This document shows positions 1-64,000 of a stretch of DNA of 64,000 bases, piece by piece. Positions within the stretch are counted from its first letter, which is position 1, and the number at the start of each line of letters is the position of its first letter. Location of the stretch: the NCBI RefSeq assembly GCF_000235425.2, contig NZ_KI912266.1:922273-986272 (forward strand). The letters are read 5' to 3'. The position numbers and the translations under genes are program-made. The DNA comes from Pseudofrankia saprophytica (lineage in GTDB: Bacteria; Actinomycetota; Actinomycetes; Frankiales; Frankiaceae). The notes under the pieces are model-generated. The model was not told the origin of the DNA. It saw nothing but the letters and a program-made list of their open reading frames with translations, and searched no databases.

Positions 1-11
1 CGGTCGCCCGG

Positions 12-797
12 GTGATCGCCGAATACCTGTGGAATGCCGGCGTCGTTTCCGAGGAGGACCAGGAGCTCGACCGGGCGCTCAAGGACCGGGTAAGCCGAGC
101 GCTCGGCGGCGGCCGCATCTCGGCGCAGACGATGGAGTGGTTCATCGAGGCGTTCGGGATGCGCCGGCACGAGGCCGGGCTGTGGGCGGCGTTCGCCGGC
201 CTCACCGACCCGGGCGTCGACACGAGCTCCGGCACGCTGCGCGGCGGACCAGCGATGATCATGCCGCAGCGACATCGCACCGTCGCGGTGTTCGAGCGCT
301 ACCGGTTCGACGCGACCGGCTCGCTCGTCGAGCAGCACACCTTTCAGGTGATCTCCGCCCAGGAAGACGGTGTCGGGATCTATCCGTGGGTGCTGCGCAC
401 CGACGCGACCGCCGGCGAGGTTCTCATCGGCGGTACGCCCGGAGCCCGGCACGCGTACAGCTCCCGGCTGACCCTCGTCGAGGTCGAGCTCGACCGGACG
501 CTCGGCCGGGGCGAGCGGCACGCGCTGGAGCTCCTCGCCCGCTACCCGGCGGGGCTGCCGACGCAGGAGGTACGCCGCGCCGCGCGGGCCAAGACGGAGA
601 ACGTCGACATCCTGATCCAGTTCGACCCCGACCACCCGCCGCGGGACCTCCGCTGGACGGTGTGGAGCACGCACGAGGGTGGCCTGATCGTCGACGAGGA
701 GCCGGCGGCACTCTCCGCCGACGGCACGGTCCACCGGTTCCTGCCGGCCGTCCACCACGCGGTGGTCGGTTTCCGCTGGAGCTGGGACGAGCACTGA
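12..797 (+). CDS. Uncharacterised actinobacterial protein with HTH-like N-terminus (5' end possibly outside the window)
   Basis: The frame is open to the left edge, so the true start may lie upstream; the first in-window start is the GTG at 12, giving 261 residues. The first ~60 residues are helical and resemble the XRE-like N-terminus of an uncharacterised actinobacterial family (a stretch reading ISAQTMEWFIEAFGM), followed by a beta-rich C-terminal ~190 residues that contains a KTENVDILIQFDP segment. That resemblance is from memory of the family, not a search. No catalytic motif is visible. The gene is convergent with the AidB-like gene and ends just before a strong hairpin. Possibly a DNA-binding sensor; function unknown. 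Confidence 0.7.
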   Translation: MIAEYLWNAGVVSEEDQELDRALKDRVSRALGGGRISAQTMEWFIEAFGMRRHEAGLWAAFAGLTDPGVDTSSGTLRGGPAMIMPQRHRTVAVFERYRFDATGSLVEQHTFQVISAQEDGVGIYPWVLRTDATAGEVLIGGTPGARHAYSSRLTLVEVELDRTLGRGERHALELLARYPAGLPTQEVRRAARAKTENVDILIQFDPDHPPRDLRWTVWSTHEGGLIVDEEPAALSADGTVHRFLPAVHHAVVGFRWSWDEH

Positions 798-802
798 GAC
801 CG

Positions 803-835
803 CGCTTCGCGCCAGCCTCAGGCTGGCGCGAAGCG
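803..835. terminator. 15-bp perfect hairpin between convergent genes
   Basis: Arms 803-817 and 821-835 are exact reverse complements with a 3-nt loop, starting 6 nt after the stop of the first gene and 49 nt before the end of the convergent aidB-like gene. There is no T tract, so this is a terminator-like structure that could serve both strands. Confidence 0.65.
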
Positions 836-883
836 TCAGGCCGCGGCCCAGCCGCGGAATCAGCCGCTCAGCCGCTCAACCGC

Positions 884-2635
884 TCAACCGCGGGTGGCAG
901 GCGGGACCCGGGCGATGAGGGCCTCGACGTCGGTGCCTCGGGGCAGGGTGCCGAAAACGCGGCCACCGGCCTCGCCGAGCCGGGTGGCGCAGAAGGCGTC
1001 CGCGACGGCGGCCGGCGCGTGCCTGACCAACAGCGAGGCCTGCAGAACCAACGCGAGCCGCTCCACCAGCGAACGGGCGCCGAACTCAAGGTCGTCCGGA
1101 CCGAGCCCTCTGAGCTCATCCAGATCGGCGCGCACGGCGGACCACGCGGCGTCGAGCCGTTTGTCTCCGTCGGCCGCGAGCTCCACCTCGGCGCGGTAGG
1201 CGGCGAACGCCTCCGGCTCCCGACCGAGCGCGCGCAGCACGTCGAGGGCGTTGACGTTGCCCGCGCCCTCCCAGATGCCGTTCAGCGGCGCCTCGCGGTA
1301 GAGCCGCGGCATGGGCGACTCCTCGGCATAGCCGTTACCGCCCAGGCATTCCAGCGCCTCAGCTACGAACGCCGGCTGGCGCTTGCAGATCCAGAACTTC
1401 GCCAGCGCCGTCGCCAGGCGCAGGAAGGCGCGCTCGCCCGCGTCGCCGCGCGTGCTCCGGTCGATCCCGCCGGCCAGGCGCAGCACCAGCGTGGTCGCCG
1501 CCTCCGACTCGAGCGCCAGGTCCGCCAGGACGTTGCGCATCAGCGGCTTGTCGATCAGCAGCCCGCCGAAGGCGGACCGGTGCCGGGTGTGGTGCAGCGC
1601 CTGGATGAGGGCGGCGCGCATGCCGCTGGCCGAACCGAGCGCCGAGTCGAACCGGGTCATCGCGACCATCTCGATGATGGTGCGGACGCCGCGCCCCTCG
1701 GGACCGACCAGCCAGCCGACGGTGTCGTCGAACTCCGGCTCGCTGCTGGCGTTGGAACGGTTGCCGAGCTTGTCCTTCAGCCGCTGGATCCGGAAGGTGT
1801 TGTGGCTGCCGTCCGGCAGCACCCGGGGGACGAGGAAGCAGGACAGCCCGCCGGGCGCCTGCGCGAGAACCAGGAACAGGTCGCTCATCGGCGCGCTCGT
1901 GAACCACTTGTGGCCGCGCAGCCGGTAGCCGCCGTCCGGGTGCGGCGTGGCGACCGTCGTGTTGGCGCGCACGTCCGAGCCGCCCTGCTTCTCCGTCATC
2001 CCCATGCCGGCGATCAGGCCCAGCTTGGTCAGCGGCGGGTTCAGGCCCGGGTCGTAGACGCGGCTGGTGAGCAGTTTCTCGTAGGCTCTCGATAAGTCGG
2101 GCGCTGCCCGCAGCGCGGGGATCACGGCGTAGGTCATCGAGACCGGGCACGTGTGTCCCTGCTCGACGGTGCTCCAGACGTGCAGCCCGGCGGCGCGGGC
2201 GACGTGCACGCCGGGGCGTGAGCTGCCCCAGGCCGAGCCCGCCAACCCCTCGCGCACGGCGACGTCCATCAGCGCGTGCCAGGACGGGTGGAAGTCGACC
2301 TCGTCGATCCGGTTGCCGTACCGGTCGTGGGTGCGCAGCTCCGGCGGGTAGCGGTTCGCCTCGTCGCCCCAGCGGGCGGCCTGCTCCGAGCCGGCCAGCC
2401 ACCCGAGCCGGTGTAAGTCGTCGAGGTAGTAGCCGGCGCCTTCCCGCTCGACGCCCTCGACGAGCACCGGGTCGTCCGCGACGTCGTGGTCGCCGAGCGG
2501 CGGCGGCTGATTGCGCACCTCGTGGGTCGCCGCCGGCCGCGAATGAACCGGTTCCCGGCCGGCTGGCGGGCCGACCCGTCCGGCCGATCCGGGTGCCGTC
2601 GACCCTGGTGCCGTCGACTCTGATGCCACCGTCAC
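884..2635 (-). CDS. aidB: AidB-like acyl-CoA dehydrogenase family protein
   Basis: Acyl-CoA dehydrogenase-fold flavoprotein of the AidB branch (DNA alkylation response/isovaleryl-CoA dehydrogenase-like). Numbering from an upstream ATG at 2677, the N-terminal AidB signature THEVRNQPPPL lies near residue 51, the FAD-contacting MTEKQGGSDV at 227-236, and WEGAGN, carrying the catalytic-type Glu, at 469-474. I prefer the GTG at 2635 (583 aa) because a GGGGAGG sits 8 nt upstream, whereas the ATG at 2677 has no ribosome binding site. In E. coli AidB binds DNA and FAD and is induced by alkylation. The family assignment is strong; the substrate is unknown. Confidence 0.88.
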   Translation of the reverse strand: MTVASESTAPGSTAPGSAGRVGPPAGREPVHSRPAATHEVRNQPPPLGDHDVADDPVLVEGVEREGAGYYLDDLHRLGWLAGSEQAARWGDEANRYPPELRTHDRYGNRIDEVDFHPSWHALMDVAVREGLAGSAWGSSRPGVHVARAAGLHVWSTVEQGHTCPVSMTYAVIPALRAAPDLSRAYEKLLTSRVYDPGLNPPLTKLGLIAGMGMTEKQGGSDVRANTTVATPHPDGGYRLRGHKWFTSAPMSDLFLVLAQAPGGLSCFLVPRVLPDGSHNTFRIQRLKDKLGNRSNASSEPEFDDTVGWLVGPEGRGVRTIIEMVAMTRFDSALGSASGMRAALIQALHHTRHRSAFGGLLIDKPLMRNVLADLALESEAATTLVLRLAGGIDRSTRGDAGERAFLRLATALAKFWICKRQPAFVAEALECLGGNGYAEESPMPRLYREAPLNGIWEGAGNVNALDVLRALGREPEAFAAYRAEVELAADGDKRLDAAWSAVRADLDELRGLGPDDLEFGARSLVERLALVLQASLLVRHAPAAVADAFCATRLGEAGGRVFGTLPRGTDVEALIARVPPATRG

Positions 2636-2748
2636 GAGCCGCACCTCCCCACCTGCCCGCCGGCCGCCGGCCGGCATCGCCGCCGGCCACGGGCGCGGGC
2701 TCGCTGAGCCCGGCCACGCCGACTCAGCGAACAGGGTATGCCCGCTTG

Positions 2749-3423
2749 TCAGCGGTAGCTAAGAAACTCGCGGCCCGCTGCGTCAATGTGGCTGTGCTCG
2801 TTGAACGAAATGAGACTCGTCCCCGAGCGACCAGAGACGACTTTGGTGATGCTTCCGTTAATCATCACTCGGTTGAGCGAGATGATGCCGTCGACACGCA
2901 GGTCGAGCAGACGCGCACAGATCGCCGCGATCGGTCCGGCGGAGGAGAAGACCACCGCGGCGGCGCCCGAGTCGAGCCGGCGCAGCAGCCCGTCGAGCGC
3001 GTCGCCCACCGCGTCGCTGAACGCCACGTAGCTGCCCGGCCCGGCGTCCGCGCTCGCGATCCACTCCGACAGGGCCACGTCCAGCAGCCCCTGGTAGGCG
3101 CGGGACGACATGCCCCGCGACGGCGGCAGCTGGCCCGCGTTCACCGGCGCGCCGCCCACGTCCGCGTGCCGGTTGATGATCCAGTCCTGGTCGTACTCGT
3201 TCCACCGGCTGTCGGACTCGACGTCCGCGGACCAACCGGCGGCGGCGGCGGTCTCCCGCTGGCGGCGCAGAGCACCGCTCACGGCGAGGTCGACCCGCGC
3301 GCCGCGCGCCCGCAGCTCCGCGCCGACCAGCGCCGCCTGCCGGTAGCCGAGCTCGGAGAGCACGTCGTAGTCCGCGGACCCGAACGACGCCTGGCCGTGC
3401 CGCACCAGGTAGATGACGCCCAA
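2749..3423 (-). CDS. Histidine phosphatase (phosphoglycerate mutase-like) family protein
   Basis: A 224-residue protein that opens with the family motif LVRHGQ (His at residue 9, the phospho-acceptor). It starts at a TTG at 3423 preceded by GGGGGAGG at 6 nt, so the rare start is well supported. The second catalytic histidine of the family normally sits in a C-terminal THGG-type loop; the equivalent here reads VVFSSAGPI, with no His. Either another residue substitutes or this is a subgroup with altered chemistry. It lies between the AidB-like gene and a FadD-like ligase on the same strand, but the gaps of ~113-115 nt argue against tight coupling. The substrate cannot be predicted. Confidence 0.85.
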   Translation of the reverse strand: MGVIYLVRHGQASFGSADYDVLSELGYRQAALVGAELRARGARVDLAVSGALRRQRETAAAAGWSADVESDSRWNEYDQDWIINRHADVGGAPVNAGQLPPSRGMSSRAYQGLLDVALSEWIASADAGPGSYVAFSDAVGDALDGLLRRLDSGAAAVVFSSAGPIAAICARLLDLRVDGIISLNRVMINGSITKVVSGRSGTSLISFNEHSHIDAAGREFLSYR

Positions 3424-3500
3424 CGCCAGCCTCCCCCACCGCTCCGGCTGCCCAAGCTATCCAATCGGCATCCCCAGGCGCGATGGGTACGAAGCCAGCC

Positions 3501-3532
3501 CCGGGCCTCCCCGGCCAGTCGGGGAGGCCCGG
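3501..3532 (-). terminator. 12-bp perfect hairpin after the fadD-like gene
   Basis: Arms 3501-3512 and 3521-3532 pair perfectly around an 8-nt loop, 6 nt beyond the stop codon of the ligase at 3539. There is no T run. Confidence 0.6.
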
Positions 3533-3538
3533 CGTAGA

Positions 3539-5197
3539 TCAGCTGGTCGCGATCGTCTCGACCAGCAGGTCGCCGACGGCGTACTGCTGGCGGAGGCGCT
3601 TCTTGTCGAACTTCCCGACCGACGTCTTCGGCACCTCGGGGATCACCGCCCACCGCTCCGGCAGCTGCCAGCGCGCGACCTTGTCGGACAGGAACTCCCG
3701 CAGCTCGGGGAAGGTCACTTCCGTGTCGGGGTGGAGCACGACGAGGGCGAGCGGGCGTTCACCCCAGCGCTCGTCCGGCACCCCGATGACACTCGCCTCG
3801 GCGATCGCGGGGTGCGCCATGAGCAGGTTCTCCAGCTCGACCGACGAGATCCACTCACCGCCGGACTTGATGACGTCCTTGGCCCGGTCGGTGAGCGTGA
3901 GATAGCCCTCGGAGCTGATGTGGCCCACGTCGCCGGTGCGCAGCCAGCCGTCGTGGAACTTGCCGGCGTCGTCGACGCCGTAGTAGGCGCCGGCGATCCA
4001 CGGGCCCCGCAGCTCCAGCTCACCCGTGCTCCGGCCGTCCCACGGCAGCTCGGAGCCGTCCGCGCCGACCAGTCGAGCCGCCACGTTCGCGGCGAACCGG
4101 CCCTGAGTGAGCCGGTAGGGCAGGGCCTGCTCGGGGCTCAGGCCCGCCGGCGGACGGGCCACGGTGACCAGGGGCGACGTCTCCGTCATGCCGTAGGCGT
4201 GGAGCATCGTGATCCCGAGCCGGTCGAAGTCCTCCATCAGCGAGGGTGGGCAGGCCGCGCCGCCGACGAGAGCCTCCTTGAGCGAGGAGATGTCCGCGGC
4301 GCCCGGGTTGGCCGTGACGTAGGCGTGCAGGCCCTGCCAGATCGTCGGCACGCCGGCCGCCTTGTTCAGCCGGGTTGCTTCGATCATCTTCGCCAGTGGC
4401 TCCGCCTGCAGGAATGGGCCGGGCAGCACCATCTCGGCGCCGGTGAGGAAGGCGATGTACGGCAGGCCCCAGGCGAGCACGTGGAACTGCGGCACGATCG
4501 AGAGCACCCGGTCGGCCGCCGACAGGTTGATCATCGACGGCAGGGCGGACGCCGACGAGTGCAGGACGATCGACCGGTGGCTGTAGACGACGCCCTTCGG
4601 GTCGCCGGTGGTGCCGGACGTGTAGCACATCGCGGCGGCCGACCGCTCGTCCACGTCCGGCCAGCCGAACTCGGCCGGGCGCCCGGCGATGAGCCCCGCG
4701 TAGTCGTGGACGCCGATGGGCCGACCGGCCGCGACGGCGAGGGCGTCGAGATCGGTGCCGGCGTCGGCCGGGCTGTTGACGACGACGTGCTCGACGGTCT
4801 TCATCGCCGGCAGCAGCGCGCGGGCCAGCGGCAGCAGGGTGTGGTCGACGAGCAGGACCTTGTCCTCGGCGTGGTTCGCGATGAAGGCGATCTGCTCGCC
4901 GGGCAGCCGCAGGTTCAGCGGGTGCAGCACCGCGCCCATCGAGGGCACCGCGAAGTAGGTCTCGACGTGCTGCTGGTTGTTCCACATCAGCGTCGCGACC
5001 CGGTCGCCCTGGGCGACGCCGAGCTCGACCAGCGCGTGCGCGAGCCGGGCCGCGTTCGCGCCGGCCTCGGCGAAGGTCGCCTCGACCAGGCCGCCTCCGG
5101 GCTGCGCCGTGAACATCCTCTGGTCGGCGAAGACGGTGGTGGCGTGATCGAGAAGCCGCCGGATCTGCAGCGGCACGTCCTGCATCGTGCTGATCAT
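3539..5197 (-). CDS. Long/medium-chain fatty acid-CoA ligase (FadD-like AMP-binding enzyme)
   Basis: ANL-superfamily ligase of 552 residues from the ATG at 5197, which has GGAGG 10 nt upstream. The frame is open further upstream (to 5515), but that extension has low-complexity non-coding character. The P-loop CYTSGTTGDPKG is at ~191-202, the A5-type GMTETSP follows mid-protein, YLTLTDRAKDVIKSGGEWIS contains the A8 hinge, and the catalytic Lys lies in TSVGKFDKKRLR near the C-terminus. It activates a carboxylic acid to an acyl-AMP and then the acyl-CoA. The length and the WP..DERSAAAMCYTSGTT context are typical of actinobacterial FadD proteins. Chain-length specificity cannot be read. Confidence 0.9.
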   Translation of the reverse strand: MISTMQDVPLQIRRLLDHATTVFADQRMFTAQPGGGLVEATFAEAGANAARLAHALVELGVAQGDRVATLMWNNQQHVETYFAVPSMGAVLHPLNLRLPGEQIAFIANHAEDKVLLVDHTLLPLARALLPAMKTVEHVVVNSPADAGTDLDALAVAAGRPIGVHDYAGLIAGRPAEFGWPDVDERSAAAMCYTSGTTGDPKGVVYSHRSIVLHSSASALPSMINLSAADRVLSIVPQFHVLAWGLPYIAFLTGAEMVLPGPFLQAEPLAKMIEATRLNKAAGVPTIWQGLHAYVTANPGAADISSLKEALVGGAACPPSLMEDFDRLGITMLHAYGMTETSPLVTVARPPAGLSPEQALPYRLTQGRFAANVAARLVGADGSELPWDGRSTGELELRGPWIAGAYYGVDDAGKFHDGWLRTGDVGHISSEGYLTLTDRAKDVIKSGGEWISSVELENLLMAHPAIAEASVIGVPDERWGERPLALVVLHPDTEVTFPELREFLSDKVARWQLPERWAVIPEVPKTSVGKFDKKRLRQQYAVGDLLVETIATS

Positions 5198-5992
5198 CGG
5201 GGTGCTGCCTCCGTCCTTTCGAGCGCGGACCGTTCCGGGCGCGAGCGGTCCGAGGTAGAACGTTGACTCAACAACCATCTCGCGCGCCGCGGGCCGGCAA
5301 ACCGCTCCGTCGCGCCACGAAATCCACCACGGGCGGGATGTCGACGTCCGAGACCGAGCGACCTGGACGGCTGGAGCGGCCGACCGGGAACGCACCGGAA
5401 GGCCGGCGGGGACCCGGGCGGCACGGCGGCCACCCGGCACGTTCGAGCCAGACAGGATGTGAGACAGGTCACCGGCAGTCTGCCGTATTGCGTCCGCTTG
5501 AGCTAGATCCGCCATCAGGGCGGTAGGACCGAACGTCCCTATTGACGAATCCGGCCGGGCGTCGGCGAGCGCGCCGCCGCGGCTCGCGAGCGGGATGTCG
5601 AGGCTGGCACGGCTGCCGTATGGTGTAGCCGATCCATTACCGTTACGACTTCACCGCCCCGTCTCCGTCACGCCGATCCCACATGGGCACACACGTGGGG
5701 TTGTCAGCCAGAGCTCTTGGCGCAACGGTGTCCTCGGGCGTCGCGCGCGTACGGGACACGCGAGGACGACCGGCGGGCGTTCGGTGGACCGTTCGGTGGA
5801 CATCGGGGTGTGCCGAGGCGAGCGAGGTGAGCTGGTGCGAGCCGTAGGAACTCAGCCACTGGGTCAGCAGGAGCTGTGGCGCCCCAGCGCGAGCCGCCCC
5901 GCCGCGAGCCGTGCCGGCCGGAGCCGCGCGGCCAGGAGCGCCGCTGGCCCCACCCGCGCGGACGCCGCGCCCCGGCTCACCGGGCGGGCTCG
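5198..5992. other. Non-coding stretch upstream of ligase and receiver genes
   Basis: About 800 bases between the divergent fadD-like and receiver genes. Open frames here have low-complexity Arg/Pro/Ala composition and I do not believe them. A GGAC-N5-GTCC partial palindrome occurs at 5526-5538. Promoters for both flanking genes must lie here, but I cannot place them. Confidence 0.4.
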
Positions 5993-6628
5993 ATGATCTC
6001 GCCGACCAGGCCGGGCTGGCCGGCGATGGCGACGAGCGGCCCCACGGCGGCCATCGGGCGCCCCGTGGCCAGGGCAGCCGTCGCCGCACCCGAAGCGGCC
6101 CCCAGCGGTACCCGCTCCGGCGACACCCAGCCGCGGGCGCTCGTCGTCGACGACAACGACATGATCAGGACGCTGGTCAGCCGACTGCTGCGCCACGAGG
6201 GGCACTCGGTGGATGTGGCCGCCTCGGTCGAGGACGCGCTGGCCCTGCCGACGACCGACTACCAGACGCTCATCATCGACGTGCGGCTCGGCTCCGGGAG
6301 CGGAACCGACCTGATCGAGCGGCTGCGCGCGCAGGACCCGTCCACGCCCGCCCGCTGCCTGCTGCTGACCGGCGGGATCGACGACGACCTGCCGCGGGAT
6401 GTCGCGGTGCTGCGCAAGCCGTTCAGCGCCGACGACCTGATCACCGCCGTGCACGGCCTGCGAGGCGCGTGCCGACCAGCGGCGCAACTGGCCGCCGGCC
6501 CACCCGAGCCACCGGCGCAGACCGGCCCGATGGCGACGGTCGTCGCTACTACCACCATGATCCCTTCCGTGCCGCCCGGCCCGGTACCCACGCCCCGGCC
6601 AGTCGACAGTCCCCGAGGGGCGTCGTGA
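5993..6628 (+). CDS. Single-domain response regulator (receiver only)
   Basis: CheY-like receiver from ~48 to ~165 in a 211-residue protein: acidic pair D53/D54 in LVVDDND, phospho-acceptor D96 in LIIDVRLG, the LLLTGG switch Thr, and the conserved Lys in VLRKPFS. The first ~45 and last ~45 residues are Ala/Pro-rich and there is no output domain. I chose the ATG at 5993, after a GGGCGGG; an in-frame ATG at 6023 and an upstream ATG at 5876 are alternatives. The stop overlaps the GTG of the next gene (GTGA), so it is translationally coupled to the degenerate kinase. It probably relays phosphate or acts through protein binding. Confidence 0.82.
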   Translation: MISPTRPGWPAMATSGPTAAIGRPVARAAVAAPEAAPSGTRSGDTQPRALVVDDNDMIRTLVSRLLRHEGHSVDVAASVEDALALPTTDYQTLIIDVRLGSGSGTDLIERLRAQDPSTPARCLLLTGGIDDDLPRDVAVLRKPFSADDLITAVHGLRGACRPAAQLAAGPPEPPAQTGPMATVVATTTMIPSVPPGPVPTPRPVDSPRGAS

Positions 6629-8070
6629 CCGGCCAGAACCTCGATCTGACCGTCCGAGCCGCGCCCGCCCGCGCGGCGCGCGACCCCCGCCAGCCCGCGC
6701 CAGCCGGCCGGGAGGCGCCACCCGCCGGGCCCGTTGCGATCATGGAAAGGGCGACGGCCGGCCGTTACGGTTTGCCGGTGGTGGATGGCGGATCAGGCGG
6801 CGCATGGCCCAGCAGGCAGGCGGCCGGCGTCATCGCCGTGTCCGCCTCCGCTCCCCCCCGCTCGACGCCCGACACCAGGCCGCCCGACACCAGGCCGGTG
6901 GCCACCGCCGAGGTGCGGGCCACCATCCCGGCCCGGCCAGAGGCGTCCCCCACGGCGCCGGCCCCAGTGGACGACCCGGTGGACCCGGTGAGTGAGAGTG
7001 CCCGCCTGCTGCTGCGGCTGATGGTCGCCAACCAGGAACGCGAGCAGCGCCACCTGGGCGACGTCTTCCACGACGGGCCGATCCAGGACTTCACGGCGGT
7101 GCTGCTGGCCTGCTCCGCCGTGCGCCGCACCCTCACCGGGCCGGAGGCCGAGCGGCTGGCCGACGTGGAGGCTCAGCTGCGCGGGGCCATCACCACGCTG
7201 CGCCTGCCGCCGCCGGCGTTCCGGGCCAGCAACGACGCTCGAATGATCCTGGAGTCGGCGCTGGCGAGCCGGGTGCACGGGCCGCTCACGCGGACGCTGG
7301 AGACGGTGATCGAGGTCGGCGACCCGGCGCCGACGCGCGCCGAGATCGCCGAGCTGCTGGGCGCCCTCCAGATCCTGCTGCTCGAGAGCGACCCGCTGCG
7401 GCCGGCCGCGAACGCCGCCGTGACCATCCGGTCGGGCAACGAGGGCCTGGCGCTGACGCTGCACGTGATGCCCGACCCCATGTCGGCCGCGGCGAGTCCC
7501 GACGCCGCCAGGGACGCGGGCGCCAGGACCGACCGGTTGAGCCGGGTCGCCGCGCTGACCGGCGCCCAGATCAGCGAGGAGGCACCGGGCGGTTCCTGGC
7601 GGGCGTCGCTGGCGTGGCCCCGGCCGGCCCCCGCCCCCCGGTGGCCCATACCCGCATCGAGCAGCGCCCTGGCCTCGCCGCCTACCAGCCGCGCCCGGCC
7701 GACAACCACGACGGCGTCGGCTGACGGTCGCCGTGCCGCCGGCGCCGTCCGCGCCGGGACCAGCCCCATCGGGGCCAGCCGCGTCGAGGTGCGGTGGCCG
7801 GTGCCCACGATCCGGTACGCCCATCCGCTAGCCCGGAGGGGCGGGAGACGGGCGGGTGAGCCCGGGGACCGGAAGCTTGGCGAGCAGGTCGAGGAACGCG
7901 GCCGCCCGCGGCGGGAAGGCCGCTCTGGCGTAGCCGACGACCGCGACGACCGGAGCGTCGGCCAGCTCGACCCGGCGCGGCGCGAGGTCCGCGCTCACGG
8001 CCACGTTCGGGACCAGCGCGACCCCGACCCCGGCCGCCGCGAGCCGCGCGGCCGCGTCCACGGTGCGTGA
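6625..8070 (+). CDS. Degenerate HisKA_3-type histidine kinase-like protein
   Basis: 481 residues starting at a GTG overlapping the receiver gene's stop. After ~120 low-complexity residues comes a DHp helix with an H-box FHDGPIQ (His149) typical of NarL-type kinases. The expected ATPase domain follows (LLGALQILLLESDPL, then ISEEAPGGSWRASLAWP), but the N-box Asn and the glycine-rich G1/G2 loops are not recognisable, so ATP binding is doubtful. The frame continues ~150 residues beyond the domain as an Arg-rich tail and overlaps the opposite-strand LysR gene by 243 nt. It may be a phosphotransfer or scaffold partner of the receiver. The gene is fairly sure; its C-terminal extent is not. Confidence 0.62.
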   Translation: MTGQNLDLTVRAAPARAARDPRQPAPAGREAPPAGPVAIMERATAGRYGLPVVDGGSGGAWPSRQAAGVIAVSASAPPRSTPDTRPPDTRPVATAEVRATIPARPEASPTAPAPVDDPVDPVSESARLLLRLMVANQEREQRHLGDVFHDGPIQDFTAVLLACSAVRRTLTGPEAERLADVEAQLRGAITTLRLPPPAFRASNDARMILESALASRVHGPLTRTLETVIEVGDPAPTRAEIAELLGALQILLLESDPLRPAANAAVTIRSGNEGLALTLHVMPDPMSAAASPDAARDAGARTDRLSRVAALTGAQISEEAPGGSWRASLAWPRPAPAPRWPIPASSSALASPPTSRARPTTTTASADGRRAAGAVRAGTSPIGASRVEVRWPVPTIRYAHPLARRGGRRAGEPGDRKLGEQVEERGRPRREGRSGVADDRDDRSVGQLDPARREVRAHGHVRDQRDPDPGRREPRGRVHGA

Positions 8071-8787
8071 CTCGACCGCCGCCCGCGGGGTGAACCCGGC
8101 CGCGCCGCAGGCCTCCAGCACCAGGGTCCGCAGGCCGTGCCCCGACGCGTACATCACCCAGTCGGCGGCGGCGAACGCGCTCAGCGGGACGCCGGTCTGG
8201 CCGGCACGCGGGTCGCCAGGTGGGACGACGAGCACGTAGCGCTCGTCGCCGAGCCAGCGCACCGGCCCGGCCCAGTCGGGGGGCCGCGCCCCGACCGCGA
8301 GGTCGGCGCGCCCCTCGGCCATGAACTCCTCCAGGCCGAGCCGGTCGGGGTGCTCGGTGATCCGCAGCGGAACGTCGGTGAACCGCTCCCGGAAGGCCAC
8401 GACCGCCGACGGCAGCACCCACGTCGCCAGCGACGTCAGCGTGGCCACGTGCAGGATGCCGCCGTCGAGCCCGGCGGCCGCGCGGGCCCGGGTCACCGCG
8501 GTGCCCGCGTCCGCGATCAGGCCGCGGGCGGCGTCCAGGAACGCCCGGCCGGCCGGCGTGAGCCGCACCCCGCGGCTGGAGCGCTCCAGCAGGGCCGTGC
8601 CGACCTGACGCTCCAGCGCGCGGATCTGCTGGGACAGCGAGGGCTGCGAGACGAGCAGCCGGGCCGCGGCCGCGGTGAACGACCGTTCCTCGGCGACCGC
8701 CACGAAGTACCCCACCTGTCGCAGGTCCAGCCATGGCCGCGTCTGCGCGCCGGCCGGACGCGCGCTTTCGCCGCCTTGCCTGGCCAC
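7828..8787 (-). CDS. LysR-family transcriptional regulator
   Basis: 319 residues. The winged HTH lies at ~20-80 (LDLRQVGYFVAVAEERSFTA... SQPSLSQQIRALERQVGTALLER), followed by a periplasmic-binding-like effector domain to the end. It is divergent from the amidohydrolase gene, and an ATAG-N7-CTAT palindrome lies between them, so it very probably controls that gene and itself. Its last 243 nt are antisense to the tail of the kinase-like gene. The effector ligand is unknown. Confidence 0.92.
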   Translation of the reverse strand: MARQGGESARPAGAQTRPWLDLRQVGYFVAVAEERSFTAAAARLLVSQPSLSQQIRALERQVGTALLERSSRGVRLTPAGRAFLDAARGLIADAGTAVTRARAAAGLDGGILHVATLTSLATWVLPSAVVAFRERFTDVPLRITEHPDRLGLEEFMAEGRADLAVGARPPDWAGPVRWLGDERYVLVVPPGDPRAGQTGVPLSAFAAADWVMYASGHGLRTLVLEACGAAGFTPRAAVESRTVDAAARLAAAGVGVALVPNVAVSADLAPRRVELADAPVVAVVGYARAAFPPRAAAFLDLLAKLPVPGLTRPSPAPPG

Positions 8788-8831
8788 CGCACCGCCCTTC
8801 CCGACGAGTGTTCGTCGGCCCTGCCTGGACT

Positions 8832-8846
8832 ATAGGAAAGGGCTAT
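8832..8846. promoter_or_regulatory. LysR-type operator (T-N11-A box)
   Basis: ATAG (8832-8835), seven bases, then CTAT (8843-8846): an exact dyad with the T-N11-A spacing typical of LysR-regulator recognition sites. It lies 45 nt upstream of the lysR start and 123 nt upstream of the amidohydrolase start. Confidence 0.7.
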
Positions 8847-8968
8847 GGCTCCGCGCGGGTTTGCGTCTTGGACCTCGGTTCGCGAGGACGCGAACATGTG
8901 TTCTGGGCACCGTCGCCCGGTCCTCGGCCATGCCGCCGGTCCTCGGCGGGAAGCTCGATCGGAGAGAC

Positions 8969-10333
8969 ATGCGCGACCCGAACTCTGGTGACGCCGCGAG
9001 CGTCACGGTTCTCGCCGGTGGACGGGTGATCGACCCGGCGAACGGCATCGACATGATCGCGGACGTGGTCTGCGCGCATGGCCGGATCGTGGCCGTCGGC
9101 CCCGCCGCCGGCGCCGCGCACACGACGCCACCGGCGGAGGCTCCGGCGGGCGGTGCCTCGGCCGAGGTCATCGACTGCGCGGGGCTCGTCGTCACACCCG
9201 GCCTCATCGACCTGCACGTGCACGTCTACCCCGGCCTCGGCGACTTCTGCGTGCATCCGGACCGGGCCGGCGTCGAGGTCGGCGTCCCGGTCGTGGTCGA
9301 CGGCGGCACCTCGGGGGTGCGCACGCTCGGCATCTCACGCGCGTTCGCGCAGGGTCCGGGGGTCCGTACCCGCGTGCTCGCGTTCATGGACCCGTGCCTG
9401 CTCTACCTGGCGACGAAGGACTTCATCGCCCACCGCCTGGAGATCGCCAACGACCCGCGCAACCTCGACCTGGACGCCGCCGCGGCGACCATCGAGGAGC
9501 ACAGGGACTATGTCGTCGGCTTCAAGGTCCGGGCGACGACCACCGAGGACGCCCGGGTCTCGCCGTTCCTGGAGGGCGCCAAGTCCATCGCCGGCGACCT
9601 GCCGATCATGATCCACCTGGGCAAGTACCCGTACACCAAGAGCCTGACGAACCTGGACGCGCTGGCGGCGCTGCGCCCCGGCGACATCGTCACGCACGCG
9701 TTCCGCGGCCACTCCGGCGCGCTCGTGAACGACGGGACGGCCGTCCACCCGGTATTCGCCGACGCCGTGGCGCGCGGGGTGCGGCTCGACGTGGGCCACT
9801 CCGGCTCGGACTTCCGGTTCGCCGCCGCGCGGGCGCTGCTCGACCTGGGCTACCCGCCGCACACGGTCAGCACCGACCTCAACCTGTTCAACGAGGACGG
9901 GCCGGTCTACTCGCTGCCCGAGACGATGTCGAAGATCTGGTCGCTGGGCGCCTCGCTGGCGGACGTCATCGCGATGGCGACGGTGAATCCCGCCGCCTCG
10001 ATCCGCCGCTCCGCGGAGCTGGGCACCCTGGACGTCGGCCGCCCGGCCGAGGTGAGCGTGCTGCGGGTCGAGGAAGGGCCGGCCGCCTTCTCCGACGGCT
10101 TCGAGACGATCGCGGGCGAGCGCCGGCTGGCCCCCGTCGGCTGCGTACGCGGCGGGACCTGGATCGAGGCCACCGGGCCGCTGCACGCCGAGCGAGGGGC
10201 CACGGGCAAGGGCGCGGGCGGGCGGGCGGGCGACCAGGGCACGGCGGCGAACGTGCTGCCGCGCCGGCAGGCCGGGGTCGCCGCCGCGAGCGCTGCCGCC
10301 GAGTCTCTGACCTACCAGAAGACCTCCCGGTAA
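8969..10333 (+). CDS. Amidohydrolase/deacetylase-family metal-dependent hydrolase
   Basis: TIM-barrel amidohydrolase of 454 residues from the ATG at 8969, with GGAGAG just upstream. Metal ligands are visible in order: HxH at 83-85 (DLHVHVYPG), a putative carboxylated Lys186 (VVGFKVRAT), His216 (IMIHLG), His243 (VTHAFRG) and Asp303 (STDLN). The pattern matches the dihydroorotase-like 'predicted deacetylase' group (COG3964-type). The last ~45 residues are a Gly/Ala-rich tail. It probably hydrolyses a cyclic amide or N-acyl compound and is likely under the adjacent LysR regulator. The exact substrate is unknown. Confidence 0.87.
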   Translation: MRDPNSGDAASVTVLAGGRVIDPANGIDMIADVVCAHGRIVAVGPAAGAAHTTPPAEAPAGGASAEVIDCAGLVVTPGLIDLHVHVYPGLGDFCVHPDRAGVEVGVPVVVDGGTSGVRTLGISRAFAQGPGVRTRVLAFMDPCLLYLATKDFIAHRLEIANDPRNLDLDAAAATIEEHRDYVVGFKVRATTTEDARVSPFLEGAKSIAGDLPIMIHLGKYPYTKSLTNLDALAALRPGDIVTHAFRGHSGALVNDGTAVHPVFADAVARGVRLDVGHSGSDFRFAAARALLDLGYPPHTVSTDLNLFNEDGPVYSLPETMSKIWSLGASLADVIAMATVNPAASIRRSAELGTLDVGRPAEVSVLRVEEGPAAFSDGFETIAGERRLAPVGCVRGGTWIEATGPLHAERGATGKGAGGRAGDQGTAANVLPRRQAGVAAASAAAESLTYQKTSR

Positions 10334-10415
10334 TGATCCCGGGGACAACGGCCTCCAGGTGCGCGAAAGAAGATCATTTTCGCACACCCTTTGGCGCTCT
10401 AGGCGGCGGGTAGCG

Positions 10416-10769
10416 ATGGCCTACGTGATCGGCGAGGCGTGCGTCGACGTCATGGACCGTTCCTGCGTCGACGACTGCCCGATCGACTGCATCTATACCG
10501 GTGAGCGCAAGCTCTACATCCACCCCGAGGAATGCATCGACTGCGGCGCGTGCGCGCGCAGCTGCCCGGTGGACGCGATCACCTGGGACCGCGACCTCGA
10601 TCCGGCCAGTCCCGACAGCACCCACGCCACCGACGCGACGGCGTTCTTCTACCAGCCGCTGCCTGGCCGGCCGGCCCCGCTGCGTGAACCCGGCGGCGCC
10701 GCGGACCTCGGGCCGGTGGGTGTCGACACCGCACTGGTCTCGGCCATCCCTCGGCAGGAAGCCCAATAG
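10416..10769 (+). CDS. fdxA: 7Fe-8S ([3Fe-4S][4Fe-4S]) ferredoxin
   Basis: 117 residues beginning MAYVIGEACVDVMDRSC, near-identical in pattern to actinobacterial FdxA/FdxC ferredoxins. Cysteines at 9, 17, 25 and 50 plus the CIDCGAC group at 40-46 would bind one 3Fe and one 4Fe cluster. The Ala/Pro-rich C-terminal ~45 residues are variable in this family. Cytoplasmic electron carrier. It stands 82 nt after the amidohydrolase gene; an inverted repeat GCGAAA-N9-TTTCGC at 10363-10383 sits in the gap and may mark a separate promoter or operator. Confidence 0.93.
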   Translation: MAYVIGEACVDVMDRSCVDDCPIDCIYTGERKLYIHPEECIDCGACARSCPVDAITWDRDLDPASPDSTHATDATAFFYQPLPGRPAPLREPGGAADLGPVGVDTALVSAIPRQEAQ

Positions 10770-10794
10770 GCGAGTTCCACGACGTCCCGGATCC

Positions 10795-10842
10795 CGAGGC
10801 ACCGAGGCACCGAGGCACCGAGGCACCGAGGCACCGAGGCAC
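10795..10842. repeat. Six tandem copies of an 8-bp unit
   Basis: Unit CGAGGCAC repeated exactly six times (10795-10842), ending 2 nt before the stop codon of the convergent histidine-kinase gene. All copies are identical, which suggests recent slippage. Confidence 0.95.
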
Positions 10843-10844
10843 GG

Positions 10845-12245
10845 TTACGGACGGGCGCCGGCGCCTCGGGAGACCGTCGAGGGGGCGGGTGACTGGACGC
10901 GGGAACGGCGGGCGCCGGCGGACCGGGACGGCGCGCCGTCGAGCCGTCGATGACAGATCCACAGCGCGTCCGGGGCCGCCGAGTCCCCGGGCGGGGACGC
11001 CAGTGGGGTCGCGGACCAGGCCGTTTCCTCCAGGCGGGCCGGCTCGCCGGCCGTCGCCCTGGTCACCGCGGGTCCGCGCGGCCCGGGCGGATCGCAGGCG
11101 GGTAGTAGCAGGCTGACGGTGGTGCCGAGGCCGACCGCCGAGGAGATCTGAGCCTCGCCACCGGCCTGGGTGACGACGTCGTGGACCACCGCGAGGCCGA
11201 GACCGGTACCGGAGTCCTCTGGCTTGGTCGTGAAGAACGGCTCGAACGCGCGCGCCCGCGTCGCCGGCGTCATCCCGGTGCCCGTGTCGGTCACCCACAG
11301 GCTCACGAAACGCCGCCCTGGCAGGTCCGCGCCCACTTCCTGGTCGCCGGCCGGCTCGGCGCCTCCCGCCGGCGCCCAGGAGGCCACGGAGGCGGCAGAG
11401 GCCTGGGAGGACGGGGAGGACGGCGCCGCTTCCGGTGGGCCGCCGAGCACGACGTTGCCGGCCGTCACCGTCAGCGTGCCACCCTGCGGCATCGCGTCGC
11501 GGGCGTTCATCGCCAGATTGATGATCGCCTGCTCCAGCCTCGCCCGGTCGGCGGACACGAGCCACAGGTCGTCGTCGAGCTCGACCCGGACGTCGATCCG
11601 CTCGCCGAGCGGGCGGCGCAGCATGCCGACCGTCTCGCGGACGACCGCGCACAGATCGACGGCGCCGAGCTCGGCCGGCTTGCGGCGGACGACGGCCAGC
11701 AGCTGGGCCGTGAGCTCGGCCGCCCGCTCGCCCGCGTGCTGGATCTGCGCCACGTCGTGGCGCAGGGCCTCCCAGTCGACCGGGCCGCCGGCGTCCCGAG
11801 CGGTCCGGTCGGCCTCGGCGGCCGCGTCCAGCGCGTCACCGACGAACACGGCATAGTTCCTGATCACCGACAGCAGGTTGTTGACGTCGTGCGCCACGGC
11901 CCCGGTGACCCGACCAAGATCCTCCAGCCGAGCCGGGTCACCCGGCTCGGCGGCGTCCCGGCGGAGACCAACGGCAGCGAGCCCGTCGGAGACGATCGCA
12001 TCTACAGGCTGGCCGATGAGGTCATCGTGGGCGTAACCGAGCAGCGCGGCGGCGCGGGCGTTCACCGCGGCAATCTTGCCATCCGCGCGCACCGCGACGG
12101 CTGGGTCGGGAACCGTCTCCAGCCAGCCACGGGCGGCGTAGTCGGTCTCGCTGTTCAGCGCCACCACCCCGATGTGGTCCTGGTGTACGCGGTCCGCCCC
12201 GGTTGCTGACCCCTCGGCCAGGTCCAAGCGGTCCGTCACATCCAT
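10845..12245 (-). CDS. PAS-domain sensor histidine kinase (HisKA/HATPase)
   Basis: Numbered from an upstream TTG at 12266: PAS-like region ~45-110 (GWLETVPDPAVAVRADGKIAAVNARAAALLGY), H-box AVAHDVNN with His126, N-box INLAMNARDAMP, G1 VTDTGTGMTP, and G2 GTGLGLAVVHDVV. I prefer the ATG at 12245 (466 aa). There are no membrane segments, so it is cytoplasmic. An Ala/Ser-rich insertion separates the N and G1 boxes, and the ~80-residue C-terminal tail is low complexity. It is divergent from the receiver-cyclase fusion, its likeliest partner, and may link an intracellular signal to cyclic nucleotide production. Confidence 0.88.
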   Translation of the reverse strand: MDVTDRLDLAEGSATGADRVHQDHIGVVALNSETDYAARGWLETVPDPAVAVRADGKIAAVNARAAALLGYAHDDLIGQPVDAIVSDGLAAVGLRRDAAEPGDPARLEDLGRVTGAVAHDVNNLLSVIRNYAVFVGDALDAAAEADRTARDAGGPVDWEALRHDVAQIQHAGERAAELTAQLLAVVRRKPAELGAVDLCAVVRETVGMLRRPLGERIDVRVELDDDLWLVSADRARLEQAIINLAMNARDAMPQGGTLTVTAGNVVLGGPPEAAPSSPSSQASAASVASWAPAGGAEPAGDQEVGADLPGRRFVSLWVTDTGTGMTPATRARAFEPFFTTKPEDSGTGLGLAVVHDVVTQAGGEAQISSAVGLGTTVSLLLPACDPPGPRGPAVTRATAGEPARLEETAWSATPLASPPGDSAAPDALWICHRRLDGAPSRSAGARRSRVQSPAPSTVSRGAGARP

Positions 12246-12615
12246 CAAGGAAACTCGCCACCCCAAACTCTCTGCCGGAGCGTAGCGCGCCTGCTACGCC
12301 AGAGCGCGGGCTCGCGGACGATCTTCCCTCAGGACCGCACTCCAGTGCCGATCGAAGTGCCGATCGGCCAGTAACAACAAGAACGGGCAAATTACCCCAT
12401 TGGTGCCAAGGTTCGCCGGAACACGCGGGGCGGCTACCGGTCGCCGCCCTCGCCCGATTTGCCCGTTCGCGTTGGGACAGTGCGGTTACCGGGCGACGGG
12501 ACGCCGCGAACCGATGTCCACGAGTCATCCCCAAAAGGAATGTGGTGCTGGCACCACCGTGCCGGTGGTCCCACCGCCCTGTGCATCGGGTCACCAACAG
12601 GGCTGAATTAGCACC
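12246..12615. promoter_or_regulatory. Divergent control region of kinase and receiver-cyclase
   Basis: About 370 bases without a gene. It holds a 10-bp direct repeat GTGCCGATCG at 12345-12354 and 12357-12366, an 11-bp inverted repeat AACGGGCAAAT/ATTTGCCCGTT at 12382-12392 and 12457-12467, and a 7-bp stem with a 3-nt loop at 12553-12569 in the leader of the cyclase gene. No clear Shine-Dalgarno precedes the ATG at 12616. Confidence 0.5.
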
Positions 12616-14178
12616 ATGGAGCAGATCGGGGTGCTGCTTGCGGACGACAACTTGATCGTCCGAGCCGGGGTGCGGGCGTTGCTCGCCCGGGTGCCTGGGT
12701 TGACCGTGGTCGGCGTCGCCGCCGACCGAGACGAGCTTGTCCAACTTGCCCGCACTCGCCGACCGCGGGTCGTGGTCACGGACATCCGGATGCCGCCGAC
12801 CTTTTCCGATGAAGGGGTCGATGCCGCCCGCGAGATCCGTCACTACGCGCCTGGAACTGGCGTGGTGCTGCTCTCCCAGTACGACGAGCCGGAGTATGCG
12901 ATCGGTCTGCTGGCCGGCGCCGACGCAGGTGGCTGTGCCTACCTGCTCAAGGAGCGCCTAGCCGATCCGGAGATCCTGGTGCGGGCCATCCGGGAGGTGG
13001 CAGCCGGTTCGTCGATGCTCGACCCGGAGATCGTCGCCGCCGTACTCAGCCCGGTTCGCGACGCGGCCGACCTCAGCGATGACCAGGCACAACTCCTGCG
13101 CGACGTCGCCGAGGGCCGGTCGATCCGGGTGATCGCCGAACGCCGCGGCGACACACCGGAAGCGGTGAACAGCGCTATCGATGCGACGCTGCTCCGACTG
13201 GCTCAGGGCGCCAGCAACGGTCGGTCCGGCGCGCTGCGGCAGCTCCGGCTGCTGCATGCCGCGATCGTGCGCCGCGAGGAGCAGGGCGAGGCGCTGTCCC
13301 GGCTGCTGCCCGGTGGCCTCGCCGAGAAGCTGCGGTCCGACGCCGGCGCCGGCCAGCGCACCGAGCGCCTCGTGGTCACCGTGCTGATGTCGGACATCCG
13401 CGGCTACACCTCGATCGCCGAGCGGGCAGACCCGATGGTGCTGGCGGGCCTCCTCGACGCGCACCGTCGCGAGATGAACGCGGCGATCCTCGATGAGGGC
13501 GGAACCGTCCTGCAGTACGCGGGCGACGCCGTCATCGCCGTCTTCGGCGCTCCCTACCCCCAGGACGACCACCAGACCAGGGCCGCGCGGGCGGCGGTCG
13601 CGATGCATGCGCGGCAGCGCACCCTCAACGTTCGCTGGGAGCTGGAGGGGCTCGCGCCCTTCGGCCTCGGCATCGGCGTGAGCACCGGTGAGGTCGCGGC
13701 GGCGCTGCTCGGCTCGGACGCGCGCCGCGAGTACACCCTGGTCGGCGACACCATGAACCTCGCGGCCCGGCTCCAGGCGTTCGCCCACGCCGGCCAGACC
13801 GTCCTGTCCGAACCGACCGCCAGTGCGCTGCGCGGTGAATACGGCGCCCGCCTCGTGCCGCTGCCCCCGATGACCGTGAAGGGCAGGGCCGGCTCCGTCG
13901 CGGCCTACCTGATGGAGGCCCAGACCCGCATCCCCAGCCAGGCCACGCGTCAGCCGTCGGTACCGGAGCCCATGCCGGCCCAGCCTCAAGCCCGCCGGCC
14001 GGCTCCGGCCCTGTCCGCGCCCACGGTGCTCACCCCGGCCGCGGCGCTCGCCCGGCCGGCGGCGCCGGCACTGGCCGGGGCCACCGCGCCTGGCACTCCC
14101 GGGGCCCATCCGTTCCCGCCGCCGCGCCCACGCCCCCACGCCGCCGCGCCCATCCGCCCGACCATCTGCCCGGCCTGA
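12616..14178 (+). CDS. Response regulator fused to class III adenylate/guanylate cyclase
   Basis: 520 residues with a rare order. A NarL-like receiver spans 1-135 (D10/D11, phospho-acceptor D56 in VVTDIRMP, K112 in LLKER). A LuxR-like helical segment follows at 152-198 (LSDDQAQLLRDVAEGRSIRVIAERRG). A class III cyclase catalytic domain spans ~250-435: metal Asp260 (MSDIRGYTS) and Asp304 (AGDAVIAVFG), transition-state Asn381 and Arg385 (GDTMNLAARL). The position usually held by an adenine-selecting Lys (KF.GD) reads Q299. The C-terminal ~85 residues are Pro/Ala-rich. It probably makes a cyclic nucleotide under phosphorelay control from the divergent kinase. Confidence 0.88.
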   Translation: MEQIGVLLADDNLIVRAGVRALLARVPGLTVVGVAADRDELVQLARTRRPRVVVTDIRMPPTFSDEGVDAAREIRHYAPGTGVVLLSQYDEPEYAIGLLAGADAGGCAYLLKERLADPEILVRAIREVAAGSSMLDPEIVAAVLSPVRDAADLSDDQAQLLRDVAEGRSIRVIAERRGDTPEAVNSAIDATLLRLAQGASNGRSGALRQLRLLHAAIVRREEQGEALSRLLPGGLAEKLRSDAGAGQRTERLVVTVLMSDIRGYTSIAERADPMVLAGLLDAHRREMNAAILDEGGTVLQYAGDAVIAVFGAPYPQDDHQTRAARAAVAMHARQRTLNVRWELEGLAPFGLGIGVSTGEVAAALLGSDARREYTLVGDTMNLAARLQAFAHAGQTVLSEPTASALRGEYGARLVPLPPMTVKGRAGSVAAYLMEAQTRIPSQATRQPSVPEPMPAQPQARRPAPALSAPTVLTPAAALARPAAPALAGATAPGTPGAHPFPPPRPRPHAAAPIRPTICPA

Positions 14179-14190
14179 GGTTCCGAGGGG

Positions 14191-14997
14191 TCAGCGACCT
14201 CCGGTGACGTCCAGGAAGGTGCCGACGACGTAGGAAGAGGTCTCGGGAAGGCAGAGCCAGAGGATGGCGGCAGCGACCTCGGCGGCGGTGCCGGCCCGGC
14301 CGACAGGGGCCGTGGAGCCGACCTTGGCCGCCCGGTCCGGTTGGCCACCGCTGGCGTGGATCTCGGTGTCGATGACGCCGGGGCGGACCGAGTTGACCCG
14401 GACCCCCTCGGCCGCGACCTCCTTGGCGAGGCCGATGGTCATCGTGTCGATGGCGCCCTTGGAAGCCGCGTAGTCGACGTACTCGCCGGCGCTGCCGAGC
14501 CGGGCGGCGGCCGACGACACGTTCACGATCGCGCCGCCGCTCCCGCCGTGACGGGTGGACATCCGACGGACGGCAGCGCCTGCGCACAGGAAGGCACCCA
14601 CCACGTTGACCGCCATCATCCGTTCCAGCCGCTCGGGCGCCAGCTCGTCGACGCGGGCCCGGCGGCCGACGATCCCGGCGTTGTTGACCAGGACCGTCAC
14701 CGGCCCGAGGCGGTCGGCGGCGGCGAACAGCGCGGTCACGTCCTCGGCCGAGGCCACGTCCGCGCGCACCGCGACGGCGCGCGCTCCGGCCTGCTCGCAG
14801 GTGGCCAGCACCCCGGCCGCCGCCGCCTCGTCCGCCCGATAGCTCAGGCACACGTCCCACCCGTGCCTGGCCAGCTCGACCGCGGTCACCGCGCCGATTC
14901 CCCTGCTGCCCCCGGTCACCACCGCCACCCCACGACGGTCCGGCTCCAGCCCGGTTCCGGCCTCCACGCCCGCCTCCGCTCGCTCACGCGTCGCCAT
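14191..14997 (-). CDS. SDR-family NAD(P)-dependent oxidoreductase
   Basis: 268-residue Rossmann protein: cofactor loop VTGGSRGIG at ~28-36, NNAG at ~105, catalytic YVDYAASKG (Tyr/Lys), and C-terminal VVGTFLDVTGG, all typical of FabG-like classical SDRs. It is convergent with the receiver-cyclase gene with only 12 nt between them. The substrate is not predictable. Confidence 0.9.
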   Translation of the reverse strand: MATRERAEAGVEAGTGLEPDRRGVAVVTGGSRGIGAVTAVELARHGWDVCLSYRADEAAAAGVLATCEQAGARAVAVRADVASAEDVTALFAAADRLGPVTVLVNNAGIVGRRARVDELAPERLERMMAVNVVGAFLCAGAAVRRMSTRHGGSGGAIVNVSSAAARLGSAGEYVDYAASKGAIDTMTIGLAKEVAAEGVRVNSVRPGVIDTEIHASGGQPDRAAKVGSTAPVGRAGTAAEVAAAILWLCLPETSSYVVGTFLDVTGGR

Positions 14998-15044
14998 CCC
15001 GGCGCGGCTCCAGCTCCAGCTCGGAGCAGCCTCTCACCTCCGGC

Positions 15045-15073
15045 GCCCGGCTCCGAGTTCGCCGGAGCCCGGC
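15045..15073 (-). terminator. Hairpin after the binding-lipoprotein gene
   Basis: 11-bp arms at 15045-15055 and 15063-15073 with one mismatch and a 7-nt loop, 15 nt beyond the stop of the gene ending at 15088. No T tract. Confidence 0.45.
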
Positions 15074-15087
15074 AGCGGCGAGCGGCG

Positions 15088-16473
15088 TCAGCCGGTTGGC
15101 GTCGACGAGGGCGCGGATGCCAGCGGGACCAGGCTGCCGCAGGTGAGCTTCGTAGCGACCTGGTACTGGTGCTGGCTGAGCTGGGCCATCGCGAAGCACG
15201 GCGGGGACGTGGCGTGGTTGAGCGGCCACCGGCTTTCCGCGACGGTGTCCTGCACGTAGTAGGAGAAGTCGCCACTGTTGAGCTTCTTCAGGAAGGAGTC
15301 GGCGGTCAGGTCGCGGCCCGTCGCCGTCAGCGCCGCGACGAACATGTCGGCCGACCAGTAGCCGGCCATCGCCGGCAGGGTGAGCGGCTGGTCCGGGGCG
15401 TACTGCGCGAAGTCCGCCTTCAGCTGCCGGATCGCCGGTGTGTCGGCCTCCGGGACGGCGAACTGGAGCAGCGTGTGCGCGCCGTCGAGGGCGTCGAGGC
15501 TGGTCAGCCGCGGGTCGTAGCCGACGGCGTTGATCGTGTCGCCCTTGTACCCGTTGGCCTTGAGCGCCTCGGTCACCTTGGTCGTCGACTCGAAGTCGCC
15601 GGGGAAGATGACCAGATCCGGCGGACCGCCCTTGTTCGACGTCATGATGTCGCCCACGATCGCGGTCGCGTCGTTGAGGCCGGACAGCGGGATCGGCGAC
15701 TTGTCATAGGACACGGGGATACCGGCGAGCCGGACGCCCCGTGCCACGGCGTCGACGCCCGCGCGCGAGGCGTCCGTGTCCAGCCCGATGACGGCGACGG
15801 CCTTCGTCTTCGCCTGCTCCACCGGGCCGAGCACCGAGGTCACCATCAGGCCCCAGGTGGTCGCGTCGACCTTCGGCCGGTCGGGCAGCAGGCAGCCGGT
15901 GATGCCGAAGCCGTTCGCGGTGTCGCAGAAGCCCCCGCCGATGCCCCAGCCGAAGAACGGCACCCGCTGCGCGCAGAAGACGTCGAGGAAGTTCGAGAAC
16001 ACCGTCGCCACCGGGACGACGGCGAAGACCTGGTCCTGCTCGACCAGCGCGTGCGCCTGCTGGCCGTTGCGCGCCGGGTCCAGCGCGTCGTCCTTGACGC
16101 CGACGAAGTCGATCGTGCGCCCGGCGACGCCGCCGGCGGCGTTCGCCCGCTGGAAGCGCACCTTGGCGCCGACGTCGATGCCGGCCATCGAGCTGGTGGC
16201 CGGGCTGGTGATGACGGCGAGCCCGCCGACCTTGACCGAGGTGTCGGTGATCCCCCGGGTCGGGTTGGTCGCCGCGCCGGCGCACCGCAGCGAGGAGGCG
16301 TCGACGCTGAAGCCGTTCGCGTCCCAGCCCTTGGGCGGGCCAGGGGTGAAGTCCGCGAGGTCGACCGTCCGCCCAGGGTCGCCCGAACCGCCGGACTCGC
16401 CCCCGCCGCAGGCGCTGGCCGCCGCCAACGCCGCCACGACCATGACCGCCGCGGCCGTCCGAACAGGTCGCAT
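15088..16473 (-). CDS. ABC-type branched-chain amino acid-like substrate-binding lipoprotein (orphan)
   Basis: 461 residues from the ATG at 16473, which follows a purine-rich AAGGGGGGG. The signal peptide ends in a lipobox LAAASAC (Cys22), so the mature protein is a membrane-anchored lipoprotein. The rest is a type I periplasmic-binding fold of the LivJ/Leu-Ile-Val family (VKVGGLAVITSPATSSMAGIDVGAKVRFQRANAAGGVAGR). No permease or ATPase genes lie nearby, so it is an orphan that must share a transporter or act as a sensor. An AT-richer leader (about 16560-16625) precedes it. Confidence 0.85.
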   Translation of the reverse strand: MRPVRTAAAVMVVAALAAASACGGGESGGSGDPGRTVDLADFTPGPPKGWDANGFSVDASSLRCAGAATNPTRGITDTSVKVGGLAVITSPATSSMAGIDVGAKVRFQRANAAGGVAGRTIDFVGVKDDALDPARNGQQAHALVEQDQVFAVVPVATVFSNFLDVFCAQRVPFFGWGIGGGFCDTANGFGITGCLLPDRPKVDATTWGLMVTSVLGPVEQAKTKAVAVIGLDTDASRAGVDAVARGVRLAGIPVSYDKSPIPLSGLNDATAIVGDIMTSNKGGPPDLVIFPGDFESTTKVTEALKANGYKGDTINAVGYDPRLTSLDALDGAHTLLQFAVPEADTPAIRQLKADFAQYAPDQPLTLPAMAGYWSADMFVAALTATGRDLTADSFLKKLNSGDFSYYVQDTVAESRWPLNHATSPPCFAMAQLSQHQYQVATKLTCGSLVPLASAPSSTPTG

Positions 16474-16856
16474 CGACCCCCCCTTCGCTGTGACCTTCAG
16501 GACACTCCCGCCCCCCACGGCCGCCTTCAGGCCACCCGCGCGCGGGCCAACCGCCCGAATGGTGCCAATCGAAGCAAGCTCGAAAAATGTCCGCCGATGG
16601 TGACCTTTGTCGCTAATTCGCGATGCCCGTTCGATCCGACACGGAGCGTGACGGAAATGTGGTGGGTTCTAGGCCTTTAGGCCCAGGCGCCCAGAGTCCT
16701 TGGACCGCGCTGCGGGCGGATCCCGCGCGCCTGACGCGTCCCGGATGCGGGTATGGACACAGCGAACGAGATGCACTTCACTAGGCCTTCCACTTGCCTA
16801 TGAGGTGCGTCACAATCGGGCTCAAGTAGGTCGAACGGTCAACCCGAGGAGGGGCC
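16474..16856. other. Divergent intergenic region
   Basis: 383 bases between the binding-lipoprotein gene and the small gene at 16857. It contains a locally AT-rich patch (about 16560-16625) and a small GGCCT-TT-AGGCC palindrome near 16671-16682. No convincing -10/-35 pair could be placed. Confidence 0.35.
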
Positions 16857-17276
16857 GTGGAGCAAGCGCAGGACCGAGCGGTCGCGACCGCGGTCGCGTC
16901 CGGTAGCAGTGTGATCGTCGGTCTGCGCGCGGGTGACCCCGGCGAGCTCGCGGATGTCCTGCTGGCAGCCGAGCTCGCGGTGCGGACCGGCTCGAGGCTG
17001 GTGGTCGTGGCGGAACGTGACCGATGGGCCCGGTTCGCCCGCTGGACCTCCGGCATGTACTGCGCCTTCGGGATGGACGGCGTGGCGCAGGCGTCGCACA
17101 CCGCCGAGCGCGCCGTCCAAGACGACCTCTACGAGCGGGTAACCGGCGTGGTCAGCCTGGTGCCGGTCGAGTGGACGATGGTGTGGGCATCCGGCTCGGC
17201 CGCCCGGGCAGCCGTCCGCTACGCCCGCCGGAATCCCACCGTCTTAGTCATGTTCCGCCCGACAGCGGGACGCTAG
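16857..17276 (+). CDS. Small hypothetical protein, alpha/beta (Usp-like in outline)
   Basis: 139 residues beginning at a GTG preceded by GAGGAGGGG, a strong ribosome binding site. Alternating hydrophobic strands and helices (SSVIVGLRAGDPGELADVLLAAELAVRTGSRLVVVAERDRW ... PTVLVMFRP) suggest a small Rossmann-like fold reminiscent of universal stress proteins, but there is no ATP-binding G-2x-G-9x-G motif. I do not recognise the family. The gene is followed at once by a 30-bp perfect palindrome. Confidence 0.7.
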   Translation: MEQAQDRAVATAVASGSSVIVGLRAGDPGELADVLLAAELAVRTGSRLVVVAERDRWARFARWTSGMYCAFGMDGVAQASHTAERAVQDDLYERVTGVVSLVPVEWTMVWASGSAARAAVRYARRNPTVLVMFRPTAGR

Positions 17277-17277
17277 G

Positions 17278-17307
17278 GCTGCTGGCGGGCGGCCGCCCGC
17301 CAGCAGC
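17278..17307. terminator. 30-bp perfect palindrome (15-bp arms)
   Basis: 17278-17307 is its own exact reverse complement and begins 2 nt after the stop of the gene at 16857. It would fold as a very stable hairpin and is a likely terminator for that gene. Confidence 0.65.
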
Positions 17308-17329
17308 GACCGGTAGATCACCACCTCCG

Positions 17330-17374
17330 CGTCGTCGCGGTCGCGGATTCGGCCAGACCGCGACCGCGACGACG
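17330..17374. terminator. 17-bp perfect hairpin followed by CGGTCG hexamers
   Basis: Arms 17330-17346 and 17358-17374 pair exactly around an 11-nt loop, followed by tandem CGGTCG units to about 17395. On the minus strand it lies about 70 nt beyond the stop of the F420-type oxidoreductase gene. Together with the neighbouring palindrome it forms a double hairpin between convergent genes. Confidence 0.55.
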
Positions 17375-17441
17375 CGGTCGCGGTCGCGGTCGCGGTGATC
17401 GTGAAGGGCCGCGAGCCGGGCGGATTCGCGCTGCCCGGGAC

Positions 17442-18371
17442 CTAGACGTGTGGGCGGACCTCGGCGGCGAGCAGGGCGATCTGGTCGAGGTCGTCCATGT
17501 CGAGAACCTGGAGGTAGACGCGGTCCGCGCCGATCTTGGCATAGGCGCCGATCTTCTCGACCAGCTCCGCGGGGGTGCCGGCCAGGCCGTTCTCCCGCAG
17601 CTCCGGCAGCTGCCGGCCTACCGCCTCGACCCGCCGCGTGAGCTCGGCCTCGTCCCGTCCACAGCAGGTCGTGAGGGCCACCGAGCGCTTCAGGCTGCCC
17701 GGGTCGCGCCCGATCTCCTCGCAGGCCCGCCTGGTCTGGTCGAACAGCCGGGCGGCCTCCGCCACGGGCTTGAAGGCCGCGTTGTACTCGTCGGCGTACC
17801 GAGCGGCGAGCCGCGGCGTGCGCGCCGGTCCGGACCCGCCGATGATGATCGGCGGCCGCGGCCGCTGGGCCGGCTTCGGCAGCCCCGGGTTGTCGGTGAC
17901 CGAGTAGTACCGGCCCTCGTACCCGAAGGTCTCGCCGACCGGGGCCGTCCACAGGCCGGTGATGATCTCCAACTGCTCGGTGAGCCGGTCGAACCGCTCA
18001 CCGAGTGCCGGGAAGGGGATCGCCTGCGCCTGGTGCTCGGCCTCGAACCAGCCGGCGCCGAGGCCGAGCTCGACGCGCCCGCCACTCATCTCGTCCACCT
18101 GGGCGACGGAGATCGCGAGCGGCCCCGGGTAGCGGAACGTGGCGCTCGTCAGCAGTGTGCCCAGGCGGATGCGACTGGTCTGGACGGCGAGCCCGGCGAG
18201 CGTCACCCAGGAGTCGGTGGGGCCGGGTCCCGGGTCCCCGCCGCCGATCCGCAGGTAGTGGTCGGAGCGGAAGAAGGCGTCGAACCCGCCCTCCTCGGCG
18301 GCCCGCGCGACGCCGAGTTGCTGGGCATACGTGCTGCCCTGCTGCGGCTCGACAAAGATCCGAAGGTCCAT
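17442..18371 (-). CDS. LLM-class (F420-dependent type) oxidoreductase
   Basis: 309-residue luciferase-like TIM barrel from the ATG at 18371 (MDLRIFVEPQQGSTYAQQLGVARAAEEGGFDAFFRSDHYL). Family marks include the YPGPLAISVAQVDEMSGGRVELGLGAGW block and PRPPIIIGGSGPARTPRLAARYADEYN. The C-terminal segment ADRVYLQVLDMDD is typical of the F420-dependent subgroup. It probably uses coenzyme F420 or FMN to oxidise or reduce an unknown metabolite. It is divergent from the propeller lipoprotein gene. Confidence 0.9.
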   Translation of the reverse strand: MDLRIFVEPQQGSTYAQQLGVARAAEEGGFDAFFRSDHYLRIGGGDPGPGPTDSWVTLAGLAVQTSRIRLGTLLTSATFRYPGPLAISVAQVDEMSGGRVELGLGAGWFEAEHQAQAIPFPALGERFDRLTEQLEIITGLWTAPVGETFGYEGRYYSVTDNPGLPKPAQRPRPPIIIGGSGPARTPRLAARYADEYNAAFKPVAEAARLFDQTRRACEEIGRDPGSLKRSVALTTCCGRDEAELTRRVEAVGRQLPELRENGLAGTPAELVEKIGAYAKIGADRVYLQVLDMDDLDQIALLAAEVRPHV

Positions 18372-18616
18372 GCCTTCCTGCCTACCATCGCCGCCGGACG
18401 CACGGGTGTACAGCGGCCGTTCTTTTCGCGACGTGACGCCGGTCGCCGGGGCGGTCACGGGGCGTATTCACCTGGCCGCGCGGCGGTCGGGGCCCAGGCG
18501 CGCGACGATCGGCGGCCGCGCCGCGCGGCGGACGGCGGCCGGGCACGCGGACGACGTCCGCGGGACACGGCGCGGATGCATGACAGCGAGCCCAGAGACG
18601 GCAAAGCTGACCGACT

Positions 18617-19894
18617 GTGCGTCGCCAGCGGTATGCGGAAGATGTATTCCGATTCAGGTTCGTGAGGCGCGCGTGCCCCGCCCGGCGCGCGCGGGTCGAC
18701 CTCCGAGCGGCGATCGTCACCGCGGCGTTCGTCGCCGCCGTGACGACCGGCTGCTCGGACGACGGCGTGCCCGGCGCCGGCGCGGACGCCCACACCGCCG
18801 ACGCCGCCGGCATGGGCACCATGACCATGCCAGCCGGCACGACGACGCCCCCGGCGGGCACCTCGGCGGGCACCTCGGCGGGCGTGCCGCCCGCGGGGGC
18901 TGGCGGGCGCGGCATCTACGCCCACACCGGCCCGGGCGACCTGAGCCCGGAGGTCACCGGCCAGCGCTCGCTCGTCTACGTGCCGAACAGCGACGGCGAC
19001 ACGGTGACGGTCATCGACCCGAAGACCTTCAAGGTCATCGACGAGTTCACCACCGGCGCCAAGCCACAGCACGTCGTGCCGGCCTGGGACCTGTCGACGC
19101 TGTATGCCACGAACAACATCGGTAACAGCCTCACACCGATCGACCCGGTCACCGGCCGGGTCGAGGGCCCGAACATTCCCGTCGCCGACCCGTACAACAT
19201 GTACTTCACCCCGGACGGGGCATACGCGATCGTCGTCGCCGAGGCTCAGCAGCGGCTGGACTTCTACGACGCGCACACCTGGAAGCTCCACCGCCAGCTG
19301 TCGGTGACCTGTCCCGGCGTCGATCACATCGACTACTCGGCCGACGAAAGCTACCTGATCGCCACGTGCGAGTTCTCCGGGAAACTCGTCAAGGTCGACT
19401 GGAAGAACCAGCGGGTGCTCGGCTACCTCACGGTCGGCGGGATGCCGCAGGACATCAAGCTCGACCCCCAGGGCGAGGTCTTCTACGTCGCCGACATGGA
19501 CCAGAACGGCGTCCATCTGATTGATGGCGAGGACTTCCGCCAGATCGAGTTCATGCCTACCGGAAAAGGTGCCCACGGCCTCTACCCGAGCCGCGACGCC
19601 AAGGTGCTGTACGTCTCCAACCGCGGAGAAGGAACGATCTCGCTGATCGACTTCGCCACCAGGAAGATCGTCGACCGCTGGCGGATCCCGGGCGGCAGCC
19701 CGGACATGGGCGGTGTCTCGGTCAACGGCGACGTCCTGTGGCTCTCCGGCCGCTACAACCGCGAGGTCTACGCGATCTCCACCAAGAACGGCGAGCTGCT
19801 GGCCCGCATCCCGGTCGGCGCCGGCCCGCACGGCCTGTCGGTCTGGCCCCAGCCCGGCCGCTACTCCCTCGGCCACACCGGCATCCTCCGCTGA
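18617..19894 (+). CDS. YncE-like beta-propeller lipoprotein
   Basis: 425 residues from a GTG at 18617. An Arg-rich start and a hydrophobic segment end in a lipobox VTTGC near residue 46, followed by a Thr/Pro/Gly-rich linker. From ~115 onward are repeated 40-residue blades (SLVYVPNSDGDTVTVIDPKTFKVID, LSTLYATNNIGNSLTPIDPVTG, KVLYVSNRGEGTISLIDF), as in YVTN/YncE propellers. An extracytoplasmic protein, possibly ligand- or polysaccharide-binding. No catalytic residues are evident. The start is somewhat uncertain because the N-terminus is long for a signal peptide. Confidence 0.82.
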   Translation: MRRQRYAEDVFRFRFVRRACPARRARVDLRAAIVTAAFVAAVTTGCSDDGVPGAGADAHTADAAGMGTMTMPAGTTTPPAGTSAGTSAGVPPAGAGGRGIYAHTGPGDLSPEVTGQRSLVYVPNSDGDTVTVIDPKTFKVIDEFTTGAKPQHVVPAWDLSTLYATNNIGNSLTPIDPVTGRVEGPNIPVADPYNMYFTPDGAYAIVVAEAQQRLDFYDAHTWKLHRQLSVTCPGVDHIDYSADESYLIATCEFSGKLVKVDWKNQRVLGYLTVGGMPQDIKLDPQGEVFYVADMDQNGVHLIDGEDFRQIEFMPTGKGAHGLYPSRDAKVLYVSNRGEGTISLIDFATRKIVDRWRIPGGSPDMGGVSVNGDVLWLSGRYNREVYAISTKNGELLARIPVGAGPHGLSVWPQPGRYSLGHTGILR

Positions 19895-19947
19895 CCGGAA
19901 CGGGCAGAATCGCGGAAGGCTCAGTCCTAGAAGATCGGTGGGGAAGC

Positions 19948-20709
19948 ATGTCCGTGCTTGACCGCTTTCGGCTCGATGGACGGGTCGCCATCGTCACCGG
20001 AGCGTCCGCCGGGCTCGGCGTCGCGTTCGCTAAGGCGCTCGCCGAAGCAGGCGCCGACGTCGCCCTCGGGGCTCGCCGGGAGGACCGGCTCAAGGAGACC
20101 AAGGCGCTGGTGGAGGCGGCCGGCCAGCGGGCCGTCGCGGTGCGGACCGACGTCACCGAGCCGGCCGACTGCCAGGCGCTGGTCGCCGCGGCGATGGCCG
20201 AGTTCGGCCGGGTGGACATCCTGGTGAACAACGCGGGCATCGGCACCGCCGTGCCGGCCACCCGGGAGACCCCCGAGCAGTTCCGCTCCGTCGTCGACCT
20301 CAACCTGAACGGCTGCTACTGGATGGCGCAGGCCTGCGGCCGGGTCATGAAGCCGGGCAGCAGCATCGTCAACATCTCCAGCGTCCTCGGCATCACGACC
20401 GCGGGCCTGCCCCAGGCGGCGTACTCAGCCAGCAAGGCGGGCCTGTTCGGCCTGACCAGGGACCTGGCGCAGCAGTGGGGCACCCGCAAGGGCATCCGGG
20501 TGAACGCGCTCGCCCCCGGCTTCTTCGCCACCGAGATGACCGGCCAGTACTCCCCCGGTTATCTGGAGGCCCATACGCCCCGCCGGCTGCTGGGCCGCAT
20601 CGGCGACCCCGAGGAGCTGGCCGCGGCGCTGCTCTTCCTCGCCAGCGACGCCGGCGGCTTCGTCACCGGCCAGGTCCTCACCGTCGACGGCGGCTTCTCC
20701 ATCACCTAA
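19948..20709 (+). CDS. SDR-family oxidoreductase
   Basis: 253 residues from the ATG at 19948 (MSVLDRFRLDGRVAIVTGASAGLG); GGTGGGGAAG precedes it. NNAG, YSASKAG and the C-terminal LTVDGGFSIT make it a classical FabG-like SDR. It follows the propeller gene by 53 nt on the same strand and may be co-transcribed, though no functional link is obvious. The IS110 element begins just downstream. Confidence 0.9.
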   Translation: MSVLDRFRLDGRVAIVTGASAGLGVAFAKALAEAGADVALGARREDRLKETKALVEAAGQRAVAVRTDVTEPADCQALVAAAMAEFGRVDILVNNAGIGTAVPATRETPEQFRSVVDLNLNGCYWMAQACGRVMKPGSSIVNISSVLGITTAGLPQAAYSASKAGLFGLTRDLAQQWGTRKGIRVNALAPGFFATEMTGQYSPGYLEAHTPRRLLGRIGDPEELAAALLFLASDAGGFVTGQVLTVDGGFSIT

Positions 20710-20857
20710 TGGGGCTGCACCGGTTCTATCCGTGATGGATTGGTGTCCGAGCCGCCAGCGGTCGAGCACTCGTTTCGCCAGGCCTGATGATCGAGGTCTA
20801 GTCCTAGATCGTGTCGCCGCTGGTTCGCTGGGAGGGTGAGACGACCGGTGGGATGTC

Positions 20858-22174
20858 GTGCCGTCGAGCACTGATCCATTAGGGTGTGCGCGATCCTTCC
20901 CGAAGGCTCTGTTGAATGATCGACAGCTGGGAAGGGAACCGGGGTTGCTGTTCGTCGGGGATGACTGGGCCGAGGCCCATCACGACATCGAGATCCAGGA
21001 CGAGACCGGCCGGCGGCTCGTGCGCCGTCGGCTGCCGGAGGGCGTGGCCGGGATCGCCGAGCTGCACGGCCTGATCGCCGACCATCTGGGCGATGGGGAC
21101 GAGCCTGCGGCGGTGGTGGTCGGGATCGAGACCGACCGTGGGCCGTGGGTCGGCGCGCTGGCCGCGGCCGGCTACCAGGTCTATGCGATCAATCCGCTGT
21201 CCGCGGCCCGGTACCGGGAACGGCACGTCACCTCGGGGGCGAAAAGCGACGCCGGCGACGCGAAGGTGCTCGCGGACCTGGTCCGCACCGACCGGGCCAA
21301 CCACCGGCCCATCGCCGGGGACAGCGAGCTCGCCGAGGCGGTCAAGGTCCTGGCCCGCACGCACCAGAACCTGATCTGGTCGCGCCAACGGCAGGCGAAC
21401 CTGCTGCGCTCGACGCTGCGGGAGTTCTACCCGGCCGCGCTGGTGGCGTTCGGCGGTGAGCTGTCCGGCCGTGACGCCCTGGCCGTCCTGGAGATCGCCC
21501 CCACCCCGACCCGAGGCCGGGGACTGTCGACGGCGCGGATCGTCTCCGCGCTACGCCGCGCCGGCCGCCAGCGCTACCTCGACAGACGTGCCGGACAGAT
21601 CCGCGACGCCCTGCGCACCGACCAGCTGGCGGCGGCGCCGCTGGTCGCCGACGCCTACGGCCACACCGTGACCGCGCTGGTCGCCGTCCTGGCCACCCTC
21701 ACCACCCAGATCGAGCAGGTCGAAAGCGAGCTGGCCCAGTGTTTTGACCAGCACCCGGACGCGAGGATCCTGCTCTCCCAGCCAGGGCTGGGAGCGGTCC
21801 TCGCCGCCCGGGTGCTCGCCGAGTTCGGAGACGACCCCGATCGCTACACCGACGCCAGGGCCCGCAAGAACTACGCCGGCACCGCCCCGATCACCCGCGC
21901 CTCCGGCACCCGGCGGATCGTGCTCGCCCGCGTCGCGGTCAACAAACGACTACGCGACGCCCTCTACCTGCAGGCCTTCGCCGCGCTGGGCGTCTCTCCA
22001 GGAGCGAGGGCCTACTACGACGCCCACCGCGCCCGCGGCGCCACCCACCACCAGGCCCTACGCGCACTGTCGAACCGGCTCGTCGGCATCCTCCACGGCT
22101 GCCTACGCCACCACACCCCTTACGACGAAGCCACCGCCTGGCCCAGCCAGACCGACCAGAAGATCGCCGCTTGA
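20858..22174 (+). mobile_element. IS110-family transposase gene
   Basis: 438-residue DEDD transposase. The N-terminal RuvC-like domain has D35 or D36 (FVGDDW), E91 (VGIETD), and D131 and D134 (KSDAGDAKVLADLV). The C-terminal Transposase_20 region carries LSQPGLGAVLAARVLAEFG and the NYAGTAPITRASG block with the family's Ser. The frame is intact, so the element may be active. The GTG at 20858 is the longest start; a TTG at 20945 is plausible. IS110 elements lack clear terminal inverted repeats and I found no certain ends; they should lie in 20710-20857 and 22175-22342. Confidence 0.92.
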
Positions 22175-22342
22175 CAGTTAGAACCGTGGGATATCTAGGG
22201 CCTCCCCCACCGATTCGCTATGCCGGAGCCACAGCCCACCTGTACGGCCAGCCCTTCGCACTCGGCAGCCAATCGGCGGGGACCCCGCGGAAAACTCAAG
22301 GCAGAAAGACGAACCGCTCGCAGGGCGGAAGGGCCGCGGTGG

Positions 22343-23224
22343 TCAGGTCTGGAGCGGCATGAGCTCGCGGGCGAAGTCGTCGAGGAAGCCGGGCAGGCTC
22401 TCGGCCGGGAGCGCGGGGTAGATCACGAACTTGCTGACGCCGGCGGCCACGTAGTCGGCGATCGACGCGCGGGCGGCGTCCCAGCCGACCGGGATGAACA
22501 CGCCCGGGTCGACGTCCGGCCGCCGGGCCCGGATGCCGGCCAGCTGCGCCGGCGGGACCTCGTCGAAGGCGACCCGCAGGCTCAGGCCGAAATGCTCCTG
22601 ATCGATCTCACGGCCCGCCTCGGCCGCCGTCGCGTTGATGACCTCGATGCCGGCCGCCGCGTCGGCCGGGGTGACGAGGCTCGCGAGCCAGCCGTCACCG
22701 AGCCGGCCGATCCGGCGCAGCGCCGCCGGGGCTGCGCCCCCGAGCCACAGGTCGAGCGGGCGGGCCGGCAGCTCGCCGATCCCGATGGCGTCCAGGTGGA
22801 AGAACTCGCCGTGGTGGGTGACGGACTCCTCGACGAGCAGCCGGCGCACCACCGTCAGCGCCTCGTCGAAGACATCGCCGCGGCGGCCCGGCGGCACCGG
22901 GAACGCGCTGCGCTCGGAGGCACGCGCCGGCCCCAGCCCGACGACCGGCAGCACCCGGCCCGGCGCGAGCGCGGCCAGCGACGCGACCTGCTTGGCGAAC
23001 AGCGCGGGGTTGCGGCCCGGCAGCACGGCCACGCCGGTGCCGACCTTGAGCCGGTTCGTGCGCGCCAGCGCCCAGGCCATCCCCATCATCGGGTCGACGG
23101 TGGGCGACGAGAGCTGCTCGGACAGCCACAGCGAGTCGATACCCAACTGAGCGATCTGCTTGACCAAGCTGGACAGCTCATCGCCTGGAACCCCGCCGAA
23201 CCCAACCCCGATCCGGACCTTCAT
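22343..23224 (-). CDS. LLM-class (F420-dependent type) oxidoreductase
   Basis: 293 residues from the ATG at 23224 (MKVRIGVGFGGVPGDELSSLVKQIAQLGIDSLWLSEQL). The VGTGVAVLPGRNPALFAKQVASL block and RPLDLWLGGAAPAALRRIGRLGDGWLASLVTP identify a luciferase-like F420 family member. It lies immediately downstream (same strand) of a MarR regulator, across a repeat-rich 184-nt gap that may hold its operator. Confidence 0.9.
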   Translation of the reverse strand: MKVRIGVGFGGVPGDELSSLVKQIAQLGIDSLWLSEQLSSPTVDPMMGMAWALARTNRLKVGTGVAVLPGRNPALFAKQVASLAALAPGRVLPVVGLGPARASERSAFPVPPGRRGDVFDEALTVVRRLLVEESVTHHGEFFHLDAIGIGELPARPLDLWLGGAAPAALRRIGRLGDGWLASLVTPADAAAGIEVINATAAEAGREIDQEHFGLSLRVAFDEVPPAQLAGIRARRPDVDPGVFIPVGWDAARASIADYVAAGVSKFVIYPALPAESLPGFLDDFARELMPLQT

Positions 23225-23353
23225 ACGCTCCCCCACCGATCTGCCAGATCGTCGCGTCGACACCGCTCGGCACAGTCGCCAGGTGTCAACGACCGGGCAG
23301 ATCGCAGGCTTCCCTGATCGCCGACCTCCCAGATCACGACCTTCCAGATCGGC

Positions 23354-23401
23354 TCCGCCGATCCGGCAGGAACCCCGTCCGCCGATCCGGGAGGGACCCC
23401 G
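23354..23401. repeat. Two tandem 24-bp units between marR and LLM genes
   Basis: Units 23354-23377 and 23378-23401 match at 22 of 24 positions. Several CAGATC words (for example around 23246, 23328 and 23345) occur in the same gap. Possibly regulator-binding repeats. Confidence 0.7.
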
Positions 23402-23408
23402 TCGCCTG

Positions 23409-23870
23409 TTACGGCTCGCCGTCGCGTTCGGCGATCGGTCGGGCGCGGCTGGTCAGCCGGATGAGGAACTCCCGGAACGCCTCCTTCTCGGCGGCGTCGA
23501 ACACCGACAGCAGGTCCTCCTCCACCTGGTGGGCGTGCGCCACAGCCTCGTCCGCGACGCGGACGCCTTCGGGAGTGAGATAGGCCCCCAGCGAGCGCCC
23601 GCCCTTCGCGTCGGGGCGACGTTCGATCAGGCCGCGCCGTTCCAGGGTCGCCAGGGACAGCTGCGCCGCCTGCGGAGTGATGAAGTTGCGGCGGGCGAGC
23701 TCGGCGCCGGACAGCCCCGGGGTGCCGCTCAGATGTCGCATGACACCGATCTGCTCCGACGTGACGTTCTCGACGCTCACCGCGTCGTTCAGCGTTCGGC
23801 GCCAGTGGTGGAATGCCCGCTTGAGCAGCCAGGTGATGTGTTCCTCACCGTCCACGACGATCATCTTCAC
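23409..23870 (-). CDS. MarR-family transcriptional regulator
   Basis: 153-residue winged-helix protein with the MarR arrangement: N-terminal dimer helix, recognition region LSGAELARRNFITPQAAQLSLATLERRGLIERRPD, a wing containing GGRSLGAYLTPEG, and a C-terminal dimerisation helix. It likely represses the downstream F420-type oxidoreductase, itself, or both, in response to a small aromatic ligand. The ligand is inference. Confidence 0.9.
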   Translation of the reverse strand: MKMIVVDGEEHITWLLKRAFHHWRRTLNDAVSVENVTSEQIGVMRHLSGTPGLSGAELARRNFITPQAAQLSLATLERRGLIERRPDAKGGRSLGAYLTPEGVRVADEAVAHAHQVEEDLLSVFDAAEKEAFREFLIRLTSRARPIAERDGEP

Positions 23871-24059
23871 CGTCCGGCCTGTAGGCGGGCGAAGCGCCGC
23901 GGATGACGTTCGGTCACGGCGCTCTCGGCCCTCAGTGTGCGCTGCTCAGCGTCGCCACATGCTAGGTGAGGCCCGAGGTCGTGAAACGGCGGGCCTGGTC
24001 GGGTGGGTGGGGCCCGGAGCCAGCACTTGCGGCCCCGGGCCAAAACGCTCTCCGTCGAT

Positions 24060-24095
24060 GCGCATCTCCGTTGGCGCGCATCAACGGAGATGCGC
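24060..24095 (-). terminator. 14-bp perfect hairpin after an SDR gene
   Basis: Arms 24060-24073 and 24082-24095 are exact reverse complements with an 8-nt loop, 18 nt beyond the stop of the SDR gene at 24113. No T tract. Confidence 0.65.
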
Positions 24096-24112
24096 TCTCG
24101 GTCGGCGCGCCG

Positions 24113-24901
24113 TCAGTTGGCGCGCTGTCCGCCGAACATCGCGCGCATCGTCTCGGCGGCCTGCCGGCGGGGCATCGCGGCAAGCTCGGTGAACGCCGGC
24201 AGGAGCCGGGGCGGGACGAGGACGGGGCCGTCCGTGATGTTGGCCAGCGCGAAGGTCGCGATGTCGTCCGGGTCGTCGACGACCTGGCCCTCGGTGACAG
24301 GCCCGGCCGCGAGGGCCCGGGCGGGCGTGTCCGTCGAGCCGACCACGAGGTACGCGACGTCGAGCCCGTCGGGTCCCGCCTCGGTCCAGAGGCCCTCGGC
24401 GAGGATCTGGGTGAACGCCTTGCCGGCGCTGTACATGGCCCGGGCCGGGCCGCCCGCGCTGCCGGCGAGGGAGCCGACAAGGATGATCCCGCCGCGCCCG
24501 CGCGGCAGCATGCGCGCCCCGAAGTGATGAGCCAGCGTCGCGTGCGCCAGCGGGCTGGACCGCACGTTCCGGCGGACGTCGTCAGCGTCCAGCCCCAGGA
24601 AGGGGCCGCTGCCGAAATAGCCGCCGATGTTGCTGACCAGCAGCCCGACGGCCACGTCGTCGGAGACCTTCCGGATGTGGTCGAGCAGGTCCGGCGCGGA
24701 GATGTCCACGGAGAGCGTGCGTACCTCGACGCCGCACTCGGCGCGGATCTCGGCGGCGGTCCGCTCCAGCGGTCCTTCCCGCCGGGCCAGCAGGATCAGG
24801 TTGAGTCCCGCCGCCCCCAGCTGGCGGGCGAAGGAGGCGCCCAGACCCTCCGATCCGCCCGTGACGAGCGCCCACGGGCCGTACCGTTCGACGGAGATCA
24901 T
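24113..24901 (-). CDS. SDR-family oxidoreductase (short-chain dehydrogenase, DltE-like)
   Basis: 262 residues from the ATG at 24901; a GTG at 24934 would add 11 residues. It has VTGGSEGLGASFARQLG and SNIGG in place of NNAG, with YSAGKAFTQ as the catalytic Tyr/Lys. It lacks the usual C-terminal VDGG, as in the DltE/YqjQ-type branch. The gene upstream on the same strand is the DapB-like dehydrogenase, 58 nt away, and the two could be co-transcribed. Substrate unknown. Confidence 0.87.
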   Translation of the reverse strand: MISVERYGPWALVTGGSEGLGASFARQLGAAGLNLILLARREGPLERTAAEIRAECGVEVRTLSVDISAPDLLDHIRKVSDDVAVGLLVSNIGGYFGSGPFLGLDADDVRRNVRSSPLAHATLAHHFGARMLPRGRGGIILVGSLAGSAGGPARAMYSAGKAFTQILAEGLWTEAGPDGLDVAYLVVGSTDTPARALAAGPVTEGQVVDDPDDIATFALANITDGPVLVPPRLLPAFTELAAMPRRQAAETMRAMFGGQRAN

Positions 24902-24959
24902 CGGATTGCCGCCCGTCCGCTCCACTCGTTCCACCCGCCGGCCCGCCCGGTCGACGGCA

Positions 24960-26024
24960 TCAGGACTCCGCCGTGGCGACGGCGAACGTCGGAATGATCG
25001 GCGGGAGCTCCACCGTGGTCCGGATGCCCGGCGGGGCCTCGACGATGTTCGGAATTGCGTTCACGAGAATGTAGGCGTTGTAGCCGGGCTGGACGGGGCC
25101 GTACGCGTCGCCCTGGGCGAAATGAATGTCGACCTCGAACGGCGGGTCGCCCTCGATGACGACCCTCCAGCCGGAGTCACGCACCGGCAGCGGTGGGTCG
25201 AGGTCCGGCGAGACATACCAGATGGGGTGGAACGTCATGAGCGGCCTGCCGGCGCGCCGACCGGTGATCTCGAAGTGCCACGCGGCCACCGTGCCGGCTT
25301 TGATGGTGGTCACGGCGACCTGCTCGTCGTGTGTGGCGACGGCCACCGAACCGGTCGCGGTGAAGTCGTCGATGGAAAGCCCGACGGCCTCCGCCAACTG
25401 GAGGAACGGCTTGCCGAAATCGTCCCGGAGAGTGTCCGCCGTGGCCTGCAGATCCATGGCCGCCGGATCGCCGCCGAACATCATGTCGATCATCTCGGGC
25501 GAGTTGCGAGTCCTCATGTCCGCGAACTCGTAGATGGTGAGCGAGTCCAGGCGGCGCATCATCGCCAGGAACGCCAGCGGCAGCTGCTCGGTGATGAAAC
25601 CCGGGCTCGGTCCCGTCGCGTAGAGCGACGACTGGCCGCGTTCGCACGCCTCCTCGAGCAGCTTCCGGTCGGCCGGGCCCAGGCTGGCGGGGTGCCGGTA
25701 GGCGTACTCGTCGGTGACGATGGTGATGACGTTCGCGCCCGACCCCAGTAGCTGGGCGATTTCCTCGATCTTGGAGCCGTCCGACAGAGGCATGTAAAGG
25801 ACGCAGTCCGGCCGGGCCGCGATGATGTCCTCGATGCTCTGTGTGGCAATGACTCCGGTCGGCGCCACGCCGGCGATGTCGCCGGCGTCGCGACCAGCCT
25901 TCTCGTCGGAGTACACGTAGACGCCGACGAGGTCGTACAGCGGGTGCTCGATGACGCCTCGTAACGCCTTGACGCCCGAATGTCCCGTGGCCCACTGCGC
26001 GACCCGGTACCGTCTTGCGACCAT
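24960..26024 (-). CDS. DapB-like NAD(P)-dependent dehydrogenase
   Basis: 354 residues from the ATG at 26024, chosen over the ATG at 26045 because AGGTGG lies 8 nt upstream. The N-terminal Rossmann region RVAQWATGHSGVKALRGVIEHPLYDLVGVYVYS and a DCVLYMPLSDG block match the actinobacterial dihydrodipicolinate-reductase-like family, sometimes annotated 2,4-diaminopentanoate dehydrogenase-like. The C-terminal half is the family's alpha/beta substrate domain. The real substrate is uncertain; a hydrophobic or steroid-like substrate is possible by analogy. A short direct repeat upstream may be its operator. Confidence 0.82.
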   Translation of the reverse strand: MVARRYRVAQWATGHSGVKALRGVIEHPLYDLVGVYVYSDEKAGRDAGDIAGVAPTGVIATQSIEDIIAARPDCVLYMPLSDGSKIEEIAQLLGSGANVITIVTDEYAYRHPASLGPADRKLLEEACERGQSSLYATGPSPGFITEQLPLAFLAMMRRLDSLTIYEFADMRTRNSPEMIDMMFGGDPAAMDLQATADTLRDDFGKPFLQLAEAVGLSIDDFTATGSVAVATHDEQVAVTTIKAGTVAAWHFEITGRRAGRPLMTFHPIWYVSPDLDPPLPVRDSGWRVVIEGDPPFEVDIHFAQGDAYGPVQPGYNAYILVNAIPNIVEAPPGIRTTVELPPIIPTFAVATAES

Positions 26025-26146
26025 CGCGATCACCACCTTCTGCATGCGAGTTGCGCGGCCGGCGGACCGGCGGCAGGCGGCTCGGTCCGGTGTCGGCCGG
26101 CCGGAAAGCGTGGATCGGACGCTACCGGCGCGACCTCGCCGTTCGC

Positions 26147-26171
26147 AAGCACTTGATATAAAGCACTTGAT
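26147..26171. promoter_or_regulatory. 11-bp direct repeat upstream of the DapB-like gene
   Basis: AAGCACTTGAT at 26147-26157 and again at 26161-26171 (14-bp period). The first copy sits in a CAAG-N2-CTTG palindrome. The patch is AT-richer than its surroundings and lies 123 nt upstream of the start at 26024: a candidate operator or promoter region. Confidence 0.5.
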
Positions 26172-26280
26172 GATGATGTCGCGTCTGGCCGGCGGGGCAC
26201 GCCGAACCGGTGCCCTCCGACCTGGTCAGCGAAGAGATCCGGCGGGTCGAGGCACGAGGTCGAGGTAGGGGTCGCGACAG

Positions 26281-26344
26281 GGCGAGGTCGCGGAAGGGCG
26301 AGGTCGCGGAAGGGCGAGGTCGCGGAAGGGCGAGGTCGCGGAAG
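26281..26344. repeat. Four identical tandem copies of a 16-bp unit
   Basis: GGCGAGGTCGCGGAAG repeats exactly four times, 26281-26344, just downstream of the NRPS-like gene's stop. The flanks carry decayed copies. Confidence 0.95.
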
Positions 26345-26378
26345 GCGGGGTCGAGCCGGCGACCTCGAGCCGACCGCC

Positions 26379-29261
26379 CTAGCTGACGCCGTCGATCTGA
26401 GCGAGCCGCTCGCGGATGTCGTCGGCGAGCTGGCCGATGAGCGGCTCGCGCAGCACGTTGTCGTGGTTGCCCAGGACCGTGCGCGCGACCGCGTCCTGCC
26501 CGGTGAGCAGCGGCGCCCACAGCCCTTCCACCGGGCGCAGGCCGCCGTCGATCACCTCGTTCGAGGCCTGCCACAGCAGCGCGCGGCCGGTCCACGGCCG
26601 CGGCCGGTAGGTCATCGTGAGGATGCGGCCCTGGTTGAAGAAGACGTCGTACTGGCGCATCCCGGGGAAGCGGACGACACCCGTCAGCGGAAGCCGGGCG
26701 AACTGGCCGGCCCGGTCGGCGACGACCCGCAGCGCGTCCGCCGGGCCGCGCGTACCCTCGCGCGGCTGGTGCGAGGGGCTGCCGTCGAAGACCGGCCCGG
26801 CCCACTCGCCGGCGCCGGGCGTGTGCCGCTTCGACGGCACGAGCGCCCCGCCCCTGGACAGGCGCATCCGGCCGGGCGGGGCGCTGTCGACGATGGTCAG
26901 CAGCGCGACCTCCTCCCCGGCCGCGCGCAGTTGGTGCGCCGCCTCGAAGGCGACCAGGCCGCCGAAGGAGTGCCCGAGCAGCAGGTAGGGGCCGGCGGGT
27001 TGCAGCAGCCGGATGTGGCGGGCGTGCCGGCGCGCGATCGCCCTGACCGACCAGTCGGGGACGCCGCGCCGCTCGAGCCCGTGCGCCTGCAGCCCGTAGA
27101 CCGGGCGCTCGCCGCTGAAGTTCGCCGCGAGCGAGAGCATCGCGATCGCGAGCCCGCCCGCGCCGGCGAAGCAGAACAGCGGCGTCCCGGCGCCCCCGGT
27201 GCGCAGCGGCATCACGTCGGGGTGGCGCAGCGTGTCGGCGTCGGCGGACGAACGCGAGACGAACGCGGTGAGCTCGGCGACCGTCGGTGCCTGCGCCAGC
27301 GCCGAGGTGGGCAGCCGCACGCCCAGCTCGCTCGCCAGCCGGGCGGCGACGTCCTGCGCGGCCAGGGAGTCGCCGCCGAGCTCGGTGAAGTCGTCGTGGA
27401 TGCCGACGGTGTCCAGGTTGAGGACCCGCGCCCAGATGCTCGCGACGGCCTCCTCCCAGTCGTTGCGCGGCGGGTCGCCGGCCAGGGCGGGCGGCGCGGG
27501 CGGCAACGCCATCCGGTCGACCTTGCCGCGCTCCGTGCGCGGCAGCACAGAGAGCGTCACGATCGTCGCCGGCACCATGTACGAGGGCAGCCGGGAGCGC
27601 AGCAGCCGGCGGATCGCCGCCGCGGACGGGAGGCTGTCCGGTGACGGCACCACGTAGGCGACCAGCCGGGGCGGGTCGGCATTCTTGTCCGCCACCACGA
27701 CGGCGTCGGCGACCTCGCGCGCGGCCAGCAGCGTCGATTCGACCTCGATCGGCTCGACCAGGTAGCCACGGATCTTCACCATGCCGTCGAGGCGCCCGGT
27801 GATCCGCAGCTGGCCGTCGGGGCCGAACCGACCCATGTCGCCGGTCCGGTAGTAGGCGACGCCGTTCTCGTCGACGCCGAACCGCGTCGCCGTCTGCTCC
27901 TCGTCGCGCCAGTACCCGCCGGACAGGTACGGGCAGTAGATCATGATCTCGCCGGCCTCGCCGGGGCCCGCCTCCGTACCCAGAGGAGCCACCGGGGAGC
28001 GGTCCTCCCGCAGGAGCCGGACCTCCTTGCCCGGCAGCACCCGACCGGCCGGGACGACGCCGCCGTCGGGCACCTCGTCGTCGCGCGCGATCAGGCCGAG
28101 CGTGGTGAGGCCGGACTCCGAGGAGCCGTAGGTGGTGATGATCCGCGCGTCGGCCGGCAGAAGCGGGCGCAACAGCCGGACGTCGCGGGCGTAGAGCGCC
28201 TCGCCGACCGTCTGGGCGTAGCGCAGCCCGTCGAGCACCTCGCCGGGGGAGAACGCCCCGACGACGCCCCGCAGCAGGGACGGGGTGGCACAGAGGAGCG
28301 TCGGGCGCTCCTCGCTCAACCAGGCCGGCAGGTCACGCAGACCGCGGACCCTGGGGTCGTACATCGACAGCGTCGCCCCGGCCAGCAGGGTTCGGAAGAT
28401 GATGCTCATCCCGGAGATGAAGCTGTACGGGAGCAGCAGCACCTGACGGTCGTCCGGACCGAAGTCGACGGCGTGCTGGAATACCTGGTGGTGGAACAGG
28501 AAGGTGCTGTGGTTCCACACCACGCCCTTCGGCACCCCGGTGGAGCCGGACGTGAAGATCAGCATTGCCGGGTCGCGGCCCTCCCGGCGGGGGGCGCGGA
28601 CCGCCGGGCGGGCGGCGGCCGCCGGGTCCGGGCCGTCCAGGCGGTCGAGGCCGAGGCCGTCGAGGCCGTCGAGGCCGTCGAGGCCGAGGCCGTCGAGCGT
28701 GCTGGCGCGCCGGGGCTCGTAGCCGGTGCCGGGGCGCTCGCCGACCGGGAACGGCTCGACCCAGGGCGGGAGCAGGCCGGCCAGGTCGAGCGTCGCGTCC
28801 GACTCGTCGGCCAGGCCGCCGGTGCCGCCGACGACGGGACCGGCGGAAGGGCCCGCGCACACGCACAGATCGGCGCCGGCGAGCTCGAGGATCCTTGCCA
28901 TCCGTTCGGCCGGCAGGTGCCCGTCCAGCGGCACGAATGGCCGACCGGCCTTGAGAATGCCGATCATTGCGACAACGGCGGCCGGATCATGCCCGAAAAG
29001 CAGCGCGACCGGGCGGGAAGCGTCCGTTGTCGTCTTGGAACGGTCCAGTAGCCGGTTAGCCAGATCGTCGGACCAGCGGTCAATCTCACCAAAGGTGAGA
29101 GTTCCACGATGTGACCGCAGCACTACCTCGTCGGCGCACTGACGCGCGACCAAATGAAACCGTTCGAGGACGTTCGCGTCCACCTCGTCCGCGGCTAATG
29201 GCGGCACCCACGCCCGCGGGCGCGTGACCCCCGGAGCCGCCGGCCTCGACGTCGCCGTCAC
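26379..29261 (-). CDS. NRPS-like A-T-TE enzyme (adenylation, carrier, thioesterase)
   Basis: 960 residues from a GTG preceded by GGAGG at 6 nt. The adenylation domain spans ~30-585 (FTSGSTGVPKG at 236-246, TYGSSESG, YRTGDMG at 471-477, A10 Lys580). The carrier domain has LGGDSL with the phosphopantetheine Ser632, and a type I thioesterase has GHSFGG (Ser765). There is no condensation or reductase domain. The A4 segment reads SFISGMS, with Ile282 where amino-acid-activating domains keep Asp, so an alpha-amino acid is unlikely. An LDG-rich tandem insert lies at 189-211. It probably activates and releases a single acid or forms a dimeric product. A PPTase is not in the window. Confidence 0.9.
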   Translation of the reverse strand: MTATSRPAAPGVTRPRAWVPPLAADEVDANVLERFHLVARQCADEVVLRSHRGTLTFGEIDRWSDDLANRLLDRSKTTTDASRPVALLFGHDPAAVVAMIGILKAGRPFVPLDGHLPAERMARILELAGADLCVCAGPSAGPVVGGTGGLADESDATLDLAGLLPPWVEPFPVGERPGTGYEPRRASTLDGLGLDGLDGLDGLGLDRLDGPDPAAAARPAVRAPRREGRDPAMLIFTSGSTGVPKGVVWNHSTFLFHHQVFQHAVDFGPDDRQVLLLPYSFISGMSIIFRTLLAGATLSMYDPRVRGLRDLPAWLSEERPTLLCATPSLLRGVVGAFSPGEVLDGLRYAQTVGEALYARDVRLLRPLLPADARIITTYGSSESGLTTLGLIARDDEVPDGGVVPAGRVLPGKEVRLLREDRSPVAPLGTEAGPGEAGEIMIYCPYLSGGYWRDEEQTATRFGVDENGVAYYRTGDMGRFGPDGQLRITGRLDGMVKIRGYLVEPIEVESTLLAAREVADAVVVADKNADPPRLVAYVVPSPDSLPSAAAIRRLLRSRLPSYMVPATIVTLSVLPRTERGKVDRMALPPAPPALAGDPPRNDWEEAVASIWARVLNLDTVGIHDDFTELGGDSLAAQDVAARLASELGVRLPTSALAQAPTVAELTAFVSRSSADADTLRHPDVMPLRTGGAGTPLFCFAGAGGLAIAMLSLAANFSGERPVYGLQAHGLERRGVPDWSVRAIARRHARHIRLLQPAGPYLLLGHSFGGLVAFEAAHQLRAAGEEVALLTIVDSAPPGRMRLSRGGALVPSKRHTPGAGEWAGPVFDGSPSHQPREGTRGPADALRVVADRAGQFARLPLTGVVRFPGMRQYDVFFNQGRILTMTYRPRPWTGRALLWQASNEVIDGGLRPVEGLWAPLLTGQDAVARTVLGNHDNVLREPLIGQLADDIRERLAQIDGVS

Positions 29262-29312
29262 GCAGGACCTCCGCAGTTTTCTCCGCCCGCCATTAACCAG
29301 GGCCGACGGCTA

Positions 29313-29340
29313 CATATAGCACAGACAGGTCATTGTGGAA
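29313..29340 (-). promoter_or_regulatory. Candidate sigma70-like promoter of the NRPS-like gene
   Basis: Reading the minus strand: TTCCAC (29340-29335), 16 nt, TATATG (29318-29313), about 50 nt upstream of the GTG start. The match is partial, but it lies in the only AT-rich patch nearby. Confidence 0.3.
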
Positions 29341-29640
29341 ACGAGGATGACTATCCAGTTACGGCACCTTAAGTCCTATTGCGATGTAGAAGATGAAGCC
29401 CGCGCACGGCACGTTCGACCCGCGCCAGACCAGCGACCCACGTAAAGCACATATTTCGCGCAATTTTCGGCAAGCTCACCGCGATCAAGTCGTGCCCCGG
29501 GCGACGCCCGCCGCTTGATCGCCACCTGCGCCCTCCGGTGGCTGTCATCCAGCCCCGTTCGCGACCATCCGAGGGCGGAAACCACGATCATGCGGCCGAC
29601 AGGGCGGTGGCACGGGCCGAGGACGGCGAGGCGCGGGAGG

Positions 29641-29694
29641 GAGCGGGAGGACGGGAGGGAGCGGGAGGACGGGAGGGAGCGGGAGGACGGGAGG
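29641..29694. repeat. Three identical tandem copies of an 18-bp unit
   Basis: GAGCGGGAGGACGGGAGG three times, 29641-29694, with partial copies at either side. Purine-only apart from C; strongly strand-asymmetric. Confidence 0.95.
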
Positions 29695-29784
29695 GAGCGG
29701 CGGTGGCGCGGGGCTTCGGCGGATCCGAAAGATCGACGGGTGAAGGCGATTGACCGGTCACCGGTCGGGACCGACCCTGGAAGC

Positions 29785-29931
29785 ATGGGTGACATCGGTA
29801 AGCCGGAACGCATCGTCGAGGACGAGCCGATCTCCTGGCCGGACGAGGAGCCGCTGACCGTACCGGCCGAACCGCTCCAACCCGCCGAGCCCGTCCCGGC
29901 CGGGGCGACAACGGGCGCCAGCGGGCGATGA
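29785..29931 (+). CDS. Small acidic Pro/Glu-rich protein
   Basis: 48 residues from the ATG at 29785 (MGDIGKPERIVEDEP...), with GGAAG at a short spacing. Its stop overlaps the ATG of the next gene (ATGA), so the two are translationally coupled. The opening MGDIGKP plus an acidic, PAEP-rich tail looks like a short conserved actinobacterial protein type, from memory. Function unknown. Confidence 0.65.
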   Translation: MGDIGKPERIVEDEPISWPDEEPLTVPAEPLQPAEPVPAGATTGASGR

Positions 29932-30557
29932 GCCTGCTGGGCTGGCGGCAGTGGGCCGTCGACCGCGCCGGGCTGCTCCGGCCGGCCTGGACGCCCTGGT
30001 CGCCCCATCCGCCCGAGCTGCTGCTGTGGCGGGCGGACGGCCTCACCCGCGCCCACTGCCTGCGCGGCCCCCACGACCGGCCGCCCGGCGAGCGCCCCGA
30101 GCGCCCCGAGCGCCCCGAGCGCCCCGAGCGCCCCGAGCGCCCCGAGCGCCCCGAGCGCAGCGAACACTCCAGGCACAGCGCGCACAGCGGGGAAGGCGAG
30201 GACGGCGAGGACGGCGAACCCGGGATGCCGCCCGACCCGGGCGAGTTCGGCGGGTCGGGCTCAGGCGGCATCCCGGACCAGGGGTGCGGCTGCGGGCTGT
30301 ATGCCTGGCGCGATCCCACGGAGCTGGCGGGGGCGCCGCGTCCTCGCTGGACGTCGCTGCCGATCGTCGTCGGCGTCGCCCGGCTCGGTGGACGGATCAT
30401 CGTCGGCGAGCGCGGCTACCGCGCCGAGCTCGGCTACCCCGTGGCCGTCCTCGACCCCGTCGGCGTCGTCGCCACGGCCTACCAGCTGGCCCGCTACCGC
30501 GAATGGCGCGCCCTGGTCTCGGAGTGGCACCCGGGCACCTCCACCGCGGCCGCCTAA
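29928..30557 (+). CDS. Uncharacterised protein with CGCGLYAW motif and PER tandem repeat
   Basis: 209 residues, ATG overlapping the upstream stop. The N-terminal domain is rich in Trp (GWRQWAVDRAGLLRPAWTPW). It is interrupted at ~54-75 by a PER run encoded by seven identical 9-bp units, then an acidic Gly/Glu-rich linker, then a C-terminal domain beginning CGCGLYAWRDP with strands VVGVARLGGRIIVGERGYRAELGYPVAVLDP. The conserved Cys pair and the compact C-terminal domain suggest a real family without known function. Confidence 0.72.
   Translation: MSLLGWRQWAVDRAGLLRPAWTPWSPHPPELLLWRADGLTRAHCLRGPHDRPPGERPERPERPERPERPERPERPERSEHSRHSAHSGEGEDGEDGEPGMPPDPGEFGGSGSGGIPDQGCGCGLYAWRDPTELAGAPRPRWTSLPIVVGVARLGGRIIVGERGYRAELGYPVAVLDPVGVVATAYQLARYREWRALVSEWHPGTSTAAA
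30090..30152 (+). repeat. Seven tandem 9-bp units inside a gene
   Basis: GAGCGCCCC seven times (30090-30152), in frame, encoding a Glu-Arg-Pro run. Length changes would keep the frame. Confidence 0.95.
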
Positions 30558-30678
30558 GGACTTCTTGATCAATTTAGGTTACCGAAAGCGACCAATCCCC
30601 CCTTACCGGTAAAGTTCCGGGCGACGCGCCGCGGGTGACGGCGCGCGTATGGCCATGCGAGGCCTGCCTGGGGGTGAT

Positions 30679-32619
30679 ATGTCCGCCACCGACGAGCGTC
30701 CGATCGCCGCCGCCCACGACGGACACGTCCCGTCGACCACGGCCGACCAGCCCATGGCCGACCAGCCCCTGGCCGACTCGGCCACCGCCATAGCGCCAGC
30801 GTCGGCACCGACGTCGGCCCGGACGTCGACGTCCACCGCGCCGATGCCCAGGCCCGTGAGTCCCTCGCCGCTCGGAGCGGGCAGCCGGCCGGCCGGGTCG
30901 GGGCATCGGCGCCGCGACCCCCGACGGCTGCCGCGCTGGCCGTTCCTGTTCGTCGGCTACTGCGCGCTGGCCACGCTGATGCTGCGCTCGCTCTGGGTGG
31001 ATCCGGGCGGCCGCGGCTACGGCGTCTCGGACGCGACGTTGTTCAGCTGGTACATCGGCTGGGTCCCGCATGCCATCGGCCATGGGATGAACCCGTTCGT
31101 CAGCGACATGATCAACGCACCGGACGGCGTCAACATCCTGTGGAGCACGCCGGTGGTGCTGCTCGCCGTCCTGGTCGCGCCGGTGACGCTGCTGGTCGGG
31201 CCGGTGGCGGCGCTGAACACCCTGCTCACGCTCGCCCCGGCCGTCTCGGCCATCGCGATGTACGGCGTGGCCCGCCGGTGGGTGGGAACCGGGCCGGCGG
31301 CCGTCGCCGGCCTGATCTACGGCTTCAGCCCGTACATCGTCGGCGCCTCCCTCGGCCACCTGCACCTGACGTTCGCGCCGTTCCCCCCGATCCTGCTGGC
31401 CCTGCTGCACGACCTGCTCGTGCGCGGCCGTGGCGCGCGGCGCACCGGTCTGCTGCTCGGTCTCGCCGTCGCGGCGCAGGCGCTCATCAGCGAGGAACTG
31501 CTGGCGACCTCCGCGTTGGTGGGGGCGCTGGGCCTGCTGATCCTGGCCGCACACCACCGCTCGGCGGCGCTGGCGAAGGCCGGCCAGCTCGCCCGGATGC
31601 TGGGCTGGTGCGCGCTCGTCTCCGCCGCGCTGCTCGCCTGGCCGTTGGCGGCGCAGTTCTTCGGGCCGTACCGGGTCCATGGGGCGATCCAGCCGCATGA
31701 TGTCGCGGTCGCCGACCTGTTCACCATCGTCGTGCCGACGCCGCTGCAGTGGCTGGCGCCGGACCAGGCGCTCCACCACAGCCTCGGGTTCACTGGCAAC
31801 GCCGTGGAGGTCAGCGGCTACCTGGGCGCGCCGCTGGTGGTGCTGCTCGTGGTGCTCGCCGTCCGGCTGCGTCGAGAACCGCTCGTCCGGGTGCTCATCC
31901 CGCTGTTCCTGCTGGTCGCGTTGCTCTCGCTCGGCGGGCACCTGCACGTCGACGGCCGGATCACCCGGGTCCCGCTGCCGTGGGCCGCCCTCCAGCGGTT
32001 GCCGTTGCTGGGCAGCGCGCTGCCGGCCCGGCTGTCGCTCTACCTGACGATGTTCGCCGGGCTGGCGCTCGCGATCTGGCTGGAGCAGCTTCGCTTCCGG
32101 CCGTGGCGGCGGCGCGCGGGCGCGGCGGTGCTCGCCGCCGCCGCGCTGGTCCCGCTCGTCCCGGCGTCGCTGCACGCCCGCGAGATGCGGACGCCCGAGT
32201 TCTTCACGACGGCGGCGGTGGACGTGATCCCGCGCGGCTCGACGGTGCTGGTAGCGCCCTACCCGCGGCCGGACACCCCGGCCGCGATGCTCTGGCAGGC
32301 CGAGGCCGACTATCGGTTCAGGCTCGCGGGCTGCTACTGCACCGTCCCCGCGCCGAACGGCGGGGCACAGTTCCACGGCGATCCGAGCCCGCTGACCACC
32401 GCCGTGCTGCGGGTGGAGGCGGGCACGCTGACGCCGGCCGAGGCGCTCGCGCTGCCCGGCCTGCGCGAGGCGTACGGTGCGCTGCGGCCGGACGCCGTCC
32501 TCGTCGGCCCGGGGCGCAACCGGGCCGCGCTGGTCGAGCTGGTCAACGGCCTCACCGGCCACCGCCCGGTCGACGAGCCCGGTGACGTCGCGCTCTGGGC
32601 GGAGACATTCCGGCCCTGA
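30679..32619 (+). CDS. Polytopic membrane protein, GT-C glycosyltransferase-like
   Basis: 646 residues from the ATG at 30679 after GGGGGTG; an ATG at 30649 would add 10. A ~75-residue Pro/Ala-rich cytoplasmic N-terminus is followed by about 11 hydrophobic segments and a C-terminal soluble part. The first loop, DATLFSWYIGWVPHAIGHGMNPFVSDMINAPDGVN, with acidic residues and a short helix, and YGFSPYIVGASLGHLH fit lipid-linked-sugar-dependent GT-C membrane enzymes. The exact family is not recognised. It may add sugars to envelope polymers. Confidence 0.75.
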   Translation: MSATDERPIAAAHDGHVPSTTADQPMADQPLADSATAIAPASAPTSARTSTSTAPMPRPVSPSPLGAGSRPAGSGHRRRDPRRLPRWPFLFVGYCALATLMLRSLWVDPGGRGYGVSDATLFSWYIGWVPHAIGHGMNPFVSDMINAPDGVNILWSTPVVLLAVLVAPVTLLVGPVAALNTLLTLAPAVSAIAMYGVARRWVGTGPAAVAGLIYGFSPYIVGASLGHLHLTFAPFPPILLALLHDLLVRGRGARRTGLLLGLAVAAQALISEELLATSALVGALGLLILAAHHRSAALAKAGQLARMLGWCALVSAALLAWPLAAQFFGPYRVHGAIQPHDVAVADLFTIVVPTPLQWLAPDQALHHSLGFTGNAVEVSGYLGAPLVVLLVVLAVRLRREPLVRVLIPLFLLVALLSLGGHLHVDGRITRVPLPWAALQRLPLLGSALPARLSLYLTMFAGLALAIWLEQLRFRPWRRRAGAAVLAAAALVPLVPASLHAREMRTPEFFTTAAVDVIPRGSTVLVAPYPRPDTPAAMLWQAEADYRFRLAGCYCTVPAPNGGAQFHGDPSPLTTAVLRVEAGTLTPAEALALPGLREAYGALRPDAVLVGPGRNRAALVELVNGLTGHRPVDEPGDVALWAETFRP

Positions 32620-32625
32620 CGCCCG

Positions 32626-32653
32626 CCGCCGGCCGCCGGCCGCCGGCCGCCGG
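32626..32653. repeat. Four tandem 7-bp units after the membrane protein gene
   Basis: CCGCCGG four times from 32626 to 32653, starting 6 nt after the stop at 32619. The array contains nested palindromes (GCCGGC) and could act as a weak terminator. Confidence 0.8.
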
Positions 32654-32910
32654 CCGAGGACTTTCGGTCACGCACGAAAGTTGCGCCACTGAGTGACGAG
32701 TCAGATTCATGACGTAGGCATAGGTCGGCGCGCCGCGTGAGCTGGGATGGGCGCTGACGACTGTTCCGGGAAGACGCGAGAAGCTGTCCGTGACGGCTGC
32801 CCAGATTGCCGTCCGGGATGATGAAATGGCCGCGGGGAACGCCCGTTCGGGCCCGCGGGGCGGGGAAAGCTCGCCCGCCGGGCCGCGGCGGTACACGTCC
32901 CAACGCTGTT

Positions 32911-34908
32911 ATGGGGGGTGACGTGACGGCCGGTCCAGGCGCAATCCGAGTAGTGGCGGGACGTTATCGGCTTCTCGCTCCGCTGGGCGCGGGCGCGATG
33001 GGGACCGTCTGGCGCGCCTTCGACCAGCTCCTCGACGCCGAGGTCGCGCTCAAGGAGATCGAGTTCGCCGGCGGGGTGCCCGACGAGGAGCGCGCCGACC
33101 GGGTCGAGCGCGCGCTGCGCGAGGCCAGGCACGCGACGAAGCTGCGCGCCCACCCGCACGTCGTGACGATCCTCGACGTCGTCCTGGAGGACGGCCTGCC
33201 CTGGATCGTCATGGAGCTGGTGCCGTCCCGGTCGCTGTTCGACGTCGTTCGCGAGGACGGGCCCCTGCCGCCGGCCGAGGTCGCCCGCGTCGGCCTCGCG
33301 ATGGTCGACGCGCTCTCGGCCGCCGGTGAGTTCGGCGTCATCCACCGCGACGTCAAACCGTCGAACGTGCTGATGGCGCACGACGGCCGCGTCGTCCTCA
33401 CCGACTTCGGGATCGCGACCGCCGACGGTGATCCGACACTGACCGTGACCGGCGTTATCGGCACCCCGCTCTACATGGCCCCGGAACGGCTGAACAACGA
33501 GCCAGCCACATTGGAAGCTGACCTTTTCAGCCTTGGCGGCACTCTTTACTTCGCGGTAGAAGGTCAGGCCCCGTTCGCGCGGGAAAGCTTCAGCGCGATG
33601 CTCGCGGCGATCGTGCTCGCCCCGGCGCCACGGCCCCAGCACGCGGGACCGATCACCGCCGCGCTGCTCGGCCTGCTGGAGAAGAACCCAAGGACGCGGA
33701 TGCGCCCCGCCGCGGCTCGACAGATCTTCCTCGACACGATCCGCGCGGTCGACCCAAGCTATGTGGACGTCGACGCGACGGCGACCACGCCCCGCCGGAT
33801 CCGTGACGCGACCGTCGACATCCCGCCCACCCGGGTGCACGGCGGGACCGACCACCCGTCGGCGGACCGGGGCGTGCCGGGCCCGTCGCCGGCGGCGGCC
33901 GCCGCCTCCGTCGCCTCCCGCTCCTCCGCCGCCGGCCGGGCGGGCGGTGACCCCCGTCCCCAGCCGACGGGAACCCGGCCGCTGCCGCCCGCCGAGCTCA
34001 CCGCGCTCGAGGAGGACGGCGCGATCGCGCTGCGCTGGGCGCCGTCGCCCACGCCCGGCGTCGTCTACCGGGTGTTCCGCCTGATCGCGGACCCCGCCGC
34101 CCCGGGCGGCTGGCGCTCCCGCGGGCTCGGCACCACCGGGGTCACCGAGCTGTTCGACGCGGGAGCCCCCAAGGGTGTGCCGTTTCGCCATCAGGTCGTC
34201 GCGACCTTCCGCGACGCGACCGGGCACTCGGGCGGCGGCGGTGGCACCAGCCAGGAGCCGTCGCCGGCCGCGTCGGTCCCGGTCAGCACCGAGCCCCGCA
34301 TCCTCGTGCCCAGCGTGACGGCGCTGCGCGCCGACCTCGTCGGCGACTCGGTCGCGCTGTCCTGGCGCCCGATCCCCGGCCACAACGAGGTCGTCATCGA
34401 GCGGATCTTCGACGAGGCGTCGTCCTTCCAGGGGGCGATGCGCCGGTTCCGCGGGTCCGGCGGCCAGTACCTCGACAACGACGTCCAGGCCGGCGCGACC
34501 TACCGCTACCGCGTCTGGGTGGCCCCGGCCGTCGCCAGCGTCCTGTTCGACCCGTCGAGCTGCGCCGAGGTCACCGTCACCGCGGTGGCCCTCCCCCGCC
34601 CCGTGACCGACCTGGAGTGCCGGGCGACCCTGGCCGGGATCGCGCTGCGCTGGACGACGGTGCCCGGCGCCGTCGTCCAGCTCTACGCGACGCCGGTGGC
34701 GACGGGGTCGGGCCTGTCTGGTACCGGGCCGTTCGGGCCCGCGGGCCACGAGGTGCGCCGCGGCTCGCTGGAGGGCCGGGCCCGGTTCGTCGGTGAGAGC
34801 CGACGGGGCCGGTTCCTCGACCCCGAGGGCGGTTCGGGCGTCGTCTACACCCCGGTCAGCGTCGCCGGCGAGCGCGCCGTGATCGGCGCGGCCGTCACCC
34901 AGGTATGA
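32911..34908 (+). CDS. Ser/Thr protein kinase with C-terminal fibronectin-III-like modules
   Basis: 665 residues from the ATG at 32911; a GTG at 32923 behind GGGGGGTG is equally likely. Hanks kinase domain ~15-265: glycine loop LGAGAMGTVW, Lys48, HRDVKPSN with catalytic Asp147, DFG at 165-167, and GTPLYMAPE. After a Pro/Ala linker come about three beta-sandwich-like repeats (IALRWAPSPTPGVVYRVFRL, VALSWRPIPGHNEVVIERIF, IALRWTTVPGAVVQLYA) resembling FnIII domains. No transmembrane helix is visible, unlike PknB, so the whole protein should be cytoplasmic. Confidence 0.88.
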   Translation: MGGDVTAGPGAIRVVAGRYRLLAPLGAGAMGTVWRAFDQLLDAEVALKEIEFAGGVPDEERADRVERALREARHATKLRAHPHVVTILDVVLEDGLPWIVMELVPSRSLFDVVREDGPLPPAEVARVGLAMVDALSAAGEFGVIHRDVKPSNVLMAHDGRVVLTDFGIATADGDPTLTVTGVIGTPLYMAPERLNNEPATLEADLFSLGGTLYFAVEGQAPFARESFSAMLAAIVLAPAPRPQHAGPITAALLGLLEKNPRTRMRPAAARQIFLDTIRAVDPSYVDVDATATTPRRIRDATVDIPPTRVHGGTDHPSADRGVPGPSPAAAAASVASRSSAAGRAGGDPRPQPTGTRPLPPAELTALEEDGAIALRWAPSPTPGVVYRVFRLIADPAAPGGWRSRGLGTTGVTELFDAGAPKGVPFRHQVVATFRDATGHSGGGGGTSQEPSPAASVPVSTEPRILVPSVTALRADLVGDSVALSWRPIPGHNEVVIERIFDEASSFQGAMRRFRGSGGQYLDNDVQAGATYRYRVWVAPAVASVLFDPSSCAEVTVTAVALPRPVTDLECRATLAGIALRWTTVPGAVVQLYATPVATGSGLSGTGPFGPAGHEVRRGSLEGRARFVGESRRGRFLDPEGGSGVVYTPVSVAGERAVIGAAVTQV

Positions 34909-35017
34909 CGGCCAGGCAGGCGGCGTCCTGGCGGCCTCGACCCTGGCCCGGGGCCCGCGGACCGGCGGCGCGCCGGCCACCGGCAGGCGGCCGGCGCCCG
35001 CGCGGGAGACTGGCCCG

Positions 35018-35821
35018 GTGAGCGACGCGGCGCTGGTGCGCTACGAGGAGGTCGACGAGGCGACGGCGCGGACGGCGAGCCGGCGCTACTGGGAGGACGA
35101 GGCGAGCGCCTACCAGCGCGAGCACGGCCACTTCCTCGGCGACGTCGACTTCTGCTGGTGCCCGGAGGGGCTGCGCGAGTCCCAGGTCCGCCTGCTCGGC
35201 GACGTCGCCGGCCGCCGGGTGCTCGAGGTCGGCTGCGGGGCGGCACAGTGCGCCCGCTGGCTCGCCGCGCGGGGCGCCCAGGTCGTCGGCGTGGACATCT
35301 CCCTGGGTCAGCTCACCCACGGCGCCGAGCTCGGCCGGCGTACCGGGATTCCGGTGCCGCTGGCCCAGGCGGACGCGACCGCGCTGCCCATCGCCTCCGA
35401 GTCGGTCGACCTCGCCTGCTCGGCGTTCGGCGCCGTGCCGTTCGTGGCGGACAGTGGCGCGGTCATGCGCGAGGTCGCCCGAGTGCTGCGGCCCGGCGGG
35501 CGCTGGGTGTTCTCGACCAACCACCCGATGATCTGGTGCCTGCCGGACGAGCCGGACGAGGCCGGGATGCGGGTCATCCAGAGCTACTTCGACCGGCGCG
35601 CCTACCTGGAGCGTGACGACTCCGGCCGGCCGGCCTACGTCGAGACGCACCGGACCATGGGCGACCGGGTCCGCGAGATCGTGGCCGCCGGGCTCACGCT
35701 GCTCGACGTCGTCGAGCCGGAGTGGCCGGAGGACAACCGCGAGGTCTGGGGTCAGTGGGGCCCCGTCCGCGGCCACTACCTCCCCTCCACCGCGATCTTC
35801 GTCACCGCCAGGCCGCGCTAG
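35018..35821 (+). CDS. Class I SAM-dependent methyltransferase
   Basis: 267 residues from a GTG. Motif I VLEVGCGAAQCARWLAARGAQVVGVDIS at ~68-95 binds SAM, with acidic loop residues after strand 2, and VDLACSAFGAVPFV as motif II-like. Methyltransf_11 type. It follows the kinase gene after ~110 nt. Substrate unknown; ubiquinone/menaquinone-type or small-molecule substrates are possible. Confidence 0.9.
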   Translation: MSDAALVRYEEVDEATARTASRRYWEDEASAYQREHGHFLGDVDFCWCPEGLRESQVRLLGDVAGRRVLEVGCGAAQCARWLAARGAQVVGVDISLGQLTHGAELGRRTGIPVPLAQADATALPIASESVDLACSAFGAVPFVADSGAVMREVARVLRPGGRWVFSTNHPMIWCLPDEPDEAGMRVIQSYFDRRAYLERDDSGRPAYVETHRTMGDRVREIVAAGLTLLDVVEPEWPEDNREVWGQWGPVRGHYLPSTAIFVTARPR

Positions 35822-36165
35822 GCCCGAGCAAAGACCGGACCACCTCGCCTGGCACCTCTGCCTCGGCGCCGCGGGCGTACCGCCGAGATCAACGCATCGC
35901 ACCAGGTCACCGGGGATGTGAGCCCCTCACGACGGACGCTTCGGGGGACCGGCTAACGTACTTCATGGCGAAGAGTCGCACTGGCCCCACTCAACCCCTG
36001 AGTGACCCATTCGACAACGACGCCCGCTTCTGCCCCACTTGGAGAACAACGAGCCGGCCTGCCGCAGGCCGATCCGGCTTGCCCCGTTATGTTTGGCCCC
36101 GCGTTCGCAGTTAGGGGCTGACTGTGTACCACGCCAACCTCACTACCGGGGAGGAATCGCCCACG
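35822..36165. other. Intergenic region upstream of the envelope cluster
   Basis: 344 bases without a credible gene. Slightly lower GC near 35940-36000 and 36080-36130. GGGGAGGAA, the ribosome binding site of the next gene, ends it. No promoter could be placed with confidence. Confidence 0.4.
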
Positions 36166-36690
36166 ATGCGACTCACCCCGGTAGTTCGTCTACGCGCCGC
36201 GGCCGTGCTGGCCGCCGGCGCGCTCGTGGTCACGGCTGCCGGTTGCTCGACCAGCGCCGACGACACGGCCTTTACTCCGGCCGCGACGGGGACCCGGGCG
36301 AAGCCAACCATCGTCCCCAACGAGCTGCCGCCGATCGGCAAGTTCATCAGGCAGTCCGACGGCAGCCAGGTGACGACGGTGAGCTCGGACTATCTGTTCG
36401 ACGTCGGCAGCGACCAGCTGCTGCCGGAGGCGACCCAGGCCCTCGCCGAGATCGTGCCGACCCTGCGCGAGCACGCCGGAGAGATCCAGATCGTCGGTTA
36501 CACCGATGGTCTCGGCTCCACCGACGCGAACCTGGAGTTGTCCAGGCGCCGCGGCGACGCGGTGAAGGCAGTCCTCGTCGGGGACGGCATCGACGGCTCG
36601 GTCCTTCAGGTTGTCCCGAAGGGTGAGGATGGCGCGCAGGACGGCGTGCCGGACTCCACCCGCCGCAAGGTGGAGATCGTCCTCAAGTGA
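36166..36690 (+). CDS. OmpA-C-like peptidoglycan-binding lipoprotein
   Basis: 174 residues from the ATG at 36166, 13 nt after GGGGAGG. Signal peptide with lipobox VVTAAGC (Cys26), a linker, then an OmpA/MotB-type C-terminal domain (YLFDVGSDQLLPEATQALAEI ... VGYTDGLGSTDANLELSRRRGDAVKAVL) with the conserved Asp and Arg that contact diaminopimelate. It should anchor to the membrane and grip peptidoglycan. The stop overlaps the GTG of the vWA-like lipoprotein gene (GTGA), implying a shared complex. Confidence 0.88.
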   Translation: MRLTPVVRLRAAAVLAAGALVVTAAGCSTSADDTAFTPAATGTRAKPTIVPNELPPIGKFIRQSDGSQVTTVSSDYLFDVGSDQLLPEATQALAEIVPTLREHAGEIQIVGYTDGLGSTDANLELSRRRGDAVKAVLVGDGIDGSVLQVVPKGEDGAQDGVPDSTRRKVEIVLK

Positions 36691-37496
36691 GCACCCTCAA
36701 CGCCACCCGCCTGCGTAGCCGGCTCGCCATGACCCTCGCCGGTCTGCTGGTTCTGATGCCCGTGCTGGCTGGCTGCGACCTGAACAGCCTCCTCGGCAAG
36801 AAGGCTGGCGACTGCTCGGCCTACCAGGAAAAGACGACGAAGAAGGGCGCGACGAGACCCCTTCTCCTCGTCCTGCTGGACCTGTCCAACAACTCCGCCG
36901 CCACCGGCGAGCAGGTCGCGACGGCCATGCGCCCCTACATCGACATAGCGCTCGCCAATGGCCAGTACGTCAAGGTCATCGCCAGTGGCGGCACCGGCAC
37001 CGGCATGAAGACCTTCCCCTGCTTCGCCGGCGACAAGCCGTTCCTCGTCAAGCGCGCCAACAGCACTCGGCAGGCCAAGGACCGCGGCAAGGGCGGCGAG
37101 GCGCTGCAGACGGAGTTCAGCCACGTCGTGCAGGAGACCCCGGTCGGCGCGACCGGCAGCGTCACCAGCCTGCTTGGCGCCGTCAACGACGACATCCAGT
37201 CCTTGCGCAACACCCCCGGCGTGAAGCTCGGCGACGTCACGGTGGTCGTCTGGAGCGACCTGATGGGCACCGGCGAGCAGGGCGACTGCATGAACCTGGA
37301 CAACAAGCAGGCGACCGTGGGCGTGGCCGAGGGCATCGTCGAGCGCTGCTTCGCGACTTCACAGATCAGTGCCGTCAAGGACGCCAAGATCCGGTTCATT
37401 GGCACGAGCCAGGGGGACCTTACGGCCCCCCAGCAGGATCTTTCGCGCTACCTGAGAGGCGAACTGTGTCGGCGGTTGAGCAGTGACTGCAGCTAG
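36687..37496 (+). CDS. vWA-like lipoprotein of unknown function
   Basis: 269 residues from a GTG overlapping the previous stop. The signal peptide ends in a lipobox PVLAGC (Cys30). The body has a Rossmann-like core: PLLLVLLDLSNNSAATGEQVATAMRPYIDIAL, VKVIASGGTGTG, LGDVTVVVWSDLMG, IRFIGTSQGDLT. It resembles a von Willebrand A domain with a partial metal site (DLSNN instead of DxSxS). Four or more extra cysteines may form disulphides. Likely a surface partner of the OmpA-like protein. Confidence 0.78.
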   Translation: MSTLNATRLRSRLAMTLAGLLVLMPVLAGCDLNSLLGKKAGDCSAYQEKTTKKGATRPLLLVLLDLSNNSAATGEQVATAMRPYIDIALANGQYVKVIASGGTGTGMKTFPCFAGDKPFLVKRANSTRQAKDRGKGGEALQTEFSHVVQETPVGATGSVTSLLGAVNDDIQSLRNTPGVKLGDVTVVVWSDLMGTGEQGDCMNLDNKQATVGVAEGIVERCFATSQISAVKDAKIRFIGTSQGDLTAPQQDLSRYLRGELCRRLSSDCS

Positions 37497-37517
37497 CCGC
37501 CCGGCGGCCACCGTGAG

Positions 37518-37553
37518 CCGCGTGGTTTCACCCACCAGGGTGACACCACGCGG
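37518..37553 (+). terminator. 16-bp hairpin after the lipoprotein pair
   Basis: Arms 37518-37533 and 37538-37553 pair with one mismatch and a 4-nt loop, 21 nt after the stop at 37496. It could attenuate or end transcription before the two membrane-protein genes. Confidence 0.65.
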
Positions 37554-37694
37554 CCTTGCCGTCGGCGGGACCAAACCGGCCGCCACGGGCTACGCACGCA
37601 TCAGGGCCACCCAGCCAGCAACAGGCGCGCTGCCACGCCGCCTGCACGCCGCCGGAGGCCTCATCACTGAGGGTTATGGACCGGAGGCACCGGT

Positions 37695-38288
37695 ATGAGC
37701 ATTTACGAGCAGCAACCTAGGCCTGGGACTGAATCGACCACCAATCCGGACGGGTCGTTCATCGCGTCCACGCAGACGATGGCCCGTGCGAAAAAGGCCC
37801 GGGGCAGCGCCTTCAGCGAACATCGGGACCAGCACTACGCCCCGGCGCTCATGCGGTCTGCCGTCGTCATCTTCATCTGTGGCCTCTCGATGGTGCTGGT
37901 CGTCGGCTTCCTCTGGCTCACGATGCCGTCCTCGTCGTCGATCCGGGTCTCCGTCAGCGGCTCGATCTTCGTGACGGCGATCGGCTTCTTCCTGTCCGGC
38001 AACACCTTCCGGCTGCGTGACGTCCGTCGGCGCATCGGCAACCGTGCCCGGGCGGGCCTGATCGCTCCGATCGACGCGCTTTCCGAGCTCCCGCCACGAG
38101 ACACCATCCAGCGCCGCTTCATGATCGGCGCGGTCGCGGCGTTCGTGGGCCTGACAGCCCTGGTCTTCATCGCGGTCTTCGCGAACGGCGATGGCTCGGG
38201 CAGCGAGACGGTCATCGCCCCGATCATCGGCGCGATCTTCGCGATGCTGTGCTTCCTCGCCGGAAGCTACTCCCGACCGATCGACTGA
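37695..38288 (+). CDS. Four-span membrane protein of unknown function
   Basis: 197 residues, ATG at 37695 with GGAGG 8-10 nt upstream. A ~50-residue hydrophilic, basic N-terminus precedes two pairs of hydrophobic helices: ~54-76 and ~86-102, then a basic loop (RLRDVRRRIGNRARAGLIAPIDALSELPPRDTIQRR), ~142-162 and ~174-192. No known domain. Its position between lipoproteins and a coiled-coil membrane protein suggests an envelope assembly. Confidence 0.75.
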   Translation: MSIYEQQPRPGTESTTNPDGSFIASTQTMARAKKARGSAFSEHRDQHYAPALMRSAVVIFICGLSMVLVVGFLWLTMPSSSSIRVSVSGSIFVTAIGFFLSGNTFRLRDVRRRIGNRARAGLIAPIDALSELPPRDTIQRRFMIGAVAAFVGLTALVFIAVFANGDGSGSETVIAPIIGAIFAMLCFLAGSYSRPID

Positions 38289-38452
38289 CGGCCACGACGC
38301 CCGGCTGATTCGCATGGCTACTCGACGACCGACCCAGGTATTTCCCATCCAGGCCGAAGCCCCCCACCGGCCCCGCACACCGGCCAGGACAGACGTCTCG
38401 GCCCAGAACCACATCGACACAGGCACGAAGAGATACGGAAAGCGAGACCCAG

Positions 38453-39532
38453 GTGCTGCGCAGGGGTAACCAGCCGGGGAAACTGGCCAAGCAGCTGATT
38501 CGCCGGGTCGGGGACGCCGACATCGCGCTGGCTGGCGCCGAGACCCGTCCCAAGGTCCTCAAGACCCTCGAGGACGCCGAGGTGCAGGAGATCCGGGCAG
38601 CGACCCGGGCCGACGCTCGGTCGCTCGAGGAGGAGATCGCCGAGCTGCGCACCGAGATCGACGCTCGGGCGGAGCGACGCGAGCGTCAGTCCGAGCTGAT
38701 GCGCCACAAGATCGAGCAGGGTCGCCTGTGGCGCAGCGTCGGCGTGCAGGAGCGCATTCCCCAACTGCACCTGGGGAAGGGCGCGCGCACCGTCGTGCTC
38801 CTGGTGCTCGCGGCGCTGGACTTCTACGTGTTCGCGAGCGCCTACGCCGCCCTCGACGACACCCCGCAGTTCAGCGTGGGCTGGTGGCTCGGCGGTCTGC
38901 TCGGCATCGCGGTGTTCTTCGCCGGCTTCGCCCTCTCGCACGCCATCAAGGGCTCGATCTTCGCCAGGGCCCAGCGGCAGTTCCTGTCGGCGGCCGACAA
39001 CGGCCGGCTCGTGATCGACCAGGACATCCGCCCGCAGCTGGTGGACTCCAAGTCGTCCCCGCTCGCCCTGTGGCTCACCGCGCTCATCTTCCTGGTCCTC
39101 ATGATCGCCGGTGTGCTGGTGCGGGTGGAGGGCTCGGCCTCCGACGTCAGCCTGCCGCTGATCCTGTTCCAGGGCCTCATCCCGCTGGTGGCCGTCGTCG
39201 TCGAGCTCTACCTGCACGACCCGACCGAGCGCGACGACCCCATGCCGAACTGGCGTGACCGCCGGCTGGAGCGTCACCTCGCCAAGGCCGAGCGCCGCCT
39301 GCGCGTGGTGGCCGCCCAGGTCGAGGCGAGGGTCGCCCAGGTCGAGAAGCTCTACCGCGTCGAGGAGGCGATCCTCGACGTCGAGCAGAAGGACATGGGC
39401 CTGCGGCACACCACCGACCTGGTCCTCAACGGCGGCCACATCCCGACGGTCTCCAGCAACGGCCGGGTGGCCGAGGTCGACCGCGACCAGCTCGAGAAGA
39501 CCATCAAGATGGCCAGGGGCAGCCGCTCCTGA
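38453..39532 (+). CDS. Coiled-coil membrane protein of unknown function
   Basis: 359 residues from a GTG at 38453. Residues ~40-90 are charged and heptad-like (RSLEEEIAELRTEIDARAERRERQSELM), followed by four hydrophobic helices (~108-126, ~142-162, ~200-220, ~232-250). A second long coiled coil follows at ~265-325 (RRLERHLAKAERRLRVVAAQVEARVAQVEKLYRVEEAIL). No family recognised. The coiled-coil-membrane-coiled-coil plan suits a scaffold or mechanosensing partner to the lipoproteins upstream. Confidence 0.78.
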   Translation: MLRRGNQPGKLAKQLIRRVGDADIALAGAETRPKVLKTLEDAEVQEIRAATRADARSLEEEIAELRTEIDARAERRERQSELMRHKIEQGRLWRSVGVQERIPQLHLGKGARTVVLLVLAALDFYVFASAYAALDDTPQFSVGWWLGGLLGIAVFFAGFALSHAIKGSIFARAQRQFLSAADNGRLVIDQDIRPQLVDSKSSPLALWLTALIFLVLMIAGVLVRVEGSASDVSLPLILFQGLIPLVAVVVELYLHDPTERDDPMPNWRDRRLERHLAKAERRLRVVAAQVEARVAQVEKLYRVEEAILDVEQKDMGLRHTTDLVLNGGHIPTVSSNGRVAEVDRDQLEKTIKMARGSRS

Positions 39533-39575
39533 CGTCGCGGCCAGCCCGGCTGGCACCAGAACTCAGAACTCCCGG

Positions 39576-39620
39576 CTGGGGTGCCGGGTCCGGACTACGG
39601 TTCGGACCCCGGCATCCCAG
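39576..39620 (+). terminator. Long hairpin ending the envelope cluster
   Basis: Arms 39576-39592 and 39603-39620 pair along 17 positions with one G-T wobble and one bulged base, 10-nt loop, 43 nt after the stop at 39532. Confidence 0.6.
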
Positions 39621-39758
39621 CTTTTCCATGAGGCCCGACGGATCGGTGACGCCCGAAGGGCGGGGCCGGAGCAGGCCGGAGCCAGAGCAGGCCGGGACAG
39701 AGCAGGTCGGGACATCGCGTCCCGTGACACCTCCGGCAAGGTCGGCCACGATCGTCTC

Positions 39759-42011
39759 GTGCGGGGTGGACGGATCGGGCTGGCGCTCGCGGGGGCCGGG
39801 ACCGCGGCGACGGTCACGGTCGTCGGGCTCGGCGTGTGGCTGCGGCTCGCCGCCTGGGACGCGCCGGCCGCCGACGAGGTGATGGCCTGGTGGCTGTCCA
39901 GCGCCGTGGCCGCGCTCGGGTACGGCCTGCTGGGCGGGCGGCTCGCGGCCCGGCGCCCGCGGTTGTCGGTCGGCTGGCTGCTGCTCGGCTTCGGGCTGGC
40001 GAACGCGCTCGCGCTCGCCGGGCCCGGCTGGCTGGTGTACGAGCTGGCGCACCGACCGGAGCGGGTCTCGACGGCGGCCAGGGCCGCGATGTGGGTGGGC
40101 AACGCCACCTGGATGATCGCCGTGATCGGCACGGTGAGCGTGCTGCCGCTGCTGCTGCCCGGCGGGCGCCTGCCGTCGCGGCGCTGGCGGCCCGTGCTGG
40201 CCGTGGCCGTCATGGCCGTCGTCGGCTCCACCGCGCAGGCGGCGGCCACGCCCTACGGCACCTTCGCCCCGACGCTCCCCCGCTATGGCGTCCGCAACCC
40301 GACCGGCCTGAGCTGGGCCGTCGAGGCCTGGGTGACAGCCCCGCTCGTCGCGCTGACCGCGACGACGGCGCTCGCGGCCCTGTGGTCGCTGTCACGCCGC
40401 GGTCGCGGCCGCCCCGCCGGTACCAACGGCTCCGCCGGCGCCGATCGCACCACCGGTCCCGGCAGTACTGCGAGTACCGCCGGCGCCGCCGGTACTACCG
40501 GTACCGCCGGCGACCCGGCCGAGCGGGAGCGGCGGCAGGCCCGCTGGGTGCTGCTCGGGCTCGCCGCGTCGGTGGTCCTCTTCGTCGCCGGGTTCTGGCT
40601 GGGACCGGTCCTCACGGCGCTCGCGATGCTGCCGCTACCGGTGGCCTGCCTGGTCGCGGTGCTGCGCTACCAGATGTGGGACGTCGATCTGGTGGTGAGC
40701 CGCGCGCTCGCCTACGGCGCGCTCACCGTCGTCATCGGCGCCTGCTACGCCGCCTGCGTCGGGTTCGGCGGCGCCCTGCTCGGCCGGACCACCGGGGCGC
40801 CGCTGGTGGCGACGGCGCTGGTCGCGGTGTTCGCCGAGCCGCTCGCGCGCCGGCTGCGCGCCGAGGCGAACCGGCTGGTCTTCGGCGGCGAGCACGACCC
40901 GCGCACCGTACTGAGCCTGGTCGGCGCCCGGCTGCGGGCCGCCGAGGACGCCGACACGATCAGCCGCCGCGTCCTTCCCGAGCTCGCCGCCGCCGCCGCG
41001 ACGGCGCTGCGGGTGCCGTACGCGGCGATCGAGGTGGTGGGCGGCGAGACGATCGAGCACGGTACGCCCCCGCCCGCGAGCCCGGTGAGCGGCTCGGGCA
41101 ACGTCCCGGGCGACCGTCCCGGAACCGGCGAGGCCGCCGGGCCTGCGGCCAGACAGGGCCTGGACCGGATCCCGCTGGAGTACGCCGGAACGAGGGTCGG
41201 GACGTTGCTGCTGGCCCGGCGGGCAGACTGGCTGCGCCCGGCGGAGCGACGGCTGCTCATCGAGGTCACCGAGAACGCCGGTGTCGCGCTGCACTCCGTC
41301 GTCCTTGCCCGCGACCTGCGTCGATCTCGCGAGCAACTGGTCGCCGCGCGGGAGGAGGAGCGCCGCCGGCTCTACCGCGAGCTGCATGACGGCTTCGGGC
41401 CGGTGCTGGCCGCCTCGGCGCTGCAGGCCGAGACCGCGCGTGACCTGCTGCCCGCGGACCCGCCCGCCGCCGCGCGGATCCTCGACCGGGTCGTCCCGCG
41501 GCTGCGCGGGACCGTCGACGACGTGCGCGCGCTCGTGCACGGCCTGCGCCCACCGGCGCTCGACGACCTCGGTCTCGGCCCGGCCGTGCGCGAGCTGGCC
41601 ACCCGCTTCGCCGCGCCGGGCCTGCGGGTCCAGGTGACGGCCGACGAGGACCTGGGCACCCTGCCTGCGGCCGCCGAGGTCGCGGCGTACCGGATCGTCG
41701 CCGAGGCGCTGACGAACGCCGTCCGCCACGGCCGCCCGTCGCTGCTGCGGGTGGTCCTGGCCAGGAAGCCCGAGGGCCTGGACGTCCAGGTGATCGATGA
41801 CGGCCGCGGGCTGGGAGCGTCGGACGCCGGCGATCCCGCCGGCGAGGCCGGTGAGGCGGTGCCGGCCGCCGCGGGCGGGATGGGGCTGCGCTCGATGCGC
41901 GAGCGGGTCGACGAGCTGTGCGGGACGTTCGAGATCGGCCCCGGCCCGGACGGCCGCGGCGCCCGGGTGGCCGCCCTGCTCCCGGCGGCATCAGGCACGA
42001 CCGAAGGGTGA
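39759..42011 (+). CDS. Membrane sensor histidine kinase, NarL/HisKA_3 type
   Basis: 750 residues from the GTG at 39759. About eight hydrophobic segments occupy ~1-340, broken by a Gly/Ser/Thr-rich cytoplasmic loop (~215-250). Then comes a GAF-like region (~380-510), the DHp H-box YRELHDGFGP with His543, the N-box EALTNAVRH, VIDDGRGLG, and GMGLRSMRERVDEL. It phosphorylates the response regulator 7 nt downstream. Its ligand-sensing N-terminus is not a known input domain. It may monitor the envelope complex encoded just upstream, which is inference from position. Confidence 0.9.
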   Translation: MRGGRIGLALAGAGTAATVTVVGLGVWLRLAAWDAPAADEVMAWWLSSAVAALGYGLLGGRLAARRPRLSVGWLLLGFGLANALALAGPGWLVYELAHRPERVSTAARAAMWVGNATWMIAVIGTVSVLPLLLPGGRLPSRRWRPVLAVAVMAVVGSTAQAAATPYGTFAPTLPRYGVRNPTGLSWAVEAWVTAPLVALTATTALAALWSLSRRGRGRPAGTNGSAGADRTTGPGSTASTAGAAGTTGTAGDPAERERRQARWVLLGLAASVVLFVAGFWLGPVLTALAMLPLPVACLVAVLRYQMWDVDLVVSRALAYGALTVVIGACYAACVGFGGALLGRTTGAPLVATALVAVFAEPLARRLRAEANRLVFGGEHDPRTVLSLVGARLRAAEDADTISRRVLPELAAAAATALRVPYAAIEVVGGETIEHGTPPPASPVSGSGNVPGDRPGTGEAAGPAARQGLDRIPLEYAGTRVGTLLLARRADWLRPAERRLLIEVTENAGVALHSVVLARDLRRSREQLVAAREEERRRLYRELHDGFGPVLAASALQAETARDLLPADPPAAARILDRVVPRLRGTVDDVRALVHGLRPPALDDLGLGPAVRELATRFAAPGLRVQVTADEDLGTLPAAAEVAAYRIVAEALTNAVRHGRPSLLRVVLARKPEGLDVQVIDDGRGLGASDAGDPAGEAGEAVPAAAGGMGLRSMRERVDELCGTFEIGPGPDGRGARVAALLPAASGTTEG

Positions 42012-42018
42012 GGCACAC

Positions 42019-42663
42019 GTGCGCGTTCTCGTGGTCGATGACCACCCGTTGTTCCGCGAGGGGCTGACCATCGCGATCGAGACGATGCCCGACGTCGAGG
42101 TCGTCGGTGAGGCGGGCGACGGTGACGAGGCCGTCGAGGCCACCGGACGGCTCGCGCCCGACATCGTCGTGATGGACCTGCACATGCCCGGAACCAATGG
42201 CATCGACGCGACCAGACGGATCGTCGGCGCGCACCCCGGCGTGGCTGTCCTCGTCCTGACGATGCTCGATGGCGATGACTCGGTGTTCGCGGCGATGCGC
42301 GCCGGCGCCCGCGGCTACCTGCTCAAGGGCGCCGACCGCCAGGAGATCGCCCGCGCGCTGCGCGCCGTCGCCGCCGGCGAGGTGGTCTTCAGCGCGGCGA
42401 TCGCGAGCAGGGTGCTCGCCTGGTTCGCCAGCGGCGGGCGGGGGGCGCTCGCCCCGTTCCCCGAGCTCACCGACCGGGAGCGGGAGATCCTCGACCTGGT
42501 CGCCCGCGGCCTCACGAACCCGGCCATCGCCCGCCGGCTGCACCTGTCCGACAAGACCATCCGTAACCACGTCTCGAACGTCTTCACCAAGCTTCAGGTC
42601 GCCGACCGCGCGGAGGCCGTCGCCAGAGCCCGCGACGCCGGCCTAGGCACCGGTCCGCTGTAG
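42019..42663 (+). CDS. NarL/LuxR-family response regulator
   Basis: 214 residues from a GTG 7 nt after the kinase stop. Receiver with D7/D8, phospho-acceptor D53 (VVMDLHMPG), and Lys in YLLKGAD. LuxR HTH ~148-210 (LTDREREILDLVARGLTNPAIARRLHLSDKTIRNHVSNVFTKL). It is the cognate regulator of the adjacent kinase. Confidence 0.95.
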   Translation: MRVLVVDDHPLFREGLTIAIETMPDVEVVGEAGDGDEAVEATGRLAPDIVVMDLHMPGTNGIDATRRIVGAHPGVAVLVLTMLDGDDSVFAAMRAGARGYLLKGADRQEIARALRAVAAGEVVFSAAIASRVLAWFASGGRGALAPFPELTDREREILDLVARGLTNPAIARRLHLSDKTIRNHVSNVFTKLQVADRAEAVARARDAGLGTGPL

Positions 42664-42932
42664 CCACGGCGCCGTCCACCGGCCGCCACGGCCACGGCCA
42701 CCACGGCCGCCACGGCCGTGTCATCCACCACCCTGGCCGCGACCGCCCGCCGGTCGGTCCACCGGCGTGGCGGCCGAGGTACGACACTGGAGCCTAAGAA
42801 GGCTGACCTGGCCGGTTTCGGCGGGTGGCTGGCAGGTGTGGCGCCGCAGCGACACCGGGTGCAACATGACGATTGCGGGCATGTGGTGTAACTCACCCAT
42901 TGTTCGACCCGCCTGGAGGCGTCGGCGCGGCG

Positions 42933-44579
42933 ATGGCCGTCAAGGGGGTGTGCACGGTGGCGACGAGAGTGGCCGCGGCGACCGGAAGCAGCCTGGCGTT
43001 GCTGGCGGAGCTCGCGCGCGAGCGGGTGGGCGACAGCTCGCTGCTGGTGTTCGAGGACCAGCGCTGGACCGGCTCGGTGCTCGCGAGCCGGTCCAACCGG
43101 CTCGCGAGCGGGCTGGTCACCGCCGGTCTGCGGCCCGGCGACCCGGTGGTCGTGTGCATGGCGAACTGCCCCGAGGTGGGGATCTCCTACAACGCGGTCT
43201 GGCGGGTGGGCGGCGTCGTCGCCCCGGTGCTGTTCCTGATCGGCGAACCGGAGCTGCGGCACGTGCTCGCCGACAGCGGTGCCCGGCTGGTCATCACGAC
43301 GCCGGAGTTCCTGGCGAAGGTGCTCGGCGCGGCCAGGGGCGTCCCCACGGTGACGGCGATCGTGCTCGCTGGCGGTACCCCCGGTAGCCCTGGTACCCCC
43401 GGCGCCGCCGCGGAGCCGGGCGACGGCGGCGGCGACGGGGAGGCCGGCCCGGTGCCGCCGGTGCTCGACTTCGCCGAGCTGGAGGCGGGCGACGAGGCAC
43501 CGCTGCTGGACACCCCGTCCGCTGAGATGGCCGCGCTGCTCTACACCGGGGGTACCACCGGGCGCTCCAAGGGCGTCGTGCTCAGCCATGACGCGCTGTC
43601 GGCCGCCGCCTGGGCCGCCCACCTCGCCCGGCAGCAGGACTCCCCGGACGTCGGCCTGCCCCCCGTGGGCCTGTCGCCGCTGCCGCTCTCGCACGTCTAC
43701 GGGCTCACCATCAGCGTCATGGCCCTGCACGCGCCCGGGCCGTCGACGGCGGTGCTGATGCGCTGGTTCGACCCGGTCGGCTGGCTGACGCTCGTCGCCC
43801 GGCACGGCGTCCACTCGAGCGCGCTGGTGCCGTCGATGGTCCGGATGCTGCTCGAGGTGCCGGTCGAGGAGTACGAGACCGGAAGCCTGCACAAGGTCGT
43901 CAGCGGCAGCGCCCCGCTGCCGCGGGAGGTCTCGCTGGAGTGGGCGCGCCGGCTGCCGCACGCCACGCTCGCCGAGGGATACGGCTGCACGGAGGTCGCG
44001 GCGATCGCCACGTCGACGCCGGGCAGCGCCGTGCGGCTGGGCAGCGTCGGGCGGCCGGCGGCCGGCGTCGAGGTGCGCATCGAGCTGGACGACGGAACCT
44101 GGGCGACCGCCGGCGAGACCGGTGAGATCTGCCTGCGCGGGCCGTCGCTGATGAGCGGCTACTGGCACGCGCCCGAGGAGACGGCGCGCACGCTGCGCGG
44201 CGGCTGGCTGCACACCGGCGACGTCGGCCGGCTCGACGAGGACGGCTACCTCTACGTCGTCGACCGGATCAAGGATGTGATCATCCGCAACGGCTTCAAC
44301 GTCTACCCGCGCGACGTCGAGGACGTGCTGCTCACCCACCCCGACGTGATCGCCTGCGGCGTCGTCGGCCGGCCGGACCCGGCGCACGGCGAGGAGGTGG
44401 TGGCGTTCGTCCAGCTCGCCCCCGGCGCGGCGGTGACGCCGGCGGACCTCGTCGCGTACGCCCGCGAGCGGATCTCGGCGGTGAAGTACCCGCGCGAGGT
44501 CAGGATCGTGGATTCGGTGCCGCTCACCGGTGTCCTCAAGACCGACCGCAAGGCGCTGCGCTCACTGCTCGACAACTGA
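42933..44579 (+). CDS. Acyl-CoA ligase (AMP-binding family)
   Basis: 548 residues from the ATG at 42933; GGAGG lies about 12 nt upstream and an in-frame GTG at 42948 is an alternative. P-loop LLYTGGTTGRSKGVV, LAEGYGCTEVA, LHTGDVGRLDEDGYLYVVDRIKDVIIRNGFNVYPRDVE, and catalytic Lys in TGVLKTDRKALR. A long-chain acyl-CoA synthetase-like enzyme with a Gly/Pro-rich insert at ~145-170. It is followed on the same strand by an SDR gene. Substrate unknown. Confidence 0.9.
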   Translation: MAVKGVCTVATRVAAATGSSLALLAELARERVGDSSLLVFEDQRWTGSVLASRSNRLASGLVTAGLRPGDPVVVCMANCPEVGISYNAVWRVGGVVAPVLFLIGEPELRHVLADSGARLVITTPEFLAKVLGAARGVPTVTAIVLAGGTPGSPGTPGAAAEPGDGGGDGEAGPVPPVLDFAELEAGDEAPLLDTPSAEMAALLYTGGTTGRSKGVVLSHDALSAAAWAAHLARQQDSPDVGLPPVGLSPLPLSHVYGLTISVMALHAPGPSTAVLMRWFDPVGWLTLVARHGVHSSALVPSMVRMLLEVPVEEYETGSLHKVVSGSAPLPREVSLEWARRLPHATLAEGYGCTEVAAIATSTPGSAVRLGSVGRPAAGVEVRIELDDGTWATAGETGEICLRGPSLMSGYWHAPEETARTLRGGWLHTGDVGRLDEDGYLYVVDRIKDVIIRNGFNVYPRDVEDVLLTHPDVIACGVVGRPDPAHGEEVVAFVQLAPGAAVTPADLVAYARERISAVKYPREVRIVDSVPLTGVLKTDRKALRSLLDN

Positions 44580-44640
44580 CGTGCTCGCTGTTCGACAACG
44601 GACGTCGAGGAGCGCCGGTGCCAATTCGGCCCGGACCCCA

Positions 44641-44696
44641 ACCAGGCACTTCCGTGAGGGTTGACGCGGCCCTGACCAGGCACTTCCGTCAGGGTT
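44641..44696. repeat. 22-bp direct repeat upstream of an SDR gene
   Basis: 44641-44662 and 44675-44696 agree at 21 of 22 positions (ACCAGGCACTTCCGT then G or C, then AGGGTT), with a 34-bp period, 120-180 nt upstream of the ATG at 44818. Spacing close to three helical turns suits paired regulator sites. Confidence 0.8.
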
Positions 44697-44817
44697 CGCG
44701 CGGGCCGCAATCCTGGTCCGCCGCTGTCGACTAACCGACCGCCCGCTATGGGGGCGCAATCCGGTCAGCCTACGATCGAATGTGAATTGTCGGATCGGAG
44801 CGGCGGCTGGTGATCTT

Positions 44818-45678
44818 ATGGATGATTATCGGGGCCAGACGGCTCTGATCACGGGCGCCTCATCGGGCATCGGGCTGGCGCTCGCGGACGGGTTCGCCCG
44901 CCGCGGGGCCGACATCGTGATCGCCGCGCTGCCGAACGAGCGGCTGCCCGCGGCGGCGGCCTGGCTGCGCGCCCGCCACCCGGTCGCGGTCCACGAGATC
45001 GGCGTCGACCTCGCCGTCGAGGAGGGGCCGGACAAGCTGGCCGCGCAGGTCGCCGAGTTCGACCTCACGATCGACGTACTGGTCAACAACGCCGGCTTCG
45101 GCGTCCACGGCAACTACCACACGCTCGACCTGGAGCAGAACCACCGCGAGGTCATGCTCCTGTGCTCGTCCGTCGAGCGGATGACCCACCTGTTCCTGCC
45201 CGGCATGCTCGAGCGCCGGCGCGGCACGCTGATCAACCTCAGCTCGGTGCAGGGGTTCCAGGCCGTGCCGCACATGGCCGTCTACGGCGCGGCGAAGGCG
45301 TTCGTGCTGTCGTTCACCACGGCGCTGTGGGCGGAGTACCGCGGCAGCGGCGTGCGGATCATGGCGCTGTGCCCGGCGCAGACCGAGACGGGCTTCTTCG
45401 ACGACCTCGGCTACCAGGTGGCCACCGGCGGCCGGATGCGAACGCCGGACGAGGTCGTCGCCACCGCCTTCCGTGGCCTGCGGCGCGGCGCGCCCTACGT
45501 GATCGACGGCTGGCAGTACCGGCTGTCGGCCAACGCCCCGCGCTTCCTGCCACGGGGCTTCGTCGCCCGGATCACCGAGCGCGTCCTGCACCCGTCGAAG
45601 ATGACCCGCCCCGCACGGCCGTCCCGGCCGCTCCTCGTCGACGACGCCGAAGCGGGTGCCAACACCAGCGCCGCCTGA
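44818..45678 (+). CDS. SDR-family oxidoreductase
   Basis: 286 residues from the ATG at 44818. TGASSGIG near 10-17, NNAGFGVHG, and YGAAKAFV as the Tyr/Lys pair. The LSSVQGFQAVPHMAVYGAAKAFVLSFTTALWAEYRGSGVRIMALCPAQTET block and a basic C-terminal region are characteristic of the YqjQ/DltE-type SDR branch that often acts on lipid or sterol substrates. Confidence 0.9.
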   Translation: MDDYRGQTALITGASSGIGLALADGFARRGADIVIAALPNERLPAAAAWLRARHPVAVHEIGVDLAVEEGPDKLAAQVAEFDLTIDVLVNNAGFGVHGNYHTLDLEQNHREVMLLCSSVERMTHLFLPGMLERRRGTLINLSSVQGFQAVPHMAVYGAAKAFVLSFTTALWAEYRGSGVRIMALCPAQTETGFFDDLGYQVATGGRMRTPDEVVATAFRGLRRGAPYVIDGWQYRLSANAPRFLPRGFVARITERVLHPSKMTRPARPSRPLLVDDAEAGANTSAA

Positions 45679-45743
45679 ACCGGCCCTGTCCACGCCCGCC
45701 TGACGGCCTCGGGCCGCCTGGTGAACTCAGCCCGCTGGTGACG

Positions 45744-46868
45744 TCAGCCCCGCTGGTGGCCTCGGCCGGAGGCGGCTGCGTTGGCGTTGGTGTTGGCGTT
45801 GGCCGGTGGGCGTGACCGAGGGATCAGGTCCCTGGCGAGCTCGGCGAGCAGCTCGTAGGAGCGGACGCGGTCGGCGTGGCCGTGGACGTTGGTCGTGAGC
45901 ATCAGCTCATCGGCGCCGGTCGCGTCGAGCAGCTGCTGGAGCCCGGCGCGGACCGTCTCCGGCGAGCCGACGACGTGCGACGCGGTCGCCTGCCGGGCCG
46001 CGGAGCGCTCCAGGTCGGTCCACGGGTAGGCCGCGGCCTCCTCGGGCGTCGGGTAGGCCGCCGGGCGGCCGCTGCGCAACCGCATCATCGTCAGCCGGAT
46101 CGGCCCGGCGAGCCAGTCAGCCCGCTCGTCGGTCTCGGCGACCAGCACCGCGGCGGCGACCATCGCGTACGGCCGCTCCCGCCCCTGCGACGGGCGGAAC
46201 GACGACCGGTAGAGGTCGAGGGCCGGAATCGTGTTCTGCGAGCTGAAGTGGTGCGCGAACGAGAACGGCAGCGACAGGATCCCGGCGACCTGCGCGCTGT
46301 AGCCGCTCGACCCGAGCAGCCAGATCGGCGGCACCTCGGCACGCGGGAAGGCGCTCACCCCGTGCAGCCGGTGGCCGGCGGGGAACTCGGCGCCGGCGAG
46401 GAAGGTGGTCAGCTCCGCGAGCTGGTCGGGGAACTCGTCCTCGGTGAGGGCACCACCCGTGATGCGGCGCAGCGCCCGGGCCGTGGCCTGGTCGGTGCCG
46501 GGGGCACGGCCGAGGCCGAGGTCGATCCGGCCGGGAAACATCGCTCCGAGGGTGCCGAACTGTTCGGCGACCACCAGCGGGGAGTGGTTGGGCAGCATCA
46601 CGCCGCCGGAGCCGACCCGGATCGTCGACGTCGCCCCCGCGACCTGGCCGATCAGCAGCGCCGTCGCCGAGCTCGCGATCCCCGGCATGCCGTGGTGCTC
46701 GGCCAGCCAGTAGCGGACGAAGCCCAGCCGTTCGGTACGCCGGGCCAGGTCGAGCGAGTTGCGGATGGCCTCGCCGGCCGTCACCCCGCTGCCCACCGGG
46801 ACAAGGTCGAGCACGGACAGCGGCACCGGGAAGGGAGCCGGGACCGGCCCTGAAGGCTGCGACATCAC
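45744..46868 (-). CDS. LLM-class flavin-dependent oxidoreductase, MsnO8-like
   Basis: 374 residues. [58 protein letters not shown] is the near-invariant start of MsnO8/YhbW-type luciferase-like monooxygenases. [23 protein letters not shown] and GLGRAPGTD follow. FMN-dependent by family. A low-complexity [15 protein letters not shown] tail ends the protein. It is convergent with the SDR gene. Confidence 0.92.
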
Positions 46869-46961
46869 GTCCAGGTCAACCGCCGGCCCGGGTCGGCCTC
46901 TTCCCGTGCTGGTCAGGTTCCTGGGCTGGTCGGGTTCCCGCGCCGAGCGGGCTCCCGCCGG

Positions 46962-48275
46962 TCAGGTCGACAGGGCGCGGCCGAGGAAGGCCAGTTGGGC
47001 GGGGAGCTGGCGGCGCCAGAAACCGAAGTCGTGGCAGCCGACGGGGAAGCCGCGCTCGGCGGCGGCCAGCTCGGCGGCGAGCGTGTGGTCGACGCGGCTG
47101 AACGGGTCCGCGTTACCGCAGTCGATCCGGTAGGCGACGCCGCGCGCGGGGCCGACGCCGAGGACGCGATGGTCGTCGAAGTCGGCCGCCGAGTCGAACG
47201 CGCCGGAAGCCGCGTCGCCGTAGGAGTGCCACACCGCCGGGCTGCTCGCGGCGACGGCCACCACCCGCGTCGGATGGCGCCGGGCGAGCAGCAGCGCGCC
47301 GTAGCCGCCCATCGACCAGCCGTACGCGGCGAACCGGTCCGTGCTCAGCCCCTGGGCGGCCAGCCTGGGCAGCACCTCGCCGAGCAGCATCGTCTCCGGG
47401 TCATCGCCGTCCGCTCGCCGATGCCAGTAGGTCTCACCGCCGTCGACCGCGGCGAGCGCGAACGGGGCCACGCCGGTGGCGGCCGCGGCCGCGAGAAAGG
47501 CCTGGGCCGCGAGCGGGCCGACGAGGCCGCGCGCCGTGTCGCCGCGTCCGTGCAGCACCAGGCACACCGGCAGCGTGAGACCGGCGTCGTCACCGGCCGC
47601 GTCATCTCCGCCAGGCGCTCCGCCAGGCGCCTCGTCGTCGGTGGCGGCGCGCGGCTCATAGCCGGGCGGGTAGGCGACGACGAGGTCGACCTGACGGCGG
47701 CGGGCGGCGCTCCTGAACGACGTGACGCTGACCGGCCCCGGCTCGACCGCCGGAACGGCGCCCGGCTCGCCACAGCCCTCGACCGCCCGGATCAGCCGCG
47801 ACCGCCCCGGCAGCCAGCCCGCGTACACCGCGCCGCCGGCGGCCGCGGTCACCCCGGCCACGCCGGCGACCGCTCCGATCCCCGCGAGCACCACCCGCCG
47901 CCGGCTCGGCCGCCCGGCGGGCAGCCCGCGCCGCCGTTCCTCCAGGCTCGGCCGCGCCCGTGGCGCCTCCGCCCGACCTGGCCGCGCCTCCGGCTCGTCC
48001 ACCGGATCCAGCGGCGGCTCCGGGCCGTCCGCTGGACCTGGCCGCGTCGCCGGCTCGCCCGCCGGGCTCGGCAGCGGCTCCGGGCTGTCCGCCGCACCCG
48101 ACAGCGCCCCCGGCTCGTCCGCCGGACCCGGACTCGTCCGCCGCCGCGGCAGCGGACCCGGCTGCCGCCGCGGCAGCTGCTGCCCATCTTCTGGACCCGG
48201 CAGCGTCCCCGGCTCGTCCGGCCCGCCCTTGCCCTCCGCCTCCTTAGACCGCACATCCTTCTGCCCCGACGTCAT
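46962..48275 (-). CDS. Alpha/beta-hydrolase esterase with Tat-like signal and Pro-rich N-terminus
   Basis: 437 residues from the ATG at 48275; an ATG at 48329 would add 18. Residues ~1-120 are an extended Pro/Glu/Arg-rich segment with repeated GPADEPG-like units. SRRRVVLAGIGAVAGVAGVTAAAGGA looks like a twin-arginine signal or anchor. The hydrolase core has VCLVLHGRGDTARG (oxyanion region), the nucleophile elbow GWSMGGYGALLLARRHP and a C-terminal CHDFGFWRRQLPAQLAFL with the catalytic His, as in esterase D/antigen 85-like enzymes. A signal located so deep in the chain is unusual. Confidence 0.8.
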   Translation of the reverse strand: MTSGQKDVRSKEAEGKGGPDEPGTLPGPEDGQQLPRRQPGPLPRRRTSPGPADEPGALSGAADSPEPLPSPAGEPATRPGPADGPEPPLDPVDEPEARPGRAEAPRARPSLEERRRGLPAGRPSRRRVVLAGIGAVAGVAGVTAAAGGAVYAGWLPGRSRLIRAVEGCGEPGAVPAVEPGPVSVTSFRSAARRRQVDLVVAYPPGYEPRAATDDEAPGGAPGGDDAAGDDAGLTLPVCLVLHGRGDTARGLVGPLAAQAFLAAAAATGVAPFALAAVDGGETYWHRRADGDDPETMLLGEVLPRLAAQGLSTDRFAAYGWSMGGYGALLLARRHPTRVVAVAASSPAVWHSYGDAASGAFDSAADFDDHRVLGVGPARGVAYRIDCGNADPFSRVDHTLAAELAAAERGFPVGCHDFGFWRRQLPAQLAFLGRALST

Positions 48276-48375
48276 GTCCCAAATGTTCTCAGTCGCGCGC
48301 TCCAAAATCGCGGTTCTCCCGCCGGTCATCCGTCTTGGGCCGCCTTCGCCGGGTCTGGCGGGCTACCGTGCCGGC

Positions 48376-49638
48376 GTGGAGATCGGCGATGTTCAGCTGG
48401 TCTGGCTGGCGATCGGGGTGGTGGCCGGCGGCGCGGCGACGCTCGGAGTTCTGCTCCTGCTGCGGACGGTCCGCACCCCCGCCGGGCTGGGGACCACCGC
48501 CGAGCGCGCCACGTTCGCCACCCTGCACACGGCGTCGCTCGCCGCGCCGCACCTGCGAGAAGGGCTCGGCCCGGCCGGCGCCGCGCGGGCCGTCCGCCAC
48601 CTGCGCGCACTGCTCGGCACGTCGGCCGTCGCGATCACGGACACGACGAGGACGCTGGCCTGGGACGGCCCCGGCGAGTCGCGGCACGGCGCGGACGCCG
48701 TCCGCCATGCCGCGACGGCGCTCACCGCCGGCCGCGCCGCCGTCCTCACCGCGGACCACATCCAGCTCGCCACGGACGACCAGCTCGCCACGGACGACGC
48801 GAACGCCGTCGGGGCCGGGCGCTGCGACGATCCGGGCTGCCCGATCGGGGCGGCCGTGGTCGCGCCGGTGACCAGCGGTGACGAGGTGGTCGGAGCGCTG
48901 ATCGCCTACGCGCCGACGGTCGGCGCGGGGCTGGCGAGAGCGGTCGAGGAGCTGGCCCGCTGGGTCTCCACCCAGGTCGAGCTCGCCGAGCTGGAGGCGT
49001 CCCGCACCAGGGCGGTGGAGGCGGAGCTGCGCGCGCTGCGGGCACAGATCAGCCCGCACTTCATCTACAACTCGCTGGCCGCGATCGCGTCGTTCGTGCG
49101 CACCGACCCGGAGCGGGCACGCGAGCTGCTGCTGGAGTTCGCCGACTTCACCCGCTACGCGTTCCGCCGCAGCGGCGAGTTCACGACGCTCGCCGACGAG
49201 CTGCGCAACGTCGAGCGCTACCTGGCGTTGGAGCAGGCCCGGTTCGGCGACCGGCTGGCCGTGCAGATCCTCGTCGCGCCCGAGGTGCTGCCGGTCGTCA
49301 TCCCGTTCCTGGCGGTGCAGCCGCTGGTGGAGAACGCCGTCCGGCACGGCATCGAGGGGCGCCCCGGCGTCGGGCACGTGTCCCTCGGGGCGACCGACGA
49401 CGGCGCGGCGGCACACATCTGGGTCGAGGACGACGGCGCGGGCAGCGATCCGGAGGTCGTGCGCCGCATCCTCGCCGGCGCGCACGTGGGCGACTCGGTG
49501 GGTCTCGGCAACGTCGACGCCCGGCTGCGCTCGGTCTTCGGCGACGAGTGCGGCCTGGTCGTCGAGACGGCGCTGGGTGCCGGCACCAAGGTCAGTTTCC
49601 GCGTCCCCAAGTTCGCCCCCGGCGTCCAGGTCCCCTAG
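48376..49638 (+). CDS. LytS-like sensor histidine kinase (His_kinase family)
   Basis: 420 residues from a GTG. One N-terminal membrane helix (~6-28), a GAF-like domain (~45-190), then the LytS-type H-box LRAQISPHFIYNSLAAIASF with His228 and an ATPase domain with VQPLVENAVRHGIEG and SVGLGNVDARLRSVFGDECGL. It lacks the multi-span 5TM-5TMR-LYT input module. The partner regulator follows 72 nt downstream. By analogy with BtsS/YpdA it may sense a carboxylate (inference). Confidence 0.9.
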   Translation: MEIGDVQLVWLAIGVVAGGAATLGVLLLLRTVRTPAGLGTTAERATFATLHTASLAAPHLREGLGPAGAARAVRHLRALLGTSAVAITDTTRTLAWDGPGESRHGADAVRHAATALTAGRAAVLTADHIQLATDDQLATDDANAVGAGRCDDPGCPIGAAVVAPVTSGDEVVGALIAYAPTVGAGLARAVEELARWVSTQVELAELEASRTRAVEAELRALRAQISPHFIYNSLAAIASFVRTDPERARELLLEFADFTRYAFRRSGEFTTLADELRNVERYLALEQARFGDRLAVQILVAPEVLPVVIPFLAVQPLVENAVRHGIEGRPGVGHVSLGATDDGAAAHIWVEDDGAGSDPEVVRRILAGAHVGDSVGLGNVDARLRSVFGDECGLVVETALGAGTKVSFRVPKFAPGVQVP

Positions 49639-49710
49639 CGGCGAGGAAGATCGAGCCGAGGAAGATCGGGCTATGGATACCGGGCGCCCCGGCGGCTACG
49701 ATCCGTGATC

Positions 49711-50682
49711 ATGAGTGCGGGTGTTGCGTCAGCCCGGCCGGTGGCAGGAGGGTCAGGGGCAGCGGGGTCAGGGGCAGGGGCGCCGGGGGCGCTCGCCGTG
49801 CTGGTGGTGGACGACGAGGCGCCGGCCCGGGACGAGCTCGCCTGGCTGCTGGACGCCGACCCGCGGATCGGGCTGGTACGCGCGGTGGACGGCGGCGCCG
49901 AGGCCCTGCGGGCGCTGGACGCCCAGGCGTTCGACGCGGTGTTCTGTGACGTACGGATGCCAGGGCTCGACGGCCTGGACCTCGCCCGCGTGCTCGGCCG
50001 GTTCGCCGCGCCCCCGCAGGTCGTCTTCGTCACCGCGCACGAGGGCCACGCCGTCGACGCGTTCGACCTGCGCGCGACCGACTACCTGCTCAAGCCCGTG
50101 CGCCCCGACCGGCTGGCCGAGGCCGTGCGCCGGGTCGTCGAAACGATCCGCGCCGCTCGCCAGGCGCCCGGAGCCGCCGCCACGGCACCCGCCCGGCCCG
50201 GCCCGGCCGGTACCGCCGCCCTCACCGGCGCCGCCTCCCTCGCAGGCCTCACCGGCCCGGTCGACGGACCGGCCCTCGTCGGCGTCGCCGGCGGGCGGTC
50301 CGACGACGGGATGACCACCGCCGAGGACGAGACGTTCCCGGTCGAGCTCGGCGGCGTCACCCGCTTCGTCCACCGGTCCGAGGTGCGCTACGCCGTCGCC
50401 CAGGGCGACTACGTCCGGCTGCACACCGCCGGCGGCGGGCACCTCGTCCGGGTGTCGCTGTCCACGCTGGAGGAACGCTGGGCCGCGGCGGGCTTCGTCC
50501 GGATCCACCGCAGCACGCTGGTCGCGACCGCCTACGTCGACGAACTGCGCATGGACGACGGCCACTGCACCGTCCGGCTCGGCGACCGGGTACTGCCCGT
50601 CAGCCGCCGGCACACCCGTGCGCTGCGCGACCGGCTGATCCGAGCGGCGAGCCTCACCCGTGCCCCCGGACGCTCCGGCTGA
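49711..50682 (+). CDS. LytTR-family response regulator
   Basis: 323 residues from the ATG at 49711; a GTG at 49705 is possible. Receiver ~28-150 with D34/D35, phospho-acceptor D80 (VFCDVRMPGLDG), and YLLKPVRPD. An Ala/Pro/Gly linker is followed by a LytTR DNA-binding domain at ~215-318 (RFVHRSEVRYAVAQGDYVRLHT ... GFVRIHRSTLVATAYVDEL ... VLPVSRRHTRALRDRL). It probably drives the symporter genes that follow. Confidence 0.93.
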   Translation: MSAGVASARPVAGGSGAAGSGAGAPGALAVLVVDDEAPARDELAWLLDADPRIGLVRAVDGGAEALRALDAQAFDAVFCDVRMPGLDGLDLARVLGRFAAPPQVVFVTAHEGHAVDAFDLRATDYLLKPVRPDRLAEAVRRVVETIRAARQAPGAAATAPARPGPAGTAALTGAASLAGLTGPVDGPALVGVAGGRSDDGMTTAEDETFPVELGGVTRFVHRSEVRYAVAQGDYVRLHTAGGGHLVRVSLSTLEERWAAAGFVRIHRSTLVATAYVDELRMDDGHCTVRLGDRVLPVSRRHTRALRDRLIRAASLTRAPGRSG

Positions 50683-50908
50683 CCCGCCGCCTCCGAAGGC
50701 GGCGTCACCGCCGCGTCGGGTGCGGGTGACGGGACCGCGGACAACGTCCGCGCCGGGGTCCCCACCGGATCCGGGGTTCCTGCCGGATCGACGGAGCTTG
50801 CGGAGTCGATCTGGGAGGTCCGGAGGCTCGGGTTTCCTGCCCGATCGGCGGAGCAGATCAGGCCGGCCCGCTGAGCGGCCCGGGACGGCCGTGCGGCCAG
50901 CCCGGGGC

Positions 50909-51241
50909 ATGGCCAGCCGGGACCTCGAGGAGCAGACGGTCCTCGGCGACGTCTACCTGCGGGGCCTGCTGCGCGACCAGCGCCGGCTCGCGATCGGTGT
51001 GCTCGTGGCGCTCGGGGTGGTGCTCGGCCTGCTGCCCGCGCTGTTCGCGCTGGTGCCCGACCTCGCCGGGACGCGCGTCCCGGGCCTCGGGGTGAGCGTG
51101 CCGTGGCTGGTGCTCGGCGTGGCCGTGTACCCGACGCTCGTCGTGGTCGCCAGGGCCTACGTGCGCGCCGCCGAACACACCGAGAACGACTTCACCGACC
51201 TGCTGTCCGGGCGAGACGAGGCCGGCGGCGAGCGGCCGTGA
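50909..51241 (+). CDS. Small two-span membrane protein, symporter partner
   Basis: 110 residues from the ATG at 50909; the frame is open back to a GTG at 50660 but that part is low-complexity. Two hydrophobic helices (~27-49, ~58-80), with hydrophilic ends. Its stop overlaps the GTG of the sodium:solute symporter gene (GTGA). It occupies the position of the DUF485/YjcH gene found next to ActP symporters but lacks the clear DUF485 sequence, so it is likely a diverged or analogous accessory subunit. Confidence 0.75.
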   Translation: MASRDLEEQTVLGDVYLRGLLRDQRRLAIGVLVALGVVLGLLPALFALVPDLAGTRVPGLGVSVPWLVLGVAVYPTLVVVARAYVRAAEHTENDFTDLLSGRDEAGGERP

Positions 51242-53040
51242 CGGCGCCCGCCTGGCCGGCGGCGCTCGCCGTCGCGATGGTCTGCGTCGCCACCCTCGCC
51301 GTCGGCGCGCTCGGCCTGCGGCTGTCCCGGACGACGAGCGACTTCTACGTGGCCAGCCGGGTGGTCAGCCCGCGGTGGAACGCGTCGGCGATCGGCGGCG
51401 AGTACCTGTCGGCGGCGAGCTTCCTCGGCGTGGCCGGGCTGGTGCTCGCGGCCGGCGCCGACATGCTCTGGTACCCGATCGGCTACACCGCCGGCTACCT
51501 GGTGCTGCTGGTGCTGGTCGCGGCCCCGCTGCGCCGGTCCGGCGCGTTCACCCTGCCGGACTTCGCGGAGATCCGGATGGGCTCGGCGCGGCTACGCCGG
51601 GTCGCCTCGGTGCTGGTCGTCGGGATCGGCTGGCTCTACCTGCTCCCGCAGTTCCAGGGCGCCGGCCTCGCGCTGCGCGCCGCCACCGGCGCCCCGGCCT
51701 GGCTGGGCGTGGTGATCGTCGCCGGGGTCGTCGTACTCAACGTGCTGGCCGGCGGGATGCGCTCGATCACCATCGTGCAGGCGTTCCAGTACTGGCTGAA
51801 GCTCACCGCGATCGCGATCCCGGTGTTCTTCCTGCTGGCGGTGTGGTGGCGCGACGGCGCCCCGGCCGCGCCCGCCGACAGTCACCCGGTGACGGTCCGG
51901 CCGGTCACCGTCCGCCTCGTTGACACGGTCCGGGTCCGGGTCGACACCCCCACGACGTTCACGATGTACGGCGTTCTGGACGGAGAGCCGGTCGCCGGCC
52001 CCGTCCGCCTCGACCCGGTCGCGCTCGGGCCGACGGGGACGGCGGTGCTCGCGGCCGGCAGCACGGTGACTCTCCCGGTCGGGACGCCGGTTCCGCGCGC
52101 CGAGACGATCCTCAGCCGTGGTGGCACCGGCTCCGCGCCGGCCGGCTCCGCGCACCGCGACCACACCCTGTACCGCACGTACTCATTGCTGGTCGCACTG
52201 CTGCTCGGCACGATGGGCCTGCCACACGTGATCGTCCGCTTCTACACGAACCCCGACGGCGGCGGGGCCCGGCGCACCGCCGCGGCCGTCATCGGGCTGC
52301 TCGGCGCGTTCTACCTGTTCCCGCCGGTGTACGCGGCGCTCGGCCGGGTGTACGCCCCCGACCTGCTGCTGACGGGGCGCACCGACACCGTGGTGCTCGC
52401 GCTGCCGGCGCGGGTGCTGCCGGGGGCCGCGGGCGAGGCGCTGGCGGCGCTGGTGATGGGCGGCGCGTTCGCGGCGTTCCTGTCGACCTCCAGCGGGCTG
52501 ACGGTCTCGGTCGCCGGGGTGCTGAGCCAGGACCTGCTGCGCCACCGCACCCGCACCGGCGTCGCCGGCTTCCGGGCCGGCGCGGTGCTCGCCGTCGCCG
52601 CGCCGGCGGCGGGCACGCTGCTGGCGACCAGGGTCGGCCTCGCCGACACGGTCGGCCTCGCGTTCGCGGTCGCCGCCTCCACGTTCTGCCCGCTGCTGGT
52701 GCTGGGCATCTGGTGGCGCCGGCTGAGCGTGGCCGGAGCGCTGTGCGGCCTCGCGGTCGGCGGCCTGACGGCGACCTCCGCGGCGATGGCGACCATGCTC
52801 GGCTGGGCACCCGCGGGGCTCGCGGGCGCGCTGCTGGCGCAGCCGGCCGCGTGGACGGTGCCGCTCGCGTTCGCGGTGATGGTGCTGGTCTCGCTGCGCA
52901 CGCCCGCCACCGTGCCCGCGGGCGTCGGGCGGGTGCTGACCCGCCTGCATGTCCCCGAAGGGGTCCGCGCCGCCCGCGCCACGCCCCCCGACAGCACGCC
53001 CTCCGACCGGGCGCTGGCCTTCGGCCCGCCGGACCGTTAG
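51238..53040 (+). CDS. Sodium:solute symporter (ActP/MctP-like)
   Basis: 600 residues, GTG overlapping the upstream stop. About 13 hydrophobic segments; RTTSDFYVASRVVSPRWNASAIGGEYLSAASFLGVAG and LLGTMGLPHVIVRFYTNPDGG are SSS-family hallmarks of monocarboxylate/acetate symporters. A soluble loop of ~100 residues (~215-315, Thr/Val-rich, beta-like) is inserted before LYRTYSLLVALLLGTMGLPH. It is the first of two such symporters in the cluster. Confidence 0.9.
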   Translation: MTAPAWPAALAVAMVCVATLAVGALGLRLSRTTSDFYVASRVVSPRWNASAIGGEYLSAASFLGVAGLVLAAGADMLWYPIGYTAGYLVLLVLVAAPLRRSGAFTLPDFAEIRMGSARLRRVASVLVVGIGWLYLLPQFQGAGLALRAATGAPAWLGVVIVAGVVVLNVLAGGMRSITIVQAFQYWLKLTAIAIPVFFLLAVWWRDGAPAAPADSHPVTVRPVTVRLVDTVRVRVDTPTTFTMYGVLDGEPVAGPVRLDPVALGPTGTAVLAAGSTVTLPVGTPVPRAETILSRGGTGSAPAGSAHRDHTLYRTYSLLVALLLGTMGLPHVIVRFYTNPDGGGARRTAAAVIGLLGAFYLFPPVYAALGRVYAPDLLLTGRTDTVVLALPARVLPGAAGEALAALVMGGAFAAFLSTSSGLTVSVAGVLSQDLLRHRTRTGVAGFRAGAVLAVAAPAAGTLLATRVGLADTVGLAFAVAASTFCPLLVLGIWWRRLSVAGALCGLAVGGLTATSAAMATMLGWAPAGLAGALLAQPAAWTVPLAFAVMVLVSLRTPATVPAGVGRVLTRLHVPEGVRAARATPPDSTPSDRALAFGPPDR

Positions 53041-53469
53041 CCGCGCGGGGCCGTCAGCCGCGCTGGATCGTTCGCGGCGCGGGGCCGGTCGCCGCGCTGG
53101 ATCGTTCGCCGCACGGGGCCGGTCGCCGCACGGGCCGGTCGCCGCACGGGGCCGGTCGCCGCACGGGCCGGTCGCCGCACGGGGCCGGTCATCGCGCGGG
53201 CCGTTCGTCGCGCGGAATCGACCGCTCGTCGCCGGGCTCGGCCGACCGACCGCTCGGCGCGGCGTGCCGGCCCGTCGGGCGCCGGGTTCGTGCCGCCGAC
53301 AGCTTGGTCCGCGCGGCGGTCTCCACGGCGCCCGCGCACGCCCCTACGGTGACGGCCGTCACACCGATCGCCCGGAGTATCCCAACGTCCGGGCCACACC
53401 GGGCCAGGGGCCGCGCGACCGCGAGGCGGAGGCGTGGCCGGTGGCCTCCAGCGGAGTGGAGGCAGCCGC
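53041..53469. repeat. Intergenic minisatellite between symporter operons
   Basis: 53106-53188 is an array of five units alternating 17 and 16 bp (TCGCCGCACGGGGCCGG and the same lacking one G), a 33-bp higher-order period. It is preceded by two near-identical 34-bp units containing CTGGATCGTT (about 53058-53125) and followed by decayed copies to ~53220. The rest of the 429-base gap shows no credible gene. Confidence 0.9.
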
Positions 53470-53865
53470 GTGAGCACCATCCAGTCATCCCCCGGCGAGG
53501 CCGCCCCTGGCGCGTCCGCCAGCGGGCAGGAGAGCTATCTCGATCTACAGCGCAGTCCCGAGTTCGGCGAGCTGCGGCGCGGCTTCCGGCGGTTCGTGTT
53601 CCCGATGACCGCGCTCTTCCTGGCCTGGTACTTCCTCTACGTGCTGCTGGCCGCCTTCGCGTCCGGCTTCATGTCACACAAGGTCGGCGGGAACATCAAC
53701 GTCGGCCTGCTGTTCGGGCTCGGCCAGTTCCTGTCGACGTTCGTGATCACGGCGGTCTACGTCCGTTGGGCCGACCGCCGGCTCGACCCGGCGGCGGCCG
53801 CACTGCGCGCTCGATTTGAGGGCACGCAGCTCGAGGGCACGCAGGTCGGGGGTGATGCGCGGTGA
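53470..53865 (+). CDS. DUF485 (YjcH-like) membrane protein
   Basis: 131 residues from a GTG at 53470. The DUF485 signature spans ~27-110: SPEFGELRRGFRRFVFPMTALFLAWYFLYVLLAAFASGFM, then LFGLGQFLSTFVITAVYVRWADRRLDP, with two helices. In E. coli yjcH is coupled to actP. Here the stop overlaps the GTG of the ActP-like gene, and the protein is presumably a symporter subunit or stabiliser. Confidence 0.95.
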   Translation: MSTIQSSPGEAAPGASASGQESYLDLQRSPEFGELRRGFRRFVFPMTALFLAWYFLYVLLAAFASGFMSHKVGGNINVGLLFGLGQFLSTFVITAVYVRWADRRLDPAAAALRARFEGTQLEGTQVGGDAR

Positions 53866-55538
53866 CCACAGGGAGCACGGGGACCACGGTGAACCTCGCG
53901 GCCGACACGGTCGGCAGGCCGGCCGTCAACATCTCGATCTTCGCCCTGTTCGTCGTCGTCACCCTCGCGATCGTCATCCGCTTCTCGCGGGCCAACCGCA
54001 CCGCCACCGACTTCTACGCGGGTGGGCGCGCGTTCTCCGGCCGGCAGAACGGCATCGCGATCTCCGGTGACTACCTCTCGGCGGCGTCCTTCCTCGGCAT
54101 CGCCGGCGCCATCGCCCTGCAGGGCTATGACGGGTTCCTCTACTCGATCGGGTTCCTCGTCGCCTGGCTGGTGGCGCTGCTGCTGGTCGCCGAGCTGCTG
54201 CGCAACACCGGCCGCTACACGATGGCCGACGTGCTGAGCTTCCGGCTGCGCCAGGGCCCGGTACGCACCGCCGCCGCCATCTCGACGCTCACCGTCAGCC
54301 TGTTCTACCTGCTCGCCCAGATGACCGGCGCCGGCGGACTGGTGAACCTGCTGCTCGGGGTCAAGGGCACGGCCTGGCAGAACCTGACGATCGCCATCGT
54401 CGGCGTCCTGATGATCGTCTACGTCCTCGTCGGCGGGATGAAGGGCACGACCTGGGTGCAGATCATCAAGGCGGTCCTGCTGGTGCTCGGCGCCGCGCTG
54501 ATGACCTTCTGGGTGCTCGGCAAGGCCGGCTTCAACCTGTCCTCGGTCCTCGGCGACGCGGCCGCGGCCAGTCCCAAGAAGGACGCCGTGCTCAATCCCG
54601 GCGTCAAGTACGGCCTCACCAACACCACGAAGATCGACTTCATCTCGCTCGCGATGGCGCTGGTGCTCGGCACCGCCGGGCTCCCGCACGTCCTGATGCG
54701 GTTCTACACCGTGCCGAGCTCGATCCAGGCTCGCCGCAGCGTCGCCTGGGCGATCGGGATCATCGGGGTCTTCTACCTGTTCACCCTGGTGCTCGGCTAC
54801 GGCGCGATGTACCTGGTCGGCGCGGACAAGATCAACGCGGCACCGGGCAAGGCGAACTCGGCGGCGCCGCTGCTGGCCTTCGAGCTCGGCGGCACACTGC
54901 TGCTCGGCATCATCGCCGCGGTGGCGTTCGCGACGATCCTCGCCGTCGTCGCGGGCCTCACCATCACGGCGAGCGCGTCGTTCGCGCACGACGTCTACAA
55001 CAGCGTCGTGAAGAAGGGCACGGCCGCGCCCGAGCAGGAGGTGCGGGTGGCCCGGATCACCGCGGTCGTCATCGGCCTGGTGGCGATCGTCGGCGGCATC
55101 CTCGCCAAGGACCAGAACGTCGCCTTCCTGGTGGCGCTGGCGTTCGCGGTCGCCGCGTCGGCGAACCTGCCGACGATCCTCTACTCGCTGTTCTGGAAGC
55201 GCTTCAACACCCGCGGCGCGCTCTGGAGCATCTACGGCGGCCTGATCTCCGCCATCGTGCTGATCGTCTTCTCCCCCGTGGTCTCCGGGAAGGCCGGCAG
55301 CGCCTCCATGATCAAGGACTCGTCGGTGGACTTCCACTGGTTCCCGCTGGACAACCCGGGGATCGTCTCGATCCCGCTCGCGTTCTTCCTCGGCTGGCTC
55401 GGCACGGTCACCAGCCGGGAACGGGTCGACGAGGCGAAGTACGCCGAGATGGAGGTCCGGTCGCTGACCGGCGCGGGCGCGGAGCGGGCGACCGTGCCGC
55501 CGCCCCGGACCGGCGAGGCTCTCCCCGAGCCGGTCTGA
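53862..55538 (+). CDS. actP: Cation/acetate symporter ActP
   Basis: 558 residues from a GTG overlapping the DUF485 stop. Thirteen hydrophobic segments; RTATDFYAGGRAFSGRQNGIAISGDYLSAASFLGIAG, LLAQMTGAGGLV, LVLGTAGLPHVLMRFYTVPSS, and ITASASFAHDVYNSVV are ActP hallmarks. It imports acetate or related short monocarboxylates with Na+ or H+. With the upstream LytS/LytTR pair and downstream PrpE-type synthetase it forms an uptake-and-activation module. Confidence 0.94.
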   Translation: MTTGSTGTTVNLAADTVGRPAVNISIFALFVVVTLAIVIRFSRANRTATDFYAGGRAFSGRQNGIAISGDYLSAASFLGIAGAIALQGYDGFLYSIGFLVAWLVALLLVAELLRNTGRYTMADVLSFRLRQGPVRTAAAISTLTVSLFYLLAQMTGAGGLVNLLLGVKGTAWQNLTIAIVGVLMIVYVLVGGMKGTTWVQIIKAVLLVLGAALMTFWVLGKAGFNLSSVLGDAAAASPKKDAVLNPGVKYGLTNTTKIDFISLAMALVLGTAGLPHVLMRFYTVPSSIQARRSVAWAIGIIGVFYLFTLVLGYGAMYLVGADKINAAPGKANSAAPLLAFELGGTLLLGIIAAVAFATILAVVAGLTITASASFAHDVYNSVVKKGTAAPEQEVRVARITAVVIGLVAIVGGILAKDQNVAFLVALAFAVAASANLPTILYSLFWKRFNTRGALWSIYGGLISAIVLIVFSPVVSGKAGSASMIKDSSVDFHWFPLDNPGIVSIPLAFFLGWLGTVTSRERVDEAKYAEMEVRSLTGAGAERATVPPPRTGEALPEPV

Positions 55539-55793
55539 CGCCTTCCCCGCCTGGCCTGTCTGTCGGGGCCCGCAGGTCCTGGGCAGACGGGCAGGTCAGG
55601 CGTCGTGGCGGCCGTGTCGCGGAGCGGACGATGGTGGTGGCTGGCCGGCCGCCCGTGCGACCGTGACCGCGCTGGACGCGACCGCGAACGGCGAACGGCG
55701 AACGCGGACGCCGCGGATCTCCGTCCATGGCGGGCGGCGCGGGCAGGCATGGTCGAGGCGGGCCGGGCGGTGGAGACCGAGAGGGAGCGCGAG

Positions 55794-57695
55794 ATGGGTG
55801 ACTACCGACGGATCTACGAGCAGAGCCTCGCCCGGCCGGAGGAGTTCTGGTCCGAGGCCGCACGCGCGATCGACTGGGCCCGCCCGCCGGAAAGGGTCCT
55901 CGACGCCAGCCGGCCGCCGTTGTACCGCTGGTTCCCCGACGCCGAGCTGAACACCTGTTTCAACGCCGTGGACCGGCATGTGGTGAACGGCCGGGGCGAC
56001 GCGGCGGCCATCATCTACGACTCGCCCGTGACGGGCACCCTGCGCCGCTACACGTACCGCGAGCTGCGCGACGAGGTCGCGCGCGCCGCCGGCGCGTTCG
56101 CCGCGCTCGGCGTCGGCCGCGGCGACCGGGTCATCGTCTACCTGCCGATGATCCCCGAGGCGGTCATCACGATGCTGGCCTGCGCCCGGCTCGGCGCGGT
56201 CCACTCGGTCGTCTTCGGCGGCTTCGCGCCCGCGGAGCTCGCCGCCCGGATCGACGACGCGCGCCCGACGCTCGTCGTCAGCGCCTCCTGCGGCATCGAG
56301 CCGACCAGGCTGGTCCCGTACAAGCCGATGCTCGACGAGGCGCTGCGTCTCGCCGCCCACCCGCCGACGCGGTGCCTGATCGTCCAACGCGAGCAACAGC
56401 GGTGCGACCTGGTCGCCGGCCGCGACCACGACTGGGCGGACGTCGTCCCCGGCGCCACCCCGGCGGACCCGGTCACCGTCGCCGCCACCGACCCGCTGTA
56501 CATCCTCTACACGTCCGGGACCACCGGCCACCCGAAGGGGATCGTCCGCGACAACGGCGGCCACGCCGTCGCGATGACCTGGTCCATGACCAACGTCTAC
56601 GACATCGGCCCCGGCGACGTCATGTTCACCGCCTCCGACATCGGCTGGGCGGTCGGCCACTCGTACACCGTCTACGGCCCGCTGCTCGTCGGCGCGACGT
56701 CCGTCCTCTACGAGGGCAAGCCGGTCGGCACGCCGGATGCCGGCGCGTTCTGGCGGGTGGTCGCCGAGCACGGGGTGAAGGTCGTCTTCACCGCCCCGAC
56801 GGCGATCCGGGCGATCAAGAAGGAGGACTCGGCCGGCACGCACCTCGCCAAGTACGACGTGGGCGCCTCACTGCGGGCGCTCTACCTGGCCGGCGAGCGG
56901 CTCGACCCGGCCACCTACGAGTGGGCGACGAGCATGCTCGGCGTGCCGGTCGTCGACAACTGGTGGCAGACCGAGACCGGCTGGCCGATCGCCGCCAACC
57001 CGATCGGCCTCGAGCGGCTGCCGGCGAAGGCCGGCTCGCCGACGGTCCCGATGCCGGGCTACGACGTCCGCATCCTCGACCCGTCAGACCCGGCCGCTGT
57101 GGAGGTACCGGCCGGCACCGCGGGCGCGATCGCCATCCGGCTGCCGCTGCCGCCGGGCACCCTGCCGACGCTGTGGGGCGACGACGACCGCTACGTGTCG
57201 TCGTACCTGTCGACGTTCGACGGCTACTACCTGACCGGCGACGGCGGCTACGTCGACGAGGACGGCTACCTGTACGTGCTGGGCCGCACGGACGACGTCA
57301 TCAACGTCGCCGGCCACCGGCTCTCGACCGGGGAGTTGGAGGCGGTGCTCGCGGCGCATCCGGCGGTCGCCGAGTGCGCGGTCGTCGGGGTCGCCGACTC
57401 GTACAAGGGCCAGGTGCCACGCGGGCTGGTGGTCGTCAAGAGCGGCGTGGGCATCGACCCGGCGGTCCTCGCCGACGAGCTCGTCGCCCGGGTGCGCGCC
57501 GAGATCGGTCCGGTGGCGTCCTTCAAGCGGGTCGACGTCGTCGCCGCGCTGCCGAAGACCCGCTCCGGCAAGATCCTGCGCCGCACCATGCGCGAGATCG
57601 CCGACGGCCGCTCCCCAGCCGTGCCGCCGACGATCGAGGACCCGACGGTGCTCGACACCCTGCGCCCCGTCCTGGCCCCCGACCCGACCGCCTGA
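55794..57695 (+). CDS. prpE: Propionyl-CoA synthetase (PrpE-type acyl-CoA synthetase)
   Basis: 633 residues from the ATG at 55794. DYRRIYEQSLARPEEFWSEAARAIDW is the N-terminal acetyl/propionyl-CoA synthetase domain. The core includes LYILYTSGTTGHPKGIVRDNGGH, TASDIGWAVGHSY, VDNWWQTETGWPI, YYLTGDGGYVDEDGYLYVLGRTDDVINVAGHRLSTGE and the C-terminal PKTRSGKILRRTMR, whose Lys is the acetylation-regulated catalytic residue in this family. It converts propionate, or acetate, to the CoA thioester. Sits 255 nt after actP. Confidence 0.93.
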   Translation: MGDYRRIYEQSLARPEEFWSEAARAIDWARPPERVLDASRPPLYRWFPDAELNTCFNAVDRHVVNGRGDAAAIIYDSPVTGTLRRYTYRELRDEVARAAGAFAALGVGRGDRVIVYLPMIPEAVITMLACARLGAVHSVVFGGFAPAELAARIDDARPTLVVSASCGIEPTRLVPYKPMLDEALRLAAHPPTRCLIVQREQQRCDLVAGRDHDWADVVPGATPADPVTVAATDPLYILYTSGTTGHPKGIVRDNGGHAVAMTWSMTNVYDIGPGDVMFTASDIGWAVGHSYTVYGPLLVGATSVLYEGKPVGTPDAGAFWRVVAEHGVKVVFTAPTAIRAIKKEDSAGTHLAKYDVGASLRALYLAGERLDPATYEWATSMLGVPVVDNWWQTETGWPIAANPIGLERLPAKAGSPTVPMPGYDVRILDPSDPAAVEVPAGTAGAIAIRLPLPPGTLPTLWGDDDRYVSSYLSTFDGYYLTGDGGYVDEDGYLYVLGRTDDVINVAGHRLSTGELEAVLAAHPAVAECAVVGVADSYKGQVPRGLVVVKSGVGIDPAVLADELVARVRAEIGPVASFKRVDVVAALPKTRSGKILRRTMREIADGRSPAVPPTIEDPTVLDTLRPVLAPDPTA

Positions 57696-57735
57696 CCCCG
57701 ACCCCGGTTCTGTGTCGGATAGGCGAGCCTCTAGA

Positions 57736-57791
57736 CACCCCCATCCGACACACTTCACCGATCGCTGGCGGAAGCGTGTCGGATGGGGGTG
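57736..57791. terminator. 16-bp perfect inverted repeat between convergent genes
   Basis: 57736-57751 and 57776-57791 are exact reverse complements with a 24-nt spacer; a further GTGTCGGAT copy lies at ~57712. Between the ends of prpE and the convergent TPR-like gene. Probably a bidirectional terminator, although the loop is long. The remaining bases to 57975 hold nothing else I recognise. Confidence 0.55.
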
Positions 57792-57975
57792 CCTATACGC
57801 ACGGCCATCCAACGCAGTTCGCGGGTGGAGGGTGAGACGCCAGCGCGACGCCTGTGACGGGACCTGGGACGGTCCCAGGGCATCACCCCGGCCGGCCACG
57901 TTCGCCCGCCAGCGGCCGGCTCAGCCGTATCGATGTGGCTACCAGATGCGATCTCGGTCGAGCCGTTCGCCGAGG

Positions 57976-58539
57976 TCAGTCCCCGACGGCGGCGAGGTAG
58001 TCGTCGGCCAGCTCGTCGAGGTCGTCCAGCGGGTAGCCGAGCTCGGCGCGGATCCGGCGGCGACCGACGAGCAGAAGATCGATCATGAACTCGGGGACGT
58101 CGGCGTTCTCACAGCGGTGGTAGCCCATGGTGAACCAGGTATGGGCATCGGAGAGCTGCCCACTCACCTCGAGGGACTCGGCGACCGCGGCGTAGAGGTC
58201 CGGATCCTTGCTGCGGCTGGCCTTCAGCTCGCGCAGCAGACCCGCGGCGTCGTCCTGCCGCCCCGCGCGCAGATACGCGTCGTGCAGCCACACCCGGGGG
58301 TCGATCCCCTCGCAGCCGCCGTCGGCGATGGCCTCCTGGTAGCACCGGATCGCCGCGTCCCAGTCCTCGGCGAGCCCGTGCTGGCTGCCGGCCTCGACGA
58401 GCAGCGCCGCTCGGTTGACCTCCCCGCCGTGGCGCTCGGGCTGGGCGGCCAGTTCCTCGAACCGCGCGGCCGCGGCCCCGTGCCGCCCGTCCCGCGCCGC
58501 CCTGGTCGTGATGTCGTCAACATCGTCGTGACTGAGCAT
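57976..58539 (-). CDS. TPR-like protein of unknown function
   Basis: 187 residues from the ATG at 58539 (MLSHDDVDDITTRAARDGRHGAAAARFEELAAQPE). The sequence is entirely helical with TPR-like pairs: AAIRCYQEAIADGGCEGIDPRVWLHDAYLRAGRQDDAAGLLRELKAS and LYAAVAESLEVSGQLSDAHTWFTMGYHRC. A cytoplasmic scaffold or regulator is likely. The open frame extends upstream but is not credible there. Confidence 0.78.
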   Translation of the reverse strand: MLSHDDVDDITTRAARDGRHGAAAARFEELAAQPERHGGEVNRAALLVEAGSQHGLAEDWDAAIRCYQEAIADGGCEGIDPRVWLHDAYLRAGRQDDAAGLLRELKASRSKDPDLYAAVAESLEVSGQLSDAHTWFTMGYHRCENADVPEFMIDLLLVGRRRIRAELGYPLDDLDELADDYLAAVGD

Positions 58540-58641
58540 GCCCCATTCTCGCGACCGGCCCGCCTCCACCCGCGACCGCGACCCCACGAGCCACCCAGCA
58601 GCCCTGTTCGATCGGCCTTGTCCCGGCGTCTGTAGATGTAT

Positions 58642-58686
58642 GTAGGCGCTATCTATGCAGATGGCGTCTTCATAGATAGCGCCTAC
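58642..58686. terminator. 16-bp perfect hairpin in an AT-richer patch
   Basis: Arms 58642-58657 and 58671-58686 are exact reverse complements around a 13-nt loop. It ends 8 nt from the stop of the membrane-protein gene (58694) and lies ~100 nt upstream of the TPR-like gene. Terminator for the former, or operator for the latter. It is notably AT-richer than the genome. Confidence 0.55.
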
Positions 58687-58693
58687 CATTCGG

Positions 58694-59419
58694 CTATCTC
58701 TGGCGCATGGTTCGCGTGGCGGGGTCGCGGTGCTGGTCGGCGGTGGTGAGCAGGGCACAGGCGAGCAGGAGCCAGGCGACGGCGTTGCCGAGGGCACCGC
58801 TGTAGCTGCCGACGTCCTCCAGGGGCGAGACCGAGCGCAGCACCCAGGCCAGGGCCACGGTCGACGGCTCGGCCAGGGCGAGGGCGACGGCCGCCCAGGT
58901 GGGGACGACACCCGCCCGCCACGTGCCGACCGCCAGCACCACCATGCCGACGACCCAGGCGAGCATCGCGGGGCCGAGCAGAGCCGTCCAGGGCTCGTCG
59001 CCGCCGGCCATGCGCGGCGCCATCCCGAGGACGGACAGCGCCATGCCGCCGAGCGTGAGCCACGCGCCGACCCGTTCCGTCCGCCGGCCGGGCCGCCGCT
59101 GGACCAGGTGCAGGGCGACGAGCGCGGCCGCGCCCGACAGCCACGGCCAGAGGAACACGACGTCCCGGTAGTACTTCGCACCCGGGTGCACGAGCGAGTC
59201 GAGGGACAGATAGACGAAACCGATGGCACACACGCCCGCCGCGGCTGCCCCGAGCAGGGCCTTTCGGCGGACGTGGACGGGGCGCGCGGCGTCCACGTCC
59301 GCCGGCGAAGCCGTGGCGGACGCGACGAAGCCGGCGGTCGCGGTGGACCGAACCTGGCCGGCGGGCGCGGTGGCGGGGGCCTGGCCGGTGGAGCGGGCCT
59401 GGCTGGTGATCGTGGTCAT
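58694..59419 (-). CDS. Polytopic membrane protein of unknown function
   Basis: 241 residues (MTTITSQARSTGQAP...). A ~50-residue Ala/Thr-rich cytoplasmic N-terminus is followed by about six hydrophobic helices, with HVRRKALLGAAAAGVCAIGFVYLSLDSLVHPGAKYYRDVVFLWPWL as the first pair. No family recognised. It is divergent from another small membrane-protein gene. Confidence 0.75.
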   Translation of the reverse strand: MTTITSQARSTGQAPATAPAGQVRSTATAGFVASATASPADVDAARPVHVRRKALLGAAAAGVCAIGFVYLSLDSLVHPGAKYYRDVVFLWPWLSGAAALVALHLVQRRPGRRTERVGAWLTLGGMALSVLGMAPRMAGGDEPWTALLGPAMLAWVVGMVVLAVGTWRAGVVPTWAAVALALAEPSTVALAWVLRSVSPLEDVGSYSGALGNAVAWLLLACALLTTADQHRDPATRTMRQR

Positions 59420-59687
59420 GACGCCTCCCGAGGTGACCGGACCGAGGCGGCCCGGTGGTGGCGCTCATGCTCGGCGGGGGCGCGTCCCGCGGACCCGATG
59501 CGGCCGTCACGTCCTTCTCGGGACGCGAGGTCCCAGCCAGTGGGGCGGGGTGTCCCCGCCGAAAGGCGACATCGGGACCATGCGCCCGGGACGCCCTCGC
59601 CCGGACTGTGAGTGCCACGACCCCGCCGCGACGAGCGGGGCCGGCGCTCCGAGCAGGAGCGCGTCTCCCACCGCATTGGAGCGCTCG

Positions 59688-60161
59688 ATGACCACCACCC
59701 GCATCACCACCACGGACGTCGCCGCGCCCGAGGGCATCGCGCCCGAGGTCGTCGCGGCCGGACCGGCGGCCGGCGCCCGTCTACGCGTCCCGGGCACGAT
59801 CCGCGCCGCGCAGGCCCTGTTCCTGGTGCCGCTCGGTCTGTTCCAGCTCGCCGCGTCCATCGGCTTCTCGGTGACGACGAGCCTGAGCGACGCGGAGTAC
59901 CTCGTCGCCGGCTGGGCGATGCTGATGGCCGCGACCGGCGTCGTCGCCGGGCTGCGGCTCGGCCGCGGCGGGGACAAGGTTGCCCGACTCGCCGCCGGGC
60001 TGCTGGCCGCCCAGACCGCGTTCGGCCTGGTCAAGCTGACCGTCTACCACGAGTCGGCGTCGTTCGTGTTCTTCGCGTTCACCGCCGCCTGCGCGACGCT
60101 GCTGGCGCTGCCGGCCAGCCGCCGCCACTTCCTCGCGCGCAGCGGGAGGACGACCTGGTAA
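59688..60161 (+). CDS. Small four-span membrane protein of unknown function
   Basis: 157 residues from the ATG at 59688, with GGAG 9 nt upstream. A Thr-rich start, then four hydrophobic helices (~42-62, ~70-90, ~96-116, ~120-140) and a basic end (SRRHFLARSGRTTW). No known domain. Confidence 0.72.
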   Translation: MTTTRITTTDVAAPEGIAPEVVAAGPAAGARLRVPGTIRAAQALFLVPLGLFQLAASIGFSVTTSLSDAEYLVAGWAMLMAATGVVAGLRLGRGGDKVARLAAGLLAAQTAFGLVKLTVYHESASFVFFAFTAACATLLALPASRRHFLARSGRTTW

Positions 60162-60184
60162 GCCCAGTGGGCCGCACACGCGGT

Positions 60185-61597
60185 TCAGAAGGCGCGGCCC
60201 TCGCCGCGATAGGTCGGGACGGCCTGGACGGAGCCGTCGGCGCCGACGAGGTGCAGCGCGTTGACGTGCTCGCACAGCTCACCCGCCTTGGCGTGGCGGA
60301 ACCAGACCCGGTCGCCGATCCGCAGGGTGTCGGCGGCCGGGCCGCGCAGTGGGGTCTGCACCTCGCCCGCCCCCTCCGTCCCGATCATCCGCAGGCCGGC
60401 GGGGTGGACCGGGCGAGGTACGCGGTCCGGGCCGGCGGGGCCGGAGGCGATCCAGCCGCCGCCGGCGACGGTGACGATGCCGGGCGCTGGCCGGCGCACC
60501 ACCGGCAGCGCGAACAGTGCCGCCGGGGCGGGCGTGAACGCCTGGTAGATGTCGAACAGCGTCGGCCCGTACAGGCCGGAGCCGGCGGCGATCTCGGTCA
60601 CGGCCGGCTCGGCCGTCGTCAGGTGGACGCTTCCGGTGCCGCCGCCGTTGACGAACTCCAGCCCCGGCGCGACCTCCCGCACGGCCGCCACCGCCGCCGC
60701 CCGCCGCTCGGCGAGCTCGGCCCTCGATCGCGCCTGCATCCGCCGGACCGCCTCGGCCCGCGCCGACGCCGCCGCCCGGCGCGCGGGCTCGAGGCGGGGA
60801 GCCGAGCCCGAGCCAGAGCCCGAGCCGGAACCAGAGCCGGAGCCGTCGGCGGGCTCGGCCGCCGACGGGAGTGGGGGCGGGGGCGGCGCGTCGCCCATGC
60901 CGGCGATCTGTGCCTCGTACGCCATCAGGCCGACGAGCGCGAAGCCCGGCCGGGTGGCGATGGCCTCGGCGAGCTCACCCGCCTGCTCGGCGCTGTGCAC
61001 GGGCGAGCGGCGCACCCCGAGGTGTACCCGGCCGGCCGCCAGCCGCAGCGAGGCGTCCAGGTCCAGGCAGACCCGCAGCTGCGGCCGGGCCGCGCCGAGG
61101 ACCGTGTCGATCAGGTCGAGCTGCTCGACGGAGTCGATCATCAGCGTCACCCGGCTCGCCGCGAACGGGTGGTCGACGAGCGTGCGCAGCGCGGCCCGGT
61201 CGGCCGTCGGGTAGCCGACGACGACGTCGGGGAACTCCTCCGCGAGCCAGATCGCCTCGGGGAGGGTGTAGGCGAGGATGCCGGCGAATCCGTCGGTCGC
61301 CAGGACTGCGCGCAGCACCGCCCGCGACCGCACTGACTTGCTGGCGACCCGGATCGGCTTGCCGGCCGCCCGCCGGACCAGGTCGGCCGCGTTCGCCCAC
61401 AGCGCCGGCAGGTCAACGACGGCGAACGGCGGGTCGAGCGTGGCGGTGGCCGTCGCAAGCCGGTCCCAGTCGGGCTGTGGCGGCGCCGCTGGTGGATGAC
61501 CGGACCGTGACGAGGCAGCCGGCCGCGTAAAGATCCCTACCAGATTCTCCAGCGCTACCACATCCCCATCGTGTCGGCTGTCGGGCTCGTTCGCCAT
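60185..61597 (-). CDS. Alanine racemase N-domain-like amino acid deaminase/aldolase
   Basis: 470 residues. The PLP-barrel pattern is FAVVDLPALWANAADLVRRAAGKPIRVASKSVRS (Schiff-base Lys near residue 86), then VTLMIDSVEQLDLIDTVL, LRVCLDLDASLRLAAGRVHLGVRRSP, and VNGGGTGSVHLTTAEPAVTEIAAGSGLYGP. This is the fold-type III D-threonine aldolase/D-serine deaminase-like family. A GS run plus an Ala/Arg helical insert lies at ~245-305. The C-terminal IGDRVWFRHAKAGELCEHVN includes a His/Cys pair used for metal in the family. Probably acts on a D-hydroxy amino acid. Confidence 0.82.
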   Translation of the reverse strand: MANEPDSRHDGDVVALENLVGIFTRPAASSRSGHPPAAPPQPDWDRLATATATLDPPFAVVDLPALWANAADLVRRAAGKPIRVASKSVRSRAVLRAVLATDGFAGILAYTLPEAIWLAEEFPDVVVGYPTADRAALRTLVDHPFAASRVTLMIDSVEQLDLIDTVLGAARPQLRVCLDLDASLRLAAGRVHLGVRRSPVHSAEQAGELAEAIATRPGFALVGLMAYEAQIAGMGDAPPPPPLPSAAEPADGSGSGSGSGSGSGSAPRLEPARRAAASARAEAVRRMQARSRAELAERRAAAVAAVREVAPGLEFVNGGGTGSVHLTTAEPAVTEIAAGSGLYGPTLFDIYQAFTPAPAALFALPVVRRPAPGIVTVAGGGWIASGPAGPDRVPRPVHPAGLRMIGTEGAGEVQTPLRGPAADTLRIGDRVWFRHAKAGELCEHVNALHLVGADGSVQAVPTYRGEGRAF

Positions 61598-61726
61598 ATC
61601 TGTACGACGGGAGCCGGATCACCCCAGATTCGGCCAAGGGCGGGCAGTTGGTCGCGCACACCCACCCCCGCGTCGCGCCGCGCGCGGGGTACAGGGAAGC
61701 TGGGTGCGGATATTCGGAGGTGATCC

Positions 61727-63085
61727 GTGGGCTCTTCCGCCGGCTGGCGGCGTATGCGGTCCGACGCGTCGGCGTCGTGGTCGAACTGGGCTGGTAACCA
61801 GGTGGCGACACCGATGGCGGTGGCGCACCCGACGGATGCCGACGAGGTCGCCGCGCTGGTGCGCAAGGCGCTCGACGACGGCACCAGGGTGCGCCCGATC
61901 GGCAGCGGGCATTCGTTCACTCCGGTCGGCAGGCCGGACGAGCGGACCACCCAGCTGATGATGGACCGCTGCGCCGACCTGCTCGCGCTGGACGCGGGCA
62001 GCGGGCTGGTGACGGTCGGCGCCGGGATGACGCTGCGCCGGCTCAACCGGCTGCTCGCCGAGGCGGGGCTGGCGTTGACCAACCTGGGCGACATCGACCA
62101 GCAGACGATCGCCGGCGCGCTCGCGACGGGCACGCACGGCACCGGCGCCAGGTTCGGGGGGCTGGCCACCCAGGTACGCGCGTTCGAGCTGGTACGCGGC
62201 GACGGCACGATCGTGCTCTGCTCGGCGCACGAGCACGCCGACCTGTTCACCGCCGCCCGGGTGGGCCTGGGCGCGGTCGGCGTGGTGACGTCGGTGACCC
62301 TGCAGGCGGTACCGCTGTTCGCGCTGCGCGCCGAGGAGGGCTCGGCGCGGCTGGCCGACCTGCTCGACGGGTTCGACGAGTTCGTCGGCGGCGCCGACCA
62401 CGCCGAGTTCTACTGGTTCCCGCACACCGACCGGACGCTGACGAAACGCAACACCCGCGCGCCGCTGTCCGACGGGCTCGACCCGCTGCCCCGGCTACGC
62501 GGCTGGTTCGACGACGACTTCCTGTCCAACCGGGTGTTCGGCATGGTCGTGGCCACCGGCCGCCGCCTGCCGCGCACGATTGCGCCCGCGGCGAAGGTCA
62601 GCTCCCGCGCGCTCAGCTCCCGCACCTTTACCGACGTGTCGTACAAGGTGTTCACCTCGGAGCGGCGGGTGCGGTTCAAGGAGATGGAGTACGCCGTTCC
62701 GAGAGACGAGCTGGTCGGTGTCGTCCGTGAGCTGACGAGTGCGTTGGAGAAATCTGGCCTGAGGATTTCGTTCCCGGTGGAGGTCCGGGTCTCGGCCCCC
62801 GACGAGATCTGGTTGTCGACGGCGTACGGGCGGGCGACCGGATACGTCGCGGTCCATGTCGACCACGGCACGCCGCACGAGGAGTACTTCGCCCTCGTCG
62901 AGAAGATCATGACCACGGCCGGCGGCCGGCCGCACTGGGGGAAGCTGCACACCCAGGACGCCGAGGCGCTTCGCCCCCGCTATCCGAAGTTCGACGAGTT
63001 CCTCGCCGTCCGGGCCGCGGCGGACCCGAAGGGCGTCCTCACCAACGACTACCTGGACAAGGTCCTCGGCCCGGTCCAGCCCTAG
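61727..63085 (+). CDS. FAD-linked aldonolactone oxidase (D-arabinono-1,4-lactone oxidase-like)
   Basis: 452 residues from a GTG with a near-perfect GGAGGTGATC Shine-Dalgarno; an ATG at 61754 is a weaker alternative. VAO-type FAD domain: VRPIGSGHSFTPVG (~50-63) and ATGTHGTGARFGGLA (~132-146). The C-terminal ALO domain ends HWGKLHTQDAEALRPRYPKFDEFLAVRAAADPKGVLTNDYLDKVLG. By family it oxidises sugar lactones or alditols using O2 or another acceptor. It is divergent from the PLP-enzyme gene. Confidence 0.93.
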   Translation: MGSSAGWRRMRSDASASWSNWAGNQVATPMAVAHPTDADEVAALVRKALDDGTRVRPIGSGHSFTPVGRPDERTTQLMMDRCADLLALDAGSGLVTVGAGMTLRRLNRLLAEAGLALTNLGDIDQQTIAGALATGTHGTGARFGGLATQVRAFELVRGDGTIVLCSAHEHADLFTAARVGLGAVGVVTSVTLQAVPLFALRAEEGSARLADLLDGFDEFVGGADHAEFYWFPHTDRTLTKRNTRAPLSDGLDPLPRLRGWFDDDFLSNRVFGMVVATGRRLPRTIAPAAKVSSRALSSRTFTDVSYKVFTSERRVRFKEMEYAVPRDELVGVVRELTSALEKSGLRISFPVEVRVSAPDEIWLSTAYGRATGYVAVHVDHGTPHEEYFALVEKIMTTAGGRPHWGKLHTQDAEALRPRYPKFDEFLAVRAAADPKGVLTNDYLDKVLGPVQP

Positions 63086-63094
63086 GCTGGCGCG

Positions 63095-63289
63095 TCAGGC
63101 GCTCCAGTCGTCGGCCGACCAGTCGTCGGTCTGCCAGGGCACGTCGTCGGCGAGTTCCACGTCCTGGGTAAGGGTGTAGCTGCGGCCGCGCGTCCAACCG
63201 GTCGGGAAATGCCTGCCACCGTGGGCCGCCGCCGCGCCGCGCGGCGCCCGGTCCGTGGTCTTTCGAAGATTTTCCCGGCCCATTCGCAT
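63095..63289 (-). CDS. Tiny Asp/Trp-rich protein, unknown
   Basis: 64 residues from the ATG at 63289, after GGTGAG at 6 nt; longer starts exist up to 63313. Codon third positions are mostly G/C, which supports coding. A basic N-terminal half (MRMGRENLRKTTDRAPRG) is followed by YTLTQDVELADDVPWQTDDW and a duplicated TDDWS/ADDWS ending. No known domain. It could be a small structural protein or a peptide precursor; the latter is speculation. Confidence 0.5.
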   Translation of the reverse strand: MRMGRENLRKTTDRAPRGAAAAHGGRHFPTGWTRGRSYTLTQDVELADDVPWQTDDWSADDWSA

Positions 63290-63496
63290 GGCGCACTCAC
63301 CGGCCTCGGACAATCGGGATCAGCGGTCTGCGGCAGACTATCGTGACTATCGTCACTCGCCAGGGTTCTGTCCGGCGGTAGACACCGCCCGTCCGGCGGC
63401 CGCCTGGCCCTGAGCGGCCAGGTCAGCGGCTACGGCGCTTGGTCAGCAGCCAGACGAGGGGTCCCCGGGGTCCCTGCCGGAGCGGTGGGATAGCTC

Positions 63497-63967
63497 CTAG
63501 AACTCGTGGCGAATGTCGGCCCATTCGCCGCGGGTGATGGCGATGAGCTCGTCGGGATTGGTCTGGAAGACGGCGTTGGGGGTCCCGGCGGCGGCCCACA
63601 ACTCGGCGTGGGCGAGCAGGTCGCGGTCGACGAGAATGCGCATCTCGGTGGCGTGGCCGACCGGCGGCACCCCTCCGATCGCGTAGCCGGTGGCCTCGCG
63701 GACGGTCTTCGCGCCGGCACGCCCGACCGGCTCGCCGAGCAGTTCGGCGACCTTCTCCGTGTCGACCTGGTTGTCACCCGACGCCAGCACCATGATGGGC
63801 TTCTCGCCGGCCAGGAAGACCAGGCTCTTCACGATCTGGCCGACGGACACGTCGAGCGCCTCCGCGGCCTCGGTGGCGGTGTGCGAGCTGTTCGGCAGCT
63901 CCCTGGCCTCGCCCATGGCGCCCAGGTCCCGCAGGCGCGTCTGAAAACGCTCCACCGTCGGATGCAT
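63497..63967 (-). CDS. YbaK/EbsC-family aminoacyl-tRNA deacylase
   Basis: 156 residues (MHPTVERFQTRLRDLGAM). Family hallmarks are HTATEAAEALDVSVGQIVKSLVFLAGEKPIMVLASGDNQVD (the KSL.F lysine at ~47 is catalytic in YbaK), AKTVREATGYAIGGVPPVGHA and the GTPNAVFQTNPDELIAITRGEWADI end. It edits mischarged Cys-tRNAPro or a similar product in trans. A few bases of downstream leader reach the window edge. Confidence 0.93.
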   Translation of the reverse strand: MHPTVERFQTRLRDLGAMGEARELPNSSHTATEAAEALDVSVGQIVKSLVFLAGEKPIMVLASGDNQVDTEKVAELLGEPVGRAGAKTVREATGYAIGGVPPVGHATEMRILVDRDLLAHAELWAAAGTPNAVFQTNPDELIAITRGEWADIRHEF

Positions 63968-64000
63968 GACTGTCCCTGCTTCTTGATCGGCTATTCGTTT

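Follow-up and report, generated by a model that had tools for sequence, protein, structure and literature searches.

The window analysed here is a 64,000-nt stretch of Pseudofrankia saprophytica contig NZ_KI912266.1, and the coordinates given below are window positions unless another locus is named. On the forward strand, positions 12616-14178 carry an uninterrupted open reading frame that begins with ATG and encodes a protein of 520 amino acids. Pfam matched this protein to Response_reg at residues 6-113 (1.1e-13) and to Guanylate_cyc at residues 254-434 (4.4e-21). NCBIfam models for NarL/UvrY-type regulators extend from residue 4 to residue ~176-187 and thus reach into the helical segment behind the receiver, indicating that this segment is what is left of a NarL-type output domain. 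Five regions, all on the forward strand, were delimited along the chain. A NarL-type receiver occupies residues 1-130 (12616..13005; Pfam and alignments with NarL, DevR and VraR) and is followed by a degenerate GerE/LuxR helix-turn-helix at residues 150-200 (13063..13215; hhalign against true GerE domains and predicted helices). The N-terminal linker or transducer of the cyclase, which includes LSRLLPGGLAEKLR, was placed at residues 201-248 (13216..13359) by alignment and predicted helices, and the class III nucleotide cyclase catalytic domain at residues 249-436 (13360..13923) by Pfam, fold match and residue counts. The remaining residues, ~437-520 (13924..14175), form a Pro/Ala-rich low-complexity tail that the alignment found only in the closest relatives. 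A sequence-only reading of this DNA had proposed that a receiver, a LuxR-like helical segment and a class III cyclase are fused in one 520-residue chain, and the reading frame, the Pfam and NCBIfam matches and relatives with the same layout bear this out. The residues it had singled out, D56, D260, D304, N381 and R385, all lie at the positions it gave and are invariant in 34 relatives. Since the same three-part architecture is conserved over two phyla, in dozens of independent loci, a chance reading frame or an assembly fusion was ruled out.

Full-length relatives, 55-96% identical, were found in Pseudofrankia, Frankia, Planotetraspora, MAGs of Nitriliruptoraceae and of other Actinomycetota, and MAGs of Dormibacterota. 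The source genome is ~10 Mb in size, in two contigs of 8.19 and 1.79 Mb, and a second full-length copy of the cyclase gene, 60% identical to the window copy, is encoded on contig C2. Of 396 evenly sampled Actinomycetota genomes, 18 have the cyclase family. Window-type copies form one supported Frankiaceae clade of 12 rows (100/99), which lies among the module-type copies of Frankiaceae and Planotetraspora that are described below. Short homologs that consist of the cyclase domain only, without receiver and helix-turn-helix, were also observed in some Frankiaceae (L026, L027, L028 and L029) and have no bearing on how receiver and cyclase are coupled.

The neighbourhood of the C2 copy and of the distant relatives links the cyclase to a putative receptor. 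At C2, and in almost every distant relative whose flanking sequence was long enough, the divergent neighbour gene encodes a protein that carries a cNMP_binding domain at its C terminus (Pfam 5.7e-15). This domain has the cyclic nucleotide-binding (CNB) fold, with Z up to 13.7 and an rmsd of 2.5 over 116 residues, and a phosphate-binding cassette of the Gly-Glu...Arg kind, whose invariant G-E-R...R-T aligned to GE...RTAT of PKG I CNB-A. The N-terminal ~220 residues had no Pfam match, and all listed matches to solved structures and PDB profiles fell on the CNB domain, none giving a known fold for the N-terminal part. The Arg-Thr pair is also present in cAMP-preferring channels and thus does not point to one particular ligand of the receptor. 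The clusters carry GAF-HisKA_3 kinases, HisKA_3 kinases being present in most module loci, as well as a small receiver and a NarL-type regulator whose GerE domain is intact; part of them also carry an ABC ATPase and FtsX permeases. The C2 copy itself (G000:C2:680000-690000, L030) clusters with an ABC ATPase, two FtsX permeases and a HisKA_3 kinase, which suggests that the transporter is part of sensing or response at this cluster. Members of the receptor family (L030:9929-11101 on the forward strand and homologs in L042-L071) were also seen beside class III cyclases of other architecture.

The same association was apparent at the genome level. Among the 396 genomes, the receptor family occurs in 30 and the cyclase family in 18, and 16 genomes have both against 1.4 expected (hypergeometric p ~1.6e-18, with kinship uncorrected). 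G184 has the cyclase without a receptor hit, and in G232 the contig is too short to tell. Several receptor-only genomes (L188-L191 and L193) have a different class III cyclase near the receptor gene. Within the sample of Frankiaceae and their relatives, no genome without a module-type cyclase copy had the receptor gene. Judged from gene order and co-occurrence, kinase, cyclase regulator and receptor appear to constitute a conserved module in Actinomycetota and Dormibacterota.

In the window, the place of the receptor gene is taken by a kinase gene. A divergent intergenic region of 349 bp (12267..12615) separates the cyclase gene from a gene on the reverse strand (10845..12266, start codon uncertain) that encodes a PAS histidine kinase (Pfam PAS 3.7e-06, HATPase_c 1.3e-18). 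Its H-box (AHDVNN), N-box and G-boxes are intact by eye, and its HisKA match is weak (0.058, Pfam). A homolog of this kinase gene adjoins the cyclase gene in 12 of 12 window-type Frankiaceae loci, and the other neighbours vary between genera. The kinase is therefore the probable partner of the window cyclase regulator. NarL-type receivers are usually partnered by HisKA_3 kinases, and because the HisKA match of the window kinase is weak, the true partner kinase may lie elsewhere. Because the tree was rooted at its midpoint, we can only infer the direction of the exchange between receptor and kinase genes; the PAS kinase gene would have replaced the receptor gene in the window-type clade. Nearby, the ORF at 5911-8070 (+) contains a HisKA_3-like dimerisation segment with an FHDGP box (7069..7203, +; weak Pfam HisKA_3 match, 0.019, and 0.00029 for the homolog in L041), and Pfam recognised no ATPase domain in it. 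Synteny showed that its homolog is retained near the cyclase gene in the Frankiaceae loci compared, and its product is possibly a pseudokinase or a phosphotransfer protein. Elsewhere in the window, another NarL-type receiver gene lies at 42019-42567 (+), its product 36% identical to residues 4-186 of the cyclase regulator, and the sole Rfam hit in the window is a match to the Actinobacteria sRNA Ms_AS-4 at 21778-21859 (-), 75 bits.

We then considered the segment between receiver and cyclase. Pfam gave no GerE match for the window protein at E<=1 and weak matches in 11 of 25 relatives, the best at 0.0013. When the profile of the segment was compared in hhalign with a true-GerE profile built from the NarL-type regulators of the fetched loci, the two matched with 97.6% probability (E 2.8e-12). 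In an AlphaFold2 model, a monomer of moderate confidence (mean pLDDT 70, low at 221-249, with the linker <50), helices at 155-165, 170-177, 181-200 and 204-222 follow the GerE order, and the last GerE-like helix runs towards the cyclase linker. Full-length structures of VraR, DesR, NarL and LiaR can be aligned to the model across 203-226 columns. The possibility that residues 150-200 are only the usual coiled-coil linker of a cyclase, which had been named as fatal to the initial proposal, was rejected by the predicted helices and the GerE profile match; the usual linker comes after the segment, at ~201-248. The LuxR-like segment of the sequence-only reading is thus GerE-derived.

The residues with which a GerE domain contacts DNA have been lost from this segment. 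In the recognition helix, at the columns of NarL V189 and H190, Lys is found in 48 of 68 and His in 58 of 68 NarL-type regulators but in 0 of 36 and 0 of 36 members of the cyclase family. The column of NarL K192 holds Asp or Glu in 35 of 36 members, and on average the segment carries a net charge of ~-2.8 in the cyclase family versus -0.2 in true GerE domains. The segment is also the least conserved part of the protein, with 6 of 51 positions invariant compared with 45 of 127 in the receiver and 55 of 188 in the cyclase. These features bear on a bifunctional regulator, in which phosphorylation would activate the cyclase and, as happens in NarL-type regulators of the ordinary kind, also enable the helix-turn-helix to bind DNA. 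The retained GerE fold, the weak GerE matches in relatives and the fact that the segment has been kept and never deleted across two phyla are consistent with such a regulator, and the loss of the recognition residues may still be compatible with an altered DNA specificity; with recognition Lys and His gone, an acidic residue at K192, a negative charge and low conservation all speaking against DNA reading, we regard it as rather improbable. The sequence-only reading had left the helical segment as either a coupler or still DNA-binding, and of these the former is favoured at the expense of the latter. Most likely, as far as sequence comparison indicates, the GerE-derived segment serves to couple receiver and cyclase and has ceased to read DNA; the simplest view is that a former DNA-binding domain was reused as a coupler.

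The receiver has the full set of residues of its type: the acidic pocket D10/D11, the phosphoacceptor D56 (codon 12781-12783), S87 and K112, all invariant in 34 aligned relatives. The class III cyclase is the only recognisable enzymatic output of the chain, and cyclic nucleotide synthesis as the output of a phosphorelay, as initially suggested, would be its natural reading. Alternatively, the receiver could be a dimerisation module that is constitutive or gated by redox state or a metabolite, in which case the cyclase would be independent of phosphorylation and the neighbouring kinase would serve another regulator. The window kinase, a weak HisKA match and not of the HisKA_3 type usual for NarL receivers, would fit this alternative, but the invariance of D10, D11, D56, S87 and K112 would hardly be kept without phosphorylation, and the adjacency of the kinase gene at all window-type loci and the HisKA_3 kinases of the module loci also argue against it, making it quite unlikely.

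The catalytic domain retains the hallmarks of class III cyclases. The metal-binding D260 and D304 and the transition-state residues N381 and R385 are invariant in the 34 relatives, the modelled fold matches CyaC, CyaB and Cya2 with Z of 24-25 (24.9 for the catalytic domain of CyaC), and the best sequence match among solved structures is Cya2 (2w01, phmmer 1.7e-26). The domain should make a cyclic nucleotide, either cAMP or cGMP. The purine-selecting pair is Q300/T374, in which the first residue is Gln in 34 of 34 members and the partner Thr or Ser; the same columns hold Lys/Thr in the adenylyl cyclase CyaB of P. aeruginosa and Glu/Gly in the guanylyl cyclase Cya2. The substrate-selecting Lys of ATP-specific adenylyl cyclases is thus absent, and these residues single out neither ATP nor GTP as the substrate. 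A catalytic domain that is inactive or uses another substrate, so that the protein acts as a scaffold or nucleotide sensor, might explain the Gln in place of the purine-selecting Lys but is very unlikely given the intact and invariant fold, metal Asp pair and transition-state Asn and Arg and the linkage of the cyclase to a cyclic nucleotide-binding protein in two phyla. We also entertain, as a tentative possibility, that the module is a dedicated relay for cGMP or another non-cAMP messenger, composed of a kinase, a NarL-type regulator with guanylyl-cyclase-like output and a recycled DNA-binding domain as coupler, and a receptor of its own, which would represent a new domain family and has Arg-Thr in its cassette as in cGMP-dependent kinases.

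We consider it likely that the protein is a response regulator with enzymatic output, in which a signal would pass from a kinase through D56 and a GerE-derived coupler that does not read DNA to the rate of the cyclase, and that the C2-type module is ancestral and lost its receptor gene to replacement in the window clade. In this model D56 would be phosphorylated by a histidine kinase, the most likely candidate in the case of the window copy being the divergently encoded PAS kinase, and phosphorylation would alter the dimerisation of the receiver. The four-helix GerE-derived segment, the last helix of which leads into the cyclase linker, would relay this change to two cyclase domains, whose active site can form only when they pair head to tail. 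The synthesis of cAMP or cGMP would thereby be set, in whichever direction the regulation runs. In the ancestral module, represented by contig C2 and the distant relatives, the messenger would be received by the divergently encoded protein with the C-terminal CNB domain. Because the PAS kinase gene has taken the place of the dedicated receptor gene in the window clade, the messenger there probably acts on other receptors, such as the C2 receptor or Crp-like proteins; besides the C2 receptor, several further cNMP_binding proteins that might respond are encoded in the source genome.

Elements of this design have precedents. NarL/FixJ-type regulators such as NarL, DevR, VraR and DesR share the receiver followed by a GerE-derived domain in the same order, whereas the window protein has lost the recognition residues and its chain runs on into a cyclase. 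CyaC is a large hybrid protein that includes a kinase domain and GAF/PAS linkers. According to the literature, phosphotransfer activates this class III adenylate cyclase of Spirulina/Anabaena (Kasahara and Ohmori 1999, cited in PMC1183210; PMC4284465). The window protein shares with CyaC a class III cyclase linked to a receiver, but it is a compact regulator of NarL type, its coupler derives from GerE, the kinase is encoded by a gene of its own, and Gln stands at the position of the substrate-selecting Lys. Cya2 of Synechocystis is likewise class III and closest by sequence among solved structures, and differs in having Glu/Gly at the positions of Gln300 and Thr/Ser374 in the window family. 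In the mycobacterial cyclases with a cyclase homology domain (CHD) and a LuxR domain, the cyclase is N-terminal and the LuxR domain C-terminal, and they are not known to have a receiver. Rv0386-type proteins therefore resemble the window protein in having a cyclase and a LuxR-type helix-turn-helix in one chain, and differ in the opposite domain order and in the receiver, which in the window protein precedes the helix-turn-helix and the cyclase. A survey of 53 actinobacterial species in 2012 found CHD+LuxR only in Mycobacterium (PMC3466318), and Rv0386, for which an unusual mode of substrate selection is referred to there (ref. 41 in PMC3466318), is also a precedent in this respect.

That a receiver can govern a class III cyclase is thus already known from CyaC, and cyclase-LuxR fusions are known from Mycobacterium. 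The new part is a NarL-type regulator whose helix-turn-helix became a coupler, together with the conserved cyclase-receptor module; no description of such a receiver-HTH-cyclase protein or of the module was found in the open-access literature, subscription journals being outside the scope of the search. The protein is an apparent natural case of a transcription factor in which, once a new enzyme had been added, the DNA-binding domain stayed on as a mechanical coupler, so that the evolution of response-regulator output can be tested through domain swaps with the NarL regulators of the same clusters. Because the receptor gene lies beside the cyclase gene, messenger and target are directly testable in organisms in which cyclic nucleotide signalling has been little studied.

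Follow-up and report, generated by a model that had tools for sequence, protein, structure and literature searches.

The question raised by this locus is whether four adjacent genes of Pseudofrankia saprophytica, here called A, B, C, and D, are neighbours by chance or form a conserved unit, and what such a unit might do in the cell envelope. The window, i.e., the whole stretch of DNA that was analysed, comprises 64,000 nt (GCF_000235425.2, contig NZ_KI912266.1, positions 922,273 to 986,272, forward strand). Chance neighbourhood is excluded and A-B-C-D is a conserved unit, because the genes co-occur in 27 to 28 of 35 family genomes and are additionally present in an independent second copy. In profile searches B, C, and D matched zero families above the curated cut-off, which leaves three of the four proteins without a named family, and literature searches, supplements aside, returned no published description of the cluster. 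The features are compiled in Table 1.

Table 1. Features of the four-gene cluster and its surroundings (positions within the window).
Feature	Position	Strand	Basis
Ser/Thr protein kinase, flanking, syntenic	32806..34908	+	Pkinase, E 2e-40
SAM methyltransferase, flanking, syntenic	35018..35821	+	Methyltransf_11
GTTATGTTTGG block, putative A promoter -10 element (TANNNT)	36086..36096	+	identical in 6/6 aligned loci
Gene A, lipoprotein with an OmpA-C domain of the peptidoglycan-binding type, 188 aa from GTG	36124..36690	+	PF00691 match
Gene B, lipoprotein with predicted vWA-type fold, 269 aa, overlaps the end of A	36687..37496	+	AlphaFold2 model, structure matches
Hairpin between B and C, kept within the genus of the window	37517..37554	+	fold and covariation
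Gene C, four-span membrane protein, 197 aa	37695..38288	+	hydropathy, no family above cut-off
Gene D, four spans with a coiled coil on either side, 359 aa from GTG	38453..39532	+	hydropathy, residue conservation
Membrane histidine kinase, neighbour, non-member	39759..42011	+	HisKA_3/HATPase
Presumed response regulator, neighbour, non-member	42019..42663	+	open frame

Among 35 genomes of the Frankiaceae, a family of soil and plant-root bacteria, B and D occur together in 28, neither being found without the other, and C occurs in 27; A adjoins B in 27 genomes, the 28th being cut by a contig end. The predicted co-occurrence in related genomes was confirmed, since 17 of 19 named loci are complete with the order A-B-C-D retained; of the other two, one is cut by a contig end and one lacks C. 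In case of genome G011 the arrangement is A-B-D in a third genomic context without an adjoining kinase, and C is therefore not always needed. The module is absent from all five genomes of group g3, which we take to be Protofrankia. The expected recurrence across Actinobacteria did not materialise, as the module was detected solely in the Frankiaceae. Outside this family, B, C, and D gave no matches at E 0.001, except for one weak partial match of B (1 of 396 phylum genomes, E 6e-4), which was taken as chance, as were weak partial B matches in 6 of 251 class genomes (E 0.009-0.08). D matched only the genome of the window among 396 phylum genomes and, among 256 class genomes, 18, all of them Frankiaceae. 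Plasmids contained no relatives of second-copy D and B, and viral contigs none of D. Genome contigs were scanned with two D patterns, a search that distant relatives lacking those patterns would escape.

The genome of the window carries a second A-B-C-D set with other neighbours in another genomic context, and the quartet thus behaves as one module. Its proteins share 23-33% identity with those of the main copy (28, 27, 24, and 32% for A, B, C, and D, respectively, in nine- and ten-row alignments). This set, present in 1 of 35 family genomes, has a NACHT gene in front, PIN- and Hsp70-like genes behind, and a patatin gene in the vicinity; it directly adjoins a 6.4 kb element that carries a Phage_integrase gene as well as a perfect 45-bp repeat of the tRNA-Val 3' end. 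Approximately 5 kb upstream lies a WD40-type protein of a different kind, one end of which resembles a kinase by eye, and a search of 296 genomes for relatives of the PIN gene returned only the gene itself. All four genes have been passed on, and also duplicated, together.

A matches PF00691 (OmpA) with 53.1 bits and E 4e-14 (gathering cut-off 27.2), its sole Pfam domain; a BON domain was not found. The original prediction placed its start at ATG 36166, which now appears to be internal. All 6 aligned loci share the start context GTGTA[C/T]CACGCC and an AGGGG box, but at least 2 of them have AGG at the ATG position, so that the start is most likely GTG 36124. Approximately 28 nt upstream of this GTG, the GTTATGTTTGG block is a putative promoter element of A; a sigma-70 scan called no promoter. 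In OmpA-C domains a conserved Asp and Arg hold peptidoglycan, and the proposed pair was recovered: each of the 9 aligned rows has Asp114 and Arg129 (ATG 36166 numbering), which is consistent with A gripping peptidoglycan through this domain. The lipobox Cys occurs in 8 of 9 rows; the second-copy A lacks it and instead has a hydrophobic anchor without an Asp.

The stop codon of A (TGA, 36688-36690) overlaps the start codon of B (GTG, 36687) in the tetranucleotide GTGA, as had been read from the sequence. B was suggested to have a vWA-like fold with an incomplete DxSxS motif, and both parts hold. Judging from its AlphaFold2 model (pLDDT 82, pTM 0.79), B is a vWA (Rossmann-like) fold: the best vWA match in Foldseek has E 9.6e-5, and a comparison with known structures (VIA) gave Z 12.0 at rmsd 3.4 over 157 aligned residues, the proteins listed being of the vWA fold as far as their titles show. 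At the sequence level, neither Pfam nor NCBIfam yielded a family at E 1, a vWA profile included, and no solved relatives were found. The viral structure library returned 6 matches at E <=0.001, mostly general vWA proteins. The metal site is degenerate (D-x-S/T-x-N, in the window Asp-x-Ser-x-Asn), with Asn at the third position in 22 of 22 readable rows. As for the remainder of the MIDAS, Thr160 is present in 23 of 23 rows and Asp191 in 22 of 23, the second copy having Asn; by its residues, B thus does not carry the complete DxSxS...T...D of the canonical metal-binding vWA family. Cys43, Cys112, Cys201, and Cys221 are conserved.

A hairpin downstream of B had likewise been foreseen; the fold of 37497-37600 has a z of -5.0, and across 7 loci both bases of the pair vary at 4 of its 16 pairs. 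Lacking a T run behind it, the hairpin does not qualify as a canonical terminator. Parafrankia loci have, in place of this spacer, an overlap of the B and C frames as called.

Hydropathy revealed four hydrophobic windows each in C and D, in agreement with the proposed four-span architecture of C and the coiled-coil/four-span/coiled-coil architecture of D, and profile comparison found no similarity between the two. A match of C or D to a known transporter family, which had been named as evidence to the contrary, was not seen above cut-off in family profile searches. In C, the loop that joins spans 2 and 3 is Arg-rich and conserved. In D, Asp123 (span 1), His163 (end of span 2), Arg224, Glu251 (span 4), and Asp256 are invariant in 23 of 23 sequences, second copy included; these buried charges may have a structural role. 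The predicted model of D is of low confidence (pLDDT 69, pTM 0.49). Foldseek found no match for it at E below 0.001, and a sequence search for solved relatives gave two chance-level matches. Comparing the window with Frankia QA3, the coils of D are more conserved (90/108 and 84/97) than the spans (102/152); in the comparison with the second copy it is the spans (60/151) that exceed the coils (27/105 and 21/85). This switch is as expected of a shared membrane core with copy-specific cytoplasmic partners.

The Ser/Thr kinase and methyltransferase genes are situated upstream of the cluster in 17 of 17 complete loci; in genomes without the cluster, the methyltransferase gene occupies a separate locus. 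The two-component pair reported downstream of D is indeed present, its second frame being what we take to be a response regulator, but it lies outside the conserved unit and was rejected as a partner. It adjoins the module in 4 of 8 genus genomes (L001, L003, L006/L027, and L007), is absent there in L022, L037, L039, and L042, and occurs in none of the listed Frankia and Parafrankia loci. Vwa-MoxR, iSTAND, and GTPase conflict systems (PMC7159879) have an NTPase core (MoxR, STAND, or GTPase) in the same operon; reading of the loci, as opposed to a systematic family search of the neighbours, revealed no such gene next to the main copy, and the second copy has its NACHT gene in front.

Our best reading, held tentatively but quite possibly correct, is that the four proteins form one envelope-spanning complex, a Frankiaceae-specific module that would serve as a wall-anchored trans-envelope relay of a signal or of ion-coupled movement to cytoplasmic coils. 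A would grip peptidoglycan and, together with B, constitute the outer part, which lipids would hold to the exterior of the single membrane. D and C together would form the membrane core, in which Asp123, His163, and Glu251 could respond to ions, pH, or tension, and the resulting movement would pass to the two cytoplasmic coiled coils of D. Partners specific to each system may dock on these coils; for the chromosomal copy, the adjacent Ser/Thr kinase is the first candidate. Such a relay would work like wall-anchored machines of the Tol-Pal, MotAB, and ZorAB type, but would be unrelated to them. Against it stand the weak model of D, the missing C and the missing adjoining kinase in G011, the different WD40-type protein in front of the second copy, and the missing lipobox Cys of second-copy A. 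It is tempting to speculate further, although we regard this as quite unlikely, that A-D are an undescribed ion- or tension-coupled device of single-membrane bacteria, in which the lipoproteins A and B clamp a C-D core, the coils are driven by an Asp/His/Glu triad that senses or conducts ions, and the same core with different coils is employed for house-keeping (Ser/Thr kinase) and conflict (NACHT, PIN, Hsp70-like).

The same parts could also make a passive wall-to-membrane tether or scaffold of hyphal septa, sporangia, or vesicle envelopes that does not signal, an explanation that we place on the unlikely side. The OmpA-C grip, the lipidated B, and the long coils suit scaffolding, as does the filamentous, sporangial habit of the Frankia group. 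However, the strict conservation of the charged span residues and of the whole cytoplasmic tails suggests more than tethering, and group g3 manages with the module in none of its five genomes. The surroundings of the second copy, with its NACHT, PIN-, Hsp70-like, and patatin genes, the integrase element, and its restriction to a single family genome, could instead indicate a conflict or anti-phage module, in which, as in Zorya, a wall-anchored sensor would alert cytoplasmic effectors to phage entry or a damaged envelope, the chromosomal copy having been domesticated. OmpA-type effectors are described in conflict systems by Kaur 2020 (PMC7159879). This interpretation nevertheless seems improbable: the association comes from one locus, the main copy is fixed in most of the family, unlike typical defence genes, PADLOC assigned A-D no defence model beyond weak ZorB matches to the generic OmpA domain, and eight proteins of the second-copy neighbourhood gave two weak matches only.

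An ion-driven, motor-like machine, with D as a divergent MotA/ExbB/TolQ-type stator and A as wall anchor, is decidedly unlikely as well. MotB and ZorB are anchored through an OmpA-C domain (PMC11890865), D carries buried acidic residues, and ExbB and TolQ chains are among the second-look structure matches of D (Z 6.7-7.3, rmsd 3.7-4.6, 134-148 aligned residues), but these values were obtained with a low-confidence model, and for helical bundles a Z below roughly 13 carries little weight. Moreover, D has no Pfam match to PF01618 (MotA_ExbB), its profile reached a probability of 0.3% against 25 MotA sequences with no span aligned (MotA-versus-MotA control 100%), and A, a lipoprotein, lacks the span with an Asp that MotB and ZorB have. 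Membership in the FtsZl1 (Tubulin_2, PF13809) membrane-remodelling operons, reportedly described by Makarova and Koonin in 2010, is improbable in the extreme. Those operons share with A-D the combination of a vWA protein, an OmpA-type wall-binding protein, a protein kinase, and lineage-specific membrane proteins (PMC2875224). PF13809 is, however, found in 12 of 35 family genomes, compared to 28 for B and D, and at a different place (G000:C1:1605137), and the cluster contains no tubulin-like gene, so that an identity of the two systems was rejected. At two PF13809 loci that were read, an own large secreted vWA-like gene is present, and no OmpA gene was recognised by eye.

Three unnamed protein families and a wall-binding lipoprotein, so far confined to the Frankiaceae, represent a test case for wall-cytoplasm coupling in single-membrane filamentous bacteria. 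Protofrankia-like genomes without the module and the diverged second copy provide natural controls, and Asp, His, and Glu of D are precise residues for mutation. A is probably the Frankia-specific "OmpA/MotB" protein of the core secretome listed in 2008 (PMC2266912), most likely in CcI3, ACN14a, and EAN1pec, judging from gene number versus position; section 9 and Table 3 of that article list this one protein, and neither the cluster with B, C, and D nor the second copy appears there. The sought terms are likewise absent from the main text of the Parafrankia soli exoproteome paper.

Compared to the FtsZl1 operons, A-D lack a tubulin/GTPase gene, the metal site of B is degenerate, and Frankiaceae carry FtsZl1 separately. 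In OmpATb (Rv0899) of M. tuberculosis, a BON domain, which A lacks, precedes the OmpA domain; its operon has small membrane partners and, to our knowledge, no counterpart of the vWA lipoprotein or of D. Like A, OmpATb is an actinobacterial OmpA-C protein encoded in an operon (PMC3728290; PDB 2lbt, 2l26). The ZorAB and MotAB motors likewise combine an OmpA-type anchor with a membrane protein that has long cytoplasmic coils and membrane-embedded acidic residues (PMC11890865), whereas A-D, apart from the missing MotA_ExbB similarity and Asp span, have a vWA lipoprotein and a further four-span protein in addition. If the relay or the ion-coupled reading is true, the module would be an independent solution to the task of Tol-Pal and MotAB-type machines.

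Scanning 84,980 species genomes for two D patterns retrieved 19 loci, all of them titled Frankia, Parafrankia, or Pseudofrankia, and the order of genes A to D (see table) is complete at 17 of these. Exceptions are L047, which begins at a contig edge inside B, and L035, a MAG locus with A-B-D and without C, where C may be dispensable or lost. In the family sample of 35 genomes, assigned to the Frankiaceae via the named loci of the same scan, B and D occur in the same 28 genomes and C in 27; A adjoins B in 27, and the 28th genome (G034) is cut by a contig end. The cluster is missing from five genomes of group g3, which we take to be Protofrankia, one g4 genome (63% complete), and one g7 genome. 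D was absent from all 62 non-family genomes sampled alongside the family, and was found in 1 of 396 phylum genomes, that one being the window's own, and in 18 of 256 class genomes, all within the Frankiaceae. Recurrence of this order across Actinobacteria, which the original note proposed as a check, was not found: in the phylum, class, and species samples its range narrows to one family.

Features of the cluster and of related loci
Feature	Coordinates	Strand	Description
A	36124..36690	+	First gene; OmpA-C lipoprotein; start very probable
B	36687..37496	+	Lipoprotein; GTG start 36687, within the end of A
Hairpin	37517-37554		Stem between B and C
C	37695..38288	+	Third gene; four spans
D	38453..39532	+	Fourth gene; coil / four spans / coil
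Second copy	L021 6844-9995		A-B-C-D on contig C2 of the same genome
Island-like run	L021 3137-14803		NACHT, PIN-like, Hsp70-like, and PIN_8 genes surrounding the second copy
6.4 kb integrative element	L021 13018-19001 and L076 902-974 (C2:935017-941473)		At tRNA-Val; PIN_8 gene at far end
MAG locus	L026 2539-5204 (= L035)		Frankia family; A-B-D, C missing; two histidine-kinase-like genes adjacent

Genes for a kinase and a methyltransferase are situated upstream at all 17 complete loci. All five g3 genomes retain a 66-69% identical methyltransferase without the cluster, located in the three g3 loci examined near fam10, a family common to L110-L113 and labelled by eye as ribosomal protein S1. 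Of the eight genomes from the window's genus, four have a histidine kinase gene adjoining the cluster.

A matches OmpA of Pfam at 53.1 bits (cut-off 27.2); in Pfam, NCBIfam, PHROGs, and PADLOC, nothing matches B at E ≤1, and C and D, which show the predicted four-span and coil/four-span/coil architectures, have sub-threshold matches only. The overlap of A and B noted before was found as well. The start of A had been placed at ATG 36166, which is probably wrong: among six aligned loci, GTGTA[C/T]CACGCC preceded by an AGGGG box is kept at the start of A, position 36166 reads AGG in at least two, and the GTTATGTTTGG block 5' of the start is invariant in all six. Therefore, GTG 36124, 14 codons further 5', is very probably the start, and the block may act in a promoter as a possible TANNNT -10 element; a sigma-70 consensus scan gave no site for an A promoter.

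The OmpA-C Asp and Arg expected for A are conserved in 9 of 9 sequences (Asp114, Arg129), as is Leu125-Ser126. The lipobox Cys occurs in 8 of 9, except for the second copy, which has a hydrophobic anchor in its place. Among the relatives of A with solved structures, a profile search gave OmpA, YiaD, YfiB, Pal, and M. tuberculosis Rv0899. The structure model of B (pLDDT 82.2, pTM 0.79) has a vWA fold, with a best structure match at Z 12.0 (rmsd 3.4, 157 aligned) and a best E of 9.6e-5 in a separate search. Asp65 is present in 22 of 22 readable rows, position 67 is Ser or Thr in 20 of 22 and position 69 Asn in 22 of 22; Thr160 occurs in 23 of 23 rows and Asp191 in 22 of 23. Judged from these residues the metal site is degenerate, in agreement with the incomplete DxSxS noted before. 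Cys43, 112, 201, and 221, present in every readable row, would fit two extracellular disulfides.

In an alignment of seven loci of the window's genus, 93.8% of cells pair in the stem between B and C, with both-side changes in 4 of 16 pairs. The covariation score was attained by 2 of 500 shuffle controls, slid stems pair at 33-49%, and a 104-nt fold containing the hairpin has a z of -5.0; a T tail is lacking. Due to the fact that at Parafrankia loci the called C frame opens before the end of B, the aligned sequences place the hairpin as a feature of the window's genus, outside the definition of the module.

The second copy shares 28% (A), 27-28% (B), 23-24% (C), and 32% (D) identity with the window, and searches with B, C, and D found it in no other of the 35 family genomes. 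This joint recurrence of all four genes at low identity is the strongest evidence that they would act together. The gene order reads WD40-repeat protein with an apparent kinase end, patatin, NACHT, A-B-C-D, PIN-like, and Hsp70-like, and G+C drops from approximately 0.72 to 0.67-0.70 over the copy. The copy is followed immediately by a 6.4 kb segment at whose borders the 3' end of a tRNA-Val gene is repeated perfectly over 45 bp, with a Phage_integrase gene adjoining the tRNA. Since the repeat falls after the Hsp70-like gene, the second copy is located beside this element, not inside it. No extra repeat copies were found across about 110 kb to the left. A role as conflict module, for which one would look to these neighbours, appears rather improbable. 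The PIN-like gene has no relatives among 296 genomes, and none of the NACHT, PIN-like, Hsp70-like, and PIN_8 genes is matched well by PADLOC.

C combines its spans with an Arg-rich loop (Arg111, 119, 135, 140, and 141, all 23 of 23). The spans of D cover residues 114-132, 144-162, 205-223, and 236-254; invariant (23 of 23) are Asp123 within the first span, Glu251 within the fourth, and His163, with which the second one ends. That such a protein drives an ion motor is improbable: its weak model (pLDDT 69, pTM 0.49) matches chiefly coiled coils, the additional ExbB/TolQ matches have Z scores of 6.7-7.3, which helical proteins reach by noise, and a profile comparison with 25 MotA sequences was negative. 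Between the window and Frankia QA3 the coils of D are more conserved than the spans, whereas toward the second copy the spans are more conserved than the coils; our interpretation is a single membrane core whose cytoplasmic partners differ between the copies. A would hold the cell wall and B would present a protein-binding fold outside the cell, so that a wall-anchored trans-envelope relay is the simplest mechanism, tentatively proposed at slightly less than an even chance. A passive tether, in which A to D would only fasten the envelope to the wall, is unlikely.

A description of the cluster was not found in the literature searched, and we rate A to D as a putative wall-anchored trans-envelope assembly that includes three unnamed families. 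According to PMC2266912, 'OmpA/MotB' is one of 52 Frankia-specific core secreted proteins, and from gene number versus position it is most likely A. Tubulin_2 occurs in 12 of 35 Frankiaceae genomes; at two such loci (L069, L074), neighbours labelled by eye are GTPase-like genes that follow Tubulin_2 and, preceding it, a vWA-like gene for a large secreted protein. FtsZl1 operons (PMC2875224) combine vWA, OmpA, and kinase genes, and the parts list of A to D resembles them; in the Frankiaceae, the FtsZl1-type system occupies loci separate from A to D.
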